This document shows, piece by piece, positions 1 to 64,000 of a stretch of DNA of 64,000 nt. Below the pieces are notes generated by a model. It saw only the letters and a program-made list of their open reading frames with translations, was not told where the DNA came from and searched no databases. The first letter of the stretch is position 1. Each line of letters opens with the position of its first letter. The stretch is from contig NZ_NINW01000036.1 in NCBI RefSeq assembly GCF_002188465.1, positions 1 through 64,000 on the forward strand, in the 5' to 3' direction. Origin of the DNA: Pigmentiphaga sp. NML080357 (GTDB lineage Bacteria > Pseudomonadota > Gammaproteobacteria > Burkholderiales > Burkholderiaceae_B). The position numbers were made by a program, and so were the translations under genes.

Positions 1-1
1 A

Positions 2-112
2 CTGTTCCGGCGCCTCAAAGGCTTCCGGCGCATATTCTCGCGATTCGACAAGCTGGATGTGATGTTCATTGCCTTCATCAATTTCGCGCTCATCGTTGAT
101 GGGCTTAGATAG
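2..112 (+). mobile_element. IS5-family transposase, C-terminal end (cut by window edge)
   Basis: An open frame enters from the left edge and stops at TAG 110-112. It encodes about 36 residues ending in FDKLDVMFIAFINFALIVDG and LR. The pattern R-x-DKLDxMFxxFIxFALxxDxLR is the usual C-terminus of IS5-family (IS427-like) DDE transposases. The motif TGTGAACACGCCCTA just after the stop (113-127) is a plausible terminal inverted repeat, so the element probably ends about 30 bp before the first chromosomal gene. Only the tail is visible, so the IS cannot be named. Confidence 0.7.
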
Positions 113-160
113 TGTGAACACGCCCTAGTATGTGCCGGTCTATCCACACAGCAGCAAGCC

Positions 161-1369
161 ATGACCGCAAAGAACGAACGAGTCCTGATCGCCGGCGCCG
201 GCCCGGTAGGCCTGGTGGCCGCTAATGTATTGGCAGACGCCGGCATACCGGTGGCGGTGTTCGAGGCCGAGCCGGCCCTGCCCCAGACCTTGCGCGCGTC
301 GACTTTCCAGCCGGCCACGCTCGATCTGCTGGCGCGCCTGGATGTTTCGAAATTACTCATCAACATGGGTCTGGTTGCCCCGCGCATGCAGTACCGCGAC
401 CGCAAGGGCTGGGTGGCCGAATTCGACTTCGGCGCCATAGGCGACGAAACCCGGCATCCCTATCGGCTGCAGTGCGAGCAATTCAAGCTGAACGGCCTGC
501 TGGTGGATCGCCTCGCCCGCATTCCCCACGCTCAGGTGCGCTTCGATGCGCGGGTGACGGACGTGGCGCAGGACGCGGACGGCGTCACGCTGACCATCCA
601 GAACGCCGCCGGCGCCGCCACGACCGAACGCGGCACCTGGCTGATCGGCGCGGATGGCGGGCGCAGCGCGGTGCGCGACCTGCTGGGGGTAGTGCTGGAC
701 GGCTTCACATGGGCCGAGCGCTTCCTGGTGGCGAGTACGCCTTTCGATTTCGCCGACGTGATTCCGGGCCTGGCCGACGTCAGCTACTTCGCCGATCCGG
801 AGGAATGGTTCTTCCTGCTGCGCGTGCCGGGGCTGTGGCGCGTGATGCTTCCCGTCGGCGCCGAGGAGCAGGATGCCGACATCCTGTCCGACGCCAGCAT
901 CCAGCGCCGGCTGCAGCGCGTCCACCCGAATCCCGCAGGCTACACGATCGAGCACCGCACCATTTACTCGGTGCACCAGCGCGTGGCGCCGCGGTACCGG
1001 GTCGGCCGCGCCTTCCTGGCGGGCGATGCCGCCCACTTGAACAACCCGCTGGGAGGCATGGGCATGAACGGTGGCATACATGATGCTTTCAACCTCGCCG
1101 ACAAGCTCGCCCGCGTCTGCCTGGGACAGGCGGAGGACGCGCTGCTCGATCGATATGAGGCGGAGCGGCGGCCCGTGGCGCTCGACTACGTGAACAAGAT
1201 CACTATCGCCAACAAGAACAACCTGGAGACGCGGGACGAAGCGCACCAAAGGACGTGGCGCGAGGAGATGACACGCACGGCCGGCGACCGGCGGCTGGCC
1301 AAGGAGTACCTGTTGAAGGTTTCCATGATCAGCAGCCTGCGCCGACCCGAGATGCACCAAGGCGCGTGA
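161..1369 (+). CDS. FAD-dependent aromatic-type monooxygenase (PheA/TfdB/UbiH superfamily)
   Basis: A 402-residue class A flavoprotein hydroxylase, cytoplasmic, expected to hydroxylate a small (often aromatic) substrate with NAD(P)H and oxygen. An N-terminal Rossmann motif GAGPVGLVAANVLADAG (about residues 11-27) binds the ADP of FAD. The DG motif is in LIGADGGRS (about 165), and GRAFLAGDAAHLNNPLGGMG (about 285-305) is the second FAD-binding motif. The length matches small single-component hydroxylases that lack the C-terminal thioredoxin-like domain. It is the first gene of a same-strand cluster with a Bug receptor, a DUF2848 protein, a cupin and an amidase, which suggests uptake and breakdown of one compound. 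The substrate cannot be read from the sequence. Confidence 0.85.
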   Translation: MTAKNERVLIAGAGPVGLVAANVLADAGIPVAVFEAEPALPQTLRASTFQPATLDLLARLDVSKLLINMGLVAPRMQYRDRKGWVAEFDFGAIGDETRHPYRLQCEQFKLNGLLVDRLARIPHAQVRFDARVTDVAQDADGVTLTIQNAAGAATTERGTWLIGADGGRSAVRDLLGVVLDGFTWAERFLVASTPFDFADVIPGLADVSYFADPEEWFFLLRVPGLWRVMLPVGAEEQDADILSDASIQRRLQRVHPNPAGYTIEHRTIYSVHQRVAPRYRVGRAFLAGDAAHLNNPLGGMGMNGGIHDAFNLADKLARVCLGQAEDALLDRYEAERRPVALDYVNKITIANKNNLETRDEAHQRTWREEMTRTAGDRRLAKEYLLKVSMISSLRRPEMHQGA

Positions 1370-1422
1370 CCTCTCGGGACACGCGTCATCCCTACCACTC
1401 GTATCCCCATCGGGAGTTCAGC

Positions 1423-2391
1423 ATGTTCAGCAAGCTCGCACTAGGCAGTATGCTCGCGCTGGCATCCTTCGCGATGCCGGCATGGGGCGATTCCTACCCC
1501 AGCCGCACGATCACCATCGTGACGCCCTTTCCGCCCGGCAGCACGAGCGACATCATTCCGCGCCTGCTGGCTCCCCAGCTTTCCAAGTCCCTCGGCGCCA
1601 CGGTCATCGTGGAGAACCGTGCCGGCGCCAACGGTTCTCTGGGGGCCGCCAAGGTGGCCTCCTCGCCCGCCGACGGCTATACCTTGCTGATGGCCACTAC
1701 GGGCGTGCTCGCCATCAACCCCTGGGTCTACAGCAAGCTCTCGTACGCGCCCGCCAAGGACTTCGAACCCATCATCAACGCCGCATCCACGCCCAACCTG
1801 CTGGTGGCCCATCCCGGCGTCGCTGCCTCGAGCCTCAAGGAACTGGTCGAACAGGCCAGGAAGCATCCCGGCGAACTCACTTTCGCCTCGGCCGGCAACG
1901 GCAGCACCAGCCACCTGTGCGGCGAGTCGCTGAAGGCCGCGGCCGGCGTGGACCTGGTCCATGTGCCGTACCAGGGGCCGGCACCCGCGATGCAGGACGT
2001 GCTCAGCGGCCGTGTCGCGCTGATGTGCGACAACCTGTCCAACGTCATCCAGTACGTCAAGAGCGGCCGCTTGAAAGCCATCGCGCTGACCGGCAAGGAA
2101 CGCAGCCCGCAGGCGCCCGACATCCCGACTTCGGCCGACGGGGGCTACCCCGACGTGCAGGCCGGCAACTGGTACAGCTTCGTCGCGCCCGCGGGCACCC
2201 CGCGCGCCATCGTCGACCGGTTGAATGCGGAATTCGCCAAGGCGCTGCGGGATCCGACCGTCACCGCGCGGCTGGAGTCCATGGGATTGACCATCATCGC
2301 CGACAAGCCCGAGGAATTCCGCGCCTTCATTGCGCAGGAGTCCGCGCATTGGCAGAAGGTGGTCAAGGCGGCCAACGCGCGCCTGGACTGA
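1423..2391 (+). CDS. Bug-family tripartite tricarboxylate transporter substrate-binding protein (TctC-like)
   Basis: A 322-residue periplasmic solute receptor. The open frame extends further upstream, but ATG 1423 is preferred: it follows GGGAG with good spacing and begins a clear signal peptide (MFSKLALGSMLALASFAMPAWG, cleavage near residue 21). The mature start SYPSRTITIVTPFPPGSTSD and the motif VIVENRAGANGSLGA are signatures of the Bug family, which bind carboxylates and related small acids. No membrane TctA/TctB genes are nearby, as is usual for orphan Bug proteins. It probably feeds the flanking catabolic enzymes or acts as a sensor; the ligand is unknown. Confidence 0.92.
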   Translation: MFSKLALGSMLALASFAMPAWGDSYPSRTITIVTPFPPGSTSDIIPRLLAPQLSKSLGATVIVENRAGANGSLGAAKVASSPADGYTLLMATTGVLAINPWVYSKLSYAPAKDFEPIINAASTPNLLVAHPGVAASSLKELVEQARKHPGELTFASAGNGSTSHLCGESLKAAAGVDLVHVPYQGPAPAMQDVLSGRVALMCDNLSNVIQYVKSGRLKAIALTGKERSPQAPDIPTSADGGYPDVQAGNWYSFVAPAGTPRAIVDRLNAEFAKALRDPTVTARLESMGLTIIADKPEEFRAFIAQESAHWQKVVKAANARLD

Positions 2392-2471
2392 CGCGTCCTC
2401 ATTCCCCTGGATTTCCGCCGGCCCGGCCGTGCATCCGCACGGCCGGCCTCGGCATAGCCGATGGACACACG

Positions 2472-3152
2472 ATGCTATTGAATCTCGTCACCCTCGAAGG
2501 CGTCCGCCAGCACGACGCCACCATTTCCCATGCTGTCATCGCCGGCTGGACCGGCCGCGACCGTGCCGCCATGGAAAAACACATCGCCGAACTGGAAGCA
2601 CTAGGCGTTCCCCGCCCCGCCGCGACTCCCATGTACTACCGCGTCGCCGCTGCGCGGCTCACCACGGCGCCTCGCATCGAAGTCTGCGGCACCGATTCGA
2701 GCGGCGAAGTCGAGTTCGTCATGCTGCGCATCGACGGACGGCTGTGGGTCGGCATAGGGTCCGACCATACCGACCGCAAGGTCGAGACCATGGGCGTAGC
2801 GATCTCCAAGCAACTGTGCGAGAAGCCGGTCGGCACCGATTGGTGGCTGTTCGATGACGTTGCCGCCCATTGGGACGAACTGCTCTTGCGCGCGTACATC
2901 GTCGAGAATGGCCAGCGCGTGCTCTACCAGGAAGGGCCGGTCACGGCGATGCGCGATCCGCGCGACCTCATCGCCGGCCATGCCGGCGCCGGCGGCGTCC
3001 TGCCCGAAGGAGCGGTCATGTTCTGCGGCACGCTGGCGGCCCGGGGCGGCATCCGTTTCTCTCCTCGATTCGAATTCGAACTGCACGACCCCGTGCTCGG
3101 CCGCACCCTGCGCCACGCCTATGACATCGAGGCCCTGCCGGTGGCCGGCTGA
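2472..3152 (+). CDS. DUF2848 family protein
   Basis: A 226-residue protein matching the DUF2848 family: N-terminal MLLNLVTLEGV, central SGEVEFVMLRIDGRLWVGIGSDHTDR, and a C-terminal LPEGAVMFCGTLA patch. The last of these resembles the L-P-x-G-x-V-x-F-x-GT signature of fumarylacetoacetate-hydrolase-like folds. ATG 2472 was chosen because the longer frame upstream only shadows the Bug gene. It sits 80 bp after the Bug gene and 33 bp before the cupin gene on the same strand, so co-transcription is likely. Members are often found beside Bug receptors and amidases in Burkholderiales; the reaction is not established, and hydrolase or lyase activity on a dicarbonyl acid is only inference. Confidence 0.75.
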   Translation: MLLNLVTLEGVRQHDATISHAVIAGWTGRDRAAMEKHIAELEALGVPRPAATPMYYRVAAARLTTAPRIEVCGTDSSGEVEFVMLRIDGRLWVGIGSDHTDRKVETMGVAISKQLCEKPVGTDWWLFDDVAAHWDELLLRAYIVENGQRVLYQEGPVTAMRDPRDLIAGHAGAGGVLPEGAVMFCGTLAARGGIRFSPRFEFELHDPVLGRTLRHAYDIEALPVAG

Positions 3153-3185
3153 CCATTGATAGCTGAAAAGACAAAGGAACCCATC

Positions 3186-3572
3186 ATGCCCGTGAACAAG
3201 CAACACGACGAATTCCACTCCGTGGACATGGAAAACGGCTGGCAACTGCCCGAAGGCTACGACCCGGACTCGGGCGCGCGCGAGAAAATCCTCTCCGGCT
3301 CGCTCGACGTGCTGAACAAGCGCGGCAGCCGCACCCGCCTGCTGCGCTTTCCGCCGGGGCTCTACACCAGGCAGCCCATCGTCCACGACTACTGGGAAGA
3401 AGTGTTCCTGGTGGCCGGCGACCTGACAGTGGGCAACGACGCCAACGGCCAGGGCGGCACGCCCTTCTCGGGCTACACCTACGCCGTGCGTCCGCCCGGC
3501 GCCTGGCACGGCCCCTTCAAGTCCGAGGGCGGCTGCCTGCTGCTCGAAATACACTACTACGATCCGGTGTAG
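3186..3572 (+). CDS. Cupin-domain protein
   Basis: A 128-residue single-domain cupin. ATG 3186 is preferred over an upstream in-frame start because it follows AAAGGAA. The centre (YWEEVFLVAGDLTVGN) resembles cupin motif 1, although the expected histidines are largely replaced by W/E residues. The later PPGAWHGPFKSEGGCLLLEIHY resembles motif 2 and keeps a histidine. The metal site is therefore incomplete compared with a classic two-His cupin, which could mean a ligand-binding or isomerase role rather than a dioxygenase. It belongs to the same-strand cluster with the DUF2848 gene upstream and an amidase downstream. Confidence 0.75.
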   Translation: MPVNKQHDEFHSVDMENGWQLPEGYDPDSGAREKILSGSLDVLNKRGSRTRLLRFPPGLYTRQPIVHDYWEEVFLVAGDLTVGNDANGQGGTPFSGYTYAVRPPGAWHGPFKSEGGCLLLEIHYYDPV

Positions 3573-3589
3573 GGGAAAGCCCACCCCCG

Positions 3590-3671
3590 GGGAGGCCCAC
3601 CCCCTTGCGCTACGCGCTCCCCCTCAAGGGGGCGATGCGGGTGGACCGGCGGAGCCGGATCCACCGCATCC
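3590..3671. repeat. GC-rich intergenic repeat with long hairpin
   Basis: The 161-bp gap between the cupin and amidase genes holds C-runs and G-runs (CCCCCTCAAGGGGG at 3619-3632) followed by an imperfect hairpin at 3634-3670. Its arms are GATGCGGGTGGACCGGC and GCCGGATCCACCGCATC around a GGA loop, with one bulged G. The layout resembles the multi-copy intergenic elements common in Bordetella, Achromobacter and relatives. It could attenuate or stabilise the cluster transcript. Repetition elsewhere in the genome cannot be tested here. Confidence 0.5.
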
Positions 3672-3733
3672 TGGGGTAAAACCGGGCTGGCCGCAGGCGG
3701 CGTTTGGCCGCGGCTCTCATTTTGGATGACGTT

Positions 3734-5089
3734 ATGACTTTGCCTGTCGTGTCCCTGGAACATCTGAGCGCCGAGCTGGAAGCCGGGCGCGTGAGCAGCC
3801 GCGAGCTGGTCGAAGCCTGCCTGGCGCGCATCGCGGATCCGGCCGGGGAAGGGGCGCGCGTTTACATCCGGGTGGATGCCGAGGACGCGCGCCGCGCCGC
3901 CGACGAAATCGACGAGGCACGCGCGCGCGGCGAGCGGACACGGCGCTATGCGGGCATTCCCGTTTCGATCAAGGACTTGTTTGATATCGAGGGCCAGGTC
4001 ACCACGGCGGGTTCGGTCGTGCTGGCGGGCAGCGCTCCCGCCGCGCGCGACGCCGCGGCGGTGGCGCGCCTGCGCGAGGCGGGTTTCATCATCATCGGCC
4101 GCTCGAACATGACGGAGTTCGCATACTCCGGGCTAGGCCTCAATCCGCACTACGGCACACCGCGCAACCCCTACGATCGGCAAGCCGGCCGCATTCCCGG
4201 CGGCTCGTCGTCGGGGGCGGCGATCTCGGTCACCGACGGCATGGCCGCCGTGGGTCTGGGTACGGATACGGGAGGCTCGTGCCGCATCCCCGCGGCGCTG
4301 ACGGGGCTGACAGGCTTCAAACCCACCGCGTCGCGCGTTCCCGCGACGGGAGCGTTTCCGCTGTCCACCACACTGGACAGCATAGGCGGCATCGGTTTCA
4401 CGGTGAATTGCTGCGCCATCGTGGACGCCATCCTGTCGTCGGATCCGGTCTACCTGAGCGAGCGCGCGCCGCTGGCGGGCCTGCGCATCGGCGTTCCGCA
4501 GACCGTCGTGCTGGACGGGATGGACCGGCACGTGGCGGACACTTTCCAGGCGGCGCTGCGCCGCCTCTCGCAGGCCGGAGCGCAGGTCGCGGACGTTCCC
4601 TTCGCCGAATTCGGCGAACTCGCGGACATCAATGCCAAGGGAGGATTCACAGCGGCGGAATCCTATCCCCTGCACCGCGCCATGCTGGCGCGACATGGCG
4701 ACCAGTACGACCCGCGGGTGAAGGTTCGTATCGAGAAAGGCGCGCAGCTGACGCCCGCGGATGTCGCGGAACTGCGGGCGCGACGGACCGACTGGATACG
4801 GCGCACCGGCCGGCACTTCGAAGAGCTCGACCTCATCGCCTGCCCCACGGTCCCCACGATCGCGCCCACGCTGGCGGAACTGGACGACGACGGCGCCTAC
4901 GGGCGCATCAATCTGCTGATGCTGCGCAATCCCACCTTCATCAACTTCCTGGACGGCTGCGCCATCTCGCTACCATGCCACGAACCGGGCACGGCGCCCG
5001 TCGGCCTGATGCTGGCCGCCACGCAGGGGCAGGACCGCCGCCTCCTCGCCATGGCGAGGTCGGTGGAAGCCCTGCTCGCCGCGCGCTGA
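3734..5089 (+). CDS. Amidase (amidase-signature family)
   Basis: A 451-residue cytoplasmic amidase of the GatA/AtzF-like amidase-signature family, which hydrolyses carboxamides or ureas. The Ser-cisSer-Lys triad can be placed: Lys in GIPVSIKDLFD (about residue 81), the cis-Ser in GGSSSGAA, and the nucleophile Ser in DTGGSCRIPAALTG (about residue 190). A TTG 30 bp upstream extends the frame, but ATG 3734 gives the natural N-terminus (MTLPVVSLEHLSAELEAGRV). It closes the same-strand cluster that begins with the monooxygenase and lies tail to tail with the next operon, with 6 bp between the stops. The likely role is deamidation of an imported compound; the substrate is unknown. Confidence 0.88.
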   Translation: MTLPVVSLEHLSAELEAGRVSSRELVEACLARIADPAGEGARVYIRVDAEDARRAADEIDEARARGERTRRYAGIPVSIKDLFDIEGQVTTAGSVVLAGSAPAARDAAAVARLREAGFIIIGRSNMTEFAYSGLGLNPHYGTPRNPYDRQAGRIPGGSSSGAAISVTDGMAAVGLGTDTGGSCRIPAALTGLTGFKPTASRVPATGAFPLSTTLDSIGGIGFTVNCCAIVDAILSSDPVYLSERAPLAGLRIGVPQTVVLDGMDRHVADTFQAALRRLSQAGAQVADVPFAEFGELADINAKGGFTAAESYPLHRAMLARHGDQYDPRVKVRIEKGAQLTPADVAELRARRTDWIRRTGRHFEELDLIACPTVPTIAPTLAELDDDGAYGRINLLMLRNPTFINFLDGCAISLPCHEPGTAPVGLMLAATQGQDRRLLAMARSVEALLAAR

Positions 5090-5095
5090 GCAGTG

Positions 5096-6256
5096 CTAGC
5101 GGCGCTGCGCGAACGCCAGGTAGTCCGTGTCGAAGCTCATGCCCCACCCGGGTGCCGTGGGCAGGGTGTAGAGACCATTCACGAAGGGCCGGTCCGGCTG
5201 GTTGGCGATCAGCTTGTAGAAGAACGGATCGCGCCAGGGGAGCATGACTTCGGCATAGCGCCCATTGGGCACCCCGGCTGACATCATCAGGCCGATCTGC
5301 GGCTCCAGGTGCTGCATGACCGTGACGTTGAAGGCCGACGCCAGCATGGCGACACGCCGCCATTCGGTCGGCCCGCCGCCCCAGCTCGCATCGAAGTTGC
5401 AGATGTCGATGGCGCCGGCGGCAAGCAGATCGCGGCAGCCGAAGCGCGACAACTCGCTCTGCCCCGCGGCCACCGGCACGCCGCCCACCGCGCGCACCAC
5501 GGCCATGTCGGCGCGGTCGTTATCCCAGCGGCACGGCTCCTCGAACCAGGCCAGGCCCAGGTCGCGGGTGCGGCGCACGAACTCGAGCGCCTCTTCGCGC
5601 GTCCAGCCCTGGTTGGCGTCGCATGCCAGCACGAACGAATCGCCGCCTGCCTTGCGTACCGCTTCCGCGCGCAAGGCATCTTCGGCCGGCGTCTTGCCGC
5701 CCAGCTTGAGCTTCAGGCCGTGGATGCCGAAAGCCTTCAACTCGGCCACTTCATCGGCCAAGGCCTCGAGATCGCCGCTCTGGCGGTAATAGCCGCCCAA
5801 TGCGACTACCGGCACTTGTTCACGCGCGCCTCCCCAGAGCACGTGCAGGGGTACGCCGGCCAGCTTGCCTACCGCGTCGTGCAGCGCGCTGTCCACGCAC
5901 GCCTGGGCGCGCAGCGCCACCCGCCGGTCGCGCAGGAACGGTTCGGTGGCGCGCCGCGTCGCGGCCCAGGCCTCGTCGACGGCGGCGACCTTGCGGCCGC
6001 GCAGCATCGGCTCGAGTTCATCGTGGATCAGGCGGATGATGGCCGGCTGCAGTTCGTCGTCGTTGCCGTTGAAGCACTCGCCCACCACGCCCGCGTCGGT
6101 GTGGATGCGCGTGACGATAGTGCAACGATGGGTCAGCTTCAGGGTCGATCCCGTGGCGGGCCGCTCGAGTTCCACCTTCAGCGGGATGGTCTCGATATGC
6201 GTGATGCGGGCATCCACGAGAGGGTGCACGCCGGTTGCTGGGGTCGCGGAAGTCAT
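5096..6256 (-). CDS. Mandelate racemase / muconate lactonizing enzyme family protein
   Basis: A 386-residue enolase-superfamily enzyme. The capping domain is N-terminal (IETIPLKVELERPATGS), followed by a TIM barrel. The catalytic K-x-K motif is in GLKLKLGG, and the three metal ligands fall in CDANQGW, FEEPCRWD and GQSEL. A late QHLEPQIG supplies a candidate acid/base His. The start at 6256 has an AAAGGAG ribosome site, and its ATG overlaps the stop of the upstream gene by 4 bp (ATGA), so the two are translationally coupled. Such enzymes abstract a proton alpha to a carboxylate (racemisation, dehydration or cycloisomerisation); the substrate is probably an acid brought in by the Bug receptor of the same operon. 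Confidence 0.88.
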   Translation of the reverse strand: MTSATPATGVHPLVDARITHIETIPLKVELERPATGSTLKLTHRCTIVTRIHTDAGVVGECFNGNDDELQPAIIRLIHDELEPMLRGRKVAAVDEAWAATRRATEPFLRDRRVALRAQACVDSALHDAVGKLAGVPLHVLWGGAREQVPVVALGGYYRQSGDLEALADEVAELKAFGIHGLKLKLGGKTPAEDALRAEAVRKAGGDSFVLACDANQGWTREEALEFVRRTRDLGLAWFEEPCRWDNDRADMAVVRAVGGVPVAAGQSELSRFGCRDLLAAGAIDICNFDASWGGGPTEWRRVAMLASAFNVTVMQHLEPQIGLMMSAGVPNGRYAEVMLPWRDPFFYKLIANQPDRPFVNGLYTLPTAPGWGMSFDTDYLAFAQRR

Positions 6257-6891
6257 GATGCTCCTTTGCCGGGCTCGAGCGCATAGACCCGCTCGCACAT
6301 GACCCGGCGGGTATTCTGGAAATGCGGACGCACGCGGCCGCTCCACTCCGTGGCGCGCACCGCCAGCCATGCCGGATCCTGCTTGATGGCCGGCGTGGTC
6401 AGGTCGTAGCATGCCAGCGATCGCTGGCTGCCGTCGGCGTTGGCGGCGACCAGCCGGCGCGCGCGTATGTTGCCGGCCACCGCCGCCAGGCCGGGAAGGT
6501 GCTCCTGCGCGTACCAGCCGTCCAGGTCCTCGGCCACTTCGGGCCGCACGTCGGTCTCGACCACGTAGTGGTAGCGGGCGGTTTCGCCCCGGGAGGCACC
6601 GGGAAGATCCTGCACGGGGGCCAGGTACAGCACGTCACGCGCCGCGCCGGGCATCTGGCGATCGGCCAGCCCGGCCAGTTCGCCGGCCAGCGCCGCATCG
6701 GACATGGCTGGATCGCTCGACCAGAAATAGAGATACAGGTGAGAACCGTCCAGCGCGCGATTGGCATCGACGCGCTCGAAACGGCCGGGATACCGCGCGA
6801 CGGCTTCGGCCGCCAGTCTTTCGATGGCGGCCGCGTCGGCGGGTGCCGGGGAATACCGCAGCAGTATCGCGGCGGGTGTGGTCATAGACAT
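6253..6891 (-). CDS. Dimeric alpha/beta-barrel (EthD/DUF4286-like) protein
   Basis: A 212-residue cytoplasmic protein. The second half contains YVVETDVRPEVAEDLDGWYA followed by EHLPGLAAVAG, close to the W-Y-x-x-E-H-L motif of ferredoxin-like dimeric barrel proteins (EthD and DUF4286 types). The first half may be a diverged repeat of the same fold. Two in-frame ATGs lie 6 bp apart (6891 and 6885); GGAAG is better spaced for the second. It lies between the Bug receptor gene and the enolase-superfamily gene and overlaps the latter by 4 bp, so it is part of that pathway. The function is not known; such proteins often act as small isomerases or oxygenase helpers. Confidence 0.65.
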   Translation of the reverse strand: MSMTTPAAILLRYSPAPADAAAIERLAAEAVARYPGRFERVDANRALDGSHLYLYFWSSDPAMSDAALAGELAGLADRQMPGAARDVLYLAPVQDLPGASRGETARYHYVVETDVRPEVAEDLDGWYAQEHLPGLAAVAGNIRARRLVAANADGSQRSLACYDLTTPAIKQDPAWLAVRATEWSGRVRPHFQNTRRVMCERVYALEPGKGAS

Positions 6892-6899
6892 CTTCCAAA

Positions 6900-6950
6900 A
6901 AAAGGCCCCGCGCCAGCCCCTTCGCGCTCCCCAACGGAGCGCCTTGTCGT
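6900..6950 (-). repeat. Intergenic hairpin and T-tract between operon genes
   Basis: In the 129-bp gap between the Bug gene and the next gene of the operon, 6924-6942 forms a hairpin (GCGCTCC / GGAGCGC). Downstream on the minus strand a run of seven T residues sits just before the ribosome site. It could be a weak attenuator or processing site that sets the Bug-to-enzyme expression ratio. Its bases resemble the GC-rich intergenic repeat at 3590-3671. Confidence 0.35.
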
Positions 6951-7020
6951 CTCGGGGCGGCGCATGCTCGTCCTCGGCAGCGGGGGAGGGGGCGCATCCG
7001 CTGCCGTCCGGCGGTCCTCG

Positions 7021-7998
7021 TCAATCGGCCTGGATGCCCAGCCGCTTGATCAGTTCCGCCCACTTGGTGGTTTCGCCCGCGAGGAACTTGCCGAAGGGCT
7101 CGGGTGCCAGGTAGGCCACCGAGGCGCTTTCCGCTTCCAGTCGCCGGCGCATGTCGGGCTCGGCCAGGATGTCGCCGATGGCCTTGCTCAACTTGTCGAC
7201 GATAGGCTGAGGCGTTCCGGCAGGCGCCAGCACACCCCACCAATTGTCGCCGTCGTAGCCGGACAGGCCGGCCTCCTCGACCGTGGGTACATCCGGCAGC
7301 ACCGCCTGCCGCTTGGCGCCGCTCACCGCCAGCGGACGCAAGCGGTTGGCCTTCACATGAGGCAGCGCCTGCAGCACGGTGCCGACCGACACCTGGGCAT
7401 GGCCAGCGGCCACGTCGGTCAACGCGGCGCCCGCGCCCTTGTATGGCACGTGGGTCATCGATATGCCGGCGCGGATCTCGAACAACTCGCTGACCAGGTG
7501 CTGGGAACTGCCGACACCGGACGAAACGTAGTTGAGCTTGCCGGGATTGGCCTTGGCATGGGCGATGAGTTCCGACAGCGTCTTGACCGGCAGGCCGGGA
7601 TAGACCGAGATCAGCAGCGGCGCCGTCGCCAGCCTGGCGACCGGCGCGAAGTCCTTGGCAGGATCGTAGGGCAGCTTCTTGTAGAGCGTGGAGTTCGCAG
7701 TATGCGGCGTCGAGATCAGCAGCAGCGTATAGCCGTCCGGCCGGGACTTCGCCACGACTTCCGTGCCTATGGTGCCGCCCGCGCCGCCGCGATTGTCGAC
7801 GATGAACGGCTGTCCCAGCCGCTTGGTCAGCTCCTCGCCGATGAGCCGGCCGACGATATCGTTGCTGCCGCCCGGGGCGAACGGAATCACGATGCGCACG
7901 GGACGGCTGGGATACTCCTCGGCGTGGACGGCCGGGCTCGTCGCTGCCGCCAGCAGCATGGCGGCGGCCGGCGCCAGGAGTTTGCGGTAAATGGGCAT
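7021..7998 (-). CDS. Bug-family solute-binding protein (TctC-like)
   Basis: A 325-residue periplasmic receptor with a signal peptide (MPIYRKLLAPAAAMLLAAAT..AVHA, cleavage near residue 26). The mature start is EEYPSRPVRIVIPFAPGGSN, followed by PFIVDNRGGAGGTIGTEVV, both family signatures. AGGAGA precedes the ATG. It is the first gene of a three-gene minus-strand operon with the barrel protein and the enolase-superfamily enzyme, and is divergent from a LysR gene across 131 bp. The ligand is probably an organic acid that the downstream enzyme acts on. Confidence 0.92.
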   Translation of the reverse strand: MPIYRKLLAPAAAMLLAAATSPAVHAEEYPSRPVRIVIPFAPGGSNDIVGRLIGEELTKRLGQPFIVDNRGGAGGTIGTEVVAKSRPDGYTLLLISTPHTANSTLYKKLPYDPAKDFAPVARLATAPLLISVYPGLPVKTLSELIAHAKANPGKLNYVSSGVGSSQHLVSELFEIRAGISMTHVPYKGAGAALTDVAAGHAQVSVGTVLQALPHVKANRLRPLAVSGAKRQAVLPDVPTVEEAGLSGYDGDNWWGVLAPAGTPQPIVDKLSKAIGDILAEPDMRRRLEAESASVAYLAPEPFGKFLAGETTKWAELIKRLGIQAD

Positions 7999-8077
7999 GA
8001 GGTCTCCTCGTTCGTGCCGCGCCGGCGGGTTCCCGCGGGCGGCGTTTCGTCAAGGGCCGCATTGTGCGCACCGGCGT

Positions 8078-8096
8078 TATTTTCATCAATAAAATA
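8078..8096. promoter_or_regulatory. Candidate LysR operator
   Basis: A perfect inverted repeat, TATTTT-N7-AAAATA, lies between the divergent LysR and Bug genes. It contains the T-N11-A spacing expected of a LysR-type recognition site and sits about 34 bp before the regulator's start. The surrounding AT-rich bases stand out in this GC-rich genome. Binding is inferred from position and symmetry only. Confidence 0.55.
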
Positions 8097-8129
8097 GCGG
8101 CTACATCTGATATCCGAAAATTAAATACC

Positions 8130-9065
8130 ATGGATCTGCAGCAGCTCGAATCCTTCGTACGCGTGGCGGAACTGGGCAGCCTCACCCGCGCCGCGCTGGT
8201 GCTCGGCGTCTCCCAACCCACCTTGAGCCGGCACATCCGCCTGCTGGAACTCGAGCTCAAGAGCCACCTCCTGGTCCGCACCGGGCGCGGCGTGGAGCCG
8301 ACCGAATCCGGAAAATGCCTGCTTTCCTACGGCAACGCCATCCTGAAGCTGACGCGCCAGGCGCGCGCCGACATCCAGGCTCTGCGCGAACAACCCACCG
8401 GCCGGCTGACCGTCGGCCTGCCCCCGCGCATCGCGCACGTGCTGACGCCCGCGCTGGTCAAGGAATTCCGGCGCCGCTATCCCGAGGCGTCGATCTCGGT
8501 GTCCGAAGGCCTGAGCGTGTCGCTGCGCGAGGACCTGATCCTGGGCAAGATCGAGATCGCCCTGCTGTTCGACCCGCCCCCCAGCCCGAAGCTGGAGTAT
8601 CGCAGCCTGTACCGCGAGGAGATGATGCTGTGCGGGCGCCCCACGCCTGCCTTCCCCCTGCCGGCCAGGCTCGCCGCCAAGGAACTCGAGCGATATCCGG
8701 TCCTGGTTCCCAGCATCCCCAACGCCGTGCGCAATGTGATCGAGGCCAATTGCCGGCCCCATGGCATCAAGCTCAACGTCGTCGCCGAGGTCGACGCGGT
8801 CCATACCCTGCTCACGCTCGCATTGAGCGGACAAGGCTATGCCATCGTGCCGCGCAGCGCCGCGCCGGCCGCACGAACGCTGGGCGGCAAGCCCTTCAAG
8901 GTCTCCACCATCGACGCCCCGCGCATGCTCAACAACCTCGTCCTGGCGACGGCGCGCGAGCGGCCGTTGTCGCAGCTCGCCCAGGGAACGGTGGCGCTGC
9001 TGGCCGAACAGGATATCGGCCGGCTGCTCGGCGCGGGGCGGCGCCTCCACGGTACCGGCGGCTGA
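8130..9065 (+). CDS. LysR-family transcriptional regulator
   Basis: A 311-residue regulator. The start at ATG 8130 gives the standard N-terminus MDLQQLESFVRVAELGSLTR with a winged helix-turn-helix (ALVLGVSQPTLSRHIRLLE). The effector domain begins near residue 90 with RLTVGLPPRI. It is divergent from the Bug/barrel/enolase operon and most likely controls it in response to the substrate or an intermediate. The upstream frame extension crosses the candidate operator and is unlikely to be coding. It ends 25 bp before the convergent crotonase gene. Confidence 0.9.
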   Translation: MDLQQLESFVRVAELGSLTRAALVLGVSQPTLSRHIRLLELELKSHLLVRTGRGVEPTESGKCLLSYGNAILKLTRQARADIQALREQPTGRLTVGLPPRIAHVLTPALVKEFRRRYPEASISVSEGLSVSLREDLILGKIEIALLFDPPPSPKLEYRSLYREEMMLCGRPTPAFPLPARLAAKELERYPVLVPSIPNAVRNVIEANCRPHGIKLNVVAEVDAVHTLLTLALSGQGYAIVPRSAAPAARTLGGKPFKVSTIDAPRMLNNLVLATARERPLSQLAQGTVALLAEQDIGRLLGAGRRLHGTGG

Positions 9066-9090
9066 CCCGTCGCCGGGGCGTGCGCGCCCT

Positions 9091-9870
9091 TCAACGGATG
9101 CGGCCGGCCCCGGGCTTATGGGCGACCACGTCTCCGAACTCCTTGGACGCCAGGATCGCCTGCCGCGCATCGTCGATGATGCCGGCATGCTCGCGGGCGC
9201 GCCGCCGGCGCTCCAGCAAGATCAGCCGCTTGGTCTGCGCCACCGCCGCGGCGGAGTTCGAGGCGATGCGGCGGGCAAGCGCGAGCGCGGCGGCAACGCT
9301 GTCGGGCGCCACCTGATCCACCAGCCCGATGCGCAGCGCTTCCTGCGGATCGATCAGGCGAGCCGTCAGCATGAGATCCAGCGCACGGGGTTCGCCCACC
9401 AATCCCGGCAGGGTCACGGCGCTGACGCCGGAGAGCATGCCGTGCTGGACCTCGGGAAACCCGAGCTTGCCCGATTGGGCGGCAATGCGGAAATCCGCAT
9501 GGATAGCCAGCGTCAAGCCCATGCCGATGGTAAAGCCATGCAAGGCCGCCACGACCGGCTTGTTCAATTCCACCCCGATGCCCGGGATGGCGTCCATCAG
9601 CGTGCGGGTGTCGACCATGGTGCCGGTGGCCTGCATCTCCTTGATGTCGGATCCTGCGCAGAAGGCCTTGTCGCCCGCGCCGCGCAGCACCAGTACGGCC
9701 ACCGCCGGGTCCTCGGCGGCCTCGCGCCAGATGCGGCCAAGCTCCCGCTTCGCAGGCACGTCCAGCGCGTTCATGCGCTCAGGCCGGTTGATGACGATTT
9801 CGTGGATGCCGCTGTCGAGCGGCCGGTAATCGATACCCATGGGAGCCTCGTTCGAAATGACGCCGGCCAT
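9091..9870 (-). CDS. Enoyl-CoA hydratase/isomerase family protein (crotonase fold)
   Basis: A 259-residue crotonase-family enzyme. The oxyanion-hole segments are visible: AFCAGSDIKEM (about residue 70) and HGFTIGMGLTLAIHADFRIA (about 110-129). GFPEVQHGMLSG supplies one of the two Glu residues of classical hydratases; the second is not obvious, so a hydratase, isomerase or hydrolase role is open. An internal ATG at 9840 has a better spaced GAGG site than the 9870 start. The gene is divergent from a zinc alcohol dehydrogenase across 101 bp that hold a double palindrome. With the neighbouring dehydrogenase and CoA ligase it suggests a beta-oxidation-like pathway for an acid or alcohol. Confidence 0.87.
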   Translation of the reverse strand: MAGVISNEAPMGIDYRPLDSGIHEIVINRPERMNALDVPAKRELGRIWREAAEDPAVAVLVLRGAGDKAFCAGSDIKEMQATGTMVDTRTLMDAIPGIGVELNKPVVAALHGFTIGMGLTLAIHADFRIAAQSGKLGFPEVQHGMLSGVSAVTLPGLVGEPRALDLMLTARLIDPQEALRIGLVDQVAPDSVAAALALARRIASNSAAAVAQTKRLILLERRRRAREHAGIIDDARQAILASKEFGDVVAHKPGAGRIR

Positions 9871-9911
9871 GCGTTGACAGCACGTCCCGCGCTATGCAAA
9901 CTATAGCGCAT

Positions 9912-9950
9912 ATGTGTAAATAGTAAACATTATGTGCATATTATGCACAT
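9912..9950. promoter_or_regulatory. Tandem palindromic operators (probable IclR sites)
   Basis: Two 19-bp palindromes lie 20 bp apart centre to centre in the divergent crotonase/alcohol dehydrogenase promoter region. The right one, ATGTGCATATTATGCACAT (9932-9950), is perfect. The left one (9912-9930, beginning ATGTG and ending AACAT) is degenerate. A copy of the perfect site recurs at 13599-13617 before the iclR-type gene. Two-turn spacing fits binding of an IclR dimer pair that controls both directions. Confidence 0.65.
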
Positions 9951-9971
9951 TTATATGCCGGGAAATATTCC

Positions 9972-11000
9972 ATGAAAGCCGTTTTTCTTTCCGCCTTCGG
10001 GGGCCCCGACGCGCTGGAAATCCGCGAAGTACCCACGCCATCGCCCCAGGCGGGAGAAGTCCTGGTCCAGGTCAGGGCCGCTGGCATCTGCCATCACGAC
10101 GTCCTCCACCGCGCGGGCAAGCTGCCGGGAGCCAAGACCGGCGTCGTGCTGGGGCACGAAACCGCAGGCGAGGTCGTTGCCGTCGGCGCGGGCGTCGTCA
10201 CGCACAAGGCTGGCGACGCGGTGGTGATCTACCAGCGCCAGTTCTGCGGCATGTGCCGCAACTGCCTGCGCGGCCGGCAGGACATGTGCCGCGCGCTGGG
10301 CCTGCCCGCCGTCGATACCGTGGGCGGCTACGCCGAATACGTGTGCGTCCCGGCGCCGATGGCCATCCCGGTCCCCCGCGGATTGCCCTGGGAAGCAGCA
10401 GCCCTTTCGTGCTGCCCCATCGGTACCAGCCTGCGCGCGCTGCGCACCCTGGCCGGCACCAGCCCGGGCGATACGGTCCTCATCACGGGTGCGAGCGGCG
10501 GCCTGGGGATGCACCAGATCCAGATCGTGCGGGCCCTGGGGGCGCGCGCCATCGCCGTCACGTCGAGCCCCGCCAAGGCCGCCCACCTGAAGGCGCTCGG
10601 GGCCGATGAAGTCATCGTGTCGCCCGACCTGAAATTCAGCGCCCAGGCGTGGCAGCTCACCGGCAAGCAAGGCGTGGATGTCGCCATCGACAACTTGGGC
10701 ATGACGCTGCCCGAGACCTTGCGCGCCATGGCCCAAGGCGGCACCGTCGTGGTACTGGGCAATATCGAGGGCCAGCCGGTCGACGTGCTGCCGGGCCTGC
10801 TCATCGGCCGCCGGATACGGGTCATGGGCTCCGGCAGCGGCACGCTGGAGGATATCCGGCAGGCCTTGGCCATGCTGGTGGCGGGCCAGATCCGGCCGGT
10901 CATCTCGGCAACGCTGCCTTTCAACGACATCCGCCGGGCCCACGAACTGCTCGATACCAAGGCCGTGGAAGGGCGCGTGGTCATGCAGGGCTGGACATGA
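9972..11000 (+). CDS. Zinc-dependent alcohol dehydrogenase
   Basis: A 342-residue medium-chain dehydrogenase/reductase. Catalytic zinc ligands are Cys in AGICHHDVL and the His-Glu pair in LGHETAGEV. The structural zinc loop has four cysteines in CGMCRNCLRGRQDMC. The nucleotide-binding motif is LITGASGGLGMHQ (about residues 168-180). It oxidises an alcohol to an aldehyde or ketone with NAD(P), in the cytoplasm. It is the first gene after the double palindromic operator, and its stop overlaps the start of the CoA ligase gene by 4 bp, so the two are coupled. The context suggests an alcohol or hydroxy acid whose product is then activated to a CoA ester. Confidence 0.9.
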   Translation: MKAVFLSAFGGPDALEIREVPTPSPQAGEVLVQVRAAGICHHDVLHRAGKLPGAKTGVVLGHETAGEVVAVGAGVVTHKAGDAVVIYQRQFCGMCRNCLRGRQDMCRALGLPAVDTVGGYAEYVCVPAPMAIPVPRGLPWEAAALSCCPIGTSLRALRTLAGTSPGDTVLITGASGGLGMHQIQIVRALGARAIAVTSSPAKAAHLKALGADEVIVSPDLKFSAQAWQLTGKQGVDVAIDNLGMTLPETLRAMAQGGTVVVLGNIEGQPVDVLPGLLIGRRIRVMGSGSGTLEDIRQALAMLVAGQIRPVISATLPFNDIRRAHELLDTKAVEGRVVMQGWT

Positions 11001-12493
11001 ACGTCGGCGCCCTGCTGCTGCGCTGTGCGCAGCGCTGGCCCGACCGGCCGGCCCTCGTGGATGCGCGCGACGGCGGCGTCCTGACTTTCTCGCGCCTGGC
11101 CGAACGCGCGTTCGCGCTGGGGCGCGCACTGCGCTCGGAAGGGCTGAACGGGCAGGACCGCGTGGCCATCCTCGGCGACAACACGCCCTCTTATCTGCTG
11201 TGGGACTACGGCACGATGTCGGCCGGCCTGGTCAGGGTGCCGCTGGATCCTGCCCTCAGCGCCGACGAGCAGGCGGCCCAGCTGGCCGACGCCCAGGCGC
11301 GCCTGCTGGCCTACGGCGACGACTACGCCGAGCGCGCGCGCGAACTCGCCGAACACCTGCCCGGACTGCTGCTGCGGCCGCTCGAGACAGCCGCCGGCTG
11401 CGCGGACCTGCTGCCGGCGGCGCTTCCTCCCGCCGAAGCCATGGCCTCGCTCAATTACACGGGCGGCAGCACGGGCGCCCCCAAGGCGGTCGTCATCACG
11501 CACGGCAGCCTCACGTCGGCGCTGCAGAACATCGTGCCGGCTCGCGGTCAAGGGCCGGGGGATGTCATGCTCAACATGCGTCCGCTGTGGCCGATCGCGG
11601 CCATCGTCGTACTGGCCCAGTTGGCGGCCGGCGGCACGGTGGTGCTGGCGGGCAGGTTCCACCCCCGGCGTTTCCTGGAACTGCTGGCGCACTACCGCGC
11701 CGCGTCCACTTCGCTGGTGCCCACCCACCTTGTCAGGCTGCTCAAGGAAACCCGGCCGGCCGATTACGACCTCTCCGCGCTGCGCAGCATCGACGTCGGC
11801 GCCGCGGCCATTCCCCCCGACACGTTCGAAGCCGCCATCGAAGCCTTCGGCCCGCGCCTGGGCATCCTGTATGGACTGACCGAAGCGTCGTGGAGCTGCT
11901 ACCAGCCTCCCGCCGCGCTGGCCGACCCGGCCACGCGCGAGCAGGCCATGCGCAGTGTCGGCCGGCCGCTGTTCGGCTGCGAAATCCGCATCGAGCGGGA
12001 CGGCGAGCCGGCGCCGGCCGGCGCGGAAGGCGAGGTACTGATCCGCGGCGCCCACGTCGCGGCGGGCTATTGGCGCCAGCCGGAGTTGACGGCGCAGGTT
12101 TTCCGCGATGGCTGGTTTCGCACCGGCGACCTCGGCATTCTCGACGCCGCGGGGATTCTGCGCATTACCGGCCGGCTGAAGGAAGTGATACGCAGCGGCG
12201 GCAAATCGGTACTGCCCGACGAGGTGGAACGCGCCCTGTGCGCGCATCCGGCCGTCGCGGAGGCCGCAGCCGCAGGCTTGCCGGATCCCGAATGGGGGGA
12301 AATCGTCGGCGCCGCCGTCGTGCTGAACGAAGGCGTCACCGTCAGCGTGGAAGAGCTCATGGAGCACTGCCGGCTGTCGCTCTCGGGCTTCAAGAAGCCA
12401 AGAGTGATCCGGTTCGTCGCGGGCATCCCGAAATCCCACTACGGCAAGATCCAGCGCGCCAAGGTCCGGGCCCTGCTGGCCGACAGCCTTTGA
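10997..12493 (+). CDS. AMP-dependent acyl-CoA synthetase/ligase
   Basis: A 498-residue adenylate-forming enzyme that joins a carboxylic acid to CoA through an acyl-AMP. The P-loop-like motif is LNYTGGSTGAPKAVVITH (about residue 155), A5 is YGLTEASW, A7 is FRTGDLGILDAAG, A8 is ITGRLKEVIRSGGKSVLPDE, and the A10 lysine is in KSHYGKIQRAK near the C-terminus. ATG 10997 overlaps the dehydrogenase stop (ATGA). It pairs with the crotonase and dehydrogenase in a CoA-dependent degradation route and lies tail to tail with a Bug gene. The acid substrate cannot be deduced. Confidence 0.9.
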   Translation: MNVGALLLRCAQRWPDRPALVDARDGGVLTFSRLAERAFALGRALRSEGLNGQDRVAILGDNTPSYLLWDYGTMSAGLVRVPLDPALSADEQAAQLADAQARLLAYGDDYAERARELAEHLPGLLLRPLETAAGCADLLPAALPPAEAMASLNYTGGSTGAPKAVVITHGSLTSALQNIVPARGQGPGDVMLNMRPLWPIAAIVVLAQLAAGGTVVLAGRFHPRRFLELLAHYRAASTSLVPTHLVRLLKETRPADYDLSALRSIDVGAAAIPPDTFEAAIEAFGPRLGILYGLTEASWSCYQPPAALADPATREQAMRSVGRPLFGCEIRIERDGEPAPAGAEGEVLIRGAHVAAGYWRQPELTAQVFRDGWFRTGDLGILDAAGILRITGRLKEVIRSGGKSVLPDEVERALCAHPAVAEAAAAGLPDPEWGEIVGAAVVLNEGVTVSVEELMEHCRLSLSGFKKPRVIRFVAGIPKSHYGKIQRAKVRALLADSL

Positions 12494-12528
12494 AGGACCG
12501 GCCCCGCGCGCGGCCGGGGCACGGCGGC

Positions 12529-13503
12529 CTACTGCTCGACGATATTGGCCAGCTTCACGATCTCGCGGGACTTGGCGGTTTCCTGGTCGATGAAGGCGCG
12601 AAAGCGCGCACCCGACACCCCGGAGGGCTCCAGCCCCTGGCGCTCGAACCAAGCCCGCGTTTCTGGCTCCGCCACGACGCGCTTGATGGCTTCCTCCAGT
12701 TTTTCGACCACCGGCGCCGGCAGGTTGGCAGGCCCCCACAGGCCGTACCAGGTCGAGAAATTGACCTCGGGATAGCCAGCTTCGGCAAACGTCGGCACGT
12801 CCGGCGCCAAGGGGCTGCGGCGGTGGCCGGTGATGGCGAGCGCCTTGAGCTTGCCCGCCTTCACCGGCGGCAGCGACGACAGCAGCGGATCGATCATGCC
12901 GCTCACCTGCCCTCCCATCAGATCCACCAGGGCCGGGGCCGTGCCCTTATAGAGGATGGTCGGCACATTCAGGCCGGCTCGATACTTGAACGACTCCACG
13001 GCCAGATGGCCCGCGGCGCCGAAGCCCCCGACCGCGAAATTGAATTTGTCGGGCGCAGCCTTGGCCCGGGCGACGAAATCCTGCACCGAAGCAGCCTGCG
13101 TGGAAGGCGGCGTGACGAACAGCAGCGGTCCGGAAGCCACCAGCGCGAGATGGGTCAAGTCCTTGACCGGATCGAAAGGCGGTTTCTCTTTCATGATGAG
13201 CGGATTGACCACCAGCGTCGAGGCGGTAAGCAGGAGCGTATAACCGTCCGCCTGCGACCTGGCCACCGCATCGGCGCCGATGTTGCCGGAAGCGCCGGCC
13301 CGGTTCTCGACCACCACTTTCTGCCCCAGGTCTTCCGACAAGCGGGCGGCGACGGTGCGCGCCACCGCGTCGACGGCGCCGCCCGCGGCGAAAGGCACGA
13401 TCAGCCGCACCGGCTTGGATGGATAGGGAGCGGCCGCGGCGACCGAGCCGGCAGCCAGTAGGAACGAGATGGAGAACCGCACCAGAACGCGTGGAAACGA
13501 CAT
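12529..13503 (-). CDS. Bug-family solute-binding protein (TctC-like)
   Basis: A 324-residue periplasmic receptor. The start at 13503 (MSFPRVLVRFSISFLLAAGS) is preferred over a 15-codon longer frame because GGGAG lies upstream and it gives a proper signal peptide ending near AAAA-PYPSKPVRLIVPF. The motif VVVENRAGASGNIGADAV is intact. It is divergent from an IclR-type regulator across 182 bp that hold the palindrome also found before the dehydrogenase gene. Import by this receptor and catabolism by the crotonase/dehydrogenase/ligase set therefore look co-regulated. Confidence 0.92.
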   Translation of the reverse strand: MSFPRVLVRFSISFLLAAGSVAAAAPYPSKPVRLIVPFAAGGAVDAVARTVAARLSEDLGQKVVVENRAGASGNIGADAVARSQADGYTLLLTASTLVVNPLIMKEKPPFDPVKDLTHLALVASGPLLFVTPPSTQAASVQDFVARAKAAPDKFNFAVGGFGAAGHLAVESFKYRAGLNVPTILYKGTAPALVDLMGGQVSGMIDPLLSSLPPVKAGKLKALAITGHRRSPLAPDVPTFAEAGYPEVNFSTWYGLWGPANLPAPVVEKLEEAIKRVVAEPETRAWFERQGLEPSGVSGARFRAFIDQETAKSREIVKLANIVEQ

Positions 13504-13598
13504 GGCAAAACTCCCGCAGGGCCTGTGCCCGGATACCGAGCGTCGCATGATACGGCGCTCTCGAAGCGTTTCTCCGTCCTCCGTTATACAGAGTTGCT

Positions 13599-13617
13599 AT
13601 GTGCATATTCTGCACAA
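13599..13617. promoter_or_regulatory. Palindromic operator shared with the 9.9-kb promoter
   Basis: The 19-bp sequence ATGTGCATATTCTGCACAA repeats 17 of 19 positions of the perfect palindrome at 9932-9950. It lies in the divergent Bug/IclR intergenic region, about 70 bp before the iclR-type start and about 95 bp before the Bug start. A weaker half-site (ACGCAC, 13630-13635) lies about 20 bp further on. The regulator gene beside it is the obvious candidate ligand. Confidence 0.65.
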
Positions 13618-13685
13618 TTAGCTTGCAATACGCACTCAGAGATTAGCGATACCATGTCGCGACGTCAACGTTCCTCCAGCTTCCC

Positions 13686-14456
13686 ATGCCTCGCCAGCCA
13701 TCCGTCTCCAACGCGCAATCCGGCAACCGCGTCCAGGTGATCGACCGGGCCATGGTGCTGCTCGACGCCTTGATGCGCACGCCCCGCGGCGCCTCCGCGC
13801 TCGAGTTGGCCCAGGCCACGGCGCTCGATCGCACGACGGTGCACCGGGTCCTGCGCACGCTTGCGCACTGGGGCATGGTGCAGGCCCGCGAAGGCGTCTA
13901 TACCCTGGGCCCCCAATGCCTGGTCCTGGGCACCGCCCAGCACGACCGCCTGGGCATACGCAGGGCGGCGCTGCCCCACGCCATCGAGCTGCAGGAAAAA
14001 GGCGTGGGCAAGCGCCGTGCGATCGTCTCGATCTCGGTGCCGGCGCTGGACGAGGTGGTCATCATCGAGCGCATCTGGACTCCCTCCGTGCCGCTCAACA
14101 TCATTACCGACATCGGCACCCACTTTCCTCTGGACGCCAGCGTCAGCGGCCGCGCCATCCTGGCGGCCTGGCCGCGCGCCAAGGGCATCGCGCACGTGGG
14201 GGAGGAACGCTATGCGGCGGTGAGCGAACGGCTCGACACGATCCGGGCCCACCGCGGCATCTCGTTCGGGCTGAGCGAGATGCGCCCCGGCGTCGGAACC
14301 CTCGCCTGCCCGATCTTCGGACACGGCGACGAGGCGGTCGCCGCCCTGATCGTGGCCGGACTGGCGCTCGAAGAAGAATTGCGCCCCGACTCGCCGCTCG
14401 CCCAGCATGCCCAGCGCAGCGCGGCCAATATCTCGGCCGTGCTGCGGGCCGGCTAG
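13686..14456 (+). CDS. IclR-family transcriptional regulator
   Basis: A 256-residue regulator. The N-terminal winged helix spans about residues 17-75 (IDRAMVLLDALMRTPRGAS, then ALDRTTVHRVLRTLAHWG). The C-terminal effector domain follows, with VIIERIWTPSVPLNI and the FGLSEMRPGVGTLACPIF segment typical of the ligand pocket. It is divergent from the Bug gene with a strong palindrome between them, and the same palindrome lies before the dehydrogenase operon. It probably represses or activates both sets in response to the pathway substrate. Its stop is 41 bp before the permease gene. Confidence 0.88.
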   Translation: MPRQPSVSNAQSGNRVQVIDRAMVLLDALMRTPRGASALELAQATALDRTTVHRVLRTLAHWGMVQAREGVYTLGPQCLVLGTAQHDRLGIRRAALPHAIELQEKGVGKRRAIVSISVPALDEVVIIERIWTPSVPLNIITDIGTHFPLDASVSGRAILAAWPRAKGIAHVGEERYAAVSERLDTIRAHRGISFGLSEMRPGVGTLACPIFGHGDEAVAALIVAGLALEEELRPDSPLAQHAQRSAANISAVLRAG

Positions 14457-14497
14457 CCGCCGGGCGCCGCGCTGTTTTCGGTTAGCATTCCGGGTTC

Positions 14498-15253
14498 ATG
14501 ACCGCCCTGACCTTTCTGCTCTTCCTCGCCAGCGTAGGCATCGCGGCCTACTGCCAGAACCTGACAGGTTTCGCTTTCGCCCTGTTGCTGCTGGGCATGG
14601 TCGGCGCCTTCGGCCTGATGCCGATCACCGACGCCGCCAACGTCTCCAGCATCCTGAGCCTCGTCAACGCCTGGGCTTACTGGCGCTACAACCGCGTCAC
14701 ATTCGACTGGGTGCTGCTGCGTCCCGTCCTGACCAGCAGCCTGCTTGGCGTGCTGGGCGGCGTCGTCCTGCTGGAGTGGCTGAGCACCAACGCCGTGACT
14801 ACCCTGCGGCTGCTGCTCGGCGTTGCGATCATCGGCTGCTCGGTGCTGCTGCTGGTCCAGGCGGCCCCGCGCGACAAGCCTTCCGGCAAGCCCGCGCTGT
14901 GGTTCTTCGGCGGGCTGTCGGGGCTGCTGGGCGGGCTTTTCTCCACCTCGGGGCCGCCCATGGTTTATCACCTCTACCGGGAGCCCATGGACCGGGGCGC
15001 CGTGCGCGAATGCCTGTTCATGATGTTCGCCGCCAATGCCGCCTTGCGCCTGGTCCTGGTCGCCGGGAGCGGGCACTTCGCCTGGCGCTCGCTGCTGCTG
15101 GCCGTGTTCGCGGTTCCGGTAGTGGCCGGCGTGTCCTGGTGGCAGGCCCGGCATCCGCCCCGCATATCCCGCCGGGCCGTGGAATGGCTGGTCTGCGGGC
15201 TGCTCATGCTGGCCGGTGTCAGCCTGATCTGGGCCAGTCTTGCCCGCGGTTGA
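14498..15253 (+). CDS. TSUP (TauE/SafE) family permease
   Basis: A 251-residue inner-membrane protein with about eight hydrophobic helices. It begins MTALTFLLFLASVGIAAYCQ and contains the conserved WFFGGLSGLLGGLFSTSGPP loop of the TauE/SafE/YfcA family. These permeases export or import sulfonates, sulfite or organic anions. It follows the IclR gene by 41 bp on the same strand and may complete the transport side of that cassette, although no sulfonate enzyme is nearby. The C-terminus is at the usual family length. Confidence 0.85.
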   Translation: MTALTFLLFLASVGIAAYCQNLTGFAFALLLLGMVGAFGLMPITDAANVSSILSLVNAWAYWRYNRVTFDWVLLRPVLTSSLLGVLGGVVLLEWLSTNAVTTLRLLLGVAIIGCSVLLLVQAAPRDKPSGKPALWFFGGLSGLLGGLFSTSGPPMVYHLYREPMDRGAVRECLFMMFAANAALRLVLVAGSGHFAWRSLLLAVFAVPVVAGVSWWQARHPPRISRRAVEWLVCGLLMLAGVSLIWASLARG

Positions 15254-15307
15254 GGCTATTGTGCATCGCACAACAAAAAAGAGGCTTAACCCGTAAATCC
15301 TACCCAT

Positions 15308-15396
15308 TTGTAAGCAACTTCCCGCTGAGACGTGCGAATCTGGTGTCACCGCTGCGATATCCGCAACGGCCCTACCGTCCCACTCTTACAAGGAAG
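15308..15396 (+). promoter_or_regulatory. Leader with inverted repeat overlapping the ribosome site
   Basis: In the 147-bp gap before the acyltransferase-like gene, TTGTAAG (15308-15314) is complementary to CTTACAA (15385-15391), and the second arm overlaps the AAGGAAG ribosome site (15390-15396). Pairing would partly hide the site. The long loop makes this a weak prediction. Confidence 0.25.
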
Positions 15397-15400
15397 TCAA

Positions 15401-16153
15401 ATGTCTTACGAAAACGCCTACGCCCAGCGCTCTGACCTGCTCCTGCCCCTCTCCGAACAAACGCCGGAAAACCTGCCTTTCACGGTACGCATCGCCCGCG
15501 ACGAGACGGCCATGGAGAAAGCCATTGCCATGCGCCAATCGGCCTACGGACGCCACGTGCCGGAAATCGCCAAGAATCTCGGCATGCCGGAGTTGCACGA
15601 CAACGATCCGGGTTCCGTAGTCCTTTTGGCTGAGTCCAAATTCGATGGCGCGCCGCTGGGCACCATGCGCATCCAGACGAACATGTGCGGTCCCCTGTGG
15701 CTGGAGCAGTCGGTTACCCTGCCCGACTGGCTCGCCGGCCACGCATTGGCCGAGGCAACCCGCCTCGGCGTGGCCAGCGAGCGCACCGGCCGTGTCGCGA
15801 AAACAGCCCTTTTCAAGGCCTATTTCCTTTTTTGCGTGCAAGCGGGCATCGATTGGATGGTGATCGCCGGACGCTCTCCGCTCGACCGGCAGTACGAGGC
15901 GCTGATGTTCCAGGAAGTGTTCCCCGGCCAAGGATTCATGCCGATGCGGCATGCCGGCAACATTCCCCACCGGGTTCTCGCTTTCGAGGTCGCCACCGCC
16001 GAAAAGCGCTGGCGCGAAGGGGGCCATCCGTTGTATCAGTTTGTGTTCAAGACCCATCATCCGGACATTCGTATCGATGGGAATTTGATTAACATTGACG
16101 CGCTGCACCGCGCCACGACGGGAGAGGAGGCCCTTCTTCAACCGCAGGTCTGA
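15401..16153 (+). CDS. N-acyl amino acid synthase (FeeM-like) / GNAT-fold acyltransferase
   Basis: A 250-residue protein that resembles the FeeM-type N-acyl amino acid synthase core, a GNAT relative of autoinducer synthases. Visible segments are RIARDETAMEKAIAMRQSAYG, the strand GAPLGTMRIQTN, and LAEATRLGVASERTGRVAKTALFKA, matching the E-x-x-R-L region of such acyltransferases. The start at ATG 15401 has AAGGAAG. It would acylate an amino acid or amine from acyl-ACP in the cytoplasm. It lies 70 bp before a large cyclic-di-GMP protein on the same strand, suggesting a shared signalling or surface role. The substrate is unknown, and the family call rests on motif resemblance. Confidence 0.65.
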   Translation: MSYENAYAQRSDLLLPLSEQTPENLPFTVRIARDETAMEKAIAMRQSAYGRHVPEIAKNLGMPELHDNDPGSVVLLAESKFDGAPLGTMRIQTNMCGPLWLEQSVTLPDWLAGHALAEATRLGVASERTGRVAKTALFKAYFLFCVQAGIDWMVIAGRSPLDRQYEALMFQEVFPGQGFMPMRHAGNIPHRVLAFEVATAEKRWREGGHPLYQFVFKTHHPDIRIDGNLINIDALHRATTGEEALLQPQV

Positions 16154-16223
16154 GTCAGCATGGTTGGCGGTCCGCCTTTCGGGCGGGCCGCATATCGACA
16201 AGCTCCTTATCGAAAAGGCGAAC

Positions 16224-19172
16224 ATGCAGCCCCGTTCGGCGGAACCCTCTACCGGCATGTCCGGAGTCACGGCAAAGATCGACTGGTTCCTGCGCAACTT
16301 CTCCTACTACGTCGTACCGGCTGCCATCTTCGTCTTTTCCCTTGCCGCGCTCTCGCTCGGGCACAGCATCTACGACGCGGACGGCAACCGCATCCTGCCG
16401 TTCGCGGTGGCGCCGGCGGAAGGTCCCGACCAGACGCCCGCCTCCGCCCTCGCGGCCTTGGCGGCCGCGCCCCCGGTCATGTTCCACGACACGCGCCTGG
16501 CCGAAACGCCGTTCTGGTTCCGCTTTCGCGCGCCCCCCTCCAATACTCCGCAAAGCGTCGAGCTCCCATCCCGCCATGCGCAGGAGGTCGCCTGCTGGAA
16601 CGCCGGCGACATGAAACTGCTGGGATCGGCCGATCGCACCAAAGCGACCGGCCTGCTGCAACCCATGAAGGCAGGCTTCGCGCTGGACCTGGGCACGCAT
16701 GCCCAGCCGCGCGACATCCTCTGCCGCAGCCATTTCTCCGGTCCCGCCCGCATCACGGTGGAGGCCTGGCCCCAAGACGAGCTCGCGCTGTCCAAGCTGG
16801 CCTACCACCATGCCACCGGCGTCCTCGAAGGCGGCCTGCTGACTCTCGCGGTGCTGACGCTGATGACCGCGCTCATCAATCGCGATCCGCGCTACGTGCT
16901 GTTCGCGGTCTGGCTGGTCGGCAATCTGCGCCTGGGCGGCATCACGATGGGGTTCGACACGCAATGGCTGGAACGCACCATTCCCGCCGACTGGATGGCG
17001 ATGGTCCGCAAGCTGACCATCGCCGCCTACTACATCGTGACCTACACCCTGTTCAGCCAATTCCTGAGGACCGAGCTCGGACGCGTCGGCTACGCCTGGC
17101 TGCTGCGGGCGGGTTCGCGCGCGGGCCTGGTGCTGCTGGCGCTCGCGCTTGCCCTGGACTTCGCCGACTTCCTTCCGGCCATGTGGGTCGTGGTCTCGTT
17201 CGGAATTTTCGTCGTCATATTCTTCCTGGCCCGGATGGTCATCATCACGCGCTCGCGCATCGCGCTGTGGTATGCCGCCGCCCTGGGCATCGTGCTTTTC
17301 TCGACCTTCTCCGAGGTCATCGCCGCCGCCTTCGAGTTCAAGACCCTGGTGGGCACGCTCAACAGCGTCACCGCGGCGCTGGCCTCCAGCCTGGTCGCCG
17401 CATTCGCGTTCGCCGAACAGATGCGGGTGGAACGGGTCGAGCGCGAGCACGCGGAGGCCGAGCTGCAGCGCGCCTACGAGGTAACGCCGGTCGGCCTGTT
17501 CACGCTGGAGCCGGACGGCCGGTTCGTGCGGGCCAACACCGCCATGCAGGAAAAGCTGGGACTGGCGGGACGACCGCTGCACGAACAGCGGTGGCAGAAC
17601 TATTTCGAAGCCGGCGCATGGGAGCGGCTCAAGGAAATCGCCGAGCGAGGCGGCGAGGCCGAGATCCAGGCCCTGCCCGTGGGCGGCACGGAAACGCGCT
17701 GGTACCTCGCCAAGGCGACGCTGGCCCATACCCGGATCGAGGGATCGCTCCAGGACATCACCGAACGCCGCAAGGCCACCGAGCGGCTGCGCTTCCTCGC
17801 CAACAACGACTCGCTGACCGGCGCCCTGAACCGCCGTGGCATCGAGCAGGTGCTGGAAAACTCGCTCAAGCAATTCGACGAGTCCAGTCCGTTGGCATTG
17901 GCCTACCTGGACCTGGACCGCTTCAAGCTGATCAACGACCTCTACGGCCACCAGACCGGCGATGAAGTCCTCAAGCAGGTCTGCCAGCGGGTCAAGTGGT
18001 CGCTGGGAGACACGCACTACGTGGGCCGCATCGGCGGCGACGAATTCATCCTCGTGCTGCGCGACACCGCCATGCTGCCTGCCACCGAGCTGTGCCGCCG
18101 CATCATCAGCGATATCTGCGACATGCCGTTCCAGTTGCGGCGCCGGTCGTTCCAGGTCAAGGTTTCCATCGGGCTCATCGAGATCACGCCCGAGATGCGG
18201 GTGCAGGACGCCGTGTCGGCCGCCGACCGTGCTTGCCGCGAGGCCAAGAAAGGCAAGCACGGCCACATGGTCATCTACAAGGAGAACGCGCCCGCCTTCC
18301 AAGAGCGCGCCGAGGAACTCAGGCTCATCGAGGAGCTCGGCAGCACGTTCACGCCCACCGGGCTGTCGCTGGTCATGCAGCCCATCATGTCGCTGCGAGC
18401 GCCGGAGGCCTCGCTCGACTTCGAGGTCCTGGTGCGCATGCAGGACTCGTCCGGCACCATGGTCCCCGCGGGCAAGGTCATCGCCGCGGCCGAGGCCAAC
18501 GGCACCATAGGCGAGCTGGACAAATGGGTATTGACCTCGACGCTGGTTTGGCTGACCGAGAACCTGCCCCGCCTGCCCCATACCCGCTTCGTCTGCGTTA
18601 ACCTGAGCGGCGCATCGCTGAACGACGAGGCATTCATCGAGGACACCTTCCGCATCCTGTCCCGGTTCGGCGCCGTGGTGAAGTACCTGTGCATGGAAAT
18701 CACCGAAAGCGTGGCCCTGCACGACATCGCCAACTCGCGCCGCTTCATCGACCGGCTCAAGTCCTGCGGCGCCAAGATCGCGCTGGACGACTTCGGCGCG
18801 GGCTACACCTCGTTCTCGTACCTGAAGGAATTCGCCGCCGACGCGCTGAAGATAGACGGCACCTTCATCAAGCGCATGCACGAGCATCCCGCCAATTACG
18901 CCATCGTCGAGGCCATCGTCGAGCTTGCTCGCAACCTCGGCATGCGCAGCATCGCGGAATGGGTGGAGGACTACGCAACCGTGGAAGCGCTGGCCGAACT
19001 GGGCGTGGATTATGTCCAGGGCTGGGCCATCGCCAAGCCCATGCCTCCCGAGGAATTGCTGCGCGCCTCTTCATCCGCCAGCTTCATCGCCGACGAACGC
19101 ATTCGCGCTTTCATTGCGGGCGCGCCGCATCCGGGTCCGCAAGGCGGCATGCCCGCATCGGGCATGCATTGA
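16224..19172 (+). CDS. Membrane 7TM-PAS-GGDEF-EAL cyclic-di-GMP protein
   Basis: A 982-residue inner-membrane signalling protein; ATG 16224 follows AAAAGG. One N-terminal helix (about 25-45) is followed by a periplasmic segment (about 46-190) and a seven-helix block (about 195-420, 7TMR-DISM-like). A PAS domain (about 440-550), a GGDEF domain with intact GGDEF (about residue 604) and an EAL domain follow. No RxxD inhibitory site is seen five residues before GGDEF. The EAL triplet itself reads EVL (about residue 732), but the catalytic set MEITES, DDFGAGYTS, LKIDGTFIK, the Glu of IAEWVED and the Gln of VQGWAIAKP are present. It may both make and break c-di-GMP, gated by a periplasmic signal. 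Confidence 0.9.
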   Translation: MQPRSAEPSTGMSGVTAKIDWFLRNFSYYVVPAAIFVFSLAALSLGHSIYDADGNRILPFAVAPAEGPDQTPASALAALAAAPPVMFHDTRLAETPFWFRFRAPPSNTPQSVELPSRHAQEVACWNAGDMKLLGSADRTKATGLLQPMKAGFALDLGTHAQPRDILCRSHFSGPARITVEAWPQDELALSKLAYHHATGVLEGGLLTLAVLTLMTALINRDPRYVLFAVWLVGNLRLGGITMGFDTQWLERTIPADWMAMVRKLTIAAYYIVTYTLFSQFLRTELGRVGYAWLLRAGSRAGLVLLALALALDFADFLPAMWVVVSFGIFVVIFFLARMVIITRSRIALWYAAALGIVLFSTFSEVIAAAFEFKTLVGTLNSVTAALASSLVAAFAFAEQMRVERVEREHAEAELQRAYEVTPVGLFTLEPDGRFVRANTAMQEKLGLAGRPLHEQRWQNYFEAGAWERLKEIAERGGEAEIQALPVGGTETRWYLAKATLAHTRIEGSLQDITERRKATERLRFLANNDSLTGALNRRGIEQVLENSLKQFDESSPLALAYLDLDRFKLINDLYGHQTGDEVLKQVCQRVKWSLGDTHYVGRIGGDEFILVLRDTAMLPATELCRRIISDICDMPFQLRRRSFQVKVSIGLIEITPEMRVQDAVSAADRACREAKKGKHGHMVIYKENAPAFQERAEELRLIEELGSTFTPTGLSLVMQPIMSLRAPEASLDFEVLVRMQDSSGTMVPAGKVIAAAEANGTIGELDKWVLTSTLVWLTENLPRLPHTRFVCVNLSGASLNDEAFIEDTFRILSRFGAVVKYLCMEITESVALHDIANSRRFIDRLKSCGAKIALDDFGAGYTSFSYLKEFAADALKIDGTFIKRMHEHPANYAIVEAIVELARNLGMRSIAEWVEDYATVEALAELGVDYVQGWAIAKPMPPEELLRASSSASFIADERIRAFIAGAPHPGPQGGMPASGMH

Positions 19173-19312
19173 CGCGGCCCTCGAGGCCGTGACGCGGTGG
19201 CCGCGCCGGGCGGCGCACCGTGGGCTGTCTCGATTGCCTACATTTCATGTATTGATGAATCCATCATTTGCTGCCAGCATAGCGGTTCCGGTTTCGCTGC
19301 AAGGAGCATGCT

Positions 19313-22162
19313 GTGAGGCAAGATCCTGGCTGGAAGAACTCGACCGGGGTGGCACGCGCACCGGCCGGCGCCGGCATGTCGCGCCGAGGCTTCCTGAAAG
19401 CCGCGGCCGTGGCCGGCGTCAGCGTCTGGGTCGCACCGCTCTACAGCGCCGCGTTCGGCGCCCTGTTCGAAGATCGCATCTTCCAGACTCCGCAATGGAA
19501 TCCCGCCGACGGCCATACCCGCTTCAGGGTCGATGGCCACGCCAAGGTGGTCGGGGACAAAGTCTTCGCGCGCGACATCCGCGCCGCCGACATGCCCCAC
19601 TGGCCCCGGCAGCAATCCCATGCCCTCATCCTGCGCACCACGCTCGCCGATAGGCTCTACGAAGGCTTCGACCTGGCCATCCTCGGCGAGGACCTGAAGC
19701 CCGACCGCGTCGTCACGGCCGAGGATCTCGCGCGCGACCGGCTCGCCTTCCCCAGCTTCTATGGCGACGACATGCTCCTGCCCACCGGCAAGACGCCGGC
19801 CTACCTGGGACACGCGGTGGCCATCCTGATCTTCCACGATTTCCCGCGCTACCAGCTCGCCCGCGCCCGGCTGCGCGCAGGCAAGGACGTCATCCGGTAC
19901 GGCGCCGTGACCGGACCGCTGGATCGCGAGCCGTGGGGCGTCTTCCGCTACGTCAGGGTGAGCGGGCCCACCCCGGACGATGAAGATGCTTACTCCAGCC
20001 TGAAAGACAGTCCGCTCTTCCCCACTGAAAAGAAGACGCTGGTCTGGCCGTCGGTCAAGGCCGAAGACAGCATCGACGCGCGAGGCATGCGCGCCGCCGA
20101 GCAGATCGCCGCGGAACTGGACTCCCCGCCCGCCGACTGGCTGGTGATGAAGCGCCGCTATACCACGCAGTCCATCGACACGGCCGCGCTCGAACCCGAC
20201 AACGCGAACTGCTGGTACGACCCGGCCAGCCGATCGCTGCACATGGTCCTCGCCACCCAATCGCCGCAGGAAGTGGCCGAGGCGGCTGCCAAGATGGTGG
20301 CGGAGAGCGGCTTCCCGCTCGAGCGGCTGTTCGTGCATCCCTGCTACACGGTGGGGTACGGCTCCAAGGATCATTGCAACGTGCCTTTCTACGGCCTGGT
20401 CGCGGCGCTGTACGGCGACGGCCGCCCCGTGCGCTTCGCGGTGGACCGCTTCGAGCATTTCCAGACCTCGCTCAAGCGCCATGCTTTCGACATGCAGTAC
20501 GCCATGGCGGTGGACCGCAAGACCGGCAAGCTGCAGTCCTTCCAGGGCACATTGAAGGGCAACGGCGGGGGACGCGCGAACTTTTCGCCATCCGTCGCCA
20601 TGGTGGCCGCGACGGCGGCGCAATCGGTCTATTACTTTCCCAAGAACGACCTGATCGCCGTTGCCGAGGCCAGCCGCGCCGTCGACGCGGGCTCGGCACG
20701 CGGCTATGGCACGCTGCAAAGCATGGCCGCCACCGAAATGATGATCGACGAGATGGCCGAGCAGCTTGGCCTCGACCCTATCGAATTCCGGATGCGCAAC
20801 GCCTTGCTGTCGGGCATGAAGAATACCCAGGGCGCCATCGCCGGAGGGGCGTTGCGCGTGGACGAAGTCCTGGAGCGCGCGCGCCGCCATCCGCTCTGGA
20901 CCGAGCGCGTCCAGCGCAAGCGCGACTACGAGGCGGCCCATCCCAACGAGCGCTACGGCGTGGGGTTCGCCTGCGTACAGAAGGATTTCGGCACCGGCGG
21001 CGAAGCTGCGTTCGTACGCGTCGCACTCACGCCCGAAGGCCGCATCGTGCTGCACCATACGGGCGTCGAGATCGGGACGGGCATGAGCACGTCGCAGGCG
21101 GTGATGTGCGCCGAGTGGTTCGGACGCCCCGCCGACGAACTCCAGACGGCGGTCACGGACTGGGCCGACCTGCCCATGGTGGGCAATGTCGACACCTACA
21201 CCGTCAAGCAGGAGGAACAGGACAGGCTGTCCGCCGACCCGCTCTGGACGCCGGTCCACGCGTCGCCCTCCAGCGCCAGCAATTCCGCCTATTTCTTCGG
21301 GCACGCCACGCGCGAGACGGCACGCGTGGTGTTCGAGCATGGCCTGTGGCCGGCGGCCATGTCGATCTGGACCCGCGGCACCGGCGGTGGCCAGGCGGCG
21401 CCCCTGGTGGTCCGCCGCGAGGACGCGCGCTGGACCGAACGGGGGCTGACCGCGGGTGGCCTGGAGCCGCTGCCGCTCGAGCGCCTGGTCAAGGTGGCCT
21501 ACGAGTCCAACCTGGTCACCGCCGCGGTGGGACACACCTTCAACCGCTGGCAATGGGCCGAGGCCGACTTCAACGTGGGGGGCTCCACCGTGCGCCGGCC
21601 GCTCGACGGACTGGCGGTCCGGTACGGCGACGGCACGCGTTCGTCGACGGCCTACGAAGTCATCAAGCGGCAAAACGTCTTCTATCCGCCGGCCCAGCGC
21701 AACAACGCGGGGGTCACCTACTACAGCGCCAATGCGGCGCTGGCGGAGCTCGCCGTCAACATGACGAACGGCGAAGTCCGCCTGCTTTCGCATCATTCCG
21801 TCCTCGAGTGCGGCAAACCCGTGGTCGCCGAGCTGGTGTCCGGCCAATTGCAGGGCGGCATCGCGATGGGCATCGGCCACGCGCTGCACGAATACCTGCC
21901 GCTGTACGAGGACGGCCCCGGCAACGGCACGTGGAACTTCGATCGCTATCACCTGCCGCGCGCCCGCGACGTGGCGGTCTGGAACCAGACCGAGGAGATC
22001 CTTCCCCCCATCTCCGAGACCGATCCTGCCAAAGGCGTCGCCGAAGTGGTGATGATTCCCATCGTCGCCGCCATCGTGAACGGCATCGCGCATGCCATCG
22101 GCCATCGATTCACCGACCTGCCGGTCACGGCGGAAAAAATTCGGGAGGTCCTGGAACAATGA
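19313..22162 (+). CDS. Tat-exported molybdopterin-binding dehydrogenase subunit (xanthine oxidase family)
   Basis: A 949-residue large subunit of a molybdenum hydroxylase. The start is GTG 19313, six bases after AAGGAG; the ATG at 19308 is out because it meets an immediate stop. A twin-arginine signal, SRRGFLKAAAVAGVSVWVAP, begins at residue 23, so the enzyme works in the periplasm. Two Moco-binding halves follow, with FFGHATRETARVV-type segments. KGVAEVVMIP near the C-terminus aligns with the catalytic-Glu region of CoxL/IorB-type proteins. Its stop overlaps the Fe-S subunit start (ATGA). Electrons would pass through the Fe-S subunit to the following cytochrome. Likely substrates are aldehydes or N-heterocycles. 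Confidence 0.88.
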   Translation: MRQDPGWKNSTGVARAPAGAGMSRRGFLKAAAVAGVSVWVAPLYSAAFGALFEDRIFQTPQWNPADGHTRFRVDGHAKVVGDKVFARDIRAADMPHWPRQQSHALILRTTLADRLYEGFDLAILGEDLKPDRVVTAEDLARDRLAFPSFYGDDMLLPTGKTPAYLGHAVAILIFHDFPRYQLARARLRAGKDVIRYGAVTGPLDREPWGVFRYVRVSGPTPDDEDAYSSLKDSPLFPTEKKTLVWPSVKAEDSIDARGMRAAEQIAAELDSPPADWLVMKRRYTTQSIDTAALEPDNANCWYDPASRSLHMVLATQSPQEVAEAAAKMVAESGFPLERLFVHPCYTVGYGSKDHCNVPFYGLVAALYGDGRPVRFAVDRFEHFQTSLKRHAFDMQYAMAVDRKTGKLQSFQGTLKGNGGGRANFSPSVAMVAATAAQSVYYFPKNDLIAVAEASRAVDAGSARGYGTLQSMAATEMMIDEMAEQLGLDPIEFRMRNALLSGMKNTQGAIAGGALRVDEVLERARRHPLWTERVQRKRDYEAAHPNERYGVGFACVQKDFGTGGEAAFVRVALTPEGRIVLHHTGVEIGTGMSTSQAVMCAEWFGRPADELQTAVTDWADLPMVGNVDTYTVKQEEQDRLSADPLWTPVHASPSSASNSAYFFGHATRETARVVFEHGLWPAAMSIWTRGTGGGQAAPLVVRREDARWTERGLTAGGLEPLPLERLVKVAYESNLVTAAVGHTFNRWQWAEADFNVGGSTVRRPLDGLAVRYGDGTRSSTAYEVIKRQNVFYPPAQRNNAGVTYYSANAALAELAVNMTNGEVRLLSHHSVLECGKPVVAELVSGQLQGGIAMGIGHALHEYLPLYEDGPGNGTWNFDRYHLPRARDVAVWNQTEEILPPISETDPAKGVAEVVMIPIVAAIVNGIAHAIGHRFTDLPVTAEKIREVLEQ

Positions 22163-22704
22163 CGATCACGACCTCGCCCTTGTCCCTCACCATCAATGGC
22201 CGTGAGGTGGGCCCCATCGACGTGCCGGACACGCTGATGATGGTCGATTTCCTGCACGAGTACCTGAACCTGACCGGGTCGCGCTTCGGCTGCGGAATAG
22301 GCGTCTGCCACGCCTGTACGGTCTTGCTGGACGGGCCGGACGGTGCCGAGGAAATCCGCACCTGCATTACCGGCGCGCACTATTTCAACGGCAAGCGGAT
22401 CCGGACCATCGAAGGGCTGGCGGAGCGCGACGGCCAGCAGAAGGTCATTGCCATCACGCCCATCCAGCAGGCCTACCTCGATCACTACAGTTTCCAGTGC
22501 GGCTATTGCACCCCCGGCTTCGTCATCGGCGCCACCGCGCTGATGGAACGGCTGAAGGCGCACCCCGTCCGCGCAGACCAGCTGGAAGAAACCATCACGG
22601 AGCACCTGGGCCGCCATATCTGCCGCTGCACCGGCTATGTGCGCTACTTCGAGGCAGCCAAGGCGGTGATCCTGGCCACGCCCGGCCTGGTCAAGGAGAA
22701 CTGA
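22159..22704 (+). CDS. (2Fe-2S)-binding subunit of molybdenum hydroxylase
   Basis: A 181-residue electron-transfer subunit. The plant-type 2Fe-2S cluster is in GCGIGVCHACTVLLDG (about residues 47-62). The second cluster domain uses CGYCTPGFVIG and CRCTGYVRYF. The ATG overlaps the stop of the Moco subunit by 4 bp. It has no signal peptide of its own, so it is presumably carried across the membrane with the Tat-tagged large subunit. This subunit and cytochrome arrangement matches periplasm-facing aldehyde, isoquinoline and nicotinate dehydrogenases. Confidence 0.9.
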   Translation: MTITTSPLSLTINGREVGPIDVPDTLMMVDFLHEYLNLTGSRFGCGIGVCHACTVLLDGPDGAEEIRTCITGAHYFNGKRIRTIEGLAERDGQQKVIAITPIQQAYLDHYSFQCGYCTPGFVIGATALMERLKAHPVRADQLEETITEHLGRHICRCTGYVRYFEAAKAVILATPGLVKEN

Positions 22705-22705
22705 C

Positions 22706-23986
22706 ATGACGCGCTCGTCTTCCCGGCGACGCGGCGCGATCGCCATTCTCATCGTCCTGGTGCTGATCGTCGCCGCGATCGCGGCGGCGCTGCTCGGCAA
22801 TCGCGACGCACCGCCCGACCGGCCGCCCCAGAAGGTCGAGGCGACACCGGAGCAGCTGCAGCTCGGGCGCTACCTGGCCAGAGCAGCGGACTGCGCCGCC
22901 TGCCACCAGACCGCCGACGGACCGGCCTACGCCGGCGGCTTTCCGCTCAAGACGCCATTCGGCACGCTCTACGGCACCAACATCACGCCGGATCCGGACC
23001 ATGGCATCGGCCGCTGGACGGCCGACGAGTTCTACCGCGCGCTGACCCGGGGCAAGGCGCCGCACGGGCGCAACCTCTATCCGGCCATGCCCTATACGGC
23101 CTATCACGACATGCCGCGCGCCGATGCGGACCTGATCTACGCCTACCTGATGAACATCAGGCCGAGCGCCCAGCCGAACAGGAAGCCGGACATACCCTTT
23201 CCCTTCAACCAGCGCATCCTGATGTCCGGCTGGAACCTGCTGTTCTTCGACCGCTCGCCCCTGCCCGCCGCCTCCCAGGGCGAGTCGCCCCAGTGGGTCC
23301 GGGGCCGATACCTGACCAATGTGCTGGGCCACTGCGGTGAATGCCACACCCCGCGCGGCTCGCTCGGCCAGGTGCAGCGGGATGCCTGGCTACAGGGTTA
23401 TGTCCTCGGCCGCTTCGAGGCGCCCGCCCTCACGCCCCAGGCACTGGCCGAACGCGGCTGGACCCAGGAAGACCTGCAGCGTTTCATGCGTACGGGGCTT
23501 GCGCCACAGGGTATCGCGGCCGACGAGATGTATCCGGTGATCGTGCACAGCACCCAGTATCTCAGCGACGACGACCTGAAAGCCATGTCGGTCTTCCTGC
23601 TCGGGGACCAGCCTCCCAAGACCGTACCCGTCCCTTCGGCCAAGCCCGAAAGCGGGCCGCCCTCGGCCGGCCGGCGTGTCTACCTGAATACCTGCGCGGC
23701 TTGCCATGGCATCGAAGGCGAAGGCCATCCGCCCGGCATGCCTCCCCTCGCCGACAACAGCACCGTACGCCTGGCAAGCCCGCGCAACCTGCTGCTGTCC
23801 ATCCTCGACGGCCTGCCCGCGCAAAGACTGCCCAATGGCACCGGCATCGGGGAAATGCCCGGGTTCGCCCATCGGCTGAACGACGAGGAGATCGCCCAGT
23901 TGGCCAATTACATGCGGACGGCATGGGGCGGCCGCGACGGGCAGGTCGCGGCGGCGGACGTGGCGAAGCTGCGCGAAGCCAAATAA
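22706..23986 (+). CDS. Membrane-anchored tri-haem cytochrome c
   Basis: A 426-residue c-type cytochrome with an N-terminal membrane helix (about residues 11-30) and three CxxCH haem motifs: CAACH at 63-67, CGECH at 210-214 and CAACH at 330-334. Candidate Met ligands are in the LYPAMPYTAY and GEMPGF segments. It starts 1 bp after the Fe-S subunit stop, so all three genes form one operon. It should accept electrons from the molybdenum enzyme in the periplasm and pass them to ubiquinone or a terminal oxidase, as in three-component alcohol and aldehyde dehydrogenases. Confidence 0.92.
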   Translation: MTRSSSRRRGAIAILIVLVLIVAAIAAALLGNRDAPPDRPPQKVEATPEQLQLGRYLARAADCAACHQTADGPAYAGGFPLKTPFGTLYGTNITPDPDHGIGRWTADEFYRALTRGKAPHGRNLYPAMPYTAYHDMPRADADLIYAYLMNIRPSAQPNRKPDIPFPFNQRILMSGWNLLFFDRSPLPAASQGESPQWVRGRYLTNVLGHCGECHTPRGSLGQVQRDAWLQGYVLGRFEAPALTPQALAERGWTQEDLQRFMRTGLAPQGIAADEMYPVIVHSTQYLSDDDLKAMSVFLLGDQPPKTVPVPSAKPESGPPSAGRRVYLNTCAACHGIEGEGHPPGMPPLADNSTVRLASPRNLLLSILDGLPAQRLPNGTGIGEMPGFAHRLNDEEIAQLANYMRTAWGGRDGQVAAADVAKLREAK

Positions 23987-24004
23987 GGAAATACGGAATA
24001 TCTG

Positions 24005-24151
24005 ATGAAACGCCTGCTAATCAGCCCATTCTTCCTTGCGTTGTGCATGGCCTGCACGCCGGCGCCGCGCTCTCCCGCCGGATCCGCTTCCAGCGACAAC
24101 GGCATCACTGTCTATGGCACGATCGATGCGGGGGTCGTCGTCAATCGATGA
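24005..24151 (+). pseudogene. Truncated porin remnant (N-terminus only)
   Basis: A 48-codon frame starts 18 bp after the cytochrome stop. It encodes a signal-like stretch (MKRLLISPFFLALCMACTPA) and then SSDNGITVYGTIDAGVVVNR before a stop. V-T-L-Y-G-x-I-D-A-G-V is the hallmark first beta strand of Burkholderiales trimeric porins, so this looks like the start of a porin gene whose remaining 300 or so codons are gone. The following bases belong to the convergent regulator's tail. It could still be a tiny exported peptide, but a relic is more likely. Confidence 0.6.
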
Positions 24152-24228
24152 GGCAGCTTTAGGCGGCCCCGTCGAACACCCCGCGCGCCTGGATGCGTGC
24201 GAAGCTGCGCCGACAGGGGGCGCAGTTG

Positions 24229-26160
24229 CTAGACCCGCGCTGCCTTGATCTTGCGCCACAACGTGGTGCGGCTGATGCCCAGCCGCCTCGCGGCCTCTTG
24301 ATGATTGCCACCGCACTCGGCCAGCACGGCGCAGACATGGGCAGCCTCCTGGCCGGCCCGTACCGTCGACAGGCTCTGCACTGCGCGAGCCTGCTGCCGA
24401 GCCGGCTCATCGGCCAGCATAGCCCGCACTTCGCGGCGCAACAACGGGCGCCCCACGGTCAGGCATGCCATGGTCAGGCGCTCGACCACGTTCTCGAGTT
24501 CCCGGACGTTGCCCGGCCAGGCGCCTTCCCTGAGGACGGGCAACGAAGCCGTCAGCATGGGCGCGACCGCATCGTCCAGCCCGGCGCGGCGCAAGGCGGC
24601 GGGCAGCAGCCGCCGCGCCAGCGCATCGATGTCCTCGGGTCGGCCGCGTAGCGGCGGCACCACCACCTGGAGGATGTTCAGCCGGTAATAGAGATCTTCC
24701 CGGAAGTCCCCCGCTCGCACCATGGAGAGCAGGTTGCGATGCGTAGCGGCGACGATGCGCACGTCGACCGGAATGGTATCGACGCTGCCCACGCGCGTGA
24801 TTTCCTTTTCCTGCAAGGCCCGCAGCAAGCGGGTCTGGAGCGGCAGCGGCATTTCCCCGATCTCGTCCAGGAAAAGCGTGCCCTCGTTGGCGGACTCGAA
24901 CAGGCCCGCCTTGCCCTGCCGGCGCGCGCCGGTGAACGCCCCTTCGTCATAGCCGAATAACTCGCTTTCGAGCAGGGTCTCGGTGAACGCGCCGCAGTTG
25001 ATGGCGATGAATGGGTGCCGCCGGCGCCGGCTGGCATTGTGTATGCCTTGCGCCAGCAGCTCCTTGCCGGTTCCGCTTTCGCCATGGATGAGGACCGCCG
25101 CATCACTGTACTCGGCGAAGACGCGGCACTGCGCGATGACTTGCCGCATGGCCGCAGACTCCGCGACCACGTCGTCCAGCCGGTACCTGGCAGCCCGAGA
25201 GCGGCGGTGCGAATGCGCTCGCAGCTTGCCGACGGCGCGCTCGAGTTCGCTCGAGCCGTGCAGCGTGAAAATGGCGCCCGTCTGCACGCCCTCGTCGAGC
25301 AAAGGCACCCGGTCGACGACCAGGGACTTGCCGCCCAGCTCCTGCACGGAACCGATCTCGCTCGCGCCGCGCGTCATGACATGGCCCGGGGACAAGTCGG
25401 GCAGCACTTGGCGCAAGGGCTGCCCCAGGGCATTGCGCACGCTGCGGCCGGTCAACTTGTCCACCGACGGGTTGGCGGCCACGATACGGCCGGCCATGTC
25501 GACGGCGATGACCCCATCGTTCAGGTGATAGAGGACGGAATCGAGCTGCGTACGGCGCGACTTTTCCGCCTTCTGGGCGGCGGCGATCTCGATGGCATCG
25601 TCGAACGCCGCGCGCACCGAATCGAGCGAATACACCAGGATGCCCGTCAGGCCGGCCTCGTCGGCCAGGTTGGCGATGAGCCCCGGGCCGACCACCACGT
25701 CGATGCCGGCGGCAGCCAGCTCCTGGATGCAGTGCCGGGCGTCTTCGGAAGTCTGGTAGGCGCGGATCTGCATGGGCAGCGAAAACAGCTCCGCGAAGCG
25801 ATGCAGGGCGGGCGGAACGCGCCGGTGCATCACCATGGCGATACGCTCGGACAATTGGCGCGCCTTGCAGATGGCGGCCATCAGGTCGAAGCCGCCCACC
25901 TTGACGAAGGCCACCGGAATGGCGAGGTTTTGCCGCAGGTACTCGCCATGGGCCCCCGCCGCGACGATGACGTCGCACGCCCGCTTCTCGCTGCGGCGGG
26001 CGATGTCGGCGATGGCATCGTCGAATCCCTTGTCGATGATCTCGACGGCGGCGCGGCCGGCAAGTTCCGGACTGACCGTGCGGAAGACCTCGGTGAGCCG
26101 GTGCGCGCTGACGGCCCAGATGAGCGGCCGGCGATCGTCGGGAGAAGCGGGGATGGCCAT
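24229..26160 (-). CDS. PrpR-type sigma54-dependent transcriptional activator
   Basis: A 643-residue enhancer-binding protein. It has an N-terminal PrpR sensor domain (about 10-190), a PAS domain (about 200-310) and an AAA+ domain with Walker A GESGTGKE and the sigma54-contact loop GAFTGA. Walker B is LFLDEIGE, followed by WPGNVRELENVVERL. A Fis-type helix-turn-helix closes it (GNHQEAARRLGISRTTLWRK). PrpR domains in known members sense 2-methylcitrate or similar tri-acids. It is divergent from the PrpF/Bug/PrpF operon, whose promoter has a consensus sigma54 site and an upstream palindrome. It therefore very probably activates that operon in response to a tricarboxylic or unsaturated acid. Confidence 0.93.
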   Translation of the reverse strand: MAIPASPDDRRPLIWAVSAHRLTEVFRTVSPELAGRAAVEIIDKGFDDAIADIARRSEKRACDVIVAAGAHGEYLRQNLAIPVAFVKVGGFDLMAAICKARQLSERIAMVMHRRVPPALHRFAELFSLPMQIRAYQTSEDARHCIQELAAAGIDVVVGPGLIANLADEAGLTGILVYSLDSVRAAFDDAIEIAAAQKAEKSRRTQLDSVLYHLNDGVIAVDMAGRIVAANPSVDKLTGRSVRNALGQPLRQVLPDLSPGHVMTRGASEIGSVQELGGKSLVVDRVPLLDEGVQTGAIFTLHGSSELERAVGKLRAHSHRRSRAARYRLDDVVAESAAMRQVIAQCRVFAEYSDAAVLIHGESGTGKELLAQGIHNASRRRRHPFIAINCGAFTETLLESELFGYDEGAFTGARRQGKAGLFESANEGTLFLDEIGEMPLPLQTRLLRALQEKEITRVGSVDTIPVDVRIVAATHRNLLSMVRAGDFREDLYYRLNILQVVVPPLRGRPEDIDALARRLLPAALRRAGLDDAVAPMLTASLPVLREGAWPGNVRELENVVERLTMACLTVGRPLLRREVRAMLADEPARQQARAVQSLSTVRAGQEAAHVCAVLAECGGNHQEAARRLGISRTTLWRKIKAARV

Positions 26161-26170
26161 GTCGTTCCTT

Positions 26171-26184
26171 TTTCAATATTGAAA
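26171..26184. promoter_or_regulatory. Candidate upstream activator site for the PrpR-type protein
   Basis: A perfect 14-bp palindrome, TTTCAATATTGAAA, is followed by a further TGAAAC half-site (26187-26192). It lies 76 bp before the -24/-12 promoter and 11 bp before the regulator's own start. Its position fits both enhancer binding for the operon and autoregulation. Confidence 0.65.
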
Positions 26185-26259
26185 CATGAAACAAAGGCCG
26201 GCGAAACACGGCCATACGCCACCCGCGGCGCGCCGGCACGCGCACGGCGGCGCAGACCA

Positions 26260-26275
26260 TGGCACGGGGATTGCA
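26260..26275 (+). promoter_or_regulatory. Sigma54 (-24/-12) promoter
   Basis: TGGCACGGGGATTGCA matches the consensus TGGCACGRNNNTTGCW at every fixed position, with GG and GC correctly spaced. Transcription should begin near 26286, about 20 bp before the start of the first PrpF gene. The divergent gene encodes a sigma54 activator, which supports the call. Confidence 0.85.
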
Positions 26276-26305
26276 CCAACCGCGCCGACCATCACGGAGA
26301 ACACA

Positions 26306-27448
26306 ATGCCTCAGGACGCCTATCGAGCCGTCTACATGCGCGGCGGCACCAGCCGCGCCCTCGTTTTCGACAAGAGCTCCCTGCCTGCCGACCGGGCAGA
26401 ATGGGATCGCATCTTTCTCGCCGCCCTGGGCAGCCCCGACCCCGGCATGCGCCAATTGAACGGCCTGGGCGGCGGCATCTCGTCGCTCTCCAAAATCGCC
26501 GTGGTCGGCGCCTCGTCCCGCGACGACGCCGACGTGGACTACACCTTCGGCCAGGTCGCCATCGACGCGCCGCTGGTGCAGTACCGCGGCAACTGCGGCA
26601 ACATCTCGGCAGCCATCGGGCCCTTCGCGGTGGACGAAGGCCTGGTCCGCGCCACCGGCGACCGCGCCTCGGTCCGCATCCACAACACCAATACCGGCAA
26701 GGTCATCGTCGCCGACTTCGACTTGCTCGACGGCCAAGCCGCGGTCGCGGGCGACTTCGTCCTGCCCGGCGTGGCGGGCAGCGGCGCGCCGATCCGCCTG
26801 TCCTTCCTGGACCCTGGCGGCGCGGCCACCGGCCGCCTGTTCCCTACCGGCGCCGCGCGCGACACGGTCATGCTGGACGGCATCGGCAACATCGAGATTT
26901 CCTGCGTCGACGTCTCGAATCCCACGGTATTCGCGCGAGCCGCGGATTTCAGCCTGGACGGAACGGAGCCCGCGGCGGAACTCGATGCACGTCCCGACCT
27001 GCTGCGCCACTGCGAAACACTGCGTATTACGGCGGCGGTCCTCATGGGTCTTGCCACCGAAGAAGAAGCCCGCACCCGCATGCGCAATCTGCCCTTGGTA
27101 TGCCTGCTGGCGCCGCCATCGGACGCCGTCCTGCCCTCCGGCCGGCGGCTGTCAGCCCGGGAGATGGACATCACCGCGCGGATGCTGTCCGCCGGACAGC
27201 CCCATCGCGCCGTTCCGCTCACCGGCGCCATGTGCCTGGCCGCATGCGTGCGCCTGCCGGGAACGCTCGGCGCGGAGCTCGGCCGCGCCTGCGCGGACGA
27301 CCGCGACATCGTCATCGGCCATCCGTCGGGGTCGCTGCCGGTGGGCGCCGTCGTCCGCCGCGAGCCGGCGCTGCGGGTCGAGCGCACCGTCGTCACCCGC
27401 ACGGCACGGCGGCTGATGCGCGGCGATGTCTATGTACCACGCGCGTAA
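26306..27448 (+). CDS. PrpF-family isomerase/tautomerase
   Basis: A 380-residue protein of the PrpF (DUF453) family, a diaminopimelate-epimerase-like fold that isomerises or tautomerises aconitate-type acids. Signatures are the opening YRAVYMRGGTSRALVFDKSS, GNCGNISAAIGPFAVDEGLV (Cys and Asn of the active site), and the C-terminal VVTRTARRLMRGDVYVP. ATG 26306 follows GGAG; the longer upstream frame crosses the promoter. It is the first gene of the sigma54 operon. Known members act in the 2-methylcitrate pathway or in gallate breakdown (oxalomesaconate). With a PrpR-type sensor and a Bug receptor, the substrate is likely an imported unsaturated tricarboxylic acid. Confidence 0.85.
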   Translation: MPQDAYRAVYMRGGTSRALVFDKSSLPADRAEWDRIFLAALGSPDPGMRQLNGLGGGISSLSKIAVVGASSRDDADVDYTFGQVAIDAPLVQYRGNCGNISAAIGPFAVDEGLVRATGDRASVRIHNTNTGKVIVADFDLLDGQAAVAGDFVLPGVAGSGAPIRLSFLDPGGAATGRLFPTGAARDTVMLDGIGNIEISCVDVSNPTVFARAADFSLDGTEPAAELDARPDLLRHCETLRITAAVLMGLATEEEARTRMRNLPLVCLLAPPSDAVLPSGRRLSAREMDITARMLSAGQPHRAVPLTGAMCLAACVRLPGTLGAELGRACADDRDIVIGHPSGSLPVGAVVRREPALRVERTVVTRTARRLMRGDVYVPRA

Positions 27449-27636
27449 ACCGAGGCAATGACGAAACACGTTCCAATCATGCAACACTCCCGCAAAACCT
27501 GGTGCGCCCCCACCGTCAGGCGGTCGCGGAAAACTGCGTAAAAACAGCGACTTGCCGATGGGCACGCCGCGGACCACCGCGCTGGCACAGGCTTTGCTCG
27601 AAGGCACAGATACAAGAATCGATCAGGAGACCCTCC

Positions 27637-28647
27637 ATGACGCCCCCGCGTTTTCCCGTTCTTTCGATGCGCCGGACGTTCCGGCGCGCCCTGCTGTGCA
27701 CATTGATCGGAGCCATGGCCGCGGGCCTTTGCCAAGCCGGAGCGCAAGCAGCGGGCTATCCCGCCAAACCCATCAAGCTCATCGTGCCGTTCGCGCCTGG
27801 CGGCGGCAACGATGCCATCGCCCGCACCCTGGGCCGCCGCCTGGGCGAATCGCTGGGCCAGCCAGTGGTCATCGAGAACCGCGCGGGCGCGGGCGGCAAG
27901 CTGGGCGTGGAAACTGGCGTGAAAGCCGAGCCCGACGGCTATACCTTGACGCTGATATCGAACAGTTATGCGGTCAATCCCAGCCTCTATCCGATCAAGT
28001 TCGACCCCGTCAAGGACATCGTCCCGATCGGCATGATCGCGCGCGGACCGCTGTTGATCTCGGTGCCGACCTCGCTGCCCGTCGCCAATCTGTCCGACCT
28101 GATCCAGCTTGCCAAGAGCAAGAAGGGAGGCCTGACCTATGCGTCGTCGGGCCAAGGCGGCATTTCCCACCTGGCCACCGAACTGTTCCTGAAAGCCGCC
28201 GGCATAGACATGACCCATGTGCCGTATCGCGGCACCGCGCCGGCGCTGACCGACACGGTCGCGGGCCAGACCGACGTGTTCTTCAGCACCGCGGGCGCCG
28301 CGTTCCCGTACATGAAGAGCGGCCGCCTGAAGGTGGTGGCCGAGACACTCCCCAAGCGGATCCAGGCCGAGCCGTCGATTCCCACCGTCGCCGAGGCCGG
28401 CCTGCCGGGATACGAGGTCGTGGTCTGGTACGGACTGATCGCGCCCAAGGGCCTGCCCGCGGACATCCAGCAGCGCTTGAACAAGGAAATGAATGCCGCG
28501 CTCGCGCTGCCGGAAACGGTGGAACAGCTGAAGGCCAACGGCGAAGAACCGGCGATCGGCAAACCCGAGCAGCTGATGGCCCAGATCGAAAAAGAACTCG
28601 CCCTCTGGAAGCGCGTCGTCACCGACGCCAAGATCCAGGTGGACTGA
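27637..28647 (+). CDS. Bug-family solute-binding protein (TctC-like)
   Basis: A 336-residue receptor. ATG 27637 follows AGGAG; an internal Met at residue 11 (MRRTFRRALLCTLIG) would give a tighter signal peptide and is a possible alternative start. The mature segment GYPAKPIKLIVPFAPGGGND and VIENRAGAGGKLG are family marks. It lies between two PrpF-type genes on the same strand, 188 bp after the first and 43 bp before the second. It therefore probably binds the acid that these isomerases process. TctC itself binds citrate, consistent with a tricarboxylate ligand. Confidence 0.92.
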   Translation: MTPPRFPVLSMRRTFRRALLCTLIGAMAAGLCQAGAQAAGYPAKPIKLIVPFAPGGGNDAIARTLGRRLGESLGQPVVIENRAGAGGKLGVETGVKAEPDGYTLTLISNSYAVNPSLYPIKFDPVKDIVPIGMIARGPLLISVPTSLPVANLSDLIQLAKSKKGGLTYASSGQGGISHLATELFLKAAGIDMTHVPYRGTAPALTDTVAGQTDVFFSTAGAAFPYMKSGRLKVVAETLPKRIQAEPSIPTVAEAGLPGYEVVVWYGLIAPKGLPADIQQRLNKEMNAALALPETVEQLKANGEEPAIGKPEQLMAQIEKELALWKRVVTDAKIQVD

Positions 28648-28690
28648 GCCTTCCTTCCTCATACCGGGCGGGCGACCGCCATTGACCAGC

Positions 28691-29821
28691 ATGCAAACGA
28701 AAATTCCCTGTGTCGTCATGCGAGGCGGGACCTCGCGCGGCCCGTTCTTCCTCGCTTCCGACCTGCCCGCCGATCCCGCCCTGCGCGACAGCGTATTGCT
28801 GGCAGCCATGGGCTCGCCCCACGCCTATCAGGTGGACGGCATCGGCGGAGCGACCCCGTTCACGAGCAAGGTCGCCATCATCAGCCCTTCGCGCCGTCCG
28901 GGCATAGACGTGGACTACCTGTTCGCACAGGTCCTGGTGAAAGAGCGCCGGGTCGACACTCGCCCCAATTGCGGCAACATCCTCGGAGCGGTGGGCCCCT
29001 TCGCCATCGATGCGGGCCTGGTAGCGCCCCAGGGCGAAGAAACCACCGTTCGCATCTACAACGTCAACACGCAGGCGCAGATCGACGCCATCGTCCAGAC
29101 GCCGGGCTGCGCCGTCACGTATGCCGGCGACACCGCCATCGACGGCGTGCCCGGCACCGCCGCTCCCGTCAAGCTCAACTTCCGCAGCGCCGTCGGCTCC
29201 ATCACGGGCAAATTGTTGCCCACCGGCCGGCCACTGGACGTCATCGATGGGATCGAAGTCAGTTGCGTGGACGTCGCCATGCCCATGGTGCTGTTCCCGG
29301 CGCGCCAACTCGGCAAGACCGGCCACGAAAGCGCCGAGGAACTGGACGCTGATACGGAACTGATCGCCAGGATGGAAGCCATCCGCCGGCAAGCCGGCGA
29401 ACTGATGGGACTGGGCGACGTGAGCGGATCGGTGGTACCCAAGATCGGCCTGCTCGCCGAACCCCGACGAGGCGGCACCATATCGTCGCGCTACTTCGTG
29501 CCCTACTCCTGCCACCGCGCGCACGCGGTGACAGGCGCGCTGTGCGTAGCCTCTGCGTGCGCCGTGCCGGGTACCATCGCGGCGCGGCTTTCCGGCCTGG
29601 ACAGCCGGCCTCCGCAGGGGGTGGTCCGCATCGAGCATCCCTCGGGTACGATCTCGATAGATCTCGATGTCGACCTGGTCGGCGCCGCGCCCGCTATCCG
29701 CCGGGCCGCCGTCATCCGGACGGCACGCCGCCTGTTCGAAGGCAGCGTGCTCATTCCTCGGGAAATCTGGGCAGGCACTCAGGCCAGGCATCGCCACGAG
29801 CACGAGCACGAGCACGCCTGA
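28691..29821 (+). CDS. PrpF-family protein, 4-oxalomesaconate tautomerase-like
   Basis: A 376-residue second PrpF-family enzyme. A TTG nine bases upstream extends the frame, but ATG 28691 (MQTKIPCVVMRGGTSRGPFF) matches family starts. The active-site segment RPNCGNILGAVGPFAIDAGL and the C-terminal AAVIRTARRLFEGSVLIP are intact. It resembles the GalD (4-oxalomesaconate tautomerase) branch more than the first PrpF gene does. The final residues ARHRHEHEHEHA form a histidine-rich tail encoded by a short CACGAG repeat, absent from ordinary family members; it could bind metal. It ends the sigma54 operon. Confidence 0.85.
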   Translation: MQTKIPCVVMRGGTSRGPFFLASDLPADPALRDSVLLAAMGSPHAYQVDGIGGATPFTSKVAIISPSRRPGIDVDYLFAQVLVKERRVDTRPNCGNILGAVGPFAIDAGLVAPQGEETTVRIYNVNTQAQIDAIVQTPGCAVTYAGDTAIDGVPGTAAPVKLNFRSAVGSITGKLLPTGRPLDVIDGIEVSCVDVAMPMVLFPARQLGKTGHESAEELDADTELIARMEAIRRQAGELMGLGDVSGSVVPKIGLLAEPRRGGTISSRYFVPYSCHRAHAVTGALCVASACAVPGTIAARLSGLDSRPPQGVVRIEHPSGTISIDLDVDLVGAAPAIRRAAVIRTARRLFEGSVLIPREIWAGTQARHRHEHEHEHA

Positions 29822-29934
29822 TCATCGGCTGCTATAGTCCGTCGTCGAAGATACCCGCCGCACGGCGGGGAACCGTGGCCCGCATCGCGCGGAATTCGCC
29901 GCGGCCCCGACGATTCACGCCAGGCAGGCCGACC

Positions 29935-30642
29935 ATGTTCCTTGCGCGCTTATCCCTCTGCGTGGGCTTTGCCATCGCCATGCTGCCCGCCCTCGCCGCG
30001 GCCGCCTCCGGCGGAGAGCTCGGAAGCCGGCTGCGCGCGGCCGCCGAGCGGGGCGACGCCGCCGAGATCCGCGTCCTGCTCGGCAAGGGCGCGCAGGTCG
30101 ATGCCAGGGACGATACGGGCGCCACACCATTGCTGGTCGCCACCCACAGGAACAACGTGGAAGCGGCCCGGGCACTCATCGACGCCGGCGCGAACGTCAA
30201 CGCCAAGGACGGGATACAGGACAGCCCCTATCTGTACGCGGGCGCCCGTGGCCACGACGAGATCCTGAAGATGACGCTCGCGCACGGCGCCGACCTGAAG
30301 AGCACCAACCGCTACGGCGGCACGGCGCTCATCCCGGCGGCGGAGCGCGGGCACGTCGAAACCGTGCGTATCCTGATTGCCGCGGGCGTCGACGTGAACC
30401 ATGTGAACAACCTGCACTGGACCGCGTTGCTCGAGGCCATCATCCTGGGCGATGGCGGCGCGCGCCATACGGCGATCGTGCGTCTGCTGGTGGCCGCGGG
30501 AGCGGACGTGAACCTTGCCGATGGAGAGGGCATCACGCCGCTGCGGCATGCGCGGCAGCGGGGATACGAAGGCATGGTGCGCATCCTGGAACAAGCCGGG
30601 GCGCGCGACGGCGGCGCCGCGCCCCGGCGAGCATCGCCATGA
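29935..30642 (+). CDS. Exported ankyrin-repeat protein
   Basis: A 235-residue protein with a signal peptide (MFLARLSLCVGFAIAMLPALAAA) and about six ankyrin repeats. Typical units are GDAAEIRVLLGKGAQVDARD, GATPLLVATHRNNVEAARALI and AIVRLLVAAGADVNLADGEG. It should lie in the periplasm, where ankyrin proteins often pair with catalases or other enzymes as binding partners. No start or ribosome site other than ATG 29935 looks better. It stands alone: 113 bp after the PrpF operon and convergent with a diguanylate cyclase gene. Confidence 0.88.
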   Translation: MFLARLSLCVGFAIAMLPALAAAASGGELGSRLRAAAERGDAAEIRVLLGKGAQVDARDDTGATPLLVATHRNNVEAARALIDAGANVNAKDGIQDSPYLYAGARGHDEILKMTLAHGADLKSTNRYGGTALIPAAERGHVETVRILIAAGVDVNHVNNLHWTALLEAIILGDGGARHTAIVRLLVAAGADVNLADGEGITPLRHARQRGYEGMVRILEQAGARDGGAAPRRASP

Positions 30643-30680
30643 CCACCGGACCCGCCCCCGAAACCGCCATGATCGGCCGC

Positions 30681-31874
30681 TCAATGCCGGCCGGCATCGG
30701 TGGAGTCGGCCGAAGGGGTGAGGCTGCCCACTTCCACGCGATTGCGTCCGTGCCGCTTCGCGGCATACAGCAGCCTGTCCACCCTCGCGGCGAGGTCGGC
30801 CATCGATTCTCGCGGCTCCATCTGGGCCACCCCGAAGCTGGCGGTGATGCGCAGGCCTTCCGAAAGGCCGGCATAGCGCTCGGTTTCTATCGCCTTCCGC
30901 ATTTCCTGGGCAAGCGCGCGCGCCTCCGCTGCATCCGTACCGGGGAGCAGGATCAGGAACTCTTCGCCCCCCATCCTGCTTGCCACATCGCCAGCCCTGA
31001 GCAGGCGCGCGACCAACGAGGCGGTCCGCCTCAGTACCTGGTCGCCCGCGGCATGCCCGTACCTGTCGTTGATCTGCTTGAAATGATCGACATCACAGGC
31101 GATGAGGCTGAGGGGCCTCTCCCTGCGCCGTTCCCAGGCGGCCGCATGTTCGTGAAACCCGCGCCGGTTCAGTAACCCCGTCAGCGGATCTTCGTTCCGC
31201 TCCCGCTTCAGGTCCTCGATCCTGTCCATGGTGGCGGCAAGAATCAGCACCACCGCCAGGGCAATGCCGAACAGGACGACCGTCAGGTGCAGCGCCACCC
31301 AGAAGCTCGAGGTACCGAAGGCCCGGGCGCCCATTCCCGCATGAACCTGCCCGAGTGTCAGCCAGGTTCGGGGGAAGAAACTCAGCGCGAATGCCAGGAA
31401 GAGCCAGAAAAGCACGCGCTCCATGGGCCTGCCGCGCAGCAGCCTCGTCAGCCGGGCCGCGGCGATCAACAGCACGGCGGCGCAGCCGAAGTTCAGTACA
31501 TAGACCCTGGCGATAATGTCGTTCGAGCCGTAATAGAAGTAGCAGATCCCGCCAACGATGGAGACGAATGCGATGATCTTGACGGCCAGGCCCAGTCCAA
31601 GGCCCGAGCGCCCGAGCACGCCGTCGCCCAGGAGAATCACGCATCCGGCATACAGCCCGGCCGAGATCACGGCGTTCCAGCCTGCGTCCTGCGGTATCCC
31701 CAGTATCTGCACGAGCGACGCCGCGGCGAACAGCAGAAAGGATGCGGCCAGTACCTTGAGATAGCGCGCGCTATCGCTCTGGCGCGACAACACCAGGAAA
31801 CTCAATGCGAACAGCGCCGCGATGCTGGGGCTGCCCAGCGTCAGGATCTGTACGGCGGAAAGGTTCGGCGACAT
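30681..31874 (-). CDS. Membrane diguanylate cyclase (GGDEF domain)
   Basis: A 397-residue protein with about eight transmembrane helices in its first 215 residues (MASE-like sensor). A GGDEF domain follows, beginning DPLTGLLNRRGF. The active-site loop reads GGEEF, which is catalytic, and RAGD five residues before it is a complete RxxD product-inhibition site. It should make cyclic-di-GMP from GTP. An in-frame Met 12 codons upstream (31910) is an alternative start; neither has a strong ribosome site. It is convergent with the ankyrin gene, and 130 bp separate it from the MFS gene upstream on the same strand. Confidence 0.9.
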   Translation of the reverse strand: MSPNLSAVQILTLGSPSIAALFALSFLVLSRQSDSARYLKVLAASFLLFAAASLVQILGIPQDAGWNAVISAGLYAGCVILLGDGVLGRSGLGLGLAVKIIAFVSIVGGICYFYYGSNDIIARVYVLNFGCAAVLLIAAARLTRLLRGRPMERVLFWLFLAFALSFFPRTWLTLGQVHAGMGARAFGTSSFWVALHLTVVLFGIALAVVLILAATMDRIEDLKRERNEDPLTGLLNRRGFHEHAAAWERRRERPLSLIACDVDHFKQINDRYGHAAGDQVLRRTASLVARLLRAGDVASRMGGEEFLILLPGTDAAEARALAQEMRKAIETERYAGLSEGLRITASFGVAQMEPRESMADLAARVDRLLYAAKRHGRNRVEVGSLTPSADSTDAGRH

Positions 31875-32004
31875 GCCATCGGGCCCGGACGTGCTCGCCC
31901 TGCCGCACATACAGGCGGCAAGCTGCGAATCCGCGATTATGGCACTTCGCGATCCCCCTTCGCCCGACGAGCGATCCAGGGATCGCCCTCCGGAGCCGCG
32001 ACCG

Positions 32005-33207
32005 TCACGAGGCGGCGAGTACCCGCGGGGTCCGGAACCCCCTGAAGATAAGCAGGGATGCCATCAGCAGGAGCACCGCGCTGGCGGTGAACACTCCGTG
32101 GGCGCCGCTCGCGTCGAAGATGGCTCCCCCCGCGGCGGCGCCGGTGGTGATGGCCAGTTGCACCGCCGCCACGATCAAGCCGCCGCCGCTCTCGGCTTCG
32201 TCCGGGATGGCACGAGTGACCCAGGTGGACCAGGCTACCGGTACCGCGCCAAAAGCCATGCCCCACAGCGAAACCAGCACTGCCGCGCCAAGAGGCGTCG
32301 TGCCCATGCTGTTCAGGCCGATCCCGATGGCGCCCATCGCCAGCGGCATGAGCAGGAGCGTCAGGCGCAGCCCGCGCTGCAAGATCAGGCCCGAGAGGGA
32401 GGTGCCGATGAAATTGGCCACGCCGAACCCGAGCAGCATGGCCGACAGGCCATTCACGCCGACCCCCGGCACGCCCTCCAGGAACGGCCGCAGGTAAGTG
32501 AAGAAGGCGAAGTGTCCCGTGAAGACCATGATGCAGGCCAGCATGCCCAGGCCTATGCCCGGACGCCGGAGGATCTCCACCAGCGTACCCAGGCGGTTCG
32601 CGCCGGAGGGAGCCATCCGGGGCAAGGTCAGCGCCTGCCATACCAGAGCCAGCACCCCCAGCGACACCGCCAGCAGGAAGACATTGCGCCAGCCGATCAG
32701 GTGGCCGAAGTAGCTGCCCATGGGCGCGGCGGCGATCGTGGCGGCGGACACCCCGCTGAATATGATCGCCAGCGCGCGCGGCACCATGGCCTCGGGCACC
32801 AGGCGCATGGTCGTTGCCGCCGACATGGTCCAGAAACCGCCGATGGCGATGCCCAGCAACACGCGTCCGAACAAGAGGACGAGCAGGCTAGGTGCGAATG
32901 CGACCAGCAGGTTCGACGCGATCAGCAACACCGAAAACCCGAGCAGTACCCATCGCCGGTCGATATTGCGCGTGGCCGTCGCAATCACCAGGCTGGTCAC
33001 CAGTGCCACGGCCGCGGTGGCCGTCACCGCCTGGCCGGCCATGCCTTCGGTCACGCCCAGGCTCGCCGCCATCGGCGTCAGGAGGCTGGCCGGCAGAAAC
33101 TCGGCCGTGACCAAACCGAAAACACCGAGCGCCAGTGCGAACACGGCGCCCCATGCGGGTTTTGCCGGCGCCGCCGCGGCGGCGCCGACAGAGGAGCATG
33201 CGTTCAT
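32005..33207 (-). CDS. MFS transporter (DHA1 / AraJ-like exporter)
   Basis: A 400-residue inner-membrane protein with twelve predicted helices. The first helix region carries FGLVTAEFLPASLLTPMAASLGV, a hallmark of the drug:H+ antiporter-1 group (YdhP/AraJ/SotB). The loop between helices 2 and 3 contains a diverged basic motif (TATRNIDRRWVLL). The start at 33207 is chosen; an upstream in-frame Met at 33228 is possible. It is divergent from an AraC-type regulator across about 100 bp, which probably controls it. Export of a small toxic compound or sugar is likely; the substrate is unknown. Confidence 0.85.
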   Translation of the reverse strand: MNACSSVGAAAAAPAKPAWGAVFALALGVFGLVTAEFLPASLLTPMAASLGVTEGMAGQAVTATAAVALVTSLVIATATRNIDRRWVLLGFSVLLIASNLLVAFAPSLLVLLFGRVLLGIAIGGFWTMSAATTMRLVPEAMVPRALAIIFSGVSAATIAAAPMGSYFGHLIGWRNVFLLAVSLGVLALVWQALTLPRMAPSGANRLGTLVEILRRPGIGLGMLACIMVFTGHFAFFTYLRPFLEGVPGVGVNGLSAMLLGFGVANFIGTSLSGLILQRGLRLTLLLMPLAMGAIGIGLNSMGTTPLGAAVLVSLWGMAFGAVPVAWSTWVTRAIPDEAESGGGLIVAAVQLAITTGAAAGGAIFDASGAHGVFTASAVLLLMASLLIFRGFRTPRVLAAS

Positions 33208-33305
33208 ATTTGTGAGGTTCCATTCCAAAATGCGCAGCGTAGGCGACGGAACCCGGACAGTCTATGATATAGAATCCGCTTTTATTGATCATTCGTCCGA
33301 TCATC

Positions 33306-34268
33306 ATGGCTGCTCCGGACCTCGACGCCGCTCCCGACCTGGCCAGTGAACTCCTCCTCGGCATGCGCCTGGTGGGCGTCCAATATCGGCGCATCGAGCT
33401 CGCTCCCCCGTTCGGCATCCGCCTCGGCCATGCGCCGGGGCGTGCCCACTTCCACTTCATCGGCCGGGGTCCGGTTGTACTTCGAAGCGCCAGCAAGACG
33501 CTGTATCGGCTGCATACCGGCGACGCGCTGCTCTTGCCGCATGGCGGCGAGCACGAGCTGCTGTCCGCCCCCGACGTGCCCAGCGAGGACGTCCAGGCGT
33601 TCGAGTCCGTCAACCTTTGCGAGACCGTCTGCGCCATCAAGCCATCCTCCAGCCCAACCGATGGCGCGCTGGTCTTCAGCGGCTGCATGGAATTCGAGTT
33701 GGGCGGCATGCAGATGCTCGTGGCCTCCATGCCGGAGGTGATGCTCGTGGGCACCTTGCTTGAACGCTATCCGGAAATCCGCCCCATGCTCGATGCCATG
33801 GAGCGCGAAACCTGCACGCGCCGCGCCGGTTTTGCCGGCATCCTCGCGCGGCTGGCCGACGTAGTGTCCGCCTTCATCGTCCGCGGATGGGTCGAGTGCG
33901 GTTGCGGATCGGCCACCGGGTGGGTGGAGGCGCTGCGCGACCCCCGCCTGGGCAAGGTCATCGTCGCGCTCCATCGGGATCCGGGCCGGGCGTGGACCGT
34001 AGCGGAGCTGGCGGCCCAGATGGGAAGCTCGCGCTCGGTCTTCGCCGAACGGTTTCTCGCGGTGACGGGCATGACGCCGTTGCGATACCTGACCGAACTG
34101 CGCATGCAACTGGCCGTGCAGTGGATAGAACGCGAGAAGCAGCCTATCGAGACCGTGGCGTACCGGCTGGGCTACGGCTCGCTGGCCGCCTTCAGCCGGG
34201 CGTTCAAGCGGGTCGTCGGCCAGCCACCGGGGGCCTTGCGCGGACGGGCCGTCGCCGAACGGGTTTGA
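33306..34268 (+). CDS. AraC-family transcriptional regulator
   Basis: A 320-residue regulator. The N-terminal cupin-type ligand domain (about 30-190) is of the kind found beside MFS exporters. Two helix-turn-helix units follow at the C-terminus: WTVAELAAQMGSSRSVFAERF and PIETVAYRLGYGSLAAFSRA. ATG 33306 is preferred over a TTG seven codons upstream. It is divergent from the DHA1-type exporter and presumably controls it. The short shared promoter region contains AT-rich stretches but no clear long palindrome. Confidence 0.88.
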   Translation: MAAPDLDAAPDLASELLLGMRLVGVQYRRIELAPPFGIRLGHAPGRAHFHFIGRGPVVLRSASKTLYRLHTGDALLLPHGGEHELLSAPDVPSEDVQAFESVNLCETVCAIKPSSSPTDGALVFSGCMEFELGGMQMLVASMPEVMLVGTLLERYPEIRPMLDAMERETCTRRAGFAGILARLADVVSAFIVRGWVECGCGSATGWVEALRDPRLGKVIVALHRDPGRAWTVAELAAQMGSSRSVFAERFLAVTGMTPLRYLTELRMQLAVQWIEREKQPIETVAYRLGYGSLAAFSRAFKRVVGQPPGALRGRAVAERV

Positions 34269-34543
34269 TCTTCACCCTGCTGCCGGCGTCCCGTTCCGTC
34301 CGGCCGTCCGCCAGTCCCGCGCCCCCCTTTGTGCGGAATCCCGGAAGCACCAAGCGGCAGCCAACGCCGTCGTCCCGAAAAATCCCCAATGAAATCAATG
34401 TGCTGAGCACGGCAGCACCACCGCGGTGCGGTGGGCATATGAACTGCTAAATAGCCCACCGTGCTCCGGCTCGCTACGCGCGGCACCCGAGGCGGCGTGG
34501 TCCCGTGTCGCCTCGAGATTCCATTCCAACAAAGGAGACGTCG

Positions 34544-37045
34544 ATGGATCACGCATGGAGACGTACCGCCACGGCCTGTTCGGTCAGTGCCGCGCTGTTG
34601 CTGGCCGCCTGCGGCGGCGGAGACGATGATGGCCCCTCCACCCCGCCCGGCAACGGGGGCAACACCCTCCCGGGGCTGAAGGAAAGTGTGGAAATCATTC
34701 GCGACCGATACGGCGTATCGCACATCTACGCCAAGAACCAGGAAGACATGTTCTTCGCGCAGGGCTACAACGCGGCGCGCGACCGCCTGTGGCAGCTCGA
34801 CCAGTGGCGGCGCCAGGGCGAAGGCAAGATGGCCGAACAATTCGGCCCCCGCTTCGTCGAGGCCGACCGCGCGGCAAGGATGTTCCTGTACCGCGGCGAC
34901 CTGCAAAAGGAATATGCCAGCTATCATCCCGACGCCCAGGCCATCATTGCCGCTTTCGTGGCGGGCATCAACGCCTACATCGACCAGGTAAAGGCCGACC
35001 CGGCCAAACTGCCTCTCGAATTCCGGCTGACCGGCACCGAACCCGACCATTGGCGGCCGGAGACGGTCCTGGTCCGCAAGTACGGCATCACCCGCAATAT
35101 CGGGTCCGAGGTTGCCCTGGCGCGCAGTGTCAACGTACTGGGCGCGGAGAAGGTGCAGGAACTGAGCATCTTCGAGCCCCCCATCGAGCTGCGGGCCCCC
35201 GCCGGCGTAGACCTGTCGCAGATCGACGCCGCAATCATGGATACCTACAACCTCGGACATGCGCCGGCGCGCTTCCAGGCCAGCGATTTCCCGAAGAGCC
35301 CGCTCGGCGCGTCCGAGCGCGACATGCTCGCCAAGACGCTGTCCGGCCCGCAAGAAGCAACCGGCGCGAATGCCATCGCCGACGCGATGTCCAGAGCCAC
35401 GACGCGCCACATCACCCGCTACGAAAGCAATAACTGGACGATATCGGGTACGCGCACGGCATCGGGCAAACCCATCCTGTCCAACGACCCGCACCGGGCG
35501 CTCTCGATGCCATCGCTGCGGTACATGGTGCATCTGAACTCGCCTGGCTGGAACGTCATCGGCGCCGGCGAGCCGGCGCTGCCCGGCATCTCCATCGGCC
35601 ACAACGAGCGCATCGCGTTCGGCCTGACGATCTTCTCGTTCGGCGACGAGGAGGACCTGTACGTCTACGAGACCAATCCGGCCAATCGCGACGAGTACCG
35701 CTACCAGGGCAAATGGGAAAAGATGAAGATCGTCGAGGAAACGATCAAGGTGCGCGGCCAGGCCGACGTCAAGGCGCAGATCAAGTTCACCCGCCATGGT
35801 CCGGTGCTGCATGAGGACCCGGCCCGCGGCAAGGCCTATGCGATGCGGGCCGCGTATCTCGAGTTTCCGGGCACCGCCGCCTACCTGGCCAGCCTGCGCC
35901 TGAACCAGGCGCAGAACTGGGAGCAGTTCACCGCGGGCATGGCGCGCCACTACACCCCGGGCGAGAATATGGTCTACGCCGACGTGGAGGGCAACATCGG
36001 CTGGTTCGGCGGCGCCATCGCGCCCATACGGCCCAAGGCAGACTGGTCCGGCTTGCTGCCGGTGCCGGGCGACGGCACCTACGAGTGGAACGGCTTCCTG
36101 CCGGGCGAATCGCTGCCGCGGGTGTTCAACCCGGCCAAGGGCTTCTATGCCACGGCCAACGAGTACAACGTGCCGGACGGCTACGACCACAAGGACATGT
36201 CGGCGCGCGAATGGTCCGACCCGGATCGCGTGCAGCGCCTCAACGAAGTGCTGGGCAGCGCGCGCGGCCTGACCGTACAGGACACGGCCAGGCTGCAATA
36301 CGACGTCCTGTCGGTGCCGGCGCGGGAACTGATGGGCATCGCCGCCGGGCTCAGCTCGCCCGAAGCCGAAGTCGCCGACGCGCTCCGGCGCCTGAAGGCC
36401 TGGGACTATCGCATGTCGGCCGACTCGGAGGCGGCGACGATCTACGAATTCTGGCAGTACGTGATCGTCTCCAAGGTATCGAACCTCTACGTGCCCGCCG
36501 CCGGCCGGGAACTGATCGGCGAATTGCCCAAGCGCCTGGTGATGAGCAAGCTCAAGGAGCCGGACGCCGCGTTCGGCGCCAACCCGGTGGCGGGACGCGA
36601 CGCGCTGCTGCTCGATGCGCTCAAGGAAGGACTGGCCAACATGAAAGCGGTCGTGGGCAATGACCCCGCCAAGTGGAAATGGGGCGACCTGTTCCACATC
36701 AAGTTCGACCACCAGTTGGCGGCGCTGCTGCCGGAGAGCCAGCGCGCCGCGCTGGGAACCGACCGCTATCCCATGAGCGGCAACATCGAGACCGTGTACC
36801 TGGGCGCCTACGGCCCGGACTTCCGCAAGGTGCACGGTGCCTCCTACAGGCAGGCCCTCGACGTGGGCAACTGGGACAACTCGCTCGCCATGAACGTGCC
36901 GGGCCAGTCCGCGGATCCGTCCAGCCCCTACTACAAGAACCTGCTGCCGCTCTGGGCCAAGGGGGATCTCTTCCCCATGGCCTTCAGCCGGCAAAAGGTC
37001 GAAAGCCTGAAGGCGGACAGCGTGACGCTGCAACCCAGGAAGTAG
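34544..37045 (+). CDS. Penicillin acylase family lipoprotein (N-terminal nucleophile hydrolase)
   Basis: An 833-residue precursor. ATG 34544 follows AAAGGAG. A lipobox LLLAAC places the lipidated Cys at residue 23, so the enzyme is membrane-anchored in the cell envelope. The alpha chain begins VEIIRDRYGVSHIYAKNQED. The beta chain would start at Ser295 in YESNNWTISG, the self-cleaving nucleophile (S-N-N-W motif). The residue before it is Glu where Gly is more usual. The family includes penicillin G and cephalosporin acylases and acyl-homoserine-lactone acylases; size and motifs fit any of them. It stands alone, so signal quenching or nutrient release are both possible. Confidence 0.9.
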   Translation: MDHAWRRTATACSVSAALLLAACGGGDDDGPSTPPGNGGNTLPGLKESVEIIRDRYGVSHIYAKNQEDMFFAQGYNAARDRLWQLDQWRRQGEGKMAEQFGPRFVEADRAARMFLYRGDLQKEYASYHPDAQAIIAAFVAGINAYIDQVKADPAKLPLEFRLTGTEPDHWRPETVLVRKYGITRNIGSEVALARSVNVLGAEKVQELSIFEPPIELRAPAGVDLSQIDAAIMDTYNLGHAPARFQASDFPKSPLGASERDMLAKTLSGPQEATGANAIADAMSRATTRHITRYESNNWTISGTRTASGKPILSNDPHRALSMPSLRYMVHLNSPGWNVIGAGEPALPGISIGHNERIAFGLTIFSFGDEEDLYVYETNPANRDEYRYQGKWEKMKIVEETIKVRGQADVKAQIKFTRHGPVLHEDPARGKAYAMRAAYLEFPGTAAYLASLRLNQAQNWEQFTAGMARHYTPGENMVYADVEGNIGWFGGAIAPIRPKADWSGLLPVPGDGTYEWNGFLPGESLPRVFNPAKGFYATANEYNVPDGYDHKDMSAREWSDPDRVQRLNEVLGSARGLTVQDTARLQYDVLSVPARELMGIAAGLSSPEAEVADALRRLKAWDYRMSADSEAATIYEFWQYVIVSKVSNLYVPAAGRELIGELPKRLVMSKLKEPDAAFGANPVAGRDALLLDALKEGLANMKAVVGNDPAKWKWGDLFHIKFDHQLAALLPESQRAALGTDRYPMSGNIETVYLGAYGPDFRKVHGASYRQALDVGNWDNSLAMNVPGQSADPSSPYYKNLLPLWAKGDLFPMAFSRQKVESLKADSVTLQPRK

Positions 37046-37054
37046 CGTCCTGGC

Positions 37055-37087
37055 GGCGCCGGGCCAATCCACGCATGGCCCGGCGCC
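37055..37087. terminator. Bidirectional hairpin terminator
   Basis: A perfect 12-bp stem (GGCGCCGGGCCA / TGGCCCGGCGCC) around a nine-base loop lies between the convergent acylase and MFS-type genes, starting 10 bp after the acylase stop. There is no long T-run, but position and symmetry fit a shared terminator. Confidence 0.6.
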
Positions 37088-37135
37088 GTATTCCGCCTGA
37101 CTGGAAAACCGCCCGCCAGGGCTGGCCTTCCCTGA

Positions 37136-37978
37136 TCAATGAACAGGCCGGGGCTCGCGGCCATGCACGGCAAGCAGGTGGCGCACGACGGGCCGCTGCG
37201 GCCCCTGGTGAAAACGCAGCACTTCCTCCTGGACATCGGCATCGGCCTTGGATACCCGGCGATGCTGGCGCAAGTGCTCGGCCCAGGACTCGACCTGGAA
37301 CCATTCGAGCATGAGGCCGGGATCCGCGGCGTCCTCCGTGACGCCCCAGGCATAGGCGCCATCGCGCCGCCGTTCGGCAGAAAGCCGCTCGAGCGCCTGC
37401 AGGAAGGGGACACGGTCGGAAGGTGCGATTCGGTATTCGACCAGGATCAGCACCGGCCCCCGGTCGTTCTCGATCGGCGTGGCGGTCAGCGGCTCGGGCC
37501 AGTGGTTGGACGGAACGAGATCGGCCTCTCCTTTTGGCAGCTTGATCACGTGGGAAATCCCACCCACGATTACCAGTCCGGCAGCGCCGATCAGCAGGGC
37601 CGCGCCTACGCCGCCGAGAAAGGTCAGCGCGACCAGCGACCCGATGGTCTGCATGCCCCACGCGGTCAGGAGCATCAGGCAGACGCTGACGCCGGCCAGG
37701 AGCAACTGGATGGCGATCAGGAATTTGCGTCGATCGAGTATGTCGGCCAGCACGCCGGCCGGGATGGCCAGCAGGAAGACAGGCAGCGTGGCCGCGGCCT
37801 GCACCATGGCCACCGCCGTCGGCGAGGTGGACAGGTCCGTCATCAACCATGAACTGGCGACGTCGCGGATGAAGCTGCCGGTGTTGCCGATGACCGTCGC
37901 GCCCCACAGCACCGCGAACAGTTTCTGTCGCAGCGGCGCAAAGCTGCCATGCGAGGTGTCCTTCGCCGTTTCATTCAT
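37136..37978 (-). pseudogene. MFS_3-type (EntS-like) transporter with internal in-frame deletion
   Basis: A 280-residue frame starting at ATG 37978 after GGGAAG. Residues 20-126 are the first four helices of an MFS_3 transporter (LFAVLWGATVIGNTGSFIRD, then AIPAGVLADILDRRKFL). Residues 127-141 look like the family's last helix. The rest is the soluble C-terminal tail (DLVPSNHWPEPL, ESWAEHLRQHRRVS), related to antibiotic-biosynthesis-monooxygenase barrels. Full-length relatives are about 530 residues, so roughly 250 residues covering the middle helices are missing without a frame break. It cannot work as an ordinary 12-helix transporter; it is either a relic or a membrane-tethered barrel protein. 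Confidence 0.65.
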
Positions 37979-38024
37979 GTTCTTCCCTTCCCCTTGAGCT
38001 GCCCGGCCGGACCGTCCTGCGCCG

Positions 38025-39914
38025 CTAGACCGCCCAGCAGGAGCAGCCGAGCGCGCCGAAGAAACCCTTCTGGTCCGACACGGGCAGCCGCGATCCCCAA
38101 GCCCGGGCGTGCTCGTGTCCATGCAGTCCGCATGCCTGCGCGCAACCGCATGCCGCCACCCGCCGGTAACCCAGCGAATTCCGGCCGGCCCGCTCGGGCT
38201 CGCCCCAGGCGGCATAGCCGCCGAACAAGCGGACGGGCGACCAGTCCGGCATGGCCGCAGGCAACGGATTGTCGTCCAGCCCGGCGAAATCGCCTGCGCC
38301 ATAGACCACCCGGCCGCCGACCATGGTCAGTTCGGAAGTCAGGAAGGAAATGTCCGCCTCGGGACAAGCGAAGTAATCCTTGTCCGGCACGATCAGGTCC
38401 GCGAACTGCCCTATGGCGATGCAACCCCGCCGGCCTTCCTCGTTGGCGAACCAGGCGACCTTCTCGGTCCACATGCGCAGCGCAGTCTCGCGGTCCAGGC
38501 AGTTGCGCCGGGGGTAGAGCGACAACCCGCCCACGGTCTTGCCGGTGACCATCCACGCCAACGACACCCAGGGGTTGTAGGACGCCACGCGCGTGGCATC
38601 GGTGCCGGCCGAAACGCGCACTCCCTTCTCCAGCATGCGGGCGATCGGCGGAGTAGCCTCTGCCGCCGCGGCCCCGTAGCGTTCGACGAAGTACTCGCCC
38701 TGGTAAGCCATCCGGTGCTGCACCGCTACGCCGCCTCCCAGTGCAGCGATGCGATCGATGGACCGGTCGGAGATGGTCTCGGCGTGATCGAAGAACCAGT
38801 TCAGGCCTTGCAGCGGGATTTCGCGGTCGACCTTCTCGAACACGTCCAATGCGCGGGAAATGGTTTCGTCGTAGGTCGCATGCAGCCGCCAAGGCCACCG
38901 GTTCTGCGCAAGGATGCGCACCACCTCTTCCAGCTCGTCTTCCATCCGTGGCGGCATGTCGGGGCGGGGCTGGCGGAAGTCCTCGAAATCCGCCGCCGAG
39001 AACACCAGCATCTCGCCGGCGCCATTGTGGCGGAAATAATCGTCGCCCTGCTTGTAGCGGACGCTGGCGGTCCAGTTCAGGAAGTCCTCTTTCTCGTGCC
39101 CCGGCTTTTGTGTGAACAGGTTGTAGGCCAGCCGTACCGTGAGCTGACCTTCGTCGGCGAGCTTCTGGATCACGGCATAGTCGTCAGGGTAGTTCTGGAA
39201 CCCGCCGCCGGCATCGATCACGCCGGTCACGCCCAGCCGGTTCAGCTCGCGCATGAAATGGCGGGTGGAATTGAGCTGGTAATCGAAGGGCAGCGTGGGG
39301 CCCTTGGCGAGCGTGGCGTAGAGGATCTGGGCGTTCGGCTTGGCCAGCAGCAGACCGGTGGGGTTGCCCTGAGCGTCGCGTGTGATCTCCCCGCCCGGAG
39401 GCTCGGGCGTATCCTTCGTGTATCCGACGGCGCGCAGCGCCGCGGCGTTGAGCAGCGCGCGATCATACAGATGCAGCAGGAAGACCGGGGTGTCGGGCGC
39501 GACGGCATTGATTTCGTCGATAGTCGGCAGGCGCTTCTCGGCAAACTGGTGCTCGGTGAATCCACCCACCACGCGCACCCATTGCGGCGGCGGCGTGACC
39601 GCCACCTGCCGCCGCAACATGTCCATGGCATCGGCCAGCGAACGCACCCCGTCCCAACGCAGCTCCATGTTGAAGTTGAGTCCGCCGCGTATTACATGGG
39701 TATGGTTGTCGATCAGTCCGGGCAGCACGCTGCGGCCCCCCAGGTCGATGATCCGGGTCGCGGGGCCGGCCAGCGCCATGATCTCGCTGTCGTCGCCTAC
39801 GGCCAGGAAGCGGCCGTCCTTGACGGCAACGGCGCTGGCCGACGGATTGCCGCGGTCCAGCGTGGTGATGCGGCCATGGCGCAGGATGACATCGGCAACG
39901 GCGGTCGTATTCAT
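38025..39914 (-). CDS. Amidohydrolase family protein (YtcJ-like)
   Basis: A 629-residue metal-dependent hydrolase of the amidohydrolase-3/YtcJ group. The first metal ligands are in LPGLIDNHTHVIRGG (H-x-H). Later ligands are likely the His of WRLHATYDE and of WFFDHAET, and the Asp of VSAGTDATRV. The open frame continues upstream, but ATG 39914 matches family starts (MNTTAVADVILRHGRITTLD). It starts 1 bp inside the end of the XapX gene (ATGA), giving coupled translation. The C-terminal 50 residues are Cys/His-rich (ACGCAQACGLHGHEH, ending GCSCWAV), which is unusual. Related genes are often found next to isochorismatase- and XapX-type genes, as here. Confidence 0.88.
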   Translation of the reverse strand: MNTTAVADVILRHGRITTLDRGNPSASAVAVKDGRFLAVGDDSEIMALAGPATRIIDLGGRSVLPGLIDNHTHVIRGGLNFNMELRWDGVRSLADAMDMLRRQVAVTPPPQWVRVVGGFTEHQFAEKRLPTIDEINAVAPDTPVFLLHLYDRALLNAAALRAVGYTKDTPEPPGGEITRDAQGNPTGLLLAKPNAQILYATLAKGPTLPFDYQLNSTRHFMRELNRLGVTGVIDAGGGFQNYPDDYAVIQKLADEGQLTVRLAYNLFTQKPGHEKEDFLNWTASVRYKQGDDYFRHNGAGEMLVFSAADFEDFRQPRPDMPPRMEDELEEVVRILAQNRWPWRLHATYDETISRALDVFEKVDREIPLQGLNWFFDHAETISDRSIDRIAALGGGVAVQHRMAYQGEYFVERYGAAAAEATPPIARMLEKGVRVSAGTDATRVASYNPWVSLAWMVTGKTVGGLSLYPRRNCLDRETALRMWTEKVAWFANEEGRRGCIAIGQFADLIVPDKDYFACPEADISFLTSELTMVGGRVVYGAGDFAGLDDNPLPAAMPDWSPVRLFGGYAAWGEPERAGRNSLGYRRVAACGCAQACGLHGHEHARAWGSRLPVSDQKGFFGALGCSCWAV

Positions 39915-40192
39915 GATTGCTTCTCCTCGGTGGTCCGGTCCGGGTGCGGTGCATGGTGGCGGCCGGGCAACTGGCCAAACACATGGGCAACGGCCGACGT
40001 CTTGTGGCAGGCGGCAGTAAATGCGGACCCCGCAAGCCACTGCCTGCCCACGGGGACGACCTGTTCGCCGACCAGGATGCCCAGCAAGCCGACCAGGGCG
40101 ACCAGCGGCGGCGCGGGCGAGCGCACGTTGAGCAGACTGTAGATGATGCCGACCAGCAGGCCGGCCCCCAGGGACAAGGCATAGAGTTTCAT
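39911..40192 (-). CDS. XapX-domain (DUF1427) membrane protein
   Basis: A 93-residue protein. The start at 40192 gives MKLYALSLGAGLLVGIIYSL, a transmembrane helix, followed by NVRSPAPPLVALVGLLGILVGEQV. This P-A-P-P-x-x-A-x-x-G-L-L-G pattern defines the XapX family. A second, hydrophilic part of about 45 residues follows. It overlaps the amidohydrolase start by 4 bp. The function of XapX proteins is not established; a two-helix permease or partner role is only inference. Confidence 0.8.
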   Translation of the reverse strand: MKLYALSLGAGLLVGIIYSLLNVRSPAPPLVALVGLLGILVGEQVVPVGRQWLAGSAFTAACHKTSAVAHVFGQLPGRHHAPHPDRTTEEKQS

Positions 40193-40255
40193 GGCGACCT
40201 CGATTCGTGGCTGCCCGCGGCCGGCCATCCAAGCATAGCGGAGCGGGACATGGGC

Positions 40256-40293
40256 GGCGAGCGGCGGCACCGGACCTGCGCCGCCCGCTCGCC
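40256..40293 (-). terminator. Hairpin after the isochorismatase-like gene
   Basis: A 13-bp stem with one bulge (GGCGAGCGGCGGC / GCCGCCCGCTCGCC) lies just past the stop of the frameshifted isochorismatase-like gene and before the XapX gene on the same strand. It would end or attenuate transcription from the pirin side, leaving XapX/amidohydrolase more independent. No T-run is present. Confidence 0.45.
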
Positions 40294-40299
40294 AGATGC

Positions 40300-40979
40300 T
40301 TAGTTGGCCGGGTTGGGCCCGATGCGCTCGCCGTGCTGGACGCGCTCGGCGCCCTTGTGCACGTGGGTGATGGCGTAGTCGATCCCCATGCCATAGGCGC
40401 CGGAGTGCTCCTTGACGATGCCGGTCACCGCGTCATAGGTTTCCTTGCGGGCCCAGTCGCGCTGCCACTCCAGCATCACCTGCTGCCAGGTCACAGGTAC
40501 GGCTCCCGCCTGCACCATGCGGTCCATGGCGTATTTATGGGCATCGAGCGAAGTGCCGCCGGAAGCATCGGCCACCATGTAGATCTCATAGTCGCCCTCT
40601 TTCATCGCGCACAGCGCGAAGGTGGTGTTGCAGACCTCGGTCCACAGGCCGGACACGATGATCTTCTTGCGGCCGTTGGCGGCCAGCGCATCGCGCACGT
40701 TCTGGTCGTCCCAGGAGTTCATCGAGGTACGTTCGAGTATCTTGTTCTGCGGGAACACCGCCAGAAGTTCCGGATAGGTGTTGCCGGAGAAGCCGTCCGT
40801 CTCGAGGTGGTGATCGTGGTCGGCACGTTGAACGCCTTGGCGGCCTTGGCCAGCCCCACGACATTGTTCTTGAGCATCTGCCGGTCCATCGACTGCACGC
40901 CGAAAGCCATCTGCGGCTGCTGGTCGATGAAAATGAGCTGGCTGTTCTGCGGGGTGAGGACTTCGAGATAGCGGGACAT
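40300..40979 (-). pseudogene. Isochorismatase-like hydrolase (YcaC type), frameshifted
   Basis: Two adjoining frames together make one cysteine-hydrolase-like protein of about 226 residues. The first starts at 40979 after AAGGAGA (MSRYLEVLTPQNSQLIFIDQ, with the catalytic Asp) and runs to KAFNVPTTITT. The second continues as FPQNKILERTSMNSWDDQ with SGLWTEVC carrying the catalytic Cys. Near 40806 one base is missing: restoring a C gives TTITTVETDGFSGNTYPELL in one frame. As read, the protein ends without its catalytic Cys. It is either a young pseudogene or a sequencing error. Confidence 0.8.
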
Positions 40980-41122
40980 GGTGACGCTCTCCTTGGTGGG
41001 CAAACGGTTTCTTGGGGGGGCGGCGACGTGCATTGCTGCCGGGACAGCAGGCGTTCCGCCGGTCAGGCGGCCGGACCGGCGCGGGGGCCGCCGCATGCTC
41101 CCCGCGCCATTTACGGGAACGA

Positions 41123-41824
41123 TCAGGCGGCTACGTCCACCAGGACGAGCTCGGCCTCTTCGCTGGCCGTAATGCGGATGACCTCCTCGTCGCGGATTGC
41201 CGCGCCGTCCCGCGCCTGCAGCGCGACGCCATTGACGTCGATCCGTCCCGTGGCGGGTACCAGATAGCCGTATCGTCCCGGACCGAACCGGTACTCCACC
41301 GACTCGCCGGCCTTGAGCGTCGCGCCGGAGACGCGTGCATCCGCGCGGATGGGCAGCGCATCCTCGTCGCCGTCCATGCCACTGGCCAGGGCCACGAACT
41401 GCGCCGACCGGTCACCCTTGGGGAAGGGCTTGGCGCCCCACGACGGCTGCCCGCCGCGCTGGTCAGGAACGATCCAGATCTGAAAGATGCGCGTGACGCC
41501 AGGCTCCAGGTTGTACTCGGAATGCCGGATTCCCGACCCCGCGCTCATGACCTGGACGTCGCCGGCTTCGGTGCGGCCCCGGCTGCCCAGGCTGTCCTGG
41601 TGCGTAATGGCGCCTTCCCGGACGTAGGTGATGATCTCCATGTCGGCGTGCGGGTGCGGAGGAAAGCCGGTTCCCGCGGCAATGGTGTCGTCGTTCCAGA
41701 CCCGCAGCGCCCCCCAGTGCATACGCTCGGGATCGTGGTATCCGGCGAACGAGAAGTGATGCTTGGCATCGAGCCAGCCATGATTGGCTCCACCCAGGCT
41801 TTCGAAAGGACGACGTTCGATCAT
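41123..41824 (-). CDS. Pirin family protein (YhhW-like bicupin)
   Basis: A 233-residue bicupin. The N-terminal domain has the pirin metal motif FPPHPHADMEIITYV (His ligands, about 55-62) and GSGIRHSEYN (His and Glu, about 100), characteristic of quercetinase-type pirins such as YhhW. The C-terminal domain lacks metal ligands. It lies upstream of the frameshifted isochorismatase-like gene on the same strand and is divergent from a LysR gene across 106 bp. A detoxification or redox-sensing role is usual for this family but not proven. Confidence 0.9.
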   Translation of the reverse strand: MIERRPFESLGGANHGWLDAKHHFSFAGYHDPERMHWGALRVWNDDTIAAGTGFPPHPHADMEIITYVREGAITHQDSLGSRGRTEAGDVQVMSAGSGIRHSEYNLEPGVTRIFQIWIVPDQRGGQPSWGAKPFPKGDRSAQFVALASGMDGDEDALPIRADARVSGATLKAGESVEYRFGPGRYGYLVPATGRIDVNGVALQARDGAAIRDEEVIRITASEEAELVLVDVAA

Positions 41825-41930
41825 GGTGTTTCTCCGCGTGTTTGTGCATCGATGGAGACACTATAAGAACTGGTCGGAACTATTAAAATAGAATTAATCG
41901 AAAACCATACTTTCCATTTTTTGCATAATC

Positions 41931-42854
41931 ATGAATAGACTGCCGGACCTGGAAGCCTGGGCGATCTTCGCCAAGGTAGCGGAAACAGGCTCCTTCGCCC
42001 GGGCCGCCGCGGAGCTCTCGCTGTCCCAGGCCACGGTTTCCAAGGCGGTCTCGCGCCTGGAGGCGCGCATGAAGACCGTCCTGTTCCATCGCACCTCGCG
42101 CCGCCTGTCGCTGACCGAAAGCGGCCTGGCGGCGCTGGAACGCGCTTCCCGGATCCTGGAGGAAGGCGAAGCGGTGGAAGCCGAGGTAGCCGAGCAATCG
42201 AACAGCCTGCGCGGGCCGATACGGATGACGGCGCCCATGTCCTTCGGGCTCTCGCATGTGGCGCCGGTGCTTCCGCCCTTCATGGCGCGCTATCCCGAGG
42301 TCACGCTCGATGTGCACTTCAGCGACGAGCAAGTCGACCTGATCGAGAAGCGGTTCGACTTCGCATTGCGCATATCGAGCCTGGCCGATTCCAGCCTGCT
42401 GGTGCGGCGCCTTTGCACCGTCCGCATCCTGCTGGTGGGCTCTCCGACCTACTTCGAACAGCACGGCCGCCCGCGGCATCCGCGCGAACTGGCCGCCCAT
42501 CGCGCGCTGCAATACGCCTATGCGCGCACCGGCTCGAGCTGGCGCTTCCGCCACGCACGCCACGGCGAGTTCACGCAGGCCATGGTCACGCCGCTGCGGG
42601 TGAACAACGCCGAAGCGCTGGCGCCCGCCTTGCGCGCGGGCCTGGGTCTGGCGCTGCAACCCGAATTCCTGGCCTGGCAGGACCTGCAATCAGGCGCGCT
42701 GGAAACGGCCATGGATGATTGGCAAGTGGATGCCATCGCGCTGCACATCGTGTCTCCGCCCGGCCGCGGCAGGCCGGCCCGCGTACAGGCGTTGATGGAT
42801 TACTTCGCGCAACACTTCGCCAGCGAGCCGTGGGCGCGGCCGGTGGGCGAGTAG
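41931..42854 (+). CDS. LysR-family transcriptional regulator
   Basis: A 307-residue regulator of the CrgA-like type. The helix-turn-helix is in GSFARAAAELSLSQATVSKAVSRLE, and the effector domain opens with LRGPIRMTAPMSFGLSHVAP. It is divergent from the pirin gene, and the AT-rich gap contains CTATT-AA-AATAG (41879-41890), a small inverted repeat that may be its operator. It probably controls the pirin/isochorismatase set. Directly after its stop the frame stays open for another 70 codons (see next entry). Confidence 0.88.
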   Translation: MNRLPDLEAWAIFAKVAETGSFARAAAELSLSQATVSKAVSRLEARMKTVLFHRTSRRLSLTESGLAALERASRILEEGEAVEAEVAEQSNSLRGPIRMTAPMSFGLSHVAPVLPPFMARYPEVTLDVHFSDEQVDLIEKRFDFALRISSLADSSLLVRRLCTVRILLVGSPTYFEQHGRPRHPRELAAHRALQYAYARTGSSWRFRHARHGEFTQAMVTPLRVNNAEALAPALRAGLGLALQPEFLAWQDLQSGALETAMDDWQVDAIALHIVSPPGRGRPARVQALMDYFAQHFASEPWARPVGE

Positions 42855-43067
42855 GGTCCTATCATCGACCACAGCAAGGGCGTTGCCTATAACTATCCCG
42901 ATTGGATTCAGCTGATGTTCGGCGAGACGCGGGTCTTCGACCGCACCAACAACCAGAATGGCAAGCCCACGCAAAGCTTGGCTGCGATCGAAAAGGCCAA
43001 GAATGAGGCCGCGTCGGCTGAGGTCGCGCAGAACGACACGTCTCCCGCGTCGCCCGCAAATCAATAA
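42855..43067 (+). pseudogene. Unrecognised C-terminal gene fragment
   Basis: A 70-codon open frame in the same frame as the LysR gene begins straight after its stop and ends at TAA 43065-43067. The product contains DHSKGVAYNYPDWIQLMFGE and TRVFDRTNNQNGKPTQS, then an Ala/Ser/Asn-rich end, and does not resemble LysR. There is no start codon before ATG 42915 and no ribosome site. It looks like the tail of another, now lost gene joined to the LysR end by a deletion. I do not recognise the family. Confidence 0.45.
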
Positions 43068-43082
43068 GCGCAATACCGCGCG

Positions 43083-43538
43083 CTATAGCCCTTGTCTTTT
43101 CAGAGCCGGCTCAGTTCGCCGGCCGCTACCGTCCAGGGCATTGCGCATCAGTTCCGGGATGTCGATCGCGCGATGCGTTTCCAGCGACGTCGTTACTACG
43201 ACCTGGTTCGCGCTCATGCGCAATTGGCCACCGTCTCCTGTACACGCGAGCGCGAGGGTAAGCGACTTGTTTCCCACCCGCTTGACTTCGAGACTCAGCG
43301 TCACGTCGTCGCCCATCCGGCTGATGGCGCGAAAGTCGGCTTCAAGATGGATGGTAGGCAACCCGTACCGCAGCTTGCCGACATAGCCGGCGAACCCGAG
43401 CTCCGGAAGCAGGGCGTCGATCCATTCCTCCAGCAGATTGTTGAACATCACGAAGTACTGCGGGTAGAAAACAATCCCTGCTGGATCGCACTCGGCAAAG
43501 CGGATCCGGTGCTTCCGGGTGAATGTGCGGGGGCTCAT
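43083..43538 (-). CDS. Acyl-CoA thioesterase (4-hydroxybenzoyl-CoA thioesterase family)
   Basis: A 151-residue hot-dog-fold enzyme. The active-site signature is FAECDPAGIVFYPQYFVMFN, with the catalytic Asp at residue 18. FEAD-like and strand motifs follow (LEADFRAISRMGDDVTLSLE). A ribosome site AGGAAGG precedes ATG 43538. It would hydrolyse an aryl- or acyl-CoA in the cytoplasm. No CoA pathway genes adjoin it, so the substrate is open. It is convergent with the fragment above. Confidence 0.88.
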   Translation of the reverse strand: MSPRTFTRKHRIRFAECDPAGIVFYPQYFVMFNNLLEEWIDALLPELGFAGYVGKLRYGLPTIHLEADFRAISRMGDDVTLSLEVKRVGNKSLTLALACTGDGGQLRMSANQVVVTTSLETHRAIDIPELMRNALDGSGRRTEPALKRQGL

Positions 43539-43900
43539 GCGAAATGTCCTTCCTCAGCCATCGTGCTCCTCTTCCGCGATGGATCCCTGCAGAACCGCTT
43601 GTTAACCGTGCTTTCCTGCGGGAATCGGGGCCTGTCTCCAACACATGATTATTCATTTATTTAAACTTAAAGCAAGTGTTGGATAACCGACGGACGTGAC
43701 GGAATTACATTCAGCGCTTTCAGCCAATCACGAAGCAACGGATGCTGTTTCCGCCATCCGATCCCTGCTCGGGTTGGTCATGAAGACACTTGGCGATGGA
43801 CCCTACCCGAATTGCATGGAACTACCGGGGCTTCCAGAAGCAATAGCCCCGGCGGACTGGTAGACTTCCGAGGTCTCTCGGCAATCCCCAGGAACGCTCC
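43539..43900. other. Intergenic region without recognised gene
   Basis: This 362-bp stretch between the divergent thioesterase and small membrane protein genes is less GC-rich than its surroundings, with an AT-rich core around 43645-43675 that may hold promoters. I see no RNA gene, repeat or convincing reading frame in it. Confidence 0.5.
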
Positions 43901-44206
43901 ATGCGCCATGTCTTTTTCGCCGGCGTGCTCGTTGCCATCATCCTCGCCGCCTGGGCGCGGCAGGAAGGCTGGATCGCAATGCCCGACATCGCCATGCAGG
44001 TGCTGTTGCTATGCCTGCCGGTGGCATTCATTCCGCTCTATCTGCAAGGGTTGCGCGAAGGGGAGCTCGTCATTCCGCCCAGGACCATCCGGCGCCGGGA
44101 AACGCCGCGTCTCTTCTGGTTCGTGGCCGTCTTCCAGGCTGTCATGGCGCTGGCGCTGCTGGTGTATCTGGGCGGCGAACTGCTGCGCAGCCTGACGGCA
44201 GGGTGA
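43901..44206 (+). CDS. Small integral membrane protein, unknown
   Basis: A 101-residue protein with three hydrophobic segments: residues 4-18, 27-48 (IAMQVLLLCLPVAFIPLYLQ) and 71-95 (LFWFVAVFQAVMALALLVYL). A basic loop (RTIRRRETPR) lies between the second and third. ATG 43901 follows an AGGAA-like site. No family is recognised. It is convergent with the cohesin-like gene and has no evident operon partner. Confidence 0.65.
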   Translation: MRHVFFAGVLVAIILAAWARQEGWIAMPDIAMQVLLLCLPVAFIPLYLQGLREGELVIPPRTIRRRETPRLFWFVAVFQAVMALALLVYLGGELLRSLTAG

Positions 44207-44240
44207 GCCGGCGGGACGCCGGCTCGAGCCCGATTGCCGT

Positions 44241-44924
44241 TTACTCGCGCCGCGCTGCCGCGGGCGGTATCTGCACTTGCACCGGCTGCGCCTGGCCGGC
44301 GCCATCGACGACCTGCAAGGTTACCGTCCCGCCCGCTGGACGCATTCCCAGAGCTCGCTTCACCAAGCTAGGCTCGGTGGACGGCATCGAGCGAGCCGCA
44401 ATGCGGGCAGTCGTCGTGGTCGACGCTGCGACAGTTACGTCGCCCTTGAGCGCCTCCAACCCCGGCGGGATGGCCTCTGCATTCGGCTTCAGTATCTCGA
44501 TGGCCTTGGCCCACAGTTCGGTCGTTTCACCTACGGCGCCGAGCGCCTTGAAACGTATCTTGCCCAGGGGCACCGTGCCGATCGGTTGGGAGAGCGACGC
44601 GCCGTTGACCATCACGATGTGCAGGACGTTGCCTTCCTTGCGCCATTGCATGGCCGTCGTGATCCGGCCGGCCTCGACGGGATCGACACCCAGGACCTCC
44701 AACGCTTTCGGGTCGTAGGTAACCGTGACCTGGGCCGCCCCCACAGCCTGCGTGCCGGCGAACACTGCTACCTGTACGGCGCCTTCGCCTCCTGGCGCCG
44801 CCGTCACCGACGGCTCTACAAAAAAGGCATCGCCGACGAACTGAGCATGCGCGGCGCCGCTCATGGCCGCTGCCAGCGGCAGGCCGGCCAGCAGGGGCTG
44901 GAGAATGAACGAACGGATACGCAT
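44241..44924 (-). CDS. Exported cohesin-domain-like protein
   Basis: A 227-residue secreted protein with signal peptide (MRIRSFILQPLLAGLPLAAA..AHA, about 27 residues). Residues 36-165 read as a cohesin-type beta sandwich: VEPSVTAAPGGEGAVQVAVF, VGAAQVTVTYDPKALEVLGV, and GTVPLGKIRFKALGAVGE. A basic linker and a short C-terminal strand region follow. Its start abuts the stop of the upstream gene with no gap, so the two are one operon. The upstream protein carries a dockerin-like segment, so the two could bind each other. The cohesin call rests on motif pattern only. Confidence 0.7.
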   Translation of the reverse strand: MRIRSFILQPLLAGLPLAAAMSGAAHAQFVGDAFFVEPSVTAAPGGEGAVQVAVFAGTQAVGAAQVTVTYDPKALEVLGVDPVEAGRITTAMQWRKEGNVLHIVMVNGASLSQPIGTVPLGKIRFKALGAVGETTELWAKAIEILKPNAEAIPPGLEALKGDVTVAASTTTTARIAARSMPSTEPSLVKRALGMRPAGGTVTLQVVDGAGQAQPVQVQIPPAAARRE

Positions 44925-47237
44925 TTATTGCACCTCGATGATGAATCGCTTGGTCACGCCCGGCGTCAGGTCGCTGCCCGTCTGTGCATCGCCGGCCACG
45001 ACCTTCGCATTGCTGCTGAAAGTGATGAAGTAAGTCCCGACCTGGTCGGGTGCGGCCAAGCCGCGCATCAATACCTCGGCACGGCCCGCCGGCACCGGTA
45101 CCTCTGCGGAAACACGGCGGACCGGCGCACTGCTGGTCAGTACGGTCTGGCCGCCGATGATGACCTCGAAAATATCGTCCAGGAGGTTTCCGTTATCTCC
45201 CATGGTGATCGTGACGTCCGACGTACTGCACCCGACGATCTCGGTCGCCTTGCCCAGCCCGTCGCACATCGGCCACGAGGCTTCCAGCGTCGCGGTGCTG
45301 ATCGCCGTCGGCGACGCGCTCGGGCAACTGTAGTTGGCGGTCCCGTCGGAATTGAAACTGTAGCTGCCTTTGTCGGCGCTCAGCGGCATCATGACGCGAT
45401 TCGCCGGCATCGGCGCCCGGCCCGCCGGGACGACTGCGCAACGCTTGGTCACGAAGCTCTCGATCGCGCCCATCACGCCCGCCGCATCCAGCGCATTGCC
45501 GGCTGCATCCGCCAGGCCGTCCAACAGCTTGACGTAGAGATCCTCCGCATATTTCGCGAAGAAATCCGCCAGCGTGCGGGCTGCCGTGTTGCTGCGCAGG
45601 ATGCCCGCCACCACACGCTTGCCGATGATCTGCTTGACGAGATAACCGGCGCCCTGGCTGGCGCCCATGCCGCACAGGTGCTGCAGGCCGATGAAGGCCA
45701 CTTCCGGCTTGACCAGCGCGGTCTGGCCCGGCTTGAGGCTCAGCGGGCTGACCGTCAGGTACAGCTTGGGATCGATGGGCTTGACGATCTCGCCCAGCGT
45801 AGAGGCTACCGACAGCGTCGCGCTGATCGGCACGCAGAACTTGACGAACGCGGCCACGGCGCCGATCTCGATCGCGGGACCGTCGGCCGGAATGACCGCG
45901 CCGGCCACGAAGATGGTGGCGGTGACCGCGCTGCATGCCGCGCTGGCGATCGTGGAAGCCTGGCCGAGCATGTCGGCGGTCTTCTTCAACCGGCAAAGCT
46001 CGGGCAGGACGAAGTCGCAGATCTGGTCGGGCGATATCGCCGCGGCCGCCATGGGACCCGCGGCGCTGTTCGCGGCCGCCTTGCCCAGCACCTCCTGGCT
46101 GGCCGACTGGAACTCCCTCATGCCATTGGCCAGCAGCGCCTTCTGGAACACCCGGGCCAGCGTGTCGCCATTGGGTCCGGCCAGCACGCGCTCGAGTTCC
46201 AGCCGGGCGTTGCCGAAGGCGCCGCGGCCGGCGGTCGCGACGCTGCGCAACTGCTCGGCGTCCTGGGCGCTCAGGCCGTCCGGGTTCGCCGTAATGGCGT
46301 CGTGCTGCGCCTGCATCAGGCGGTCGATCTGATCGAAGAAGGCCCGGACATCCTGGGCCGGTGGCACCGTGGGCTGGAGCGACGCCAACAAGTCCAGCGC
46401 CAGCGTATCGCTGGCCACGCCGTTGACCGACACCACGACCTGCGCCTGCGCATTGCGCGGCAGGCCCGCCGGCACCAGGAACGAGGCATAGCCCGGCAGC
46501 ATGCGGAACACCTGGGGCGACGCGACGCCGTCCACGGTAATGGCGACCTCGGACTCCGGGTTCAGCAGCGCCGGCGACACCATCGCCACCACCGCGCCGG
46601 GATAGGCTTGCGCCTTCAGGAGCGCCGACGGCAGCTCCTGGCCGGCGGCCGCGGCCTGCATGGCCAGCGCAACGTCGGCTTCGTCGACGGTGCTGTCCAG
46701 GTTGATGTCGGCCCGCGCAACCTGCAGTTCATCCAGGGTGTTCAAGCCACCGACGTACTGCGCCAGGCGCATGGCGTCGACCAGTCCGGGCTTGGCATTG
46801 CCGGCGATGTTGCCGATGTTGGAGGGGATGCCGAACTCCGCGAAGGGCGAGCTGCCCGCATCCATCACCACCACGGCGGCGCTGGCCTCGGCAACGGTCT
46901 CGCCGCCCGAGATCGCCTGGACGGTCGCCGTCACCGGGCCGGCGGTGCCGAAGGACGCGGACACTCGCTGGCCGGTGGCCTTCTGGCCGTCGCTGAAGGT
47001 CCAACGGTACTGGTCGATCTTGGAGCCGTCCGTCACCGCGGAGACGCTGAAGTCGACGGACTTGCCCACGGAGGCCGAGCTGCGCGCCGCCTGGACTTCG
47101 ATGACGGCTTTCGTGCTTGCCGCCGGCGGCTCCTGCGGCTTGGCGCCGTCACCGCCGCATGCCGCCAGCGTCAGGACAAGCGCCCCCGTCAGCGCAGCCA
47201 GCAGATGGCGTGCGCGCCTGCGTGTTGAACCCTGCAT
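44925..47237 (-). CDS. Large lipoprotein with PKD-like and dockerin-like domains
   Basis: A 770-residue envelope protein; ATG 47237 is preferred to a Met 17 codons upstream because it begins a lipoprotein signal with LAAC and Cys27. Residues 45-125 resemble a PKD/Ig-like fold (YRWTFSDGQKATGQRVSASF). Residues 141-200 resemble a type I dockerin: a degenerate loop (GNAKPGLVDAMRLAQYVGG) and a better one (ADINLDSTVDEADVALAM, with Asp/Asn at positions 1, 3, 5 and 12). A long unrecognised region with many Ala/Val segments follows, then a C-terminal beta domain ending LTPGVTKRFIIEVQ. It is the first gene of the pair with the cohesin-like protein. Confidence 0.7.
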   Translation of the reverse strand: MQGSTRRRARHLLAALTGALVLTLAACGGDGAKPQEPPAASTKAVIEVQAARSSASVGKSVDFSVSAVTDGSKIDQYRWTFSDGQKATGQRVSASFGTAGPVTATVQAISGGETVAEASAAVVVMDAGSSPFAEFGIPSNIGNIAGNAKPGLVDAMRLAQYVGGLNTLDELQVARADINLDSTVDEADVALAMQAAAAGQELPSALLKAQAYPGAVVAMVSPALLNPESEVAITVDGVASPQVFRMLPGYASFLVPAGLPRNAQAQVVVSVNGVASDTLALDLLASLQPTVPPAQDVRAFFDQIDRLMQAQHDAITANPDGLSAQDAEQLRSVATAGRGAFGNARLELERVLAGPNGDTLARVFQKALLANGMREFQSASQEVLGKAAANSAAGPMAAAAISPDQICDFVLPELCRLKKTADMLGQASTIASAACSAVTATIFVAGAVIPADGPAIEIGAVAAFVKFCVPISATLSVASTLGEIVKPIDPKLYLTVSPLSLKPGQTALVKPEVAFIGLQHLCGMGASQGAGYLVKQIIGKRVVAGILRSNTAARTLADFFAKYAEDLYVKLLDGLADAAGNALDAAGVMGAIESFVTKRCAVVPAGRAPMPANRVMMPLSADKGSYSFNSDGTANYSCPSASPTAISTATLEASWPMCDGLGKATEIVGCSTSDVTITMGDNGNLLDDIFEVIIGGQTVLTSSAPVRRVSAEVPVPAGRAEVLMRGLAAPDQVGTYFITFSSNAKVVAGDAQTGSDLTPGVTKRFIIEVQ

Positions 47238-47773
47238 CGGAATACCCCCATAGGTAATGCGTTTTTTTGCGGCGAAGTTTGGCAACACCGAAGGGGAATC
47301 GCAACGAAATGCGTTGGGTTATTGGAAACAGGATTGATTCAACAGCCACAAAAAGTAACGTGCGCTCACATTCAAGCCGCCGCTTGTTCCCTTGGCGACG
47401 CTACGACGCCCAATCGTCCGACTGACGATGTCGGGCAAGTATTCGGAATAGTCGATTCACCGGAATGGCGGGGACTGGGACGGAGCGCTCAGGTAAGGTG
47501 GCGTCTCGCTCGGCCGACTTCGCAGTGGATGAGGAACAAGCCGAGACATCGTGGCTGAAGTCTCTGCTGCTGTAATGAGCTGGCGAAAGGTCGCCCTTGG
47601 CACCGAGGTTGGGCTGCGCGCATACGAACCGGGACGACTTTGCCGCGGCTTTCGAGCATGGACAGATAGACGCAACTGCTGCGTTGCTCGAGGAGTAAAA
47701 GGCTTGTCTTCTTGTCCACGGATTCCGGTCCTGCATCTCGAGGCGCGGAATCTCCATGCACAGGCAATCAGGC
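47238..47773. other. Gene-free region bordering the ICE
   Basis: About 540 bp between the lipoprotein start and the predicted attachment site. Short frames exist on both strands, but none has family resemblance, a good ribosome site or typical length. Parts may be debris from earlier insertions at this junction. I see no tRNA or promoter that can be defended. Confidence 0.5.
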
Positions 47774-47791
47774 TGGAGCGGGTGAAGGGAA
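47774..47791 (-). other. Predicted ICE attachment site (tRNA-Gly 3' end copy)
   Basis: On the minus strand the 18 bp TTCCCTTCACCCGCTCCA match the 3' end of bacterial tRNA-Gly (acceptor arm and last T-stem bases, ending in CGCTCCA). The bases beyond it do not continue as a T-loop, so this is not a tRNA gene. ICEs of the ICEclc/PAGI-2 family use an 18-bp tRNA-Gly end as their attachment site. The site lies exactly where chromosomal genes stop and ICE-type genes begin. Confidence 0.7.
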
Positions 47792-48014
47792 CATCACGCC
47801 GCACTCAAATCGTTGATTGATAACGGGTTTATTCCGTTGGCGCTACGGAATCAGGCCAGATTATGTACCGGGCGTACCGCGTCGGCAACCAGATCCTGTC
47901 CGCATTTGTTTGCTGACATTCACGGTCCGTCATCAACACGCGCTCCAGGCAGACGTGTTTCATTCTATCGTTTGATGTATAAGATCAACGAAATCAAGGA
48001 ACATCTTTGGAGCG

Positions 48015-48626
48015 ATGGAAAGATCCTCACATGCCCATCGCGCTCTTGCCCTGCTCCACGAGCAGGGCTTCCTGCGCACCAGCGACTTGGACACCATCGG
48101 CGCGCCGCGGGTGGTGCTGACACGTCTGTCCACATCCGGGCAATTGGAGCGTGTCGGGCGCGGCCTCTACCGTTTGCCGGGCAACCCCATGTCCGCGCAC
48201 GAGGACCTCGCCACGATTGCAGTCAAGGTTCCCAAGGCCGTGTTCTGCTTGCTGACGGCACTCCAGTTCCACGAACTGACCACGCAACGGCCTCGCCAGG
48301 TCTGGATTGCCATGCCTCGTGGCAGCCACACCCCGCGTATCGAGCACCCGCTGATCAAGATGGTGCAGATGGCGGGTGATGCCTATGCCTCGGGCATCGA
48401 TGAGCACGAACGCGATGGCGCCAGACTGCGGGTCTACAGTGCCGCAAAAACCGTGGCGGACTGCTTCAAGCACCGCAACCGGATCGGCCTGGACGTGGCC
48501 ATCGAGGCGCTGAAGGCTGCCTGGAAGACACGCAAGGCTTCAGCCGATGACCTATGGCGCCATGCCAAGGTCTGTCGGGTCGCAAATGTCATGCGCCCTT
48601 ACCTGGAGGCGGTTTCGCATGAGTGA
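48015..48626 (+). CDS. AbiEi-family antitoxin (type IV toxin-antitoxin)
   Basis: A 203-residue protein. The N-terminal winged helix (RALALLHEQGFLRTSDLDTI, about residues 9-60) is of the AbiEi_4 type. The C-terminal part has RVYSAAKTVADCFKHRNRIG followed by LDVAIEALKAAW, the conserved AbiEi core. In known pairs the protein represses its own promoter and offsets the AbiEii nucleotidyltransferase toxin encoded right after it. Here the following frame is only 30 codons long and then the Wadjet operon begins, so no toxin is present. It may now serve as a repressor of the downstream defence genes. Confidence 0.85.
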   Translation: MERSSHAHRALALLHEQGFLRTSDLDTIGAPRVVLTRLSTSGQLERVGRGLYRLPGNPMSAHEDLATIAVKVPKAVFCLLTALQFHELTTQRPRQVWIAMPRGSHTPRIEHPLIKMVQMAGDAYASGIDEHERDGARLRVYSAAKTVADCFKHRNRIGLDVAIEALKAAWKTRKASADDLWRHAKVCRVANVMRPYLEAVSHE

Positions 48627-48711
48627 CCACGCCGCCTTGATTCGCGCTTTCTGGGCGAGCCGATCCGTACATTTGGATCGAGACGTCGTTGTCAGCGAAC
48701 GGCTCGAATAG
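48619..48711 (+). pseudogene. 30-codon stub in the AbiEii toxin position
   Basis: An ATG overlaps the last 8 bp of the AbiEi gene, the usual arrangement for an AbiEii start. The frame (MSDHAALIRAFWASRSVHLD, 30 residues) stops at 48709-48711, 11 bp before the jetA start. It is far too short for the roughly 300-residue toxin. It may be a toxin remnant left by a deletion, or a leader frame that keeps ribosomes moving into jetA. Confidence 0.5.
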
Positions 48712-48721
48712 GCAGCCCATC

Positions 48722-50197
48722 ATGGCACTGGACCACCTCACACTCACGACATACCGCGATCGGCATCCTGCATGGCGATTGCTGGCCTCGCCACATGCGC
48801 CATTGGTGGCAAGCTTCCTGTACCGGGTGTTCGTCGCGCCGAACGTGCGGGTGACGAGCGAAGCGGATCTGGCCGAGATGCTGGAAGACGAGTTGTTTGC
48901 CCTGCGCGAAGCCCTCGGCGCCGAGGTGTATCCGAAAGCCGCAACCGAATACCTGAATGACTGGTGCGCGCCAGACAAGGGCTGGCTGCGCAAGTTCTAC
49001 AAGCCCGGCACCGACGAGGCCCAGTTCGACCTTACCCCTGCCACGGAAAAGGCCATCGCCTGGCTGGTGTCGCTGACTGAGCGGCCTTTCGTCGGTACCG
49101 AATCGCGCCTGCTGACCTTGTTCGCGCTGCTGGAGCAGATCAGCACCGGAAGCCAGGCTGATCCAGCCAGGCGCCTGGAGGAACTTCGTCGCAAGCGCGA
49201 CGAGATCGATGCCGAGATCGGACGCGTCCTGTCCGGCGATGTGCCGCTCATGGATGACACGGCCATCAAGGATCGCTTCCTGCAATTTCAGCAACTGGCG
49301 CGCGAACTGCTGAGCGACTTCCGTCAGGTGGAGCACAATTTCCGCCAGCTCGACCGCAGCGTCCGCGAGAAAATCGCGTTGTGGGACGGCAGCAAGGGGG
49401 CTTTGCTCGACGAAGTCATGGGCGAGCGCGATGCCATCGGAGATTCCGACCAGGGGCGCAGCTTCCGTGCGTTCTGGGATTTCCTGATGTCCAGCCGTCG
49501 CCAGGAAGAACTGTCCGCACGGCTCGACCAAGTCCTCGGCCTGCCTGCCGTGGCCGCGCTCAAGCCGGAGCCGCGCACCCGCCGGGTTCACCACGATTGG
49601 CTGGAAGCGGGCGAACATACCCAACGCACGGTGGCGCAGTTGTCGCAGCAACTGCGCCGCTTCCTGGATGACCGGGCCTTCCAGGAAAACCGTCGCATCC
49701 TCGAACTGTTGCGCAGCATCGAGATCAAGGCGCTTGCATTGCGCGACACGCCACCGGCCGGCGAAGTGATGCGCCTCGACGAGATGGGCGCGGACATCGC
49801 CTTGCCGCAGGAACGCCCCCTGTTTGCGCTCCATGCCAAGCCACGCCTGGCGGAACTGATACTTGAATCCGGCGAGGACGACGACATCGACACCGCACGC
49901 CTGTTCGACCAGCACGTCGTGGACAAGGCCCGCTTGCGTGAGGCCCTGCGGCAGGCATTGCGGCAACAGTCGCAGATCAGCTTGCGCGCGTTGCTGGAGA
50001 CTCAGCCGCTGCAACAGGGATTGGCCGAACTGGTCACCTGGCTGGAACTGGCCCACGCGGGAAACCGCGGGCTGGATGGCCTCAGGGCCACGGTGGATGA
50101 CGATGCGCAGGAGATCGTCGAATGGGCCATGCAGGACAGCGATGGCTCGACGGTACGACGGCGGGCGCGAATGCCGCGCGTGATCTTTACGCGCTGA
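48722..50197 (+). CDS. jetA: Wadjet subunit JetA (DUF3375, MukF-like kleisin)
   Basis: A 491-residue DUF3375 protein, the kleisin-like subunit of the Wadjet SMC complex that recognises and cleaves circular plasmid DNA. ATG 48722 gives the family start MALDHLTLTTYRDRHPAWRL; a TTG 33 bp upstream is out. The N-terminal winged-helix part (about 1-130) is followed by alpha-helical segments rich in Glu/Arg (RRLEELRRKRDEIDAEIGRV) and a C-terminal domain after residue 380. It is the first gene of jetABCD; jetB follows after 31 bp. Confidence 0.93.
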   Translation: MALDHLTLTTYRDRHPAWRLLASPHAPLVASFLYRVFVAPNVRVTSEADLAEMLEDELFALREALGAEVYPKAATEYLNDWCAPDKGWLRKFYKPGTDEAQFDLTPATEKAIAWLVSLTERPFVGTESRLLTLFALLEQISTGSQADPARRLEELRRKRDEIDAEIGRVLSGDVPLMDDTAIKDRFLQFQQLARELLSDFRQVEHNFRQLDRSVREKIALWDGSKGALLDEVMGERDAIGDSDQGRSFRAFWDFLMSSRRQEELSARLDQVLGLPAVAALKPEPRTRRVHHDWLEAGEHTQRTVAQLSQQLRRFLDDRAFQENRRILELLRSIEIKALALRDTPPAGEVMRLDEMGADIALPQERPLFALHAKPRLAELILESGEDDDIDTARLFDQHVVDKARLREALRQALRQQSQISLRALLETQPLQQGLAELVTWLELAHAGNRGLDGLRATVDDDAQEIVEWAMQDSDGSTVRRRARMPRVIFTR

Positions 50198-50228
50198 ATG
50201 CAAGCTGCGACGGACAGAGCAAAGACCC

Positions 50229-50903
50229 ATGAACGATATGCATCAGGATGATCCAGAAGGCAGTGCCGAATCGCGCCCGCCCGTGGTAGCGGAACTCTCG
50301 CAACTGATGGTGCATTTGCTCAAAGGCGTGTTGTACCGCCAGGACGACGAGCGCCTATGGGCCAGTCTGCTGAACCTGCAGGCGCGTGTACGGGAGCAGG
50401 CGGCGGTGTTGTTGCTGGATCTGGTGCTGGACGAAGCCGAGGGCTACGCCTTCCTCAAAAGCCAGCCGGAGCCGGAGCATGCGGACGCCACACCTCGCCT
50501 GCCACGCCTGATCGCACGACGGCCGCTGTCCTATCCGGTCAGCCTGATGCTGGCCTTGCTGCGCAAGCGCCTGGCCGAATCCGACGCCGGCGGCGGCGAT
50601 ACCCGGCTGGTGCTGTCGCGCGAGGAGATCGCCGAACTGATGCGCGTGTTCCTGCCGGACGGCACCAACGAGGCGCGCCTCATCGACCAGGTCGATTCGA
50701 CCATCACCAAGGTGGTGGAACTGGGCTATCTGCGCAAGCTCAAGCCCGCTGCCGGTGCAAGTCAGCAGGCACCCCGCTACGAGGTGCGGCGCATCCTCAA
50801 GGCGTTCGTCGATGCGCAGTGGCTGGCCGACTTCGATGCGCGCCTGGAGGGTTATCGCACCGCGTTGTCAGGTGGCGATCGCGACAAGGAAGCCGGCCGA
50901 TGA
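50229..50903 (+). CDS. jetB: Wadjet subunit JetB (DUF4194, MukE-like)
   Basis: A 224-residue DUF4194 protein, equivalent to the KITE/MukE subunit. Segments LSQLMVHLLKGVLYRQDDER, LSYPVSLMLALLRKRLAESD and VLSREEIAELMRVFLPDGTN form the paired winged helices that bind the kleisin. RLIDQVDSTITKVVELGYLR follows. Its stop overlaps the jetC start by 4 bp (ATGA), fitting fixed complex stoichiometry. Confidence 0.93.
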   Translation: MNDMHQDDPEGSAESRPPVVAELSQLMVHLLKGVLYRQDDERLWASLLNLQARVREQAAVLLLDLVLDEAEGYAFLKSQPEPEHADATPRLPRLIARRPLSYPVSLMLALLRKRLAESDAGGGDTRLVLSREEIAELMRVFLPDGTNEARLIDQVDSTITKVVELGYLRKLKPAAGASQQAPRYEVRRILKAFVDAQWLADFDARLEGYRTALSGGDRDKEAGR

Positions 50904-53900
50904 ACGATTTTTCGCCACAGCAGCTCGATTTCGTGGCCGACGACAGCCGCGTCGGCTTTCGCCTGCAGCGGCTGGAAGTCCTGAACTGGGGCACATTCGA
51001 CCGGCGCGTCTGGCGCTATGAACTCGATGGGCGCAACGGCCTGCTCACTGGCGACATCGGTTCGGGCAAATCCACCCTGGTCGATGCCGTCACCACGCTG
51101 CTGGTGCCAGCGCACCGCATCGCCTACAACAAGGCCGCGGGCGCCGAAACGCGTGAGCGATCATTGCGATCCTACGTGCTGGGCCACTACAAGAGCGAAC
51201 GCAACGAAGCCACCGGCAGCGCTCGCCCGGTGGCGCTGCGCGACACCACCAGCTACAGCGTGATCCTGGGTGTCTTCCGCAACGAAGGCTACGGCCAGGC
51301 GGTCACGTTGGCGCAAGTCTTCTGGTTTCGCGAACCGCAGGGCCAGCCCGCGCGCTTGTTCGTGACTGTAGAGCGGGAACTGTCCATCACCGAGCACTTT
51401 TCCGGATTCGGCAGCGACATCAACGGCCTGCGCAAGAAGTTGCGCGCGATGGGCTGCGAACTGAACGACAGCTTCCCGCCCTACGGCGCCTGGTTCCGCC
51501 GCCGCTTCGGCATCGAGCACGAGCAGGCGCTGGAACTGTTCCATCAGACGGTTTCCATGAAATCGGTTGGCAACCTGACCGACTTCGTGCGCAGCCACAT
51601 GCTCGAACCGTTCGACGTGGGCAGCCGAGTCGAGGCACTGCTCGGCCATTTCGATGACCTCGATCGCGCCCACCAGTCGGTACTCAAGGCCAAGCGCCAG
51701 ATCGAGCTGTTGACGCCGCTGGTGGAGGATGGCCGTCGCCACGGGCAGATAGCTGCCGAGATCCAGGCGCTGCGCGAAGGACGCGATGCACTGCGCCCAT
51801 ACTTCGCCGGCTTGAAGGCAGCATTGCTGGAGAGGCGCCTGGAATTGTTGACTCAGGATGCGATGCGCTGGGATGCCCGCATCAAGCAACTGGGAGAGCA
51901 ACGAGACAACGCCCGAATCGAGCAGGGGAAGCTCGAAGGCGCACTGCGCGAGAACGGCGGCGACCGACTGCAACAACTCGCTGCCGCCATTCAGCAGCAG
52001 GAGGCAGAGAAACAGCAACGGCAGGAGAAAGCGGACGCCTACACCACGCTATTGACGCGCATTGGAGAAGCAGCGCCGGGAGACGAAGCTGCTTTCATGA
52101 CACAAAGATCCACCATCGGAGAACACGCCGAAGCGCTGCGCACAAGCATTGCGGACCACGATACGCAGATCAATGAAGACGGATATGCGCTGCGACGGGG
52201 TCAGGAAGAACACAAAGCGCTCAGCGACGAGATCGACAGCCTTGCGCGTCGCAAAAGCAATATCGATGCGGCGCAGGTGCGCATCCGCGAAGCCCTGTGC
52301 GCCGCTTTGTCCATCGCCGAGGAAGACCTGCCCTTTGCCGGTGAACTGATCCAGGTGCGCGAGGACGAGCGCGACTGGGAGGGCGCGGCCGAACGCCTGC
52401 TGCATGGCTTCGGCCTGTCCATGCTGGTGCCGGATGCGCACTACAAGGACGTGGCCGATTGGGTGGAGCGCCAGCACCTTGGCACGCGACTGGTGTACTT
52501 CCACGTGCGTGCACGCAAGTCCACGCAGGCCGTCAGCCTGCACCCCCAGTCGCTGGTGCGCAAGCTGCTCATCAAGCCCGACACGCCGCACTACGACTGG
52601 CTGGAACGCGAACTGCACCATCGCTTCGACCTGGCCTGCTGCGACAGCACCGAGCAGTTTCGCCGCGAGACCCGCGCCATCACCCGCGCCGGACAGATCA
52701 AGGACCCGAGCGGGCGCCACGAAAAGGACGACCGCCGCCGCATCGACGATCGCAGCCGCTACGTGCTGGGCTGGAGCAACGCCGACAAGTTGCGCACCTT
52801 GCGTGACGAACGCGAGGGCCTGGAACAGCGAATGGGCGATATCGGTCTGCGCATTGCCGACGCGCAGCGATTGCGCAGGCAATGCCAGGCGCAACTGGAA
52901 GCCTTGGCCAAGCTCGAAGTCTTCACCCGCTACAGCGAGATCGACTGGCAGGCGCCGGCGCGCGAGATGGCCCGTCTGACCGAGGAACGCGACCGCCTCA
53001 AGGCGGCCTCCGATACCCTGCGGGAACTGGAAAGCCAACTGGCGCAGGTCGTCGAACGCCTGAAGGAGATCGAAGGCGATCTTGGCGAGGCCCAAGGCAA
53101 GCGCGGAGAAATCCGCAGCAAGCACGAAACTGCCTTGGCACAGCACGCACAGGCTCTCGAAATCCAGGCGCAAGCCGCACTTGACGACAAGTTGCTGCAA
53201 ACCCTTGAGGGCTGGCGCGCCGAAGTCCTGGGCGACCACCAGCTCACGGTGGAATCCTGCGACAACCGCGAACAGGACGTGCGCAACGGCTTGCAGGCGC
53301 GCATCGATGCCGAAGACAAGCGTCTGACACGCCTGACCGAACGCATCATCAACGCCATGCGCGGTTTCAAGGAGACCTTCAAGGCAGAGACCGCCGAGAT
53401 CGACATCAGCCTGGCCGCGCTGCCCGAGTTCGAGCGCCTGATGAACGAGTTGCAGCGCGACGACCTGCCGCGCTTCGAGGCGCGTTTCAAGGAGCTGCTC
53501 AACGTCAATACCATCAACGAGATCGCCAACTTCAACGCCCAGCTCGCGCGCGAGCGGGAAACGATCAAGGAGCGGGTCGATGCCATCAACCAATCCTTGC
53601 AGGTGATCGACTACAACCCCGGACGCTACATCCGGTTGCTGGCGCAACCCAGCCCCGATGCGGAGATCCGCGACTTCCTGCAGGATCTGCGTGCCTGCAC
53701 AGAAGGCGCGCTGAGCGGCTCGGAAGACGAGCAGTATTCCGAGGCCAAGTTCCTGCAGGTCAAGGCCATCATCGACCGCTTCCGCGGCCGCGAGGGGCTG
53801 GCCGAGGTCGACCGGCGCTGGATGCAGAAGGTGACCGACGTGCGCAACGGCTTCCTGTTTTCCGCCAGCGAGCGCTGGCGCGAGGACGATGCCGAACACG

Positions 53901-54277
53901 AACACTATTCCGACTCCGGCGGCAAATCCGGCGGGCAGAAGGAGAAGCTGGCCTATACCGTGCTGGCCGCCAGCCTGGCCTACCAGTTCGGCCTGGAATG
54001 GGGGGCGGTGCGCTCGCGCTCGTTCCGTTTCGTCGTGATCGACGAAGCCTTCGGGCGCGGCTCGGATGAGTCGGCCCAGTATGGGCTGGAACTGTTCCGC
54101 CAGCTCAACCTGCAACTGCTGATCATCACGCCACTGCAGAAGATCCACATCATCGAGCCCTACGTGTCCAGCGTCGGCTTCGTGCACAACGAAAGCGGCC
54201 GCGAGTCGCGGCTGCGCAGCCTGAGCATCGAGGAATACCGGGCACAGAAGGCTGCCGCCACGGGAGGCGCTGCATGA
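50900..54277 (+). CDS. jetC: Wadjet subunit JetC (SMC/MukB-like ATPase)
   Basis: A 1125-residue SMC-type ATPase that drives DNA loop extrusion in the complex. Walker A is GDIGSGKST (residues 51-59). Long coiled coils occupy about 280-480 and 640-960, with a hinge-like domain between. The C-terminal head has SGGKSGGQKEKLAYT (signature) and FVVIDEAFGRGSDESAQYGL (Walker B and D-loop). All ATPase motifs are intact. The start overlaps jetB and the stop overlaps jetD, each by 4 bp. Confidence 0.94.
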   Translation: MNDFSPQQLDFVADDSRVGFRLQRLEVLNWGTFDRRVWRYELDGRNGLLTGDIGSGKSTLVDAVTTLLVPAHRIAYNKAAGAETRERSLRSYVLGHYKSERNEATGSARPVALRDTTSYSVILGVFRNEGYGQAVTLAQVFWFREPQGQPARLFVTVERELSITEHFSGFGSDINGLRKKLRAMGCELNDSFPPYGAWFRRRFGIEHEQALELFHQTVSMKSVGNLTDFVRSHMLEPFDVGSRVEALLGHFDDLDRAHQSVLKAKRQIELLTPLVEDGRRHGQIAAEIQALREGRDALRPYFAGLKAALLERRLELLTQDAMRWDARIKQLGEQRDNARIEQGKLEGALRENGGDRLQQLAAAIQQQEAEKQQRQEKADAYTTLLTRIGEAAPGDEAAFMTQRSTIGEHAEALRTSIADHDTQINEDGYALRRGQEEHKALSDEIDSLARRKSNIDAAQVRIREALCAALSIAEEDLPFAGELIQVREDERDWEGAAERLLHGFGLSMLVPDAHYKDVADWVERQHLGTRLVYFHVRARKSTQAVSLHPQSLVRKLLIKPDTPHYDWLERELHHRFDLACCDSTEQFRRETRAITRAGQIKDPSGRHEKDDRRRIDDRSRYVLGWSNADKLRTLRDEREGLEQRMGDIGLRIADAQRLRRQCQAQLEALAKLEVFTRYSEIDWQAPAREMARLTEERDRLKAASDTLRELESQLAQVVERLKEIEGDLGEAQGKRGEIRSKHETALAQHAQALEIQAQAALDDKLLQTLEGWRAEVLGDHQLTVESCDNREQDVRNGLQARIDAEDKRLTRLTERIINAMRGFKETFKAETAEIDISLAALPEFERLMNELQRDDLPRFEARFKELLNVNTINEIANFNAQLARERETIKERVDAINQSLQVIDYNPGRYIRLLAQPSPDAEIRDFLQDLRACTEGALSGSEDEQYSEAKFLQVKAIIDRFRGREGLAEVDRRWMQKVTDVRNGFLFSASERWREDDAEHEHYSDSGGKSGGQKEKLAYTVLAASLAYQFGLEWGAVRSRSFRFVVIDEAFGRGSDESAQYGLELFRQLNLQLLIITPLQKIHIIEPYVSSVGFVHNESGRESRLRSLSIEEYRAQKAAATGGAA

Positions 54278-55479
54278 CATGGAGCCGGCCCGCCGACCTT
54301 CGCGCGCAAATCGAACGGCTGTGGCAGCGCGGCGAGTTGCTGCGTGCCGTGGTCGGTGACGGCGCGCTGGGCTGGCCGTTGCGGCTGTCGCTCAAGTCGC
54401 CTTCCGCTGCCGATCTCAGCAACCGTTTCGATGCCGTGCGCGGCTGGGTGCGCGATATCAGCGCCATGCCACGCGTGCGCATCGAGTGGCGCGAGTGGAC
54501 GCACCGGGTACAGGGCCGGCAACGCCTGCCGGACACACTCTGGATCGATACGCTGGAAGACGCTCTGGCGATGATCGGCAAGACCGGAGATGGCCGCCGG
54601 TTCCAGGCACTCTGGCAGCAAACTGCCGAAGCGCAACCCGCACTGCTGCCATGGCTGCACAGATCACCGTTGCAGACCCTGGCACTGGCCGAACACTGGC
54701 CGCGCCTGCTGGCCGTGGTAGCCTGGGTGCAGGCCCATCCGCGCCCAGGCGTCTATCTTCGGCAGGTCGACGCGCCGGGCGTGGACAGCAAGTTCATCGA
54801 AGCGCATCGCGGCATACTGGGCCAATGGCTGGACCTGGCCTTGCCGACTGAAGCCATCGAGCCTGCTGCAACCGGGATGGCCGGGTTTGCCCGTCGCTAC
54901 GGCTTTCTGGAGAAGCCCGTTCGCATCCGCCTGCGCTTGCTCGATCCGCAGCTGCTCCAGCTTCCCGGCTGCACGGGACTGACCGACATCACCCTGGATG
55001 AGGACAGCTTCGCCACGCTCGCCCTGCCTGCGCAGCGTGTTTTCATCACCGAAAACGAGGTGAACTTCCTGGCGTTCCCACCGGTCTCCGGTGCCATCGT
55101 CGTGTTCGGTGCCGGCTATGGCTGGGGAGCGCTTGCCCGAGCCAACTGGCTGCATCGCGCCTCTCTGCACTATTGGGGAGACATCGATACCCATGGCTTT
55201 GCCATTCTGGACAGCCTGCGCAAGTATTTCCCGCTAGCCGCTTCGTTCCTCATGGACCGCTCTACCCTGATGGCCCACGCACTCCAATGGGGTGAGGAGC
55301 CCCTCGACAAACGCCATATGTTGCCCTTGCCCCGACTGGTCGATGAGGAGGCAGCTCTCTACGACGACTTGCGTAATGACCGAATCCGGCCACAGCTGCG
55401 GCTGGAACAGGAACGCATCGGCTATCGCTGGCTATGCGCGGCGTTGGCGACAACAGCCCAGGACGATTCTCGGCCGTAG
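54274..55479 (+). CDS. jetD: Wadjet subunit JetD (DUF3322/DUF2220, Toprim-like nuclease)
   Basis: A 401-residue nuclease subunit. The N-terminal DUF3322 domain covers about 1-190. The DUF2220 domain carries the Toprim-like metal residues: Glu in FITENEVNFLAFP (about 250) and the Asp pair in WGDIDTHGFAILDSL (about 303). With JetABC it cuts plasmid DNA after loop extrusion stalls. The start overlaps jetC by 4 bp. It ends 21 bp before the convergent hipA stop, so the operon ends here. Catalytic residues look complete, so the system is probably active. Confidence 0.93.
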   Translation: MTWSRPADLRAQIERLWQRGELLRAVVGDGALGWPLRLSLKSPSAADLSNRFDAVRGWVRDISAMPRVRIEWREWTHRVQGRQRLPDTLWIDTLEDALAMIGKTGDGRRFQALWQQTAEAQPALLPWLHRSPLQTLALAEHWPRLLAVVAWVQAHPRPGVYLRQVDAPGVDSKFIEAHRGILGQWLDLALPTEAIEPAATGMAGFARRYGFLEKPVRIRLRLLDPQLLQLPGCTGLTDITLDEDSFATLALPAQRVFITENEVNFLAFPPVSGAIVVFGAGYGWGALARANWLHRASLHYWGDIDTHGFAILDSLRKYFPLAASFLMDRSTLMAHALQWGEEPLDKRHMLPLPRLVDEEAALYDDLRNDRIRPQLRLEQERIGYRWLCAALATTAQDDSRP

Positions 55480-55500
55480 CGGTATGTCCTGCCGATGTCG

Positions 55501-56745
55501 TCAGGGCGTGGTCGATTCGACGAACGCCGGCTCGAAATCCAGCAGGTCGGTACCGCGCATGCCCAATCCCCGGGCCACTGCGCGCCAGCCCGCCACGGCC
55601 TGGGCCACTTCACTCCAGATCGCCTGCGCTTGCACAGCATCCAGCCTGAAATACGACGCGGCGGCCATCAGCATGTCACGGCTGTCGATGACGCCTGTGT
55701 CCTCGGTCAGCCAGGTCTTGCTCTCTCGACGGTCGCCCGGCATCGGGTTCAGATCGAAGGCCGGCGACAGGCGCCAGCCGCGCTGGCGCGCGTCGTACAG
55801 GAAGCCGGTGTTGCGCAGGTGATCGTCGGTGTTGCAGATCAGGAAGTTGAAGACCAGCCGGCGCCACAACTCATGGATGTCAGCGATCGGATCGGCGCCC
55901 GACTGAAGCAGCACATCCACCAGTTCGGTGTAGGCATGCGTCGCATCGCGGCCATCGGACTGGAGCATCGTCGCGGCCGACACGTAGGGGATGCGAGCGC
56001 CGTCGTCGGTGCGGTCGAAACGCCGGATGACGGCGACCGCCGTGCCGCCGATCACTTCCACGCGCGCCGGCGCCACCCGGATGCCGGCCTTGGCCGCCAG
56101 TTGCATGGCCAACACTTCGCCCCGGATCACGTCGCGCCGATCCGCCTGGCTGGGAAACTTGCCGACCGCCAGGCGTCCATCGATGTCCCGCACCGTGGAC
56201 TTCGGCCTGGCACCACCCAGCGACGTGCCTTGCCCCAGCAGGTAGCGCAGATCCTGCGCGCTTTCCGTTCCGTCCTCCAGGGCGCGGGCCGCGTGCAGCA
56301 CCTTGTCCAGTTCCACCAGTGGCGGTACGTGCCGGTTCGCTCCGCCGGCGCGCAGGTAGGCGCGAGATTGCGGATCGAACAGGCGCAGCGCGCCGACGCG
56401 CGCCTCGTCGTCCACCCACATCACGAAGTCCACCGGGTCCAGTGCAGGCGTGTCGCGGTCTTCCTGCCGCAGCTTCGCATGGGCGCGCCGGATCACACGC
56501 TCGCCCCAGGCGTCGGGCGCGGTGTCCTCCAGCGCGAGGAAGAACACCTGACGGGGATGCTGCACGCCGGCCACCGGCTGGAGATCGGGCGACAGCGTGA
56601 AGAACCGGACATCCTGCAGCCAGCCTTCGTCGTAGCTGAACGCGCTGCGCCGGCCGCTGCCCAAGTGCAGGCGCCCCACGACCAAGCCACTTGCCCCCAA
56701 GTGGACTTCGAGGTCCGGACGTCGCGCAGGCCGATGCGTTGCCAT
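55501..56745 (-). CDS. hipA: HipA-family serine/threonine kinase toxin
   Basis: A 414-residue HipA-type kinase. The Gly-rich loop is GQGTSLGGARPKS (171-183). The catalytic loop is NTDDHLRN (305-312; Asp and His as in HipA), and the metal-binding Asp is in SPAFDLNP (D331). Escherichia coli HipA phosphorylates glutamyl-tRNA synthetase and causes dormancy; the target here is not known. Its ATG overlaps the hipB stop by one base (TGATG), so the antitoxin is made first. It is convergent with the Wadjet operon. Confidence 0.92.
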   Translation of the reverse strand: MATHRPARRPDLEVHLGASGLVVGRLHLGSGRRSAFSYDEGWLQDVRFFTLSPDLQPVAGVQHPRQVFFLALEDTAPDAWGERVIRRAHAKLRQEDRDTPALDPVDFVMWVDDEARVGALRLFDPQSRAYLRAGGANRHVPPLVELDKVLHAARALEDGTESAQDLRYLLGQGTSLGGARPKSTVRDIDGRLAVGKFPSQADRRDVIRGEVLAMQLAAKAGIRVAPARVEVIGGTAVAVIRRFDRTDDGARIPYVSAATMLQSDGRDATHAYTELVDVLLQSGADPIADIHELWRRLVFNFLICNTDDHLRNTGFLYDARQRGWRLSPAFDLNPMPGDRRESKTWLTEDTGVIDSRDMLMAAASYFRLDAVQAQAIWSEVAQAVAGWRAVARGLGMRGTDLLDFEPAFVESTTP

Positions 56746-57152
56746 CAGAAGCCCTCCAGGTCATCGGCAGGCGCGGGCGCATCGCCTTTGTCAACGGGTG
56801 CTGCCTGCCGCTTCCTGCCGGCAGAGGTGCGTACCCGCTGCGGCAACTGCTCCCGCACCAGTTCCATGCCGAGCGCATCGTTCTCCAGGGTCATCGCCTG
56901 GGCCAGGTCATCGAGCCGGCCCAGCACGTGCAGCGCGCGCAGGAAGGTGTGCAGCGCGGTGCCGGGATAACCATCCTCCATGCGCCTGACGGTGCTCAGG
57001 GACGTGCCGATGCGCTGCGCCAGGTCTTCCTGGCTCAGGCGGCGCATGCGCCGCGCCGCCGAGATGTCCTGCCCCAGGCGGCGCAGCGCACGCGCGACGG
57101 GCTGCGGCATCGCCACCTGCGCACCAGAGCGCTTTTGCTCGGAAGAAGACAT
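56745..57152 (-). CDS. hipB: HipB-family XRE antitoxin
   Basis: A 135-residue antitoxin and repressor. The helix-turn-helix is in RMRRLSQEDLAQRIGTSLST and VRRMEDGYPGTALHTFLRAL (about residues 38-75). A long charged, flexible C-terminal tail (about 100-135) is likely the part degraded by proteases. It neutralises HipA and represses the operon through the palindrome directly upstream. It is longer at both ends than E. coli HipB (88 residues). Confidence 0.9.
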   Translation of the reverse strand: MSSSEQKRSGAQVAMPQPVARALRRLGQDISAARRMRRLSQEDLAQRIGTSLSTVRRMEDGYPGTALHTFLRALHVLGRLDDLAQAMTLENDALGMELVREQLPQRVRTSAGRKRQAAPVDKGDAPAPADDLEGF

Positions 57153-57163
57153 CTTTTAGAACC

Positions 57164-57204
57164 TCAAATATGAGCTTATTTTTCAAATAAGCGTTCATAT
57201 TTGA
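57164..57204. promoter_or_regulatory. hipBA operator palindrome
   Basis: A 41-bp near-palindrome lies 12-52 bp before hipB: outer arms TCAAATATGA / TCATATTTGA and inner arms GCTTATTT / AAATAAGC, with two extra bases in one arm. It is the most AT-rich spot nearby and contains the probable -10 region. Nested arms suggest two HipB dimers. Confidence 0.75.
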
Positions 57205-57857
57205 ACGCAAAAATGGGGGTCGGTCAACCCAGTCCATGCCTGCCCTTGCAGTTCTGGTAACCGCGCTACTCCATTGCGAGCGGCCCTGTTCGCAGGAGGT
57301 ATCGCCGGGCTACCAGGACCGGATGAAATCCGACAGGTGATCTCACCTCGTCACCGCTCGATTGTTCGCAGGAGCCACCAAACGGTTCCTACGCACGAGT
57401 GGGAGAAACGGGGCGTCATGCTTTGTCGATCTGGGGGCAGACCTCCCGCGTCTTGCCCAAAACCTCGCCGCACTCCGTCGAGGCGGCATCGCCACACCTG
57501 TTTCCGCCCGCACTGCGTCTGCTGATAGACCGTCGCTGTCTTGCACGCCGGTAACGCCCAGACTCGAACGCAAGAAGACCGAATCCGTCTTTCGCCGCGA
57601 TGGCGTCTGTAGCAAAACCTCGTTATCGAGCCATCCCGCCATGGGCAGTCAACCCATTGAAGCATACCGCCACGCAGAGGCTCGGTGCTGGTGGACAAGC
57701 GCCATATCGACAGGCGGCTGCTCTGGTGAACATCCGTCATTCCGGCCTTTCTCACAAGCCAAGCCGCTACCGTCTCGCGCCGTGAAGGCGCGTCCCGGCA
57801 GCGATTCCAATCAACGAGGGAAGCAGATGTCCTGAATCCGGTTACCAGGGAGCAGTC
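57205..57857. other. Intergenic region between cargo and ICE core
   Basis: About 650 bp without a convincing gene. Several short frames run through it on both strands but lack ribosome sites and family resemblance. GGGAG near 57850 belongs to the next gene. It marks the seam between inserted cargo (Wadjet, HipBA) and the conserved ICE module, and may contain the promoter for the module. Confidence 0.5.
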
Positions 57858-58619
57858 ATGCGAAAGTCATTTTCTTCCGGCGCCCACGCCAAGGTCTTCT
57901 ACCGCCCAATCGAGGCGGCCATCCAGTGGGCGGGGCTGTCGCGTTTCGAGCGCCGCATCCTCGATGCCGCCAAGGGGATGAACCGCTTGCCTGAGCACCC
58001 CGAACTGGCACGCTGGCCACAGCTTCGCCTGAACGCGGAACGGATCTACGACGCACTGGTGCACCTCGACCTTCCCTACGGCAAGGACGGCATCACGAGC
58101 AACGACCCCGCCTTGCTCGATGACCCCGGCCTCACAATTCGCCACGTCGATCTGAAGGCCTGGATGATCCGCTTCTATCCCGACCAGCGACCGGCCTTCC
58201 TGTTCGATGCCTTCGAGCGTCACCTGCATCCGGCCGTCAGTGTCGACGCCGTGCAGGCGCTGGTCATGGATCGCGAGGCGTTGAAGTTCCAGCTTGCCGA
58301 CAGGGTGCAAGCCTGGGATTCGCTCTATGCCCAGTTCCAGACGCTCAGCCAGGAGCACCAGGCGCGCACGGAGCGCGAGAAGCGCTCTGGGATGCCGGGC
58401 GCCCGCAGTGAGTCCACCTACCTGAACATCGTTGGCGGTCTTCTGACCCTGCTGCTGGGCAAGTCGCCCAATGGCGTTCCCTATTCGTCCTTCGAGACGC
58501 TGGAATCGGTCATCAGTGCGCTGGTTGCCCATTACGGCGACAAATCCGGGATCAGCGAGCGAACGCTGTGGGCGAAGTTTTCGGCAGCCAGGCGTCATCT
58601 CGCCACCCAGGACCGCTGA
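57858..58619 (+). CDS. Conserved ICE hypothetical protein
   Basis: A 253-residue soluble protein; GGGAG precedes ATG 57858. Features are an opening with YRPIEAAIQWAGLSRFERRI, a middle with acidic and aromatic residues (LKAWMIRFYPDQRPAFLFDA), a helical stretch (about 150-175), and a C-terminal segment resembling other ICE hypothetical proteins (SERTLWAKFSAARRHLATQD). I do not recognise a domain. It lies 110 bp before the AlpA-like gene on the same strand, and similar genes occupy this place in related ICEs. Confidence 0.65.
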   Translation: MRKSFSSGAHAKVFYRPIEAAIQWAGLSRFERRILDAAKGMNRLPEHPELARWPQLRLNAERIYDALVHLDLPYGKDGITSNDPALLDDPGLTIRHVDLKAWMIRFYPDQRPAFLFDAFERHLHPAVSVDAVQALVMDREALKFQLADRVQAWDSLYAQFQTLSQEHQARTEREKRSGMPGARSESTYLNIVGGLLTLLLGKSPNGVPYSSFETLESVISALVAHYGDKSGISERTLWAKFSAARRHLATQDR

Positions 58620-58729
58620 CTGCAAGTGCAGACGCCGAGCCTGCGCTTGCGGTGACTGCGCGGGAACCGCGCTATTGAATACGGGGCACGTCCATCACCG
58701 CCGCTACACAGCGCCAAGGAGTGTCCCTC

Positions 58730-58948
58730 GTGACTGCCCAGACCATCGCCACCGCGACGCCGAACGAACACCGCATCCTGCGCCGCGCGGAAGTCGAGGC
58801 CAAGACCGGCTTCAAGCGCGCCCACATCTACAACCTGATCAAGGAGGGCAAGTTTCCCAAGCCCCTGCGCCTCGGGGTACGCGCCATCGGCTGGGATTCG
58901 GTGGAGATCGATCAGTGGATCACCGATCGACTCAGGGAACGGGCGTGA
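58730..58948 (+). CDS. alpA: AlpA-family transcriptional regulator
   Basis: A 72-residue excisionase-like winged-helix protein: ILRRAEVEAKTGFKRAHIYN followed by LIKEGKFPKPLRLGVRAIGW, and WDSVEIDQWI, the classic AlpA pattern. GTG 58730 is chosen since AAGGAG (58716-58721) is correctly spaced from it and overlaps the earlier in-frame GTG at 58721. In ICEclc the alpA gene heads the regulatory operon that starts transfer competence. ParA follows after 41 bp, so this gene probably heads the module here too. Confidence 0.88.
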   Translation: MTAQTIATATPNEHRILRRAEVEAKTGFKRAHIYNLIKEGKFPKPLRLGVRAIGWDSVEIDQWITDRLRERA

Positions 58949-58989
58949 GCCCGTGCTGCGCCGGAATTCCTTCCACGAGGAGTCGCTCT

Positions 58990-59856
58990 ATGCAGGTGGT
59001 ATCCATCATTTCGACCAAGGGTGGCGTCGGCAAGACGACCACCGCAGCGAACTTGGGCGGCTTCATCGCCGATGCGGGACTGCGCGTGCTGCTGCTGGAT
59101 CTGGACGTACAGCCCACTTTGTCGAGCTACTTCACGCTCGGCACGCGTGCGCCTGCCGGCATCTACGAGATGCTGGCCTTCAACGAGCAGCGTATCGAGC
59201 AATTGGCTTCGCAGACCGCTGTGGCGGGTCTCGACCTGGTGGTGTCGAACGACCATCGCGGCGAACTGAACACACTGCTGCTGCACGCGCCCGACGGCCG
59301 GCTGCGCCTGCGTCACCTGCTCCCCGCGCTGGCGTCGCACTACGACCTGCTGCTGATCGACACCCAGGGCGCGCGCAGTGTGCTGCTGGAGATGGCGGTA
59401 CTGGCCTCCAGTCTGGCGCTGTCACCGGTGACGCCGGAAATCCTGGCGGCGCGTGAGCTGAGGCGCGGCACACTGCAACTGATCGAGGACATCGCTCCGT
59501 ATCGGCACCTCGGCATCAAGCCGCCACAGCTGCGCTTGCTCATCAACCGTGTGCATCCGGTTTCGTCGAACGCCCGATTGATCCAGCAGGCCCTGCGACA
59601 AGTGTTCCAGGCGCACGCTGGCATACAGGTCCTGAACACCGACGTCCCGGCCATCGAAGCCTACCCACGTGCCGCAACACGGGGACTGCCAGTGCATCGC
59701 GTCGAGTACCGGCAGCCGGTGGGCCGCACTGCGCCTGCGGCGTTGGAGACGATGCGTGCGCTGGCTGGCGAGCTGTTCCCGGCATGGCGGGAACGCTTTG
59801 CGTGCGTTACCGGCAGAGGCCGCGCAGGGGGAGCCAGTCATGGCGAACACGCATGA
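58990..59856 (+). CDS. parA: ParA-family partitioning ATPase
   Basis: A 288-residue deviant-Walker ATPase. Walker A is ISTKGGVGKTTTAANLGG (about 7-24) with the signature Lys, followed by LLLDLDVQPTLSSYF (A') and LLLIDTQGARSVLLE (Walker B-like, with Gln for the usual Pro). AGGAG precedes ATG 58990. It partitions or stabilises the excised ICE; in ICEclc the corresponding parA has also been linked to the growth state of transfer-competent cells. The last 17 bp overlap the next gene. Confidence 0.92.
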   Translation: MQVVSIISTKGGVGKTTTAANLGGFIADAGLRVLLLDLDVQPTLSSYFTLGTRAPAGIYEMLAFNEQRIEQLASQTAVAGLDLVVSNDHRGELNTLLLHAPDGRLRLRHLLPALASHYDLLLIDTQGARSVLLEMAVLASSLALSPVTPEILAARELRRGTLQLIEDIAPYRHLGIKPPQLRLLINRVHPVSSNARLIQQALRQVFQAHAGIQVLNTDVPAIEAYPRAATRGLPVHRVEYRQPVGRTAPAALETMRALAGELFPAWRERFACVTGRGRAGGASHGEHA

Positions 59857-60088
59857 ACTGGCCCGCGGCCATGCGCGGCTGCGCGCGCTGATCGAGTTCG
59901 CGCTGGGCGAAGGCTGGCACGTGAAACGCACGCGCGGCGGGCACCTTATGTTCACCAAGCCCGGCTGCGCCGCGATCTATACCAGCTCGACTGCAAGCGA
60001 TCACCGCGCTAGCCGCAACGCTCGCGCGCAGCTTCGCCGCGCTGATCGACAGGCACTGACGGCATCTCGGGAGAGCAGCGATGGCTGA
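59840..60088 (+). CDS. Small HicA-fold protein between parA and parB (shi position)
   Basis: An 82-residue protein, overlapping parA by 17 bp and the parB-like gene by 8 bp. GGGGGAG lies before ATG 59840. The sequence EGWHVKRTRGGHLMFTKPG, then IYTSSTASDHRASRNARAQL, follows the HicA mRNA-interferase fold: G-W, basic strand, G-[GS]-H with the catalytic His, F-x-x-P, and a final helix. No HicB antitoxin is encoded beside it. ICEclc carries a small gene, shi, in the same position, with effects on cell growth. Toxic activity here is inference. Confidence 0.7.
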   Translation: MANTHELARGHARLRALIEFALGEGWHVKRTRGGHLMFTKPGCAAIYTSSTASDHRASRNARAQLRRADRQALTASRESSDG

Positions 60089-61739
60089 GCCGACGCCGCA
60101 GGACATGGCCGCCAAGCTGCTGGCCAAGGGCTTCGAACGCAGCGGTTCTTCGGCCGCGGCCTTGACCGACCCCATTGCCGACACACCGATGGTGGTGACG
60201 CTGGACGAGCTGCGCCCCTATGAACATGACCCGCGCGTGACGCGCAACCCGGCCTACGAGGAAATCAAGGCGTCGATCCGCGAACGCGGGCTGGACGCGC
60301 CGCCGGCGATCACCCGCCGGCCGGGCGAGGCGCACTACATCATCAGGAACGGTGGCAATACGCGGCTCGCCATCCTGCGCGAACTGTGGAGCGAAACCAA
60401 GGAAGACCGCTTCTTCCGGATCGCGTGCCTGTTCCGCCCATGGCCGGCGCGCGGCGAAATCGTGGCGTTGACCGGACACCTGGCCGAGAACGAAGTGCGC
60501 GGCGGGCTGACCTTCATCGAGCGCGCCCTGGGCATCGAGAAGGCGCGCGAGTTCTACGAGCAGGAAAGCGGTCAGGCGCTGTCACAGAGCGAACTCGCGC
60601 GACGGCTGACAGCCGACGGCTATCCGGTGCCGCAGTCACACATCAGCCGCATGAACGATGCGGTGCGCTATCTGCTGCCGGCGATACCGAACCTGCTCTA
60701 CGGCGGCCTGGGACGACATCAGGTGGACCGGCTCGCGGTACTGCGCAAGGCGTGCGAGCGCACCTGGGAGCGGCGTGCGCTGGGCCGCACCGTCGCCGTG
60801 GACTTTGCCACGCTGTTTCAGGATGTGCTGACGCAGTTCGACACGCAGCCGGACGACTTCTCGCCGCAGCGGGTGCAGGACGAGCTGGTCGGCCAGATGG
60901 CCGAGCTGCTGGAGACGGACTACGACACGCTGGCGCTGGAGATCGACGACAGCGAAAGCCGCCAGCGTGCGCTGACCAGCGAACCGGCGGCGCTGACGCC
61001 TCCGGCAGCGCCTGTCGTGCCTGCTGCTACTTCCGCACCGGTCTCAGCGCCTCAGCAGCCATCCGGGTCGTCCGTACCGCGCGACACCACGCCGGTCGCG
61101 CCTCCGGCGCCAGCAGCGACAGCGCCTGCATCGTCCAAAGCGCCGGAAGACCAGCGAGGACCACGCGACGAGCGCCTGCAAGCGCACATCGTGACACCGG
61201 CACCGACCACCGAGCGCCTGCAGTCCATCCAGCGGATGGTCGCCGACCAGCTTGGCGACAAGCTGCCCGACTTCGAGGCCGATGCGCTGCGTGCGATCCC
61301 CGTACAGGTCGGCGGGCTCTATCCCATCTCGGACGTCTGGTACGTCGAGCCGGGGCTGGACGCGCCGGATCGCCTGCGCGTGCACATCGCGCAGTTCGCG
61401 CGCGAAATCGGCGAGGAAGCGGCCGTCGCCGACCACATCGAGGCCAGCGTCGGCGGCATCGGCTTCGTCTGCGTGGCGCCGTCCGTGGGCCAGGCGAAGG
61501 CGTTGCCGGCGTTCGCGCGGGCGGTGCTGACCCTGCTGCATGTGCTGAGTGCGGCTCCGCCCTCCGCGAACGGATTGGACCGCGCGCGGCTGGCCGACGA
61601 GCTGGCGGCGCTGCTGCATGGCCACGGCGGCTCGGCCACACGCCTGAGCGATGCTGCGCTGGTGAAGCTGTTCCGTCTGCTGCGCCTGGCGCGCCGGCTG
61701 CTGGATCTGGAAGCCGGCGTAGCGAGCCAGGATTCCTGA
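60081..61739 (+). CDS. parB: ParB-domain protein (partition / ICE regulatory)
   Basis: A 552-residue protein. The ParB nuclease-like domain covers about 35-130 (VVTLDELRPYEHDPRVTRNP, then RNGGNTRLAIL in place of the GERR box). The helix-turn-helix is in LSQSELARRLTADGYPVPQS (about 170-195). A Pro/Ala/Ser-rich linker (about 305-370) leads to a conserved C-terminal domain. It overlaps the HicA-fold gene and is followed by the DUF2857 gene after 17 bp. In ICEclc, genes of this type act in partition or, as BisD, in the late activation switch; which applies here is unclear. Confidence 0.82.
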   Translation: MAEPTPQDMAAKLLAKGFERSGSSAAALTDPIADTPMVVTLDELRPYEHDPRVTRNPAYEEIKASIRERGLDAPPAITRRPGEAHYIIRNGGNTRLAILRELWSETKEDRFFRIACLFRPWPARGEIVALTGHLAENEVRGGLTFIERALGIEKAREFYEQESGQALSQSELARRLTADGYPVPQSHISRMNDAVRYLLPAIPNLLYGGLGRHQVDRLAVLRKACERTWERRALGRTVAVDFATLFQDVLTQFDTQPDDFSPQRVQDELVGQMAELLETDYDTLALEIDDSESRQRALTSEPAALTPPAAPVVPAATSAPVSAPQQPSGSSVPRDTTPVAPPAPAATAPASSKAPEDQRGPRDERLQAHIVTPAPTTERLQSIQRMVADQLGDKLPDFEADALRAIPVQVGGLYPISDVWYVEPGLDAPDRLRVHIAQFAREIGEEAAVADHIEASVGGIGFVCVAPSVGQAKALPAFARAVLTLLHVLSAAPPSANGLDRARLADELAALLHGHGGSATRLSDAALVKLFRLLRLARRLLDLEAGVASQDS

Positions 61740-61756
61740 GCGCAGGAGGCTCCCGC

Positions 61757-62317
61757 ATGTCGGCACCGCACCCACTCAACCAGGCCGTGATCGCCCAGGC
61801 CCTGCATGACCTGCGCAACGGCCAGTTGCGCCGCTGCAAGGCCATAGGCTTCGGCGAGGAGGAACTGGATGCGCTGAAGCACCCCGAACTCGTGAGCATG
61901 CTGGTGAATGCCACGGTGTCGTGGTGTTCGGTGTCGGTGAACCGGGAAGTGTTGAAGCGGCTGCTGAGCCAGGTGCACGACGTGGAGCGGGAGATCGCCA
62001 CGGTGGACCGCATGCTGCGCCTGGGGGCGAGCACGGAGATGGTCAGCAAGTTCTACGGCCTCACGCATCAGGAAGTGGCGCTGCGCCGCAACATCCTCGG
62101 GTTGCCCAAGCGCAAGGGCCGGCATCCGGTACTCGACGAGGCGCAGGACGTGGCCTTGTGGGAGCGCTGGAAGGCCGGCGTCGCCGAGCGCCATGTCGCC
62201 CTGACCGACGACATGGCGATGCTGGCGCTGACCATGGACCTGGCCGAGACCATGACCCTGCCCATGTCGGTGATCTGGTCGGCGATACGCAACTGGATCG
62301 ACCAGGGGCTGGTGTAG
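61757..62317 (+). CDS. DUF2857 protein (FlhC/BisC-like ICE activator)
   Basis: A 186-residue protein of the DUF2857 family found in this ICE class. The helix-rich core (TVDRMLRLGASTEMVSKFYG, then LTHQEVALRRNILGLPKRKG) looks like a helix-turn-helix related to FlhC/FlhD-type regulators. AGGAGG precedes ATG 61757. In ICEclc a DUF2857 protein (BisC) works with a ParB-domain partner (BisD) to switch on integrase and transfer genes, and the gene order here matches. DNA binding is inferred. Confidence 0.8.
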   Translation: MSAPHPLNQAVIAQALHDLRNGQLRRCKAIGFGEEELDALKHPELVSMLVNATVSWCSVSVNREVLKRLLSQVHDVEREIATVDRMLRLGASTEMVSKFYGLTHQEVALRRNILGLPKRKGRHPVLDEAQDVALWERWKAGVAERHVALTDDMAMLALTMDLAETMTLPMSVIWSAIRNWIDQGLV

Positions 62318-62320
62318 GCC

Positions 62321-63517
62321 ATGACCACGGGCGGCGCACCACGGCGCGAAGGCCCCGTTGCGCTGTCGGCGTTGTTCGACGAGGCGCTGCGGCACCTTGA
62401 GCCGAAGGAACCGGCGCAGGGCACGGCGCCGGCCGCCGACGGTTTCCTCTACAGCGGCAACCGCCATGAGAGCGTGCCGCGCCGACTGTTCCTCGACCGG
62501 CGCCTGACGCCGCTGGAGCGCAACGCCTGGCAGGTGTTTCGCCTGCAGATCAACGACGACGGCGTGACCGCCTTTCCCACCTACGACCAATTGCGCCCCT
62601 ACCTGGCCTCGATGCCCTGCGCGGCGCAGGCATCGCACGAGACCGTGGCGCGCGCCCTGACGCTGCTGCGGCTGACGCGCTGGCTGAGCCTGGTGCGACG
62701 ACGGCGCGACCCGAAGACCGGCCGCATCCAAGGCAACCTCTATGTGCTGCACGACGAACCGCTGTCACCCTTCGAGGCGATGCAGCTCGACCCGGACTAC
62801 CTGGGTCTGGTGAGCCAGGCGCTCACGCACGCGGCGAAGGCGGTGCAGGTCGTAGGCATGAACACGCTGCGGGAGATCGCCGAAGACCCGCTGCTCAGCG
62901 GGCGCACGCTGCCGACCCGATCGCAGGTGCTGGCGCAGCGCATGGCGCGGCATGGCTGGACGACGCCAAGTTATCCACAGGAGGGTGCCGACCACGAATC
63001 CGAAGACGGCGAGGAAGCCCTTCTTCGGAATGGCGTGCGCCCGTCTTCGGAATCCGAAGCAGGGCTGGAACCCGCGCAGGACGGCCATCTTCGGATTCCG
63101 AAGGAGGACCGTACAGTACGTATGAATCGTATAAATAAAGAAGTACGTACAGTACCGCGCGCGAGGGCCTTGCAGAACCTGCGGCTACCCGAGCGCTTCC
63201 TGCGCCTGAAGGACGAGCAACAGGCCGGTGCGCTGGTGGCCCTGCAGCAAGTGGACGAAGCGCAGCGCCAGGCGGTGCTCGACGAGTGGGCGGCGCGCAG
63301 TGGCGGCAGCACGGTGCGCAATCCCGCCGGCTACCTGTTTGGCATCATCCAGAAGGCGATCCGTGGGGAGTTCAAGGCCTGGGCGGGCGACAGCGCCACG
63401 GTGCCGCCTGCTTCCCGTCCACCTGCGTCGGCACCGGCGCCATCGGCACCGCCGGTATCCCCCGAAGTGGCGCGCGCCCACTTGGCGCGGCTGCGGGCGG
63501 CCCTGCGCGACCCGTGA
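62321..63517 (+). CDS. STY4528-family island replication protein
   Basis: A 398-residue protein of the STY4528-type pathogenicity-island/ICE replication family. The conserved N-terminal part (about 40-210) contains GNRHESVPRRLFLDRRLTPL and ETVARALTLLRLTRWLSLVR, a winged-helix pattern like plasmid initiators. A low-complexity linker (about 215-280) follows, then LRLPERFLRLKDEQQ and a C-terminal helical domain with NPAGYLFGIIQKAIRGEF. It starts 3 bp after the DUF2857 stop. The linker is encoded by DNA with a DnaA box, palindromes and AT-rich repeats (next entry), so this gene may contain its own origin. Confidence 0.85.
   Translation: MTTGGAPRREGPVALSALFDEALRHLEPKEPAQGTAPAADGFLYSGNRHESVPRRLFLDRRLTPLERNAWQVFRLQINDDGVTAFPTYDQLRPYLASMPCAAQASHETVARALTLLRLTRWLSLVRRRRDPKTGRIQGNLYVLHDEPLSPFEAMQLDPDYLGLVSQALTHAAKAVQVVGMNTLREIAEDPLLSGRTLPTRSQVLAQRMARHGWTTPSYPQEGADHESEDGEEALLRNGVRPSSESEAGLEPAQDGHLRIPKEDRTVRMNRINKEVRTVPRARALQNLRLPERFLRLKDEQQAGALVALQQVDEAQRQAVLDEWAARSGGSTVRNPAGYLFGIIQKAIRGEFKAWAGDSATVPPASRPPASAPAPSAPPVSPEVARAHLARLRAALRDP
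62971..63155. other. Candidate replication origin inside the STY4528 gene
   Basis: A perfect DnaA box TTATCCACA (62971-62979) is followed by four CTTCGG/CCGAAG sites. Two are 15-bp palindromes, CTTCGGAATCCGAAG (63045-63059) and CTTCGGATTCCGAAG (63089-63103), 44 bp apart. Partial copies lie at 62996-63005 and 63023-63031. Then comes an AT-rich patch flanked by direct repeats GTACAGTAC (63111-63119 and 63147-63155). DnaA box, iteron-like sites and an unwinding-type element in this order resemble a plasmid origin. Confidence 0.6.
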
Positions 63518-63594
63518 CCGGCCGAGCTATCCCCAGGGGATAGCTGGGACAGGGAGCCTTCCGGCGGGTCGATCCGGCTGCACCCTTGCCAAGG

Positions 63595-63606
63595 TCTCAA
63601 TTGAGA
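63595..63606. promoter_or_regulatory. Operator of the RelB/RelE-type operon
   Basis: A perfect 12-bp palindrome, TCTCAATTGAGA, lies 39 bp before the antitoxin start in the 127-bp gap after the replication gene. It overlaps the probable promoter and fits autorepression by the antitoxin. Confidence 0.6.
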
Positions 63607-63644
63607 TACAAAATAGGGGCTAATGCATAACAGGAGAAGCAACG

Positions 63645-63944
63645 ATGGCCGCACAGACTTCGATGCTGCACATCCGTGTGGACGATAAGCTCAAGGCCGA
63701 TGCCACCGAGAAGCTCGCCGGGGTCGGCCTCACCGTTTCGGACGCCGTGCGCATCCTGCTGACCCGTGTGGTCAAGGAAGGCGCGCTGCCGGCTGGCCTC
63801 ACGGCCGACCCGGAGGCCTACGATGCCTGGTTCCGGGCGAAGGTCCAGGAGGCGCTGGCCGACACACGGCCGCCGGTGCCGCACCAGCAGGTCATGGACG
63901 AGGCGCAGGCCCTGATCGACAGGAAGCGGCGTGCGCGTACTTGA
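63645..63944 (+). CDS. RelB/DinJ-family antitoxin
   Basis: A 99-residue antitoxin. The ribbon-helix-helix is in SMLHIRVDDKLKADATEKLA followed by GVGLTVSDAVRILLTRVVKE (residues 6-45), the classic RelB/DinJ pattern. The C-terminal part wraps the toxin. AGGAG precedes ATG 63645. It overlaps the toxin start by 14 bp and is preceded by a palindromic operator. It serves ICE maintenance. Confidence 0.92.
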   Translation: MAAQTSMLHIRVDDKLKADATEKLAGVGLTVSDAVRILLTRVVKEGALPAGLTADPEAYDAWFRAKVQEALADTRPPVPHQQVMDEAQALIDRKRRART

Positions 63945-64000
63945 GTGGCGGGAAGCTGCCCGCGCCGACCTGCTGGCGATTGTTGACTACATCTCGGACG
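63931..64000 (+). CDS. RelE/ParE-family toxin (N-terminus, cut by window edge)
   Basis: GTG 63931, eight bases after AGGAA-like bases, begins MRVLEWREAARADLLAIVDY, the typical start of RelE/ParE toxins (W-x-x-x-A-x-x-D-L-x-x-I-x-x-Y-I). Only 23 codons are inside the window. It overlaps the antitoxin gene by 14 bp. RelE relatives cleave mRNA on the ribosome and ParE relatives inhibit gyrase; the visible part cannot tell them apart. Confidence 0.85.
   Translation, partial: MRVLEWREAARADLLAIVDYISD

Follow-up and report, generated by a model that had tools for sequence, protein, structure and literature searches.

A probable replication origin within the linker of an ICE-borne STY4528-family gene that codes for its likely initiator

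By what route an ICE of the kind borne by Pigmentiphaga sp. NML080357 is copied as an excised circle remains unsettled: a relaxase and oriT are implicated for ICEclc, and PFGI-1 is said to lack a Rep protein. The stretch of DNA analyzed here, a window of 64,000 nucleotides at the start of contig NZ_NINW01000036.1, raises this question in concrete form, with an initial annotation having placed a hidden replication origin inside one of its genes. Is this DNA indeed an origin, and is the protein encoded around it the cognate initiator?

The gene in question (62321..63517, + strand) codes for a 398-aa protein that belongs to the STY4528 family (NF040582, E 5.1e-120; 401.4 bits against a curated cut-off of 130), and which we propose to be a replication initiator carrying its own origin. 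It lies downstream of, and in the same module as, the gene for a ParB-family protein (TIGR03764, E 3.6e-121; 60081..61739, + strand), and genes for PFL_4669 and topoisomerase III are found farther along the same contig. A RelB/RelE-type toxin-antitoxin pair is lodged between the STY4528 and PFL_4669 genes at 63645-64218. Elsewhere on the element we observed a Wadjet-type operon, JetA-JetB-JetC-JetD, at 48689-55479. Wadjet acts on circular plasmids, and its presence on an element possibly replicating as a circle is curious. Adjacent to it, on the minus strand at 55501-57152, is a two-gene module that may code for a HipA-like protein and a HipB-like regulator.

The structure model of the STY4528 protein (mean pLDDT 63.5, pTM 0.54) joins a winged-helix N-domain to a helical C-domain through a linker, all encoded on the + strand. 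The N-terminal winged-helix domain spans residues ~37-214 (62429..62962), and includes a predicted recognition helix at residues 105-118 (SHETVARALTLLRL; 62633..62674), two positions of which, 106 and 107, covary with the half-site described below. The C-terminal helical domain spans residues 291-347 (63191..63361) and displays, in the family, a weak RepC-type initiator likeness. The intervening residues 215-282 (62963..63166), which contain the proposed oriV and had been described at the outset as encoding a mere linker, are indeed predicted to be disordered (pLDDT <50).

All the elements that the initial annotation had listed in this region, namely a DnaA box, four CTTCGG sites, two dyads 44 bp apart, an AT-rich stretch and its bounding repeats, were recovered in place. 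The DnaA box TTATCCACA (62971..62979, + strand) is the sole exact one in the window, where 0.07 would be expected. The entire 5.73-Mb genome has 10, with one in each STY4528 gene and three clustered at C1:117546-117736; the motif is not enriched genome-wide, because a reversed control pattern gave 15 matches against these 10. The box is followed by half-site 1 (62999..63005, - strand; TCCGAAG on the + strand), half-site 2 (CTTCGGA; 63023..63029, + strand), and two perfect CTTCGGA dyads, dyad 3 (CTTCGGAATCCGAAG; 63045..63059) and dyad 4 (CTTCGGATTCCGAAG; 63089..63103), the latter starting 44 bp after the former. The dyad CTTCGGAWTCCGAAG occurs at only four places in the genome, two per STY4528 gene, with each pair 44 bp apart. 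The second STY4528 gene (L085; G000 C10:103229-104167) is identical to that of the window in its recognition helix and half-site. Beyond dyad 4 lies the proposed unwinding element, comprised of a left arm GTACAGTACGTA (63111..63122), an AT-rich core (63123..63143) and a right arm TACGTACAGTAC (63144..63155), and the lowest-GC 40-bp stretch of the gene spans the core and arms. The word GTACAGTAC, found at 63111-63119 and 63147-63155, has no other copy in the window (0.03 expected), and its arms double as an 11-of-12 inverted repeat. The four sites and the AT core occupy 157 bp, or 185 bp with the DnaA box included. Repeated 7-mers in this linker form 51 pairs, which is more than in any of 300 synonymous-codon shuffles (mean 16.1, maximum 49). 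In the window linker alone, neither the copy number of the commonest 7-mer (p 0.13) nor the count of perfect inverted repeats (p 0.095) reached significance, and the latter had p<0.05 in 17 of 33 family members; this palindrome count proved too crude, and was replaced by repeated words and dyad geometry.

We compared the window with 80 related loci, these being the best 80 of 280 obtained with six peptide patterns, of which two fall within the linker; the resulting codon alignment comprises 81 coding sequences, 73 of them distinct. Synonymous diversity over codons 217-279 (63 codons) is 0.072, as against 0.216 for amino-acid-matched codons elsewhere in the gene, and not one draw among 20,000 amino-acid-matched ones reached so low a value. 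Of all 63-codon stretches in the gene, the five lowest overlap this region (0.070-0.072), and the lowest non-overlapping one stands at 0.175. When 15-codon stretches are considered, synonymous diversity is 0.03-0.11 over codons 206 to 285 and 0.12-0.41 elsewhere, with the lowest values of the gene falling on the linker (residues 215-282). The amino-acid identity of the region, at 0.79-0.92, is below that of most of the N-domain. Thus, the earlier suggestion that the DNA rather than the protein is under selection is upheld, with synonymous sites constrained inside the region relative to outside and no accompanying rise in protein identity. This constraint is unevenly spread: at third positions, diversity amounts to 0.024 within the motifs, compared with 0.177 for the intervening spacers and 0.212 for the N-domain. 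Half-sites 1 and 2 are invariant across the 73 genes, and they are true half-sites, because the bases at their would-be partner positions vary (diversity 0.09 and 0.30, respectively). The DnaA box is present in 70 of the 73 distinct genes and the two perfect dyads in 65, the dyads being 44 bp apart in all 65; the distance from the box to the first perfect dyad is 74 bp in 68 of 70 genes and 118 bp in the remaining two. Gene conversion was considered as a source of the low synonymous diversity and rejected, given that amino-acid identity is not raised and the spacers vary. Hence, the linker region is selected as DNA, with the constraint acting on the motifs and not on the spacers.

Relatives of STY4528 are found in many Proteobacteria and plasmids; three genome searches recovered members above the family cut-off in 16 of 369, 11 of 398 and 12 of 293 genomes. 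The distant members, which also come from plasmids and viral contigs, are 24-46% identical to the window protein. Most of the divergent linkers bear other dyads of like geometry at the same place, for example of the GTTCGG, GTTCTC, GTTTCC, CTTCCA, CTTCAA or GTGCAA type, and their AT-rich core is often flanked by TAG and CTA triplet arrays. In the linker of one distant member (L154) we noted two DnaA boxes of opposite orientation, several dyads of the AGGGAA type, and a core that is very rich in AT and flanked by TAG and CTA arrays. Repeated words outnumber those in synonymous-codon shuffles for 26 of 33 members (p<=0.05), the test being failed by L091, L092, L094, L095, L097, L098 and L116. 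Dyads that have perfect 6-bp arms around a 3-bp center number 39 against 3.3 in shuffles (25 of the 33 members; eight were omitted as near-duplicates or fragmentary); among dyad spacers, the odd ones (1 to 11) show a 5- to 12-fold enrichment, and those of 0, 2 and 4 only a 1.2- to 1.4-fold one. For base composition and DnaA boxes we used 42 of 60 aligned members, dropping 18. The AT minimum of the gene falls within the linker in 40 of these, all except L109 and L112. Ten members have an exact DnaA box in the linker, where 0.7 would be expected, and 32 have none; boxes with one mismatch amount to 14 against 5.0 expected. Five of the 10 members with an exact box (the window, L069, L085, L134 and L146) have the CTTCGG half-site of the window. 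Arms of the GTA/TAC kind were seen in 33 of the 42, albeit with a loose pattern and without a shuffle control.

The spacing of the sites in these linkers follows the helical repeat. Across 85 spacings they cluster at 22, 33, 44, 54 and 66 bp (resultant 0.73 for a period of 11); in this analysis we adjusted the sites of L091 and L103 visually, and the phasing tests reuse its spacings. When 13 members were taken, one per half-site class, 35 of 48 spacings, including one of 243, fell at most 1 bp from a multiple of 11, against 13.1 expected; an earlier count gave 42 of 57 (16 members, 15.5 expected; spacing of 243 omitted, three members sharing a half-site). All these member statistics ignore phylogeny, counting related members as independent.

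The half-site also tracks the protein. Residue 106 predicts base 1 of the half-site without exception in 29 of the 60 aligned members, with R, K or N accompanying G, H or E accompanying C, and T accompanying T. It ranks first of 238 columns (z 8.9), and its mutual information of 0.94 bits equals the full entropy of base 1; residue 107 comes third when bases 2-3 are scored, and sixth with bases 4-6. The 31 members left unscored are near-duplicates, those without a clear repeated half-site (among others the ASTST/SSTST/SSRST group, L101, L116, L147, L148, L155 and L156), and L154 and L146, which were omitted though they had repeated half-sites. Upon adding the latter two, residue 106 stays first of 241 columns and base 1 is matched in 30 of 31, L154 being the exception with T paired with A, not T. 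Restricting the set to one member per distinct residues 105-108 (15 members) again puts residue 106 first, now of 250 columns (z 3.8). In these covariation tests, we assigned the half-sites of L091, L099 and L105 visually. With fully automatic half-sites (30 members), residue 106 is second of 244 (z 6.3), behind residue 57, and there are two R exceptions, L099 and L105 (R once with C and once with A), in which the automatic phase is shifted or falls on a triplet array. Outside the scored set, L147 and L148 share the SHET helix residues of the window yet have degenerate dyads. On the strength of this covariation, with no binding data at hand and ParB outside the comparison, we posit that STY4528 is the likely binder of the half-sites and dyads.

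What is the kinship of this protein? Searches of the PDB by fold, with the whole model and with the N-domain, returned nothing significant (no match at E<=0.001), and a sequence search of the PDB with STY4528 recovered only two matches, both unrelated eukaryotic chains. Against BFVD, the N-domain model gave six matches at E<=0.001, which are predicted phage HTH proteins, and a match at E 6.2e-4 is named a putative replicon initiation protein. A phage replication-initiation PHROG is matched by some divergent members (best 2.8e-7), and an O-like PHROG weakly by two of 18 divergent members (best 3.8e-5); the window protein itself matched no O family in the PHROG search. In Pfam, HTH_36 is matched by five of the 18 members (best 4.3e-11) and RP-C_C by four, only at E 0.026 or worse; none of the 16 families matched by the 18 members at E up to 1 is a plasmid-initiator domain such as Rep_3. 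The RP-C N-terminal domain gave no match in the window protein or the 18 members, which therefore do not qualify as RepC proteins of the repABC type. Nevertheless, the middle and C-terminal part of the STY4528 profile weakly matches (E 8.4e-4) a genuine RepC, confirmed as such by RP-C at 1.2e-43. Such kinship in the family, with initiator and, weakly, O-like PHROGs, with HTH_36 and with RepC, counts in favor of STY4528 being an initiator.

STY4528 further matches 33 PLSDB records, and in 17 the match covers 80% or more of the protein. We went through four circular records in full. Three of these, Citrobacter pRHBSTW-00903_3, pSGI4 and pZDHY95-VIM-2, have no other annotated plasmid-type initiator, though gene tables in PLSDB have gaps, and all three include a DnaB-type helicase and a STY4534-family 'ICE replication protein'; the fourth, Pantoea pNBBC01-4, has a separate replication initiation gene. 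All four, as well as pKLC102 (first 30 kb), possess dyads and an AT-rich core in the linker. Integrase genes are present on all four circular records, and some of these may represent ICEs that assembly captured in their excised form. Within the genome of the window, a full DnaB_C match is on contig C3 and a weak one on C44, with none on C18, the contig of this ICE, or on C10.

Taken together, we hold it highly probable that STY4528 is a lambda-O/RepC-like initiator with oriV inside its own linker, with both binding and replication being inferred. In the mechanism we envisage, the winged-helix domain would engage the CTTCGGA half-sites and dyads, with its molecules stacked on one face of the DNA because the sites are 32, 22 and 44 bp apart, or about 3, 2 and 4 helical turns. 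Host DnaA would bind the adjacent DnaA box, and the complex might then open the AT-rich core between the GTACAGTAC arms. A replicative helicase would be recruited via the C-terminal domain, and this is probably host DnaB, because the contig of this ICE yielded no DnaB match. Finally, the excised circle would be copied plasmid-style, probably alongside relaxase-driven replication. The selection on the DNA, the layout and the residue-base covariation behind the first of these steps are supported by computation, and binding itself and the subsequent steps are conjectural. Against this proposal it must be said that no experiment stands behind the origin reading, that DnaA boxes are missing from 32 of the 42 members, and that seven of 33 failed the repeat test.

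The dyads could alternatively be the parS centromere of the ParB encoded just upstream, with the AT core being incidental, but we regard this as improbable. Palindromes are typical of parS, and ParB TIGR03764 was present in 26 of the 28 STY4528-bearing genomes searched, because of which linkage cannot separate the two proteins as candidate binders. However, it is the STY4528 helix that the half-site tracks (ParB was not put through the same test), and the DnaA box and AT core suit an origin. Moreover, a separate 17-bp palindrome, CTATCCCCNGGGGATAG, makes the better centromere candidate. Its first copy, CTATCCCCAGGGGATAG (63527..63543), lies outside the proposed oriV, with further copies at C18:64423-64439 and C18:66335-66351 (L144 4424-4440 and 6336-6352), and each of the three lies in a gap that separates likely genes of this ICE. 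A single exact copy is on the contig of the second ICE, with no other exact copy genome-wide. Allowing up to two mismatches, 75 of 80 loci have it in the 400 bp that follow STY4528, and additional copies occur elsewhere in 76 of the 80 fetched loci. With this repeated intergenic palindrome preferred as the centromere, the parS interpretation of the dyads is weakened. Slimmer still is the chance that the dyads are operators, serving STY4528 or a different ICE protein in the transcriptional control of the replication module: their helical-turn spacing would suit operators too and initiators often autoregulate, but they lie 0.7 kb into the gene rather than where it begins, in company with an AT core and a DnaA box. 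Hardly tenable is a constraint on the mRNA (hairpins, translation) or the linker peptide instead of the DNA, for even though the palindromes would give short RNA hairpins and this clade shows fair conservation of the linker peptide too, synonymous sites are constrained without a rise in protein identity, one word is read in different frames (LLRN, SSESE, LRIPK), the partnerless half-sites are fully conserved, and phasing by 11 bp is characteristic of duplex DNA.

An origin recognized by STY4528 hence remains our preferred reading of the linker, and we lean, with distinctly less assurance, towards a wider proposal. STY4528 would typify a large family of ICE and plasmid initiators, in which origin and initiator co-evolve within one gene, and residues of the helix set the half-site, providing each lineage with a private origin. 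These ICEs would then be plasmids that learned to integrate, with a plasmid-type replication besides the relaxase-driven one, and two ICEs that share a code, which is the case in this genome, could disturb one another like incompatible plasmids, perhaps by competing for the initiator. If true, this would explain how a common ICE family is copied after leaving the chromosome. The proposed initiator, origin and residue-level code make the question directly testable, and a sequence-based incompatibility typing of ICEs could become possible.

ICEclc is presumably a relative of the ICE studied here. Transient replication of ICEclc is described as largely TraI- and oriT1-dependent, which counts against the oriV reading, and for the residual cells its authors mention alternative mechanisms (PMC6561031). 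The main text on the P. aeruginosa ICEclc family mentions neither oriV nor STY4528 (PMC10732049). SXT/R391 and ICEBs1 are integrated elements that replicate after excision using oriT and a relaxase (PMC4489591); unlike them, SGI1 shows plasmid-like replication after excision. Putative oriVs have been named in Haemophilus islands of the ICEHin1056 type (PMC2258188). Among the publications found to name STY4528, none concerns replication by its title, and we found no origin inside a STY4528 gene in titles or the beginnings of abstracts, an absence that remains unproven with subscription journals mostly uncovered.

A precedent is PFGI-1, for which a putative oriV was predicted immediately upstream of PFL_4669, comprising four 23-bp palindromes of the GTTCGG type in an A+T-rich setting, in an element stated to encode no Rep protein (PMC2647930). 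Accordingly, the part of the earlier claim that places the origin inside the gene stands, but the origin was not wholly hidden, having been predicted at the homologous place in PFGI-1. What is new is its position inside the gene, the identification of STY4528 as the likely binder, and the extension to this branch. In pKLC102, four palindromes of the PFGI-1 type lie inside STY4528, as in the window. Right after STY4528, pKLC102 also has an array of 57-bp repeats (L133:14416-15456), several units of which have a GTGGTGCCACTGGCACCAC palindrome; separate from the in-gene dyads, this is perhaps its centromere. Unlike in pKLC102, no tandem repeat was found between STY4528 and topB in this ICE. The TAG-triplet arrays beside the AT core of many divergent members recall the DnaA-trio module (BUS) of chromosome origins. 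A published search for DnaA boxes with three or more trio motifs nearby used a 16-bp limit (PMC8287927); the strict module was rejected for the window, where the GTACAGTAC arms are about 130 bp from the box, beyond this limit.

The initial annotation had likened the arrangement to iteron plasmids; the lambda ori in gene O and the repABC oriV in repC are closer parallels. In the repABC plasmids, repC suffices for replication, oriV is in or near its AT-rich central part, and silent changes there abolish replication (PMC3155836). The presence of oriV within repC is akin to what we propose here, and a genuine RepC is the weak match of the STY4528 profile noted above; unlike STY4528, repC of p42d is without iterons or DnaA boxes (PMC3155836). 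In lambda, four iterons and then an AT-rich segment lie within gene O, the minimal origin being 164 bp, and the iterons are bound by the N-terminal half of O (PMC4488673). The STY4528 gene, with repeated sites and an adjoining AT-rich element inside the initiator coding sequence, agrees in layout with a lambda-O-type self-embedded origin: its four sites and AT core come in the same order and over a similar 157 bp, with two half-sites, two 15-bp dyads and a DnaA box in place of the 19-bp iterons of lambda. Under our proposal, STY4528 would join lambda O and RepC as a further lineage whose origin resides within the gene of its own initiator.
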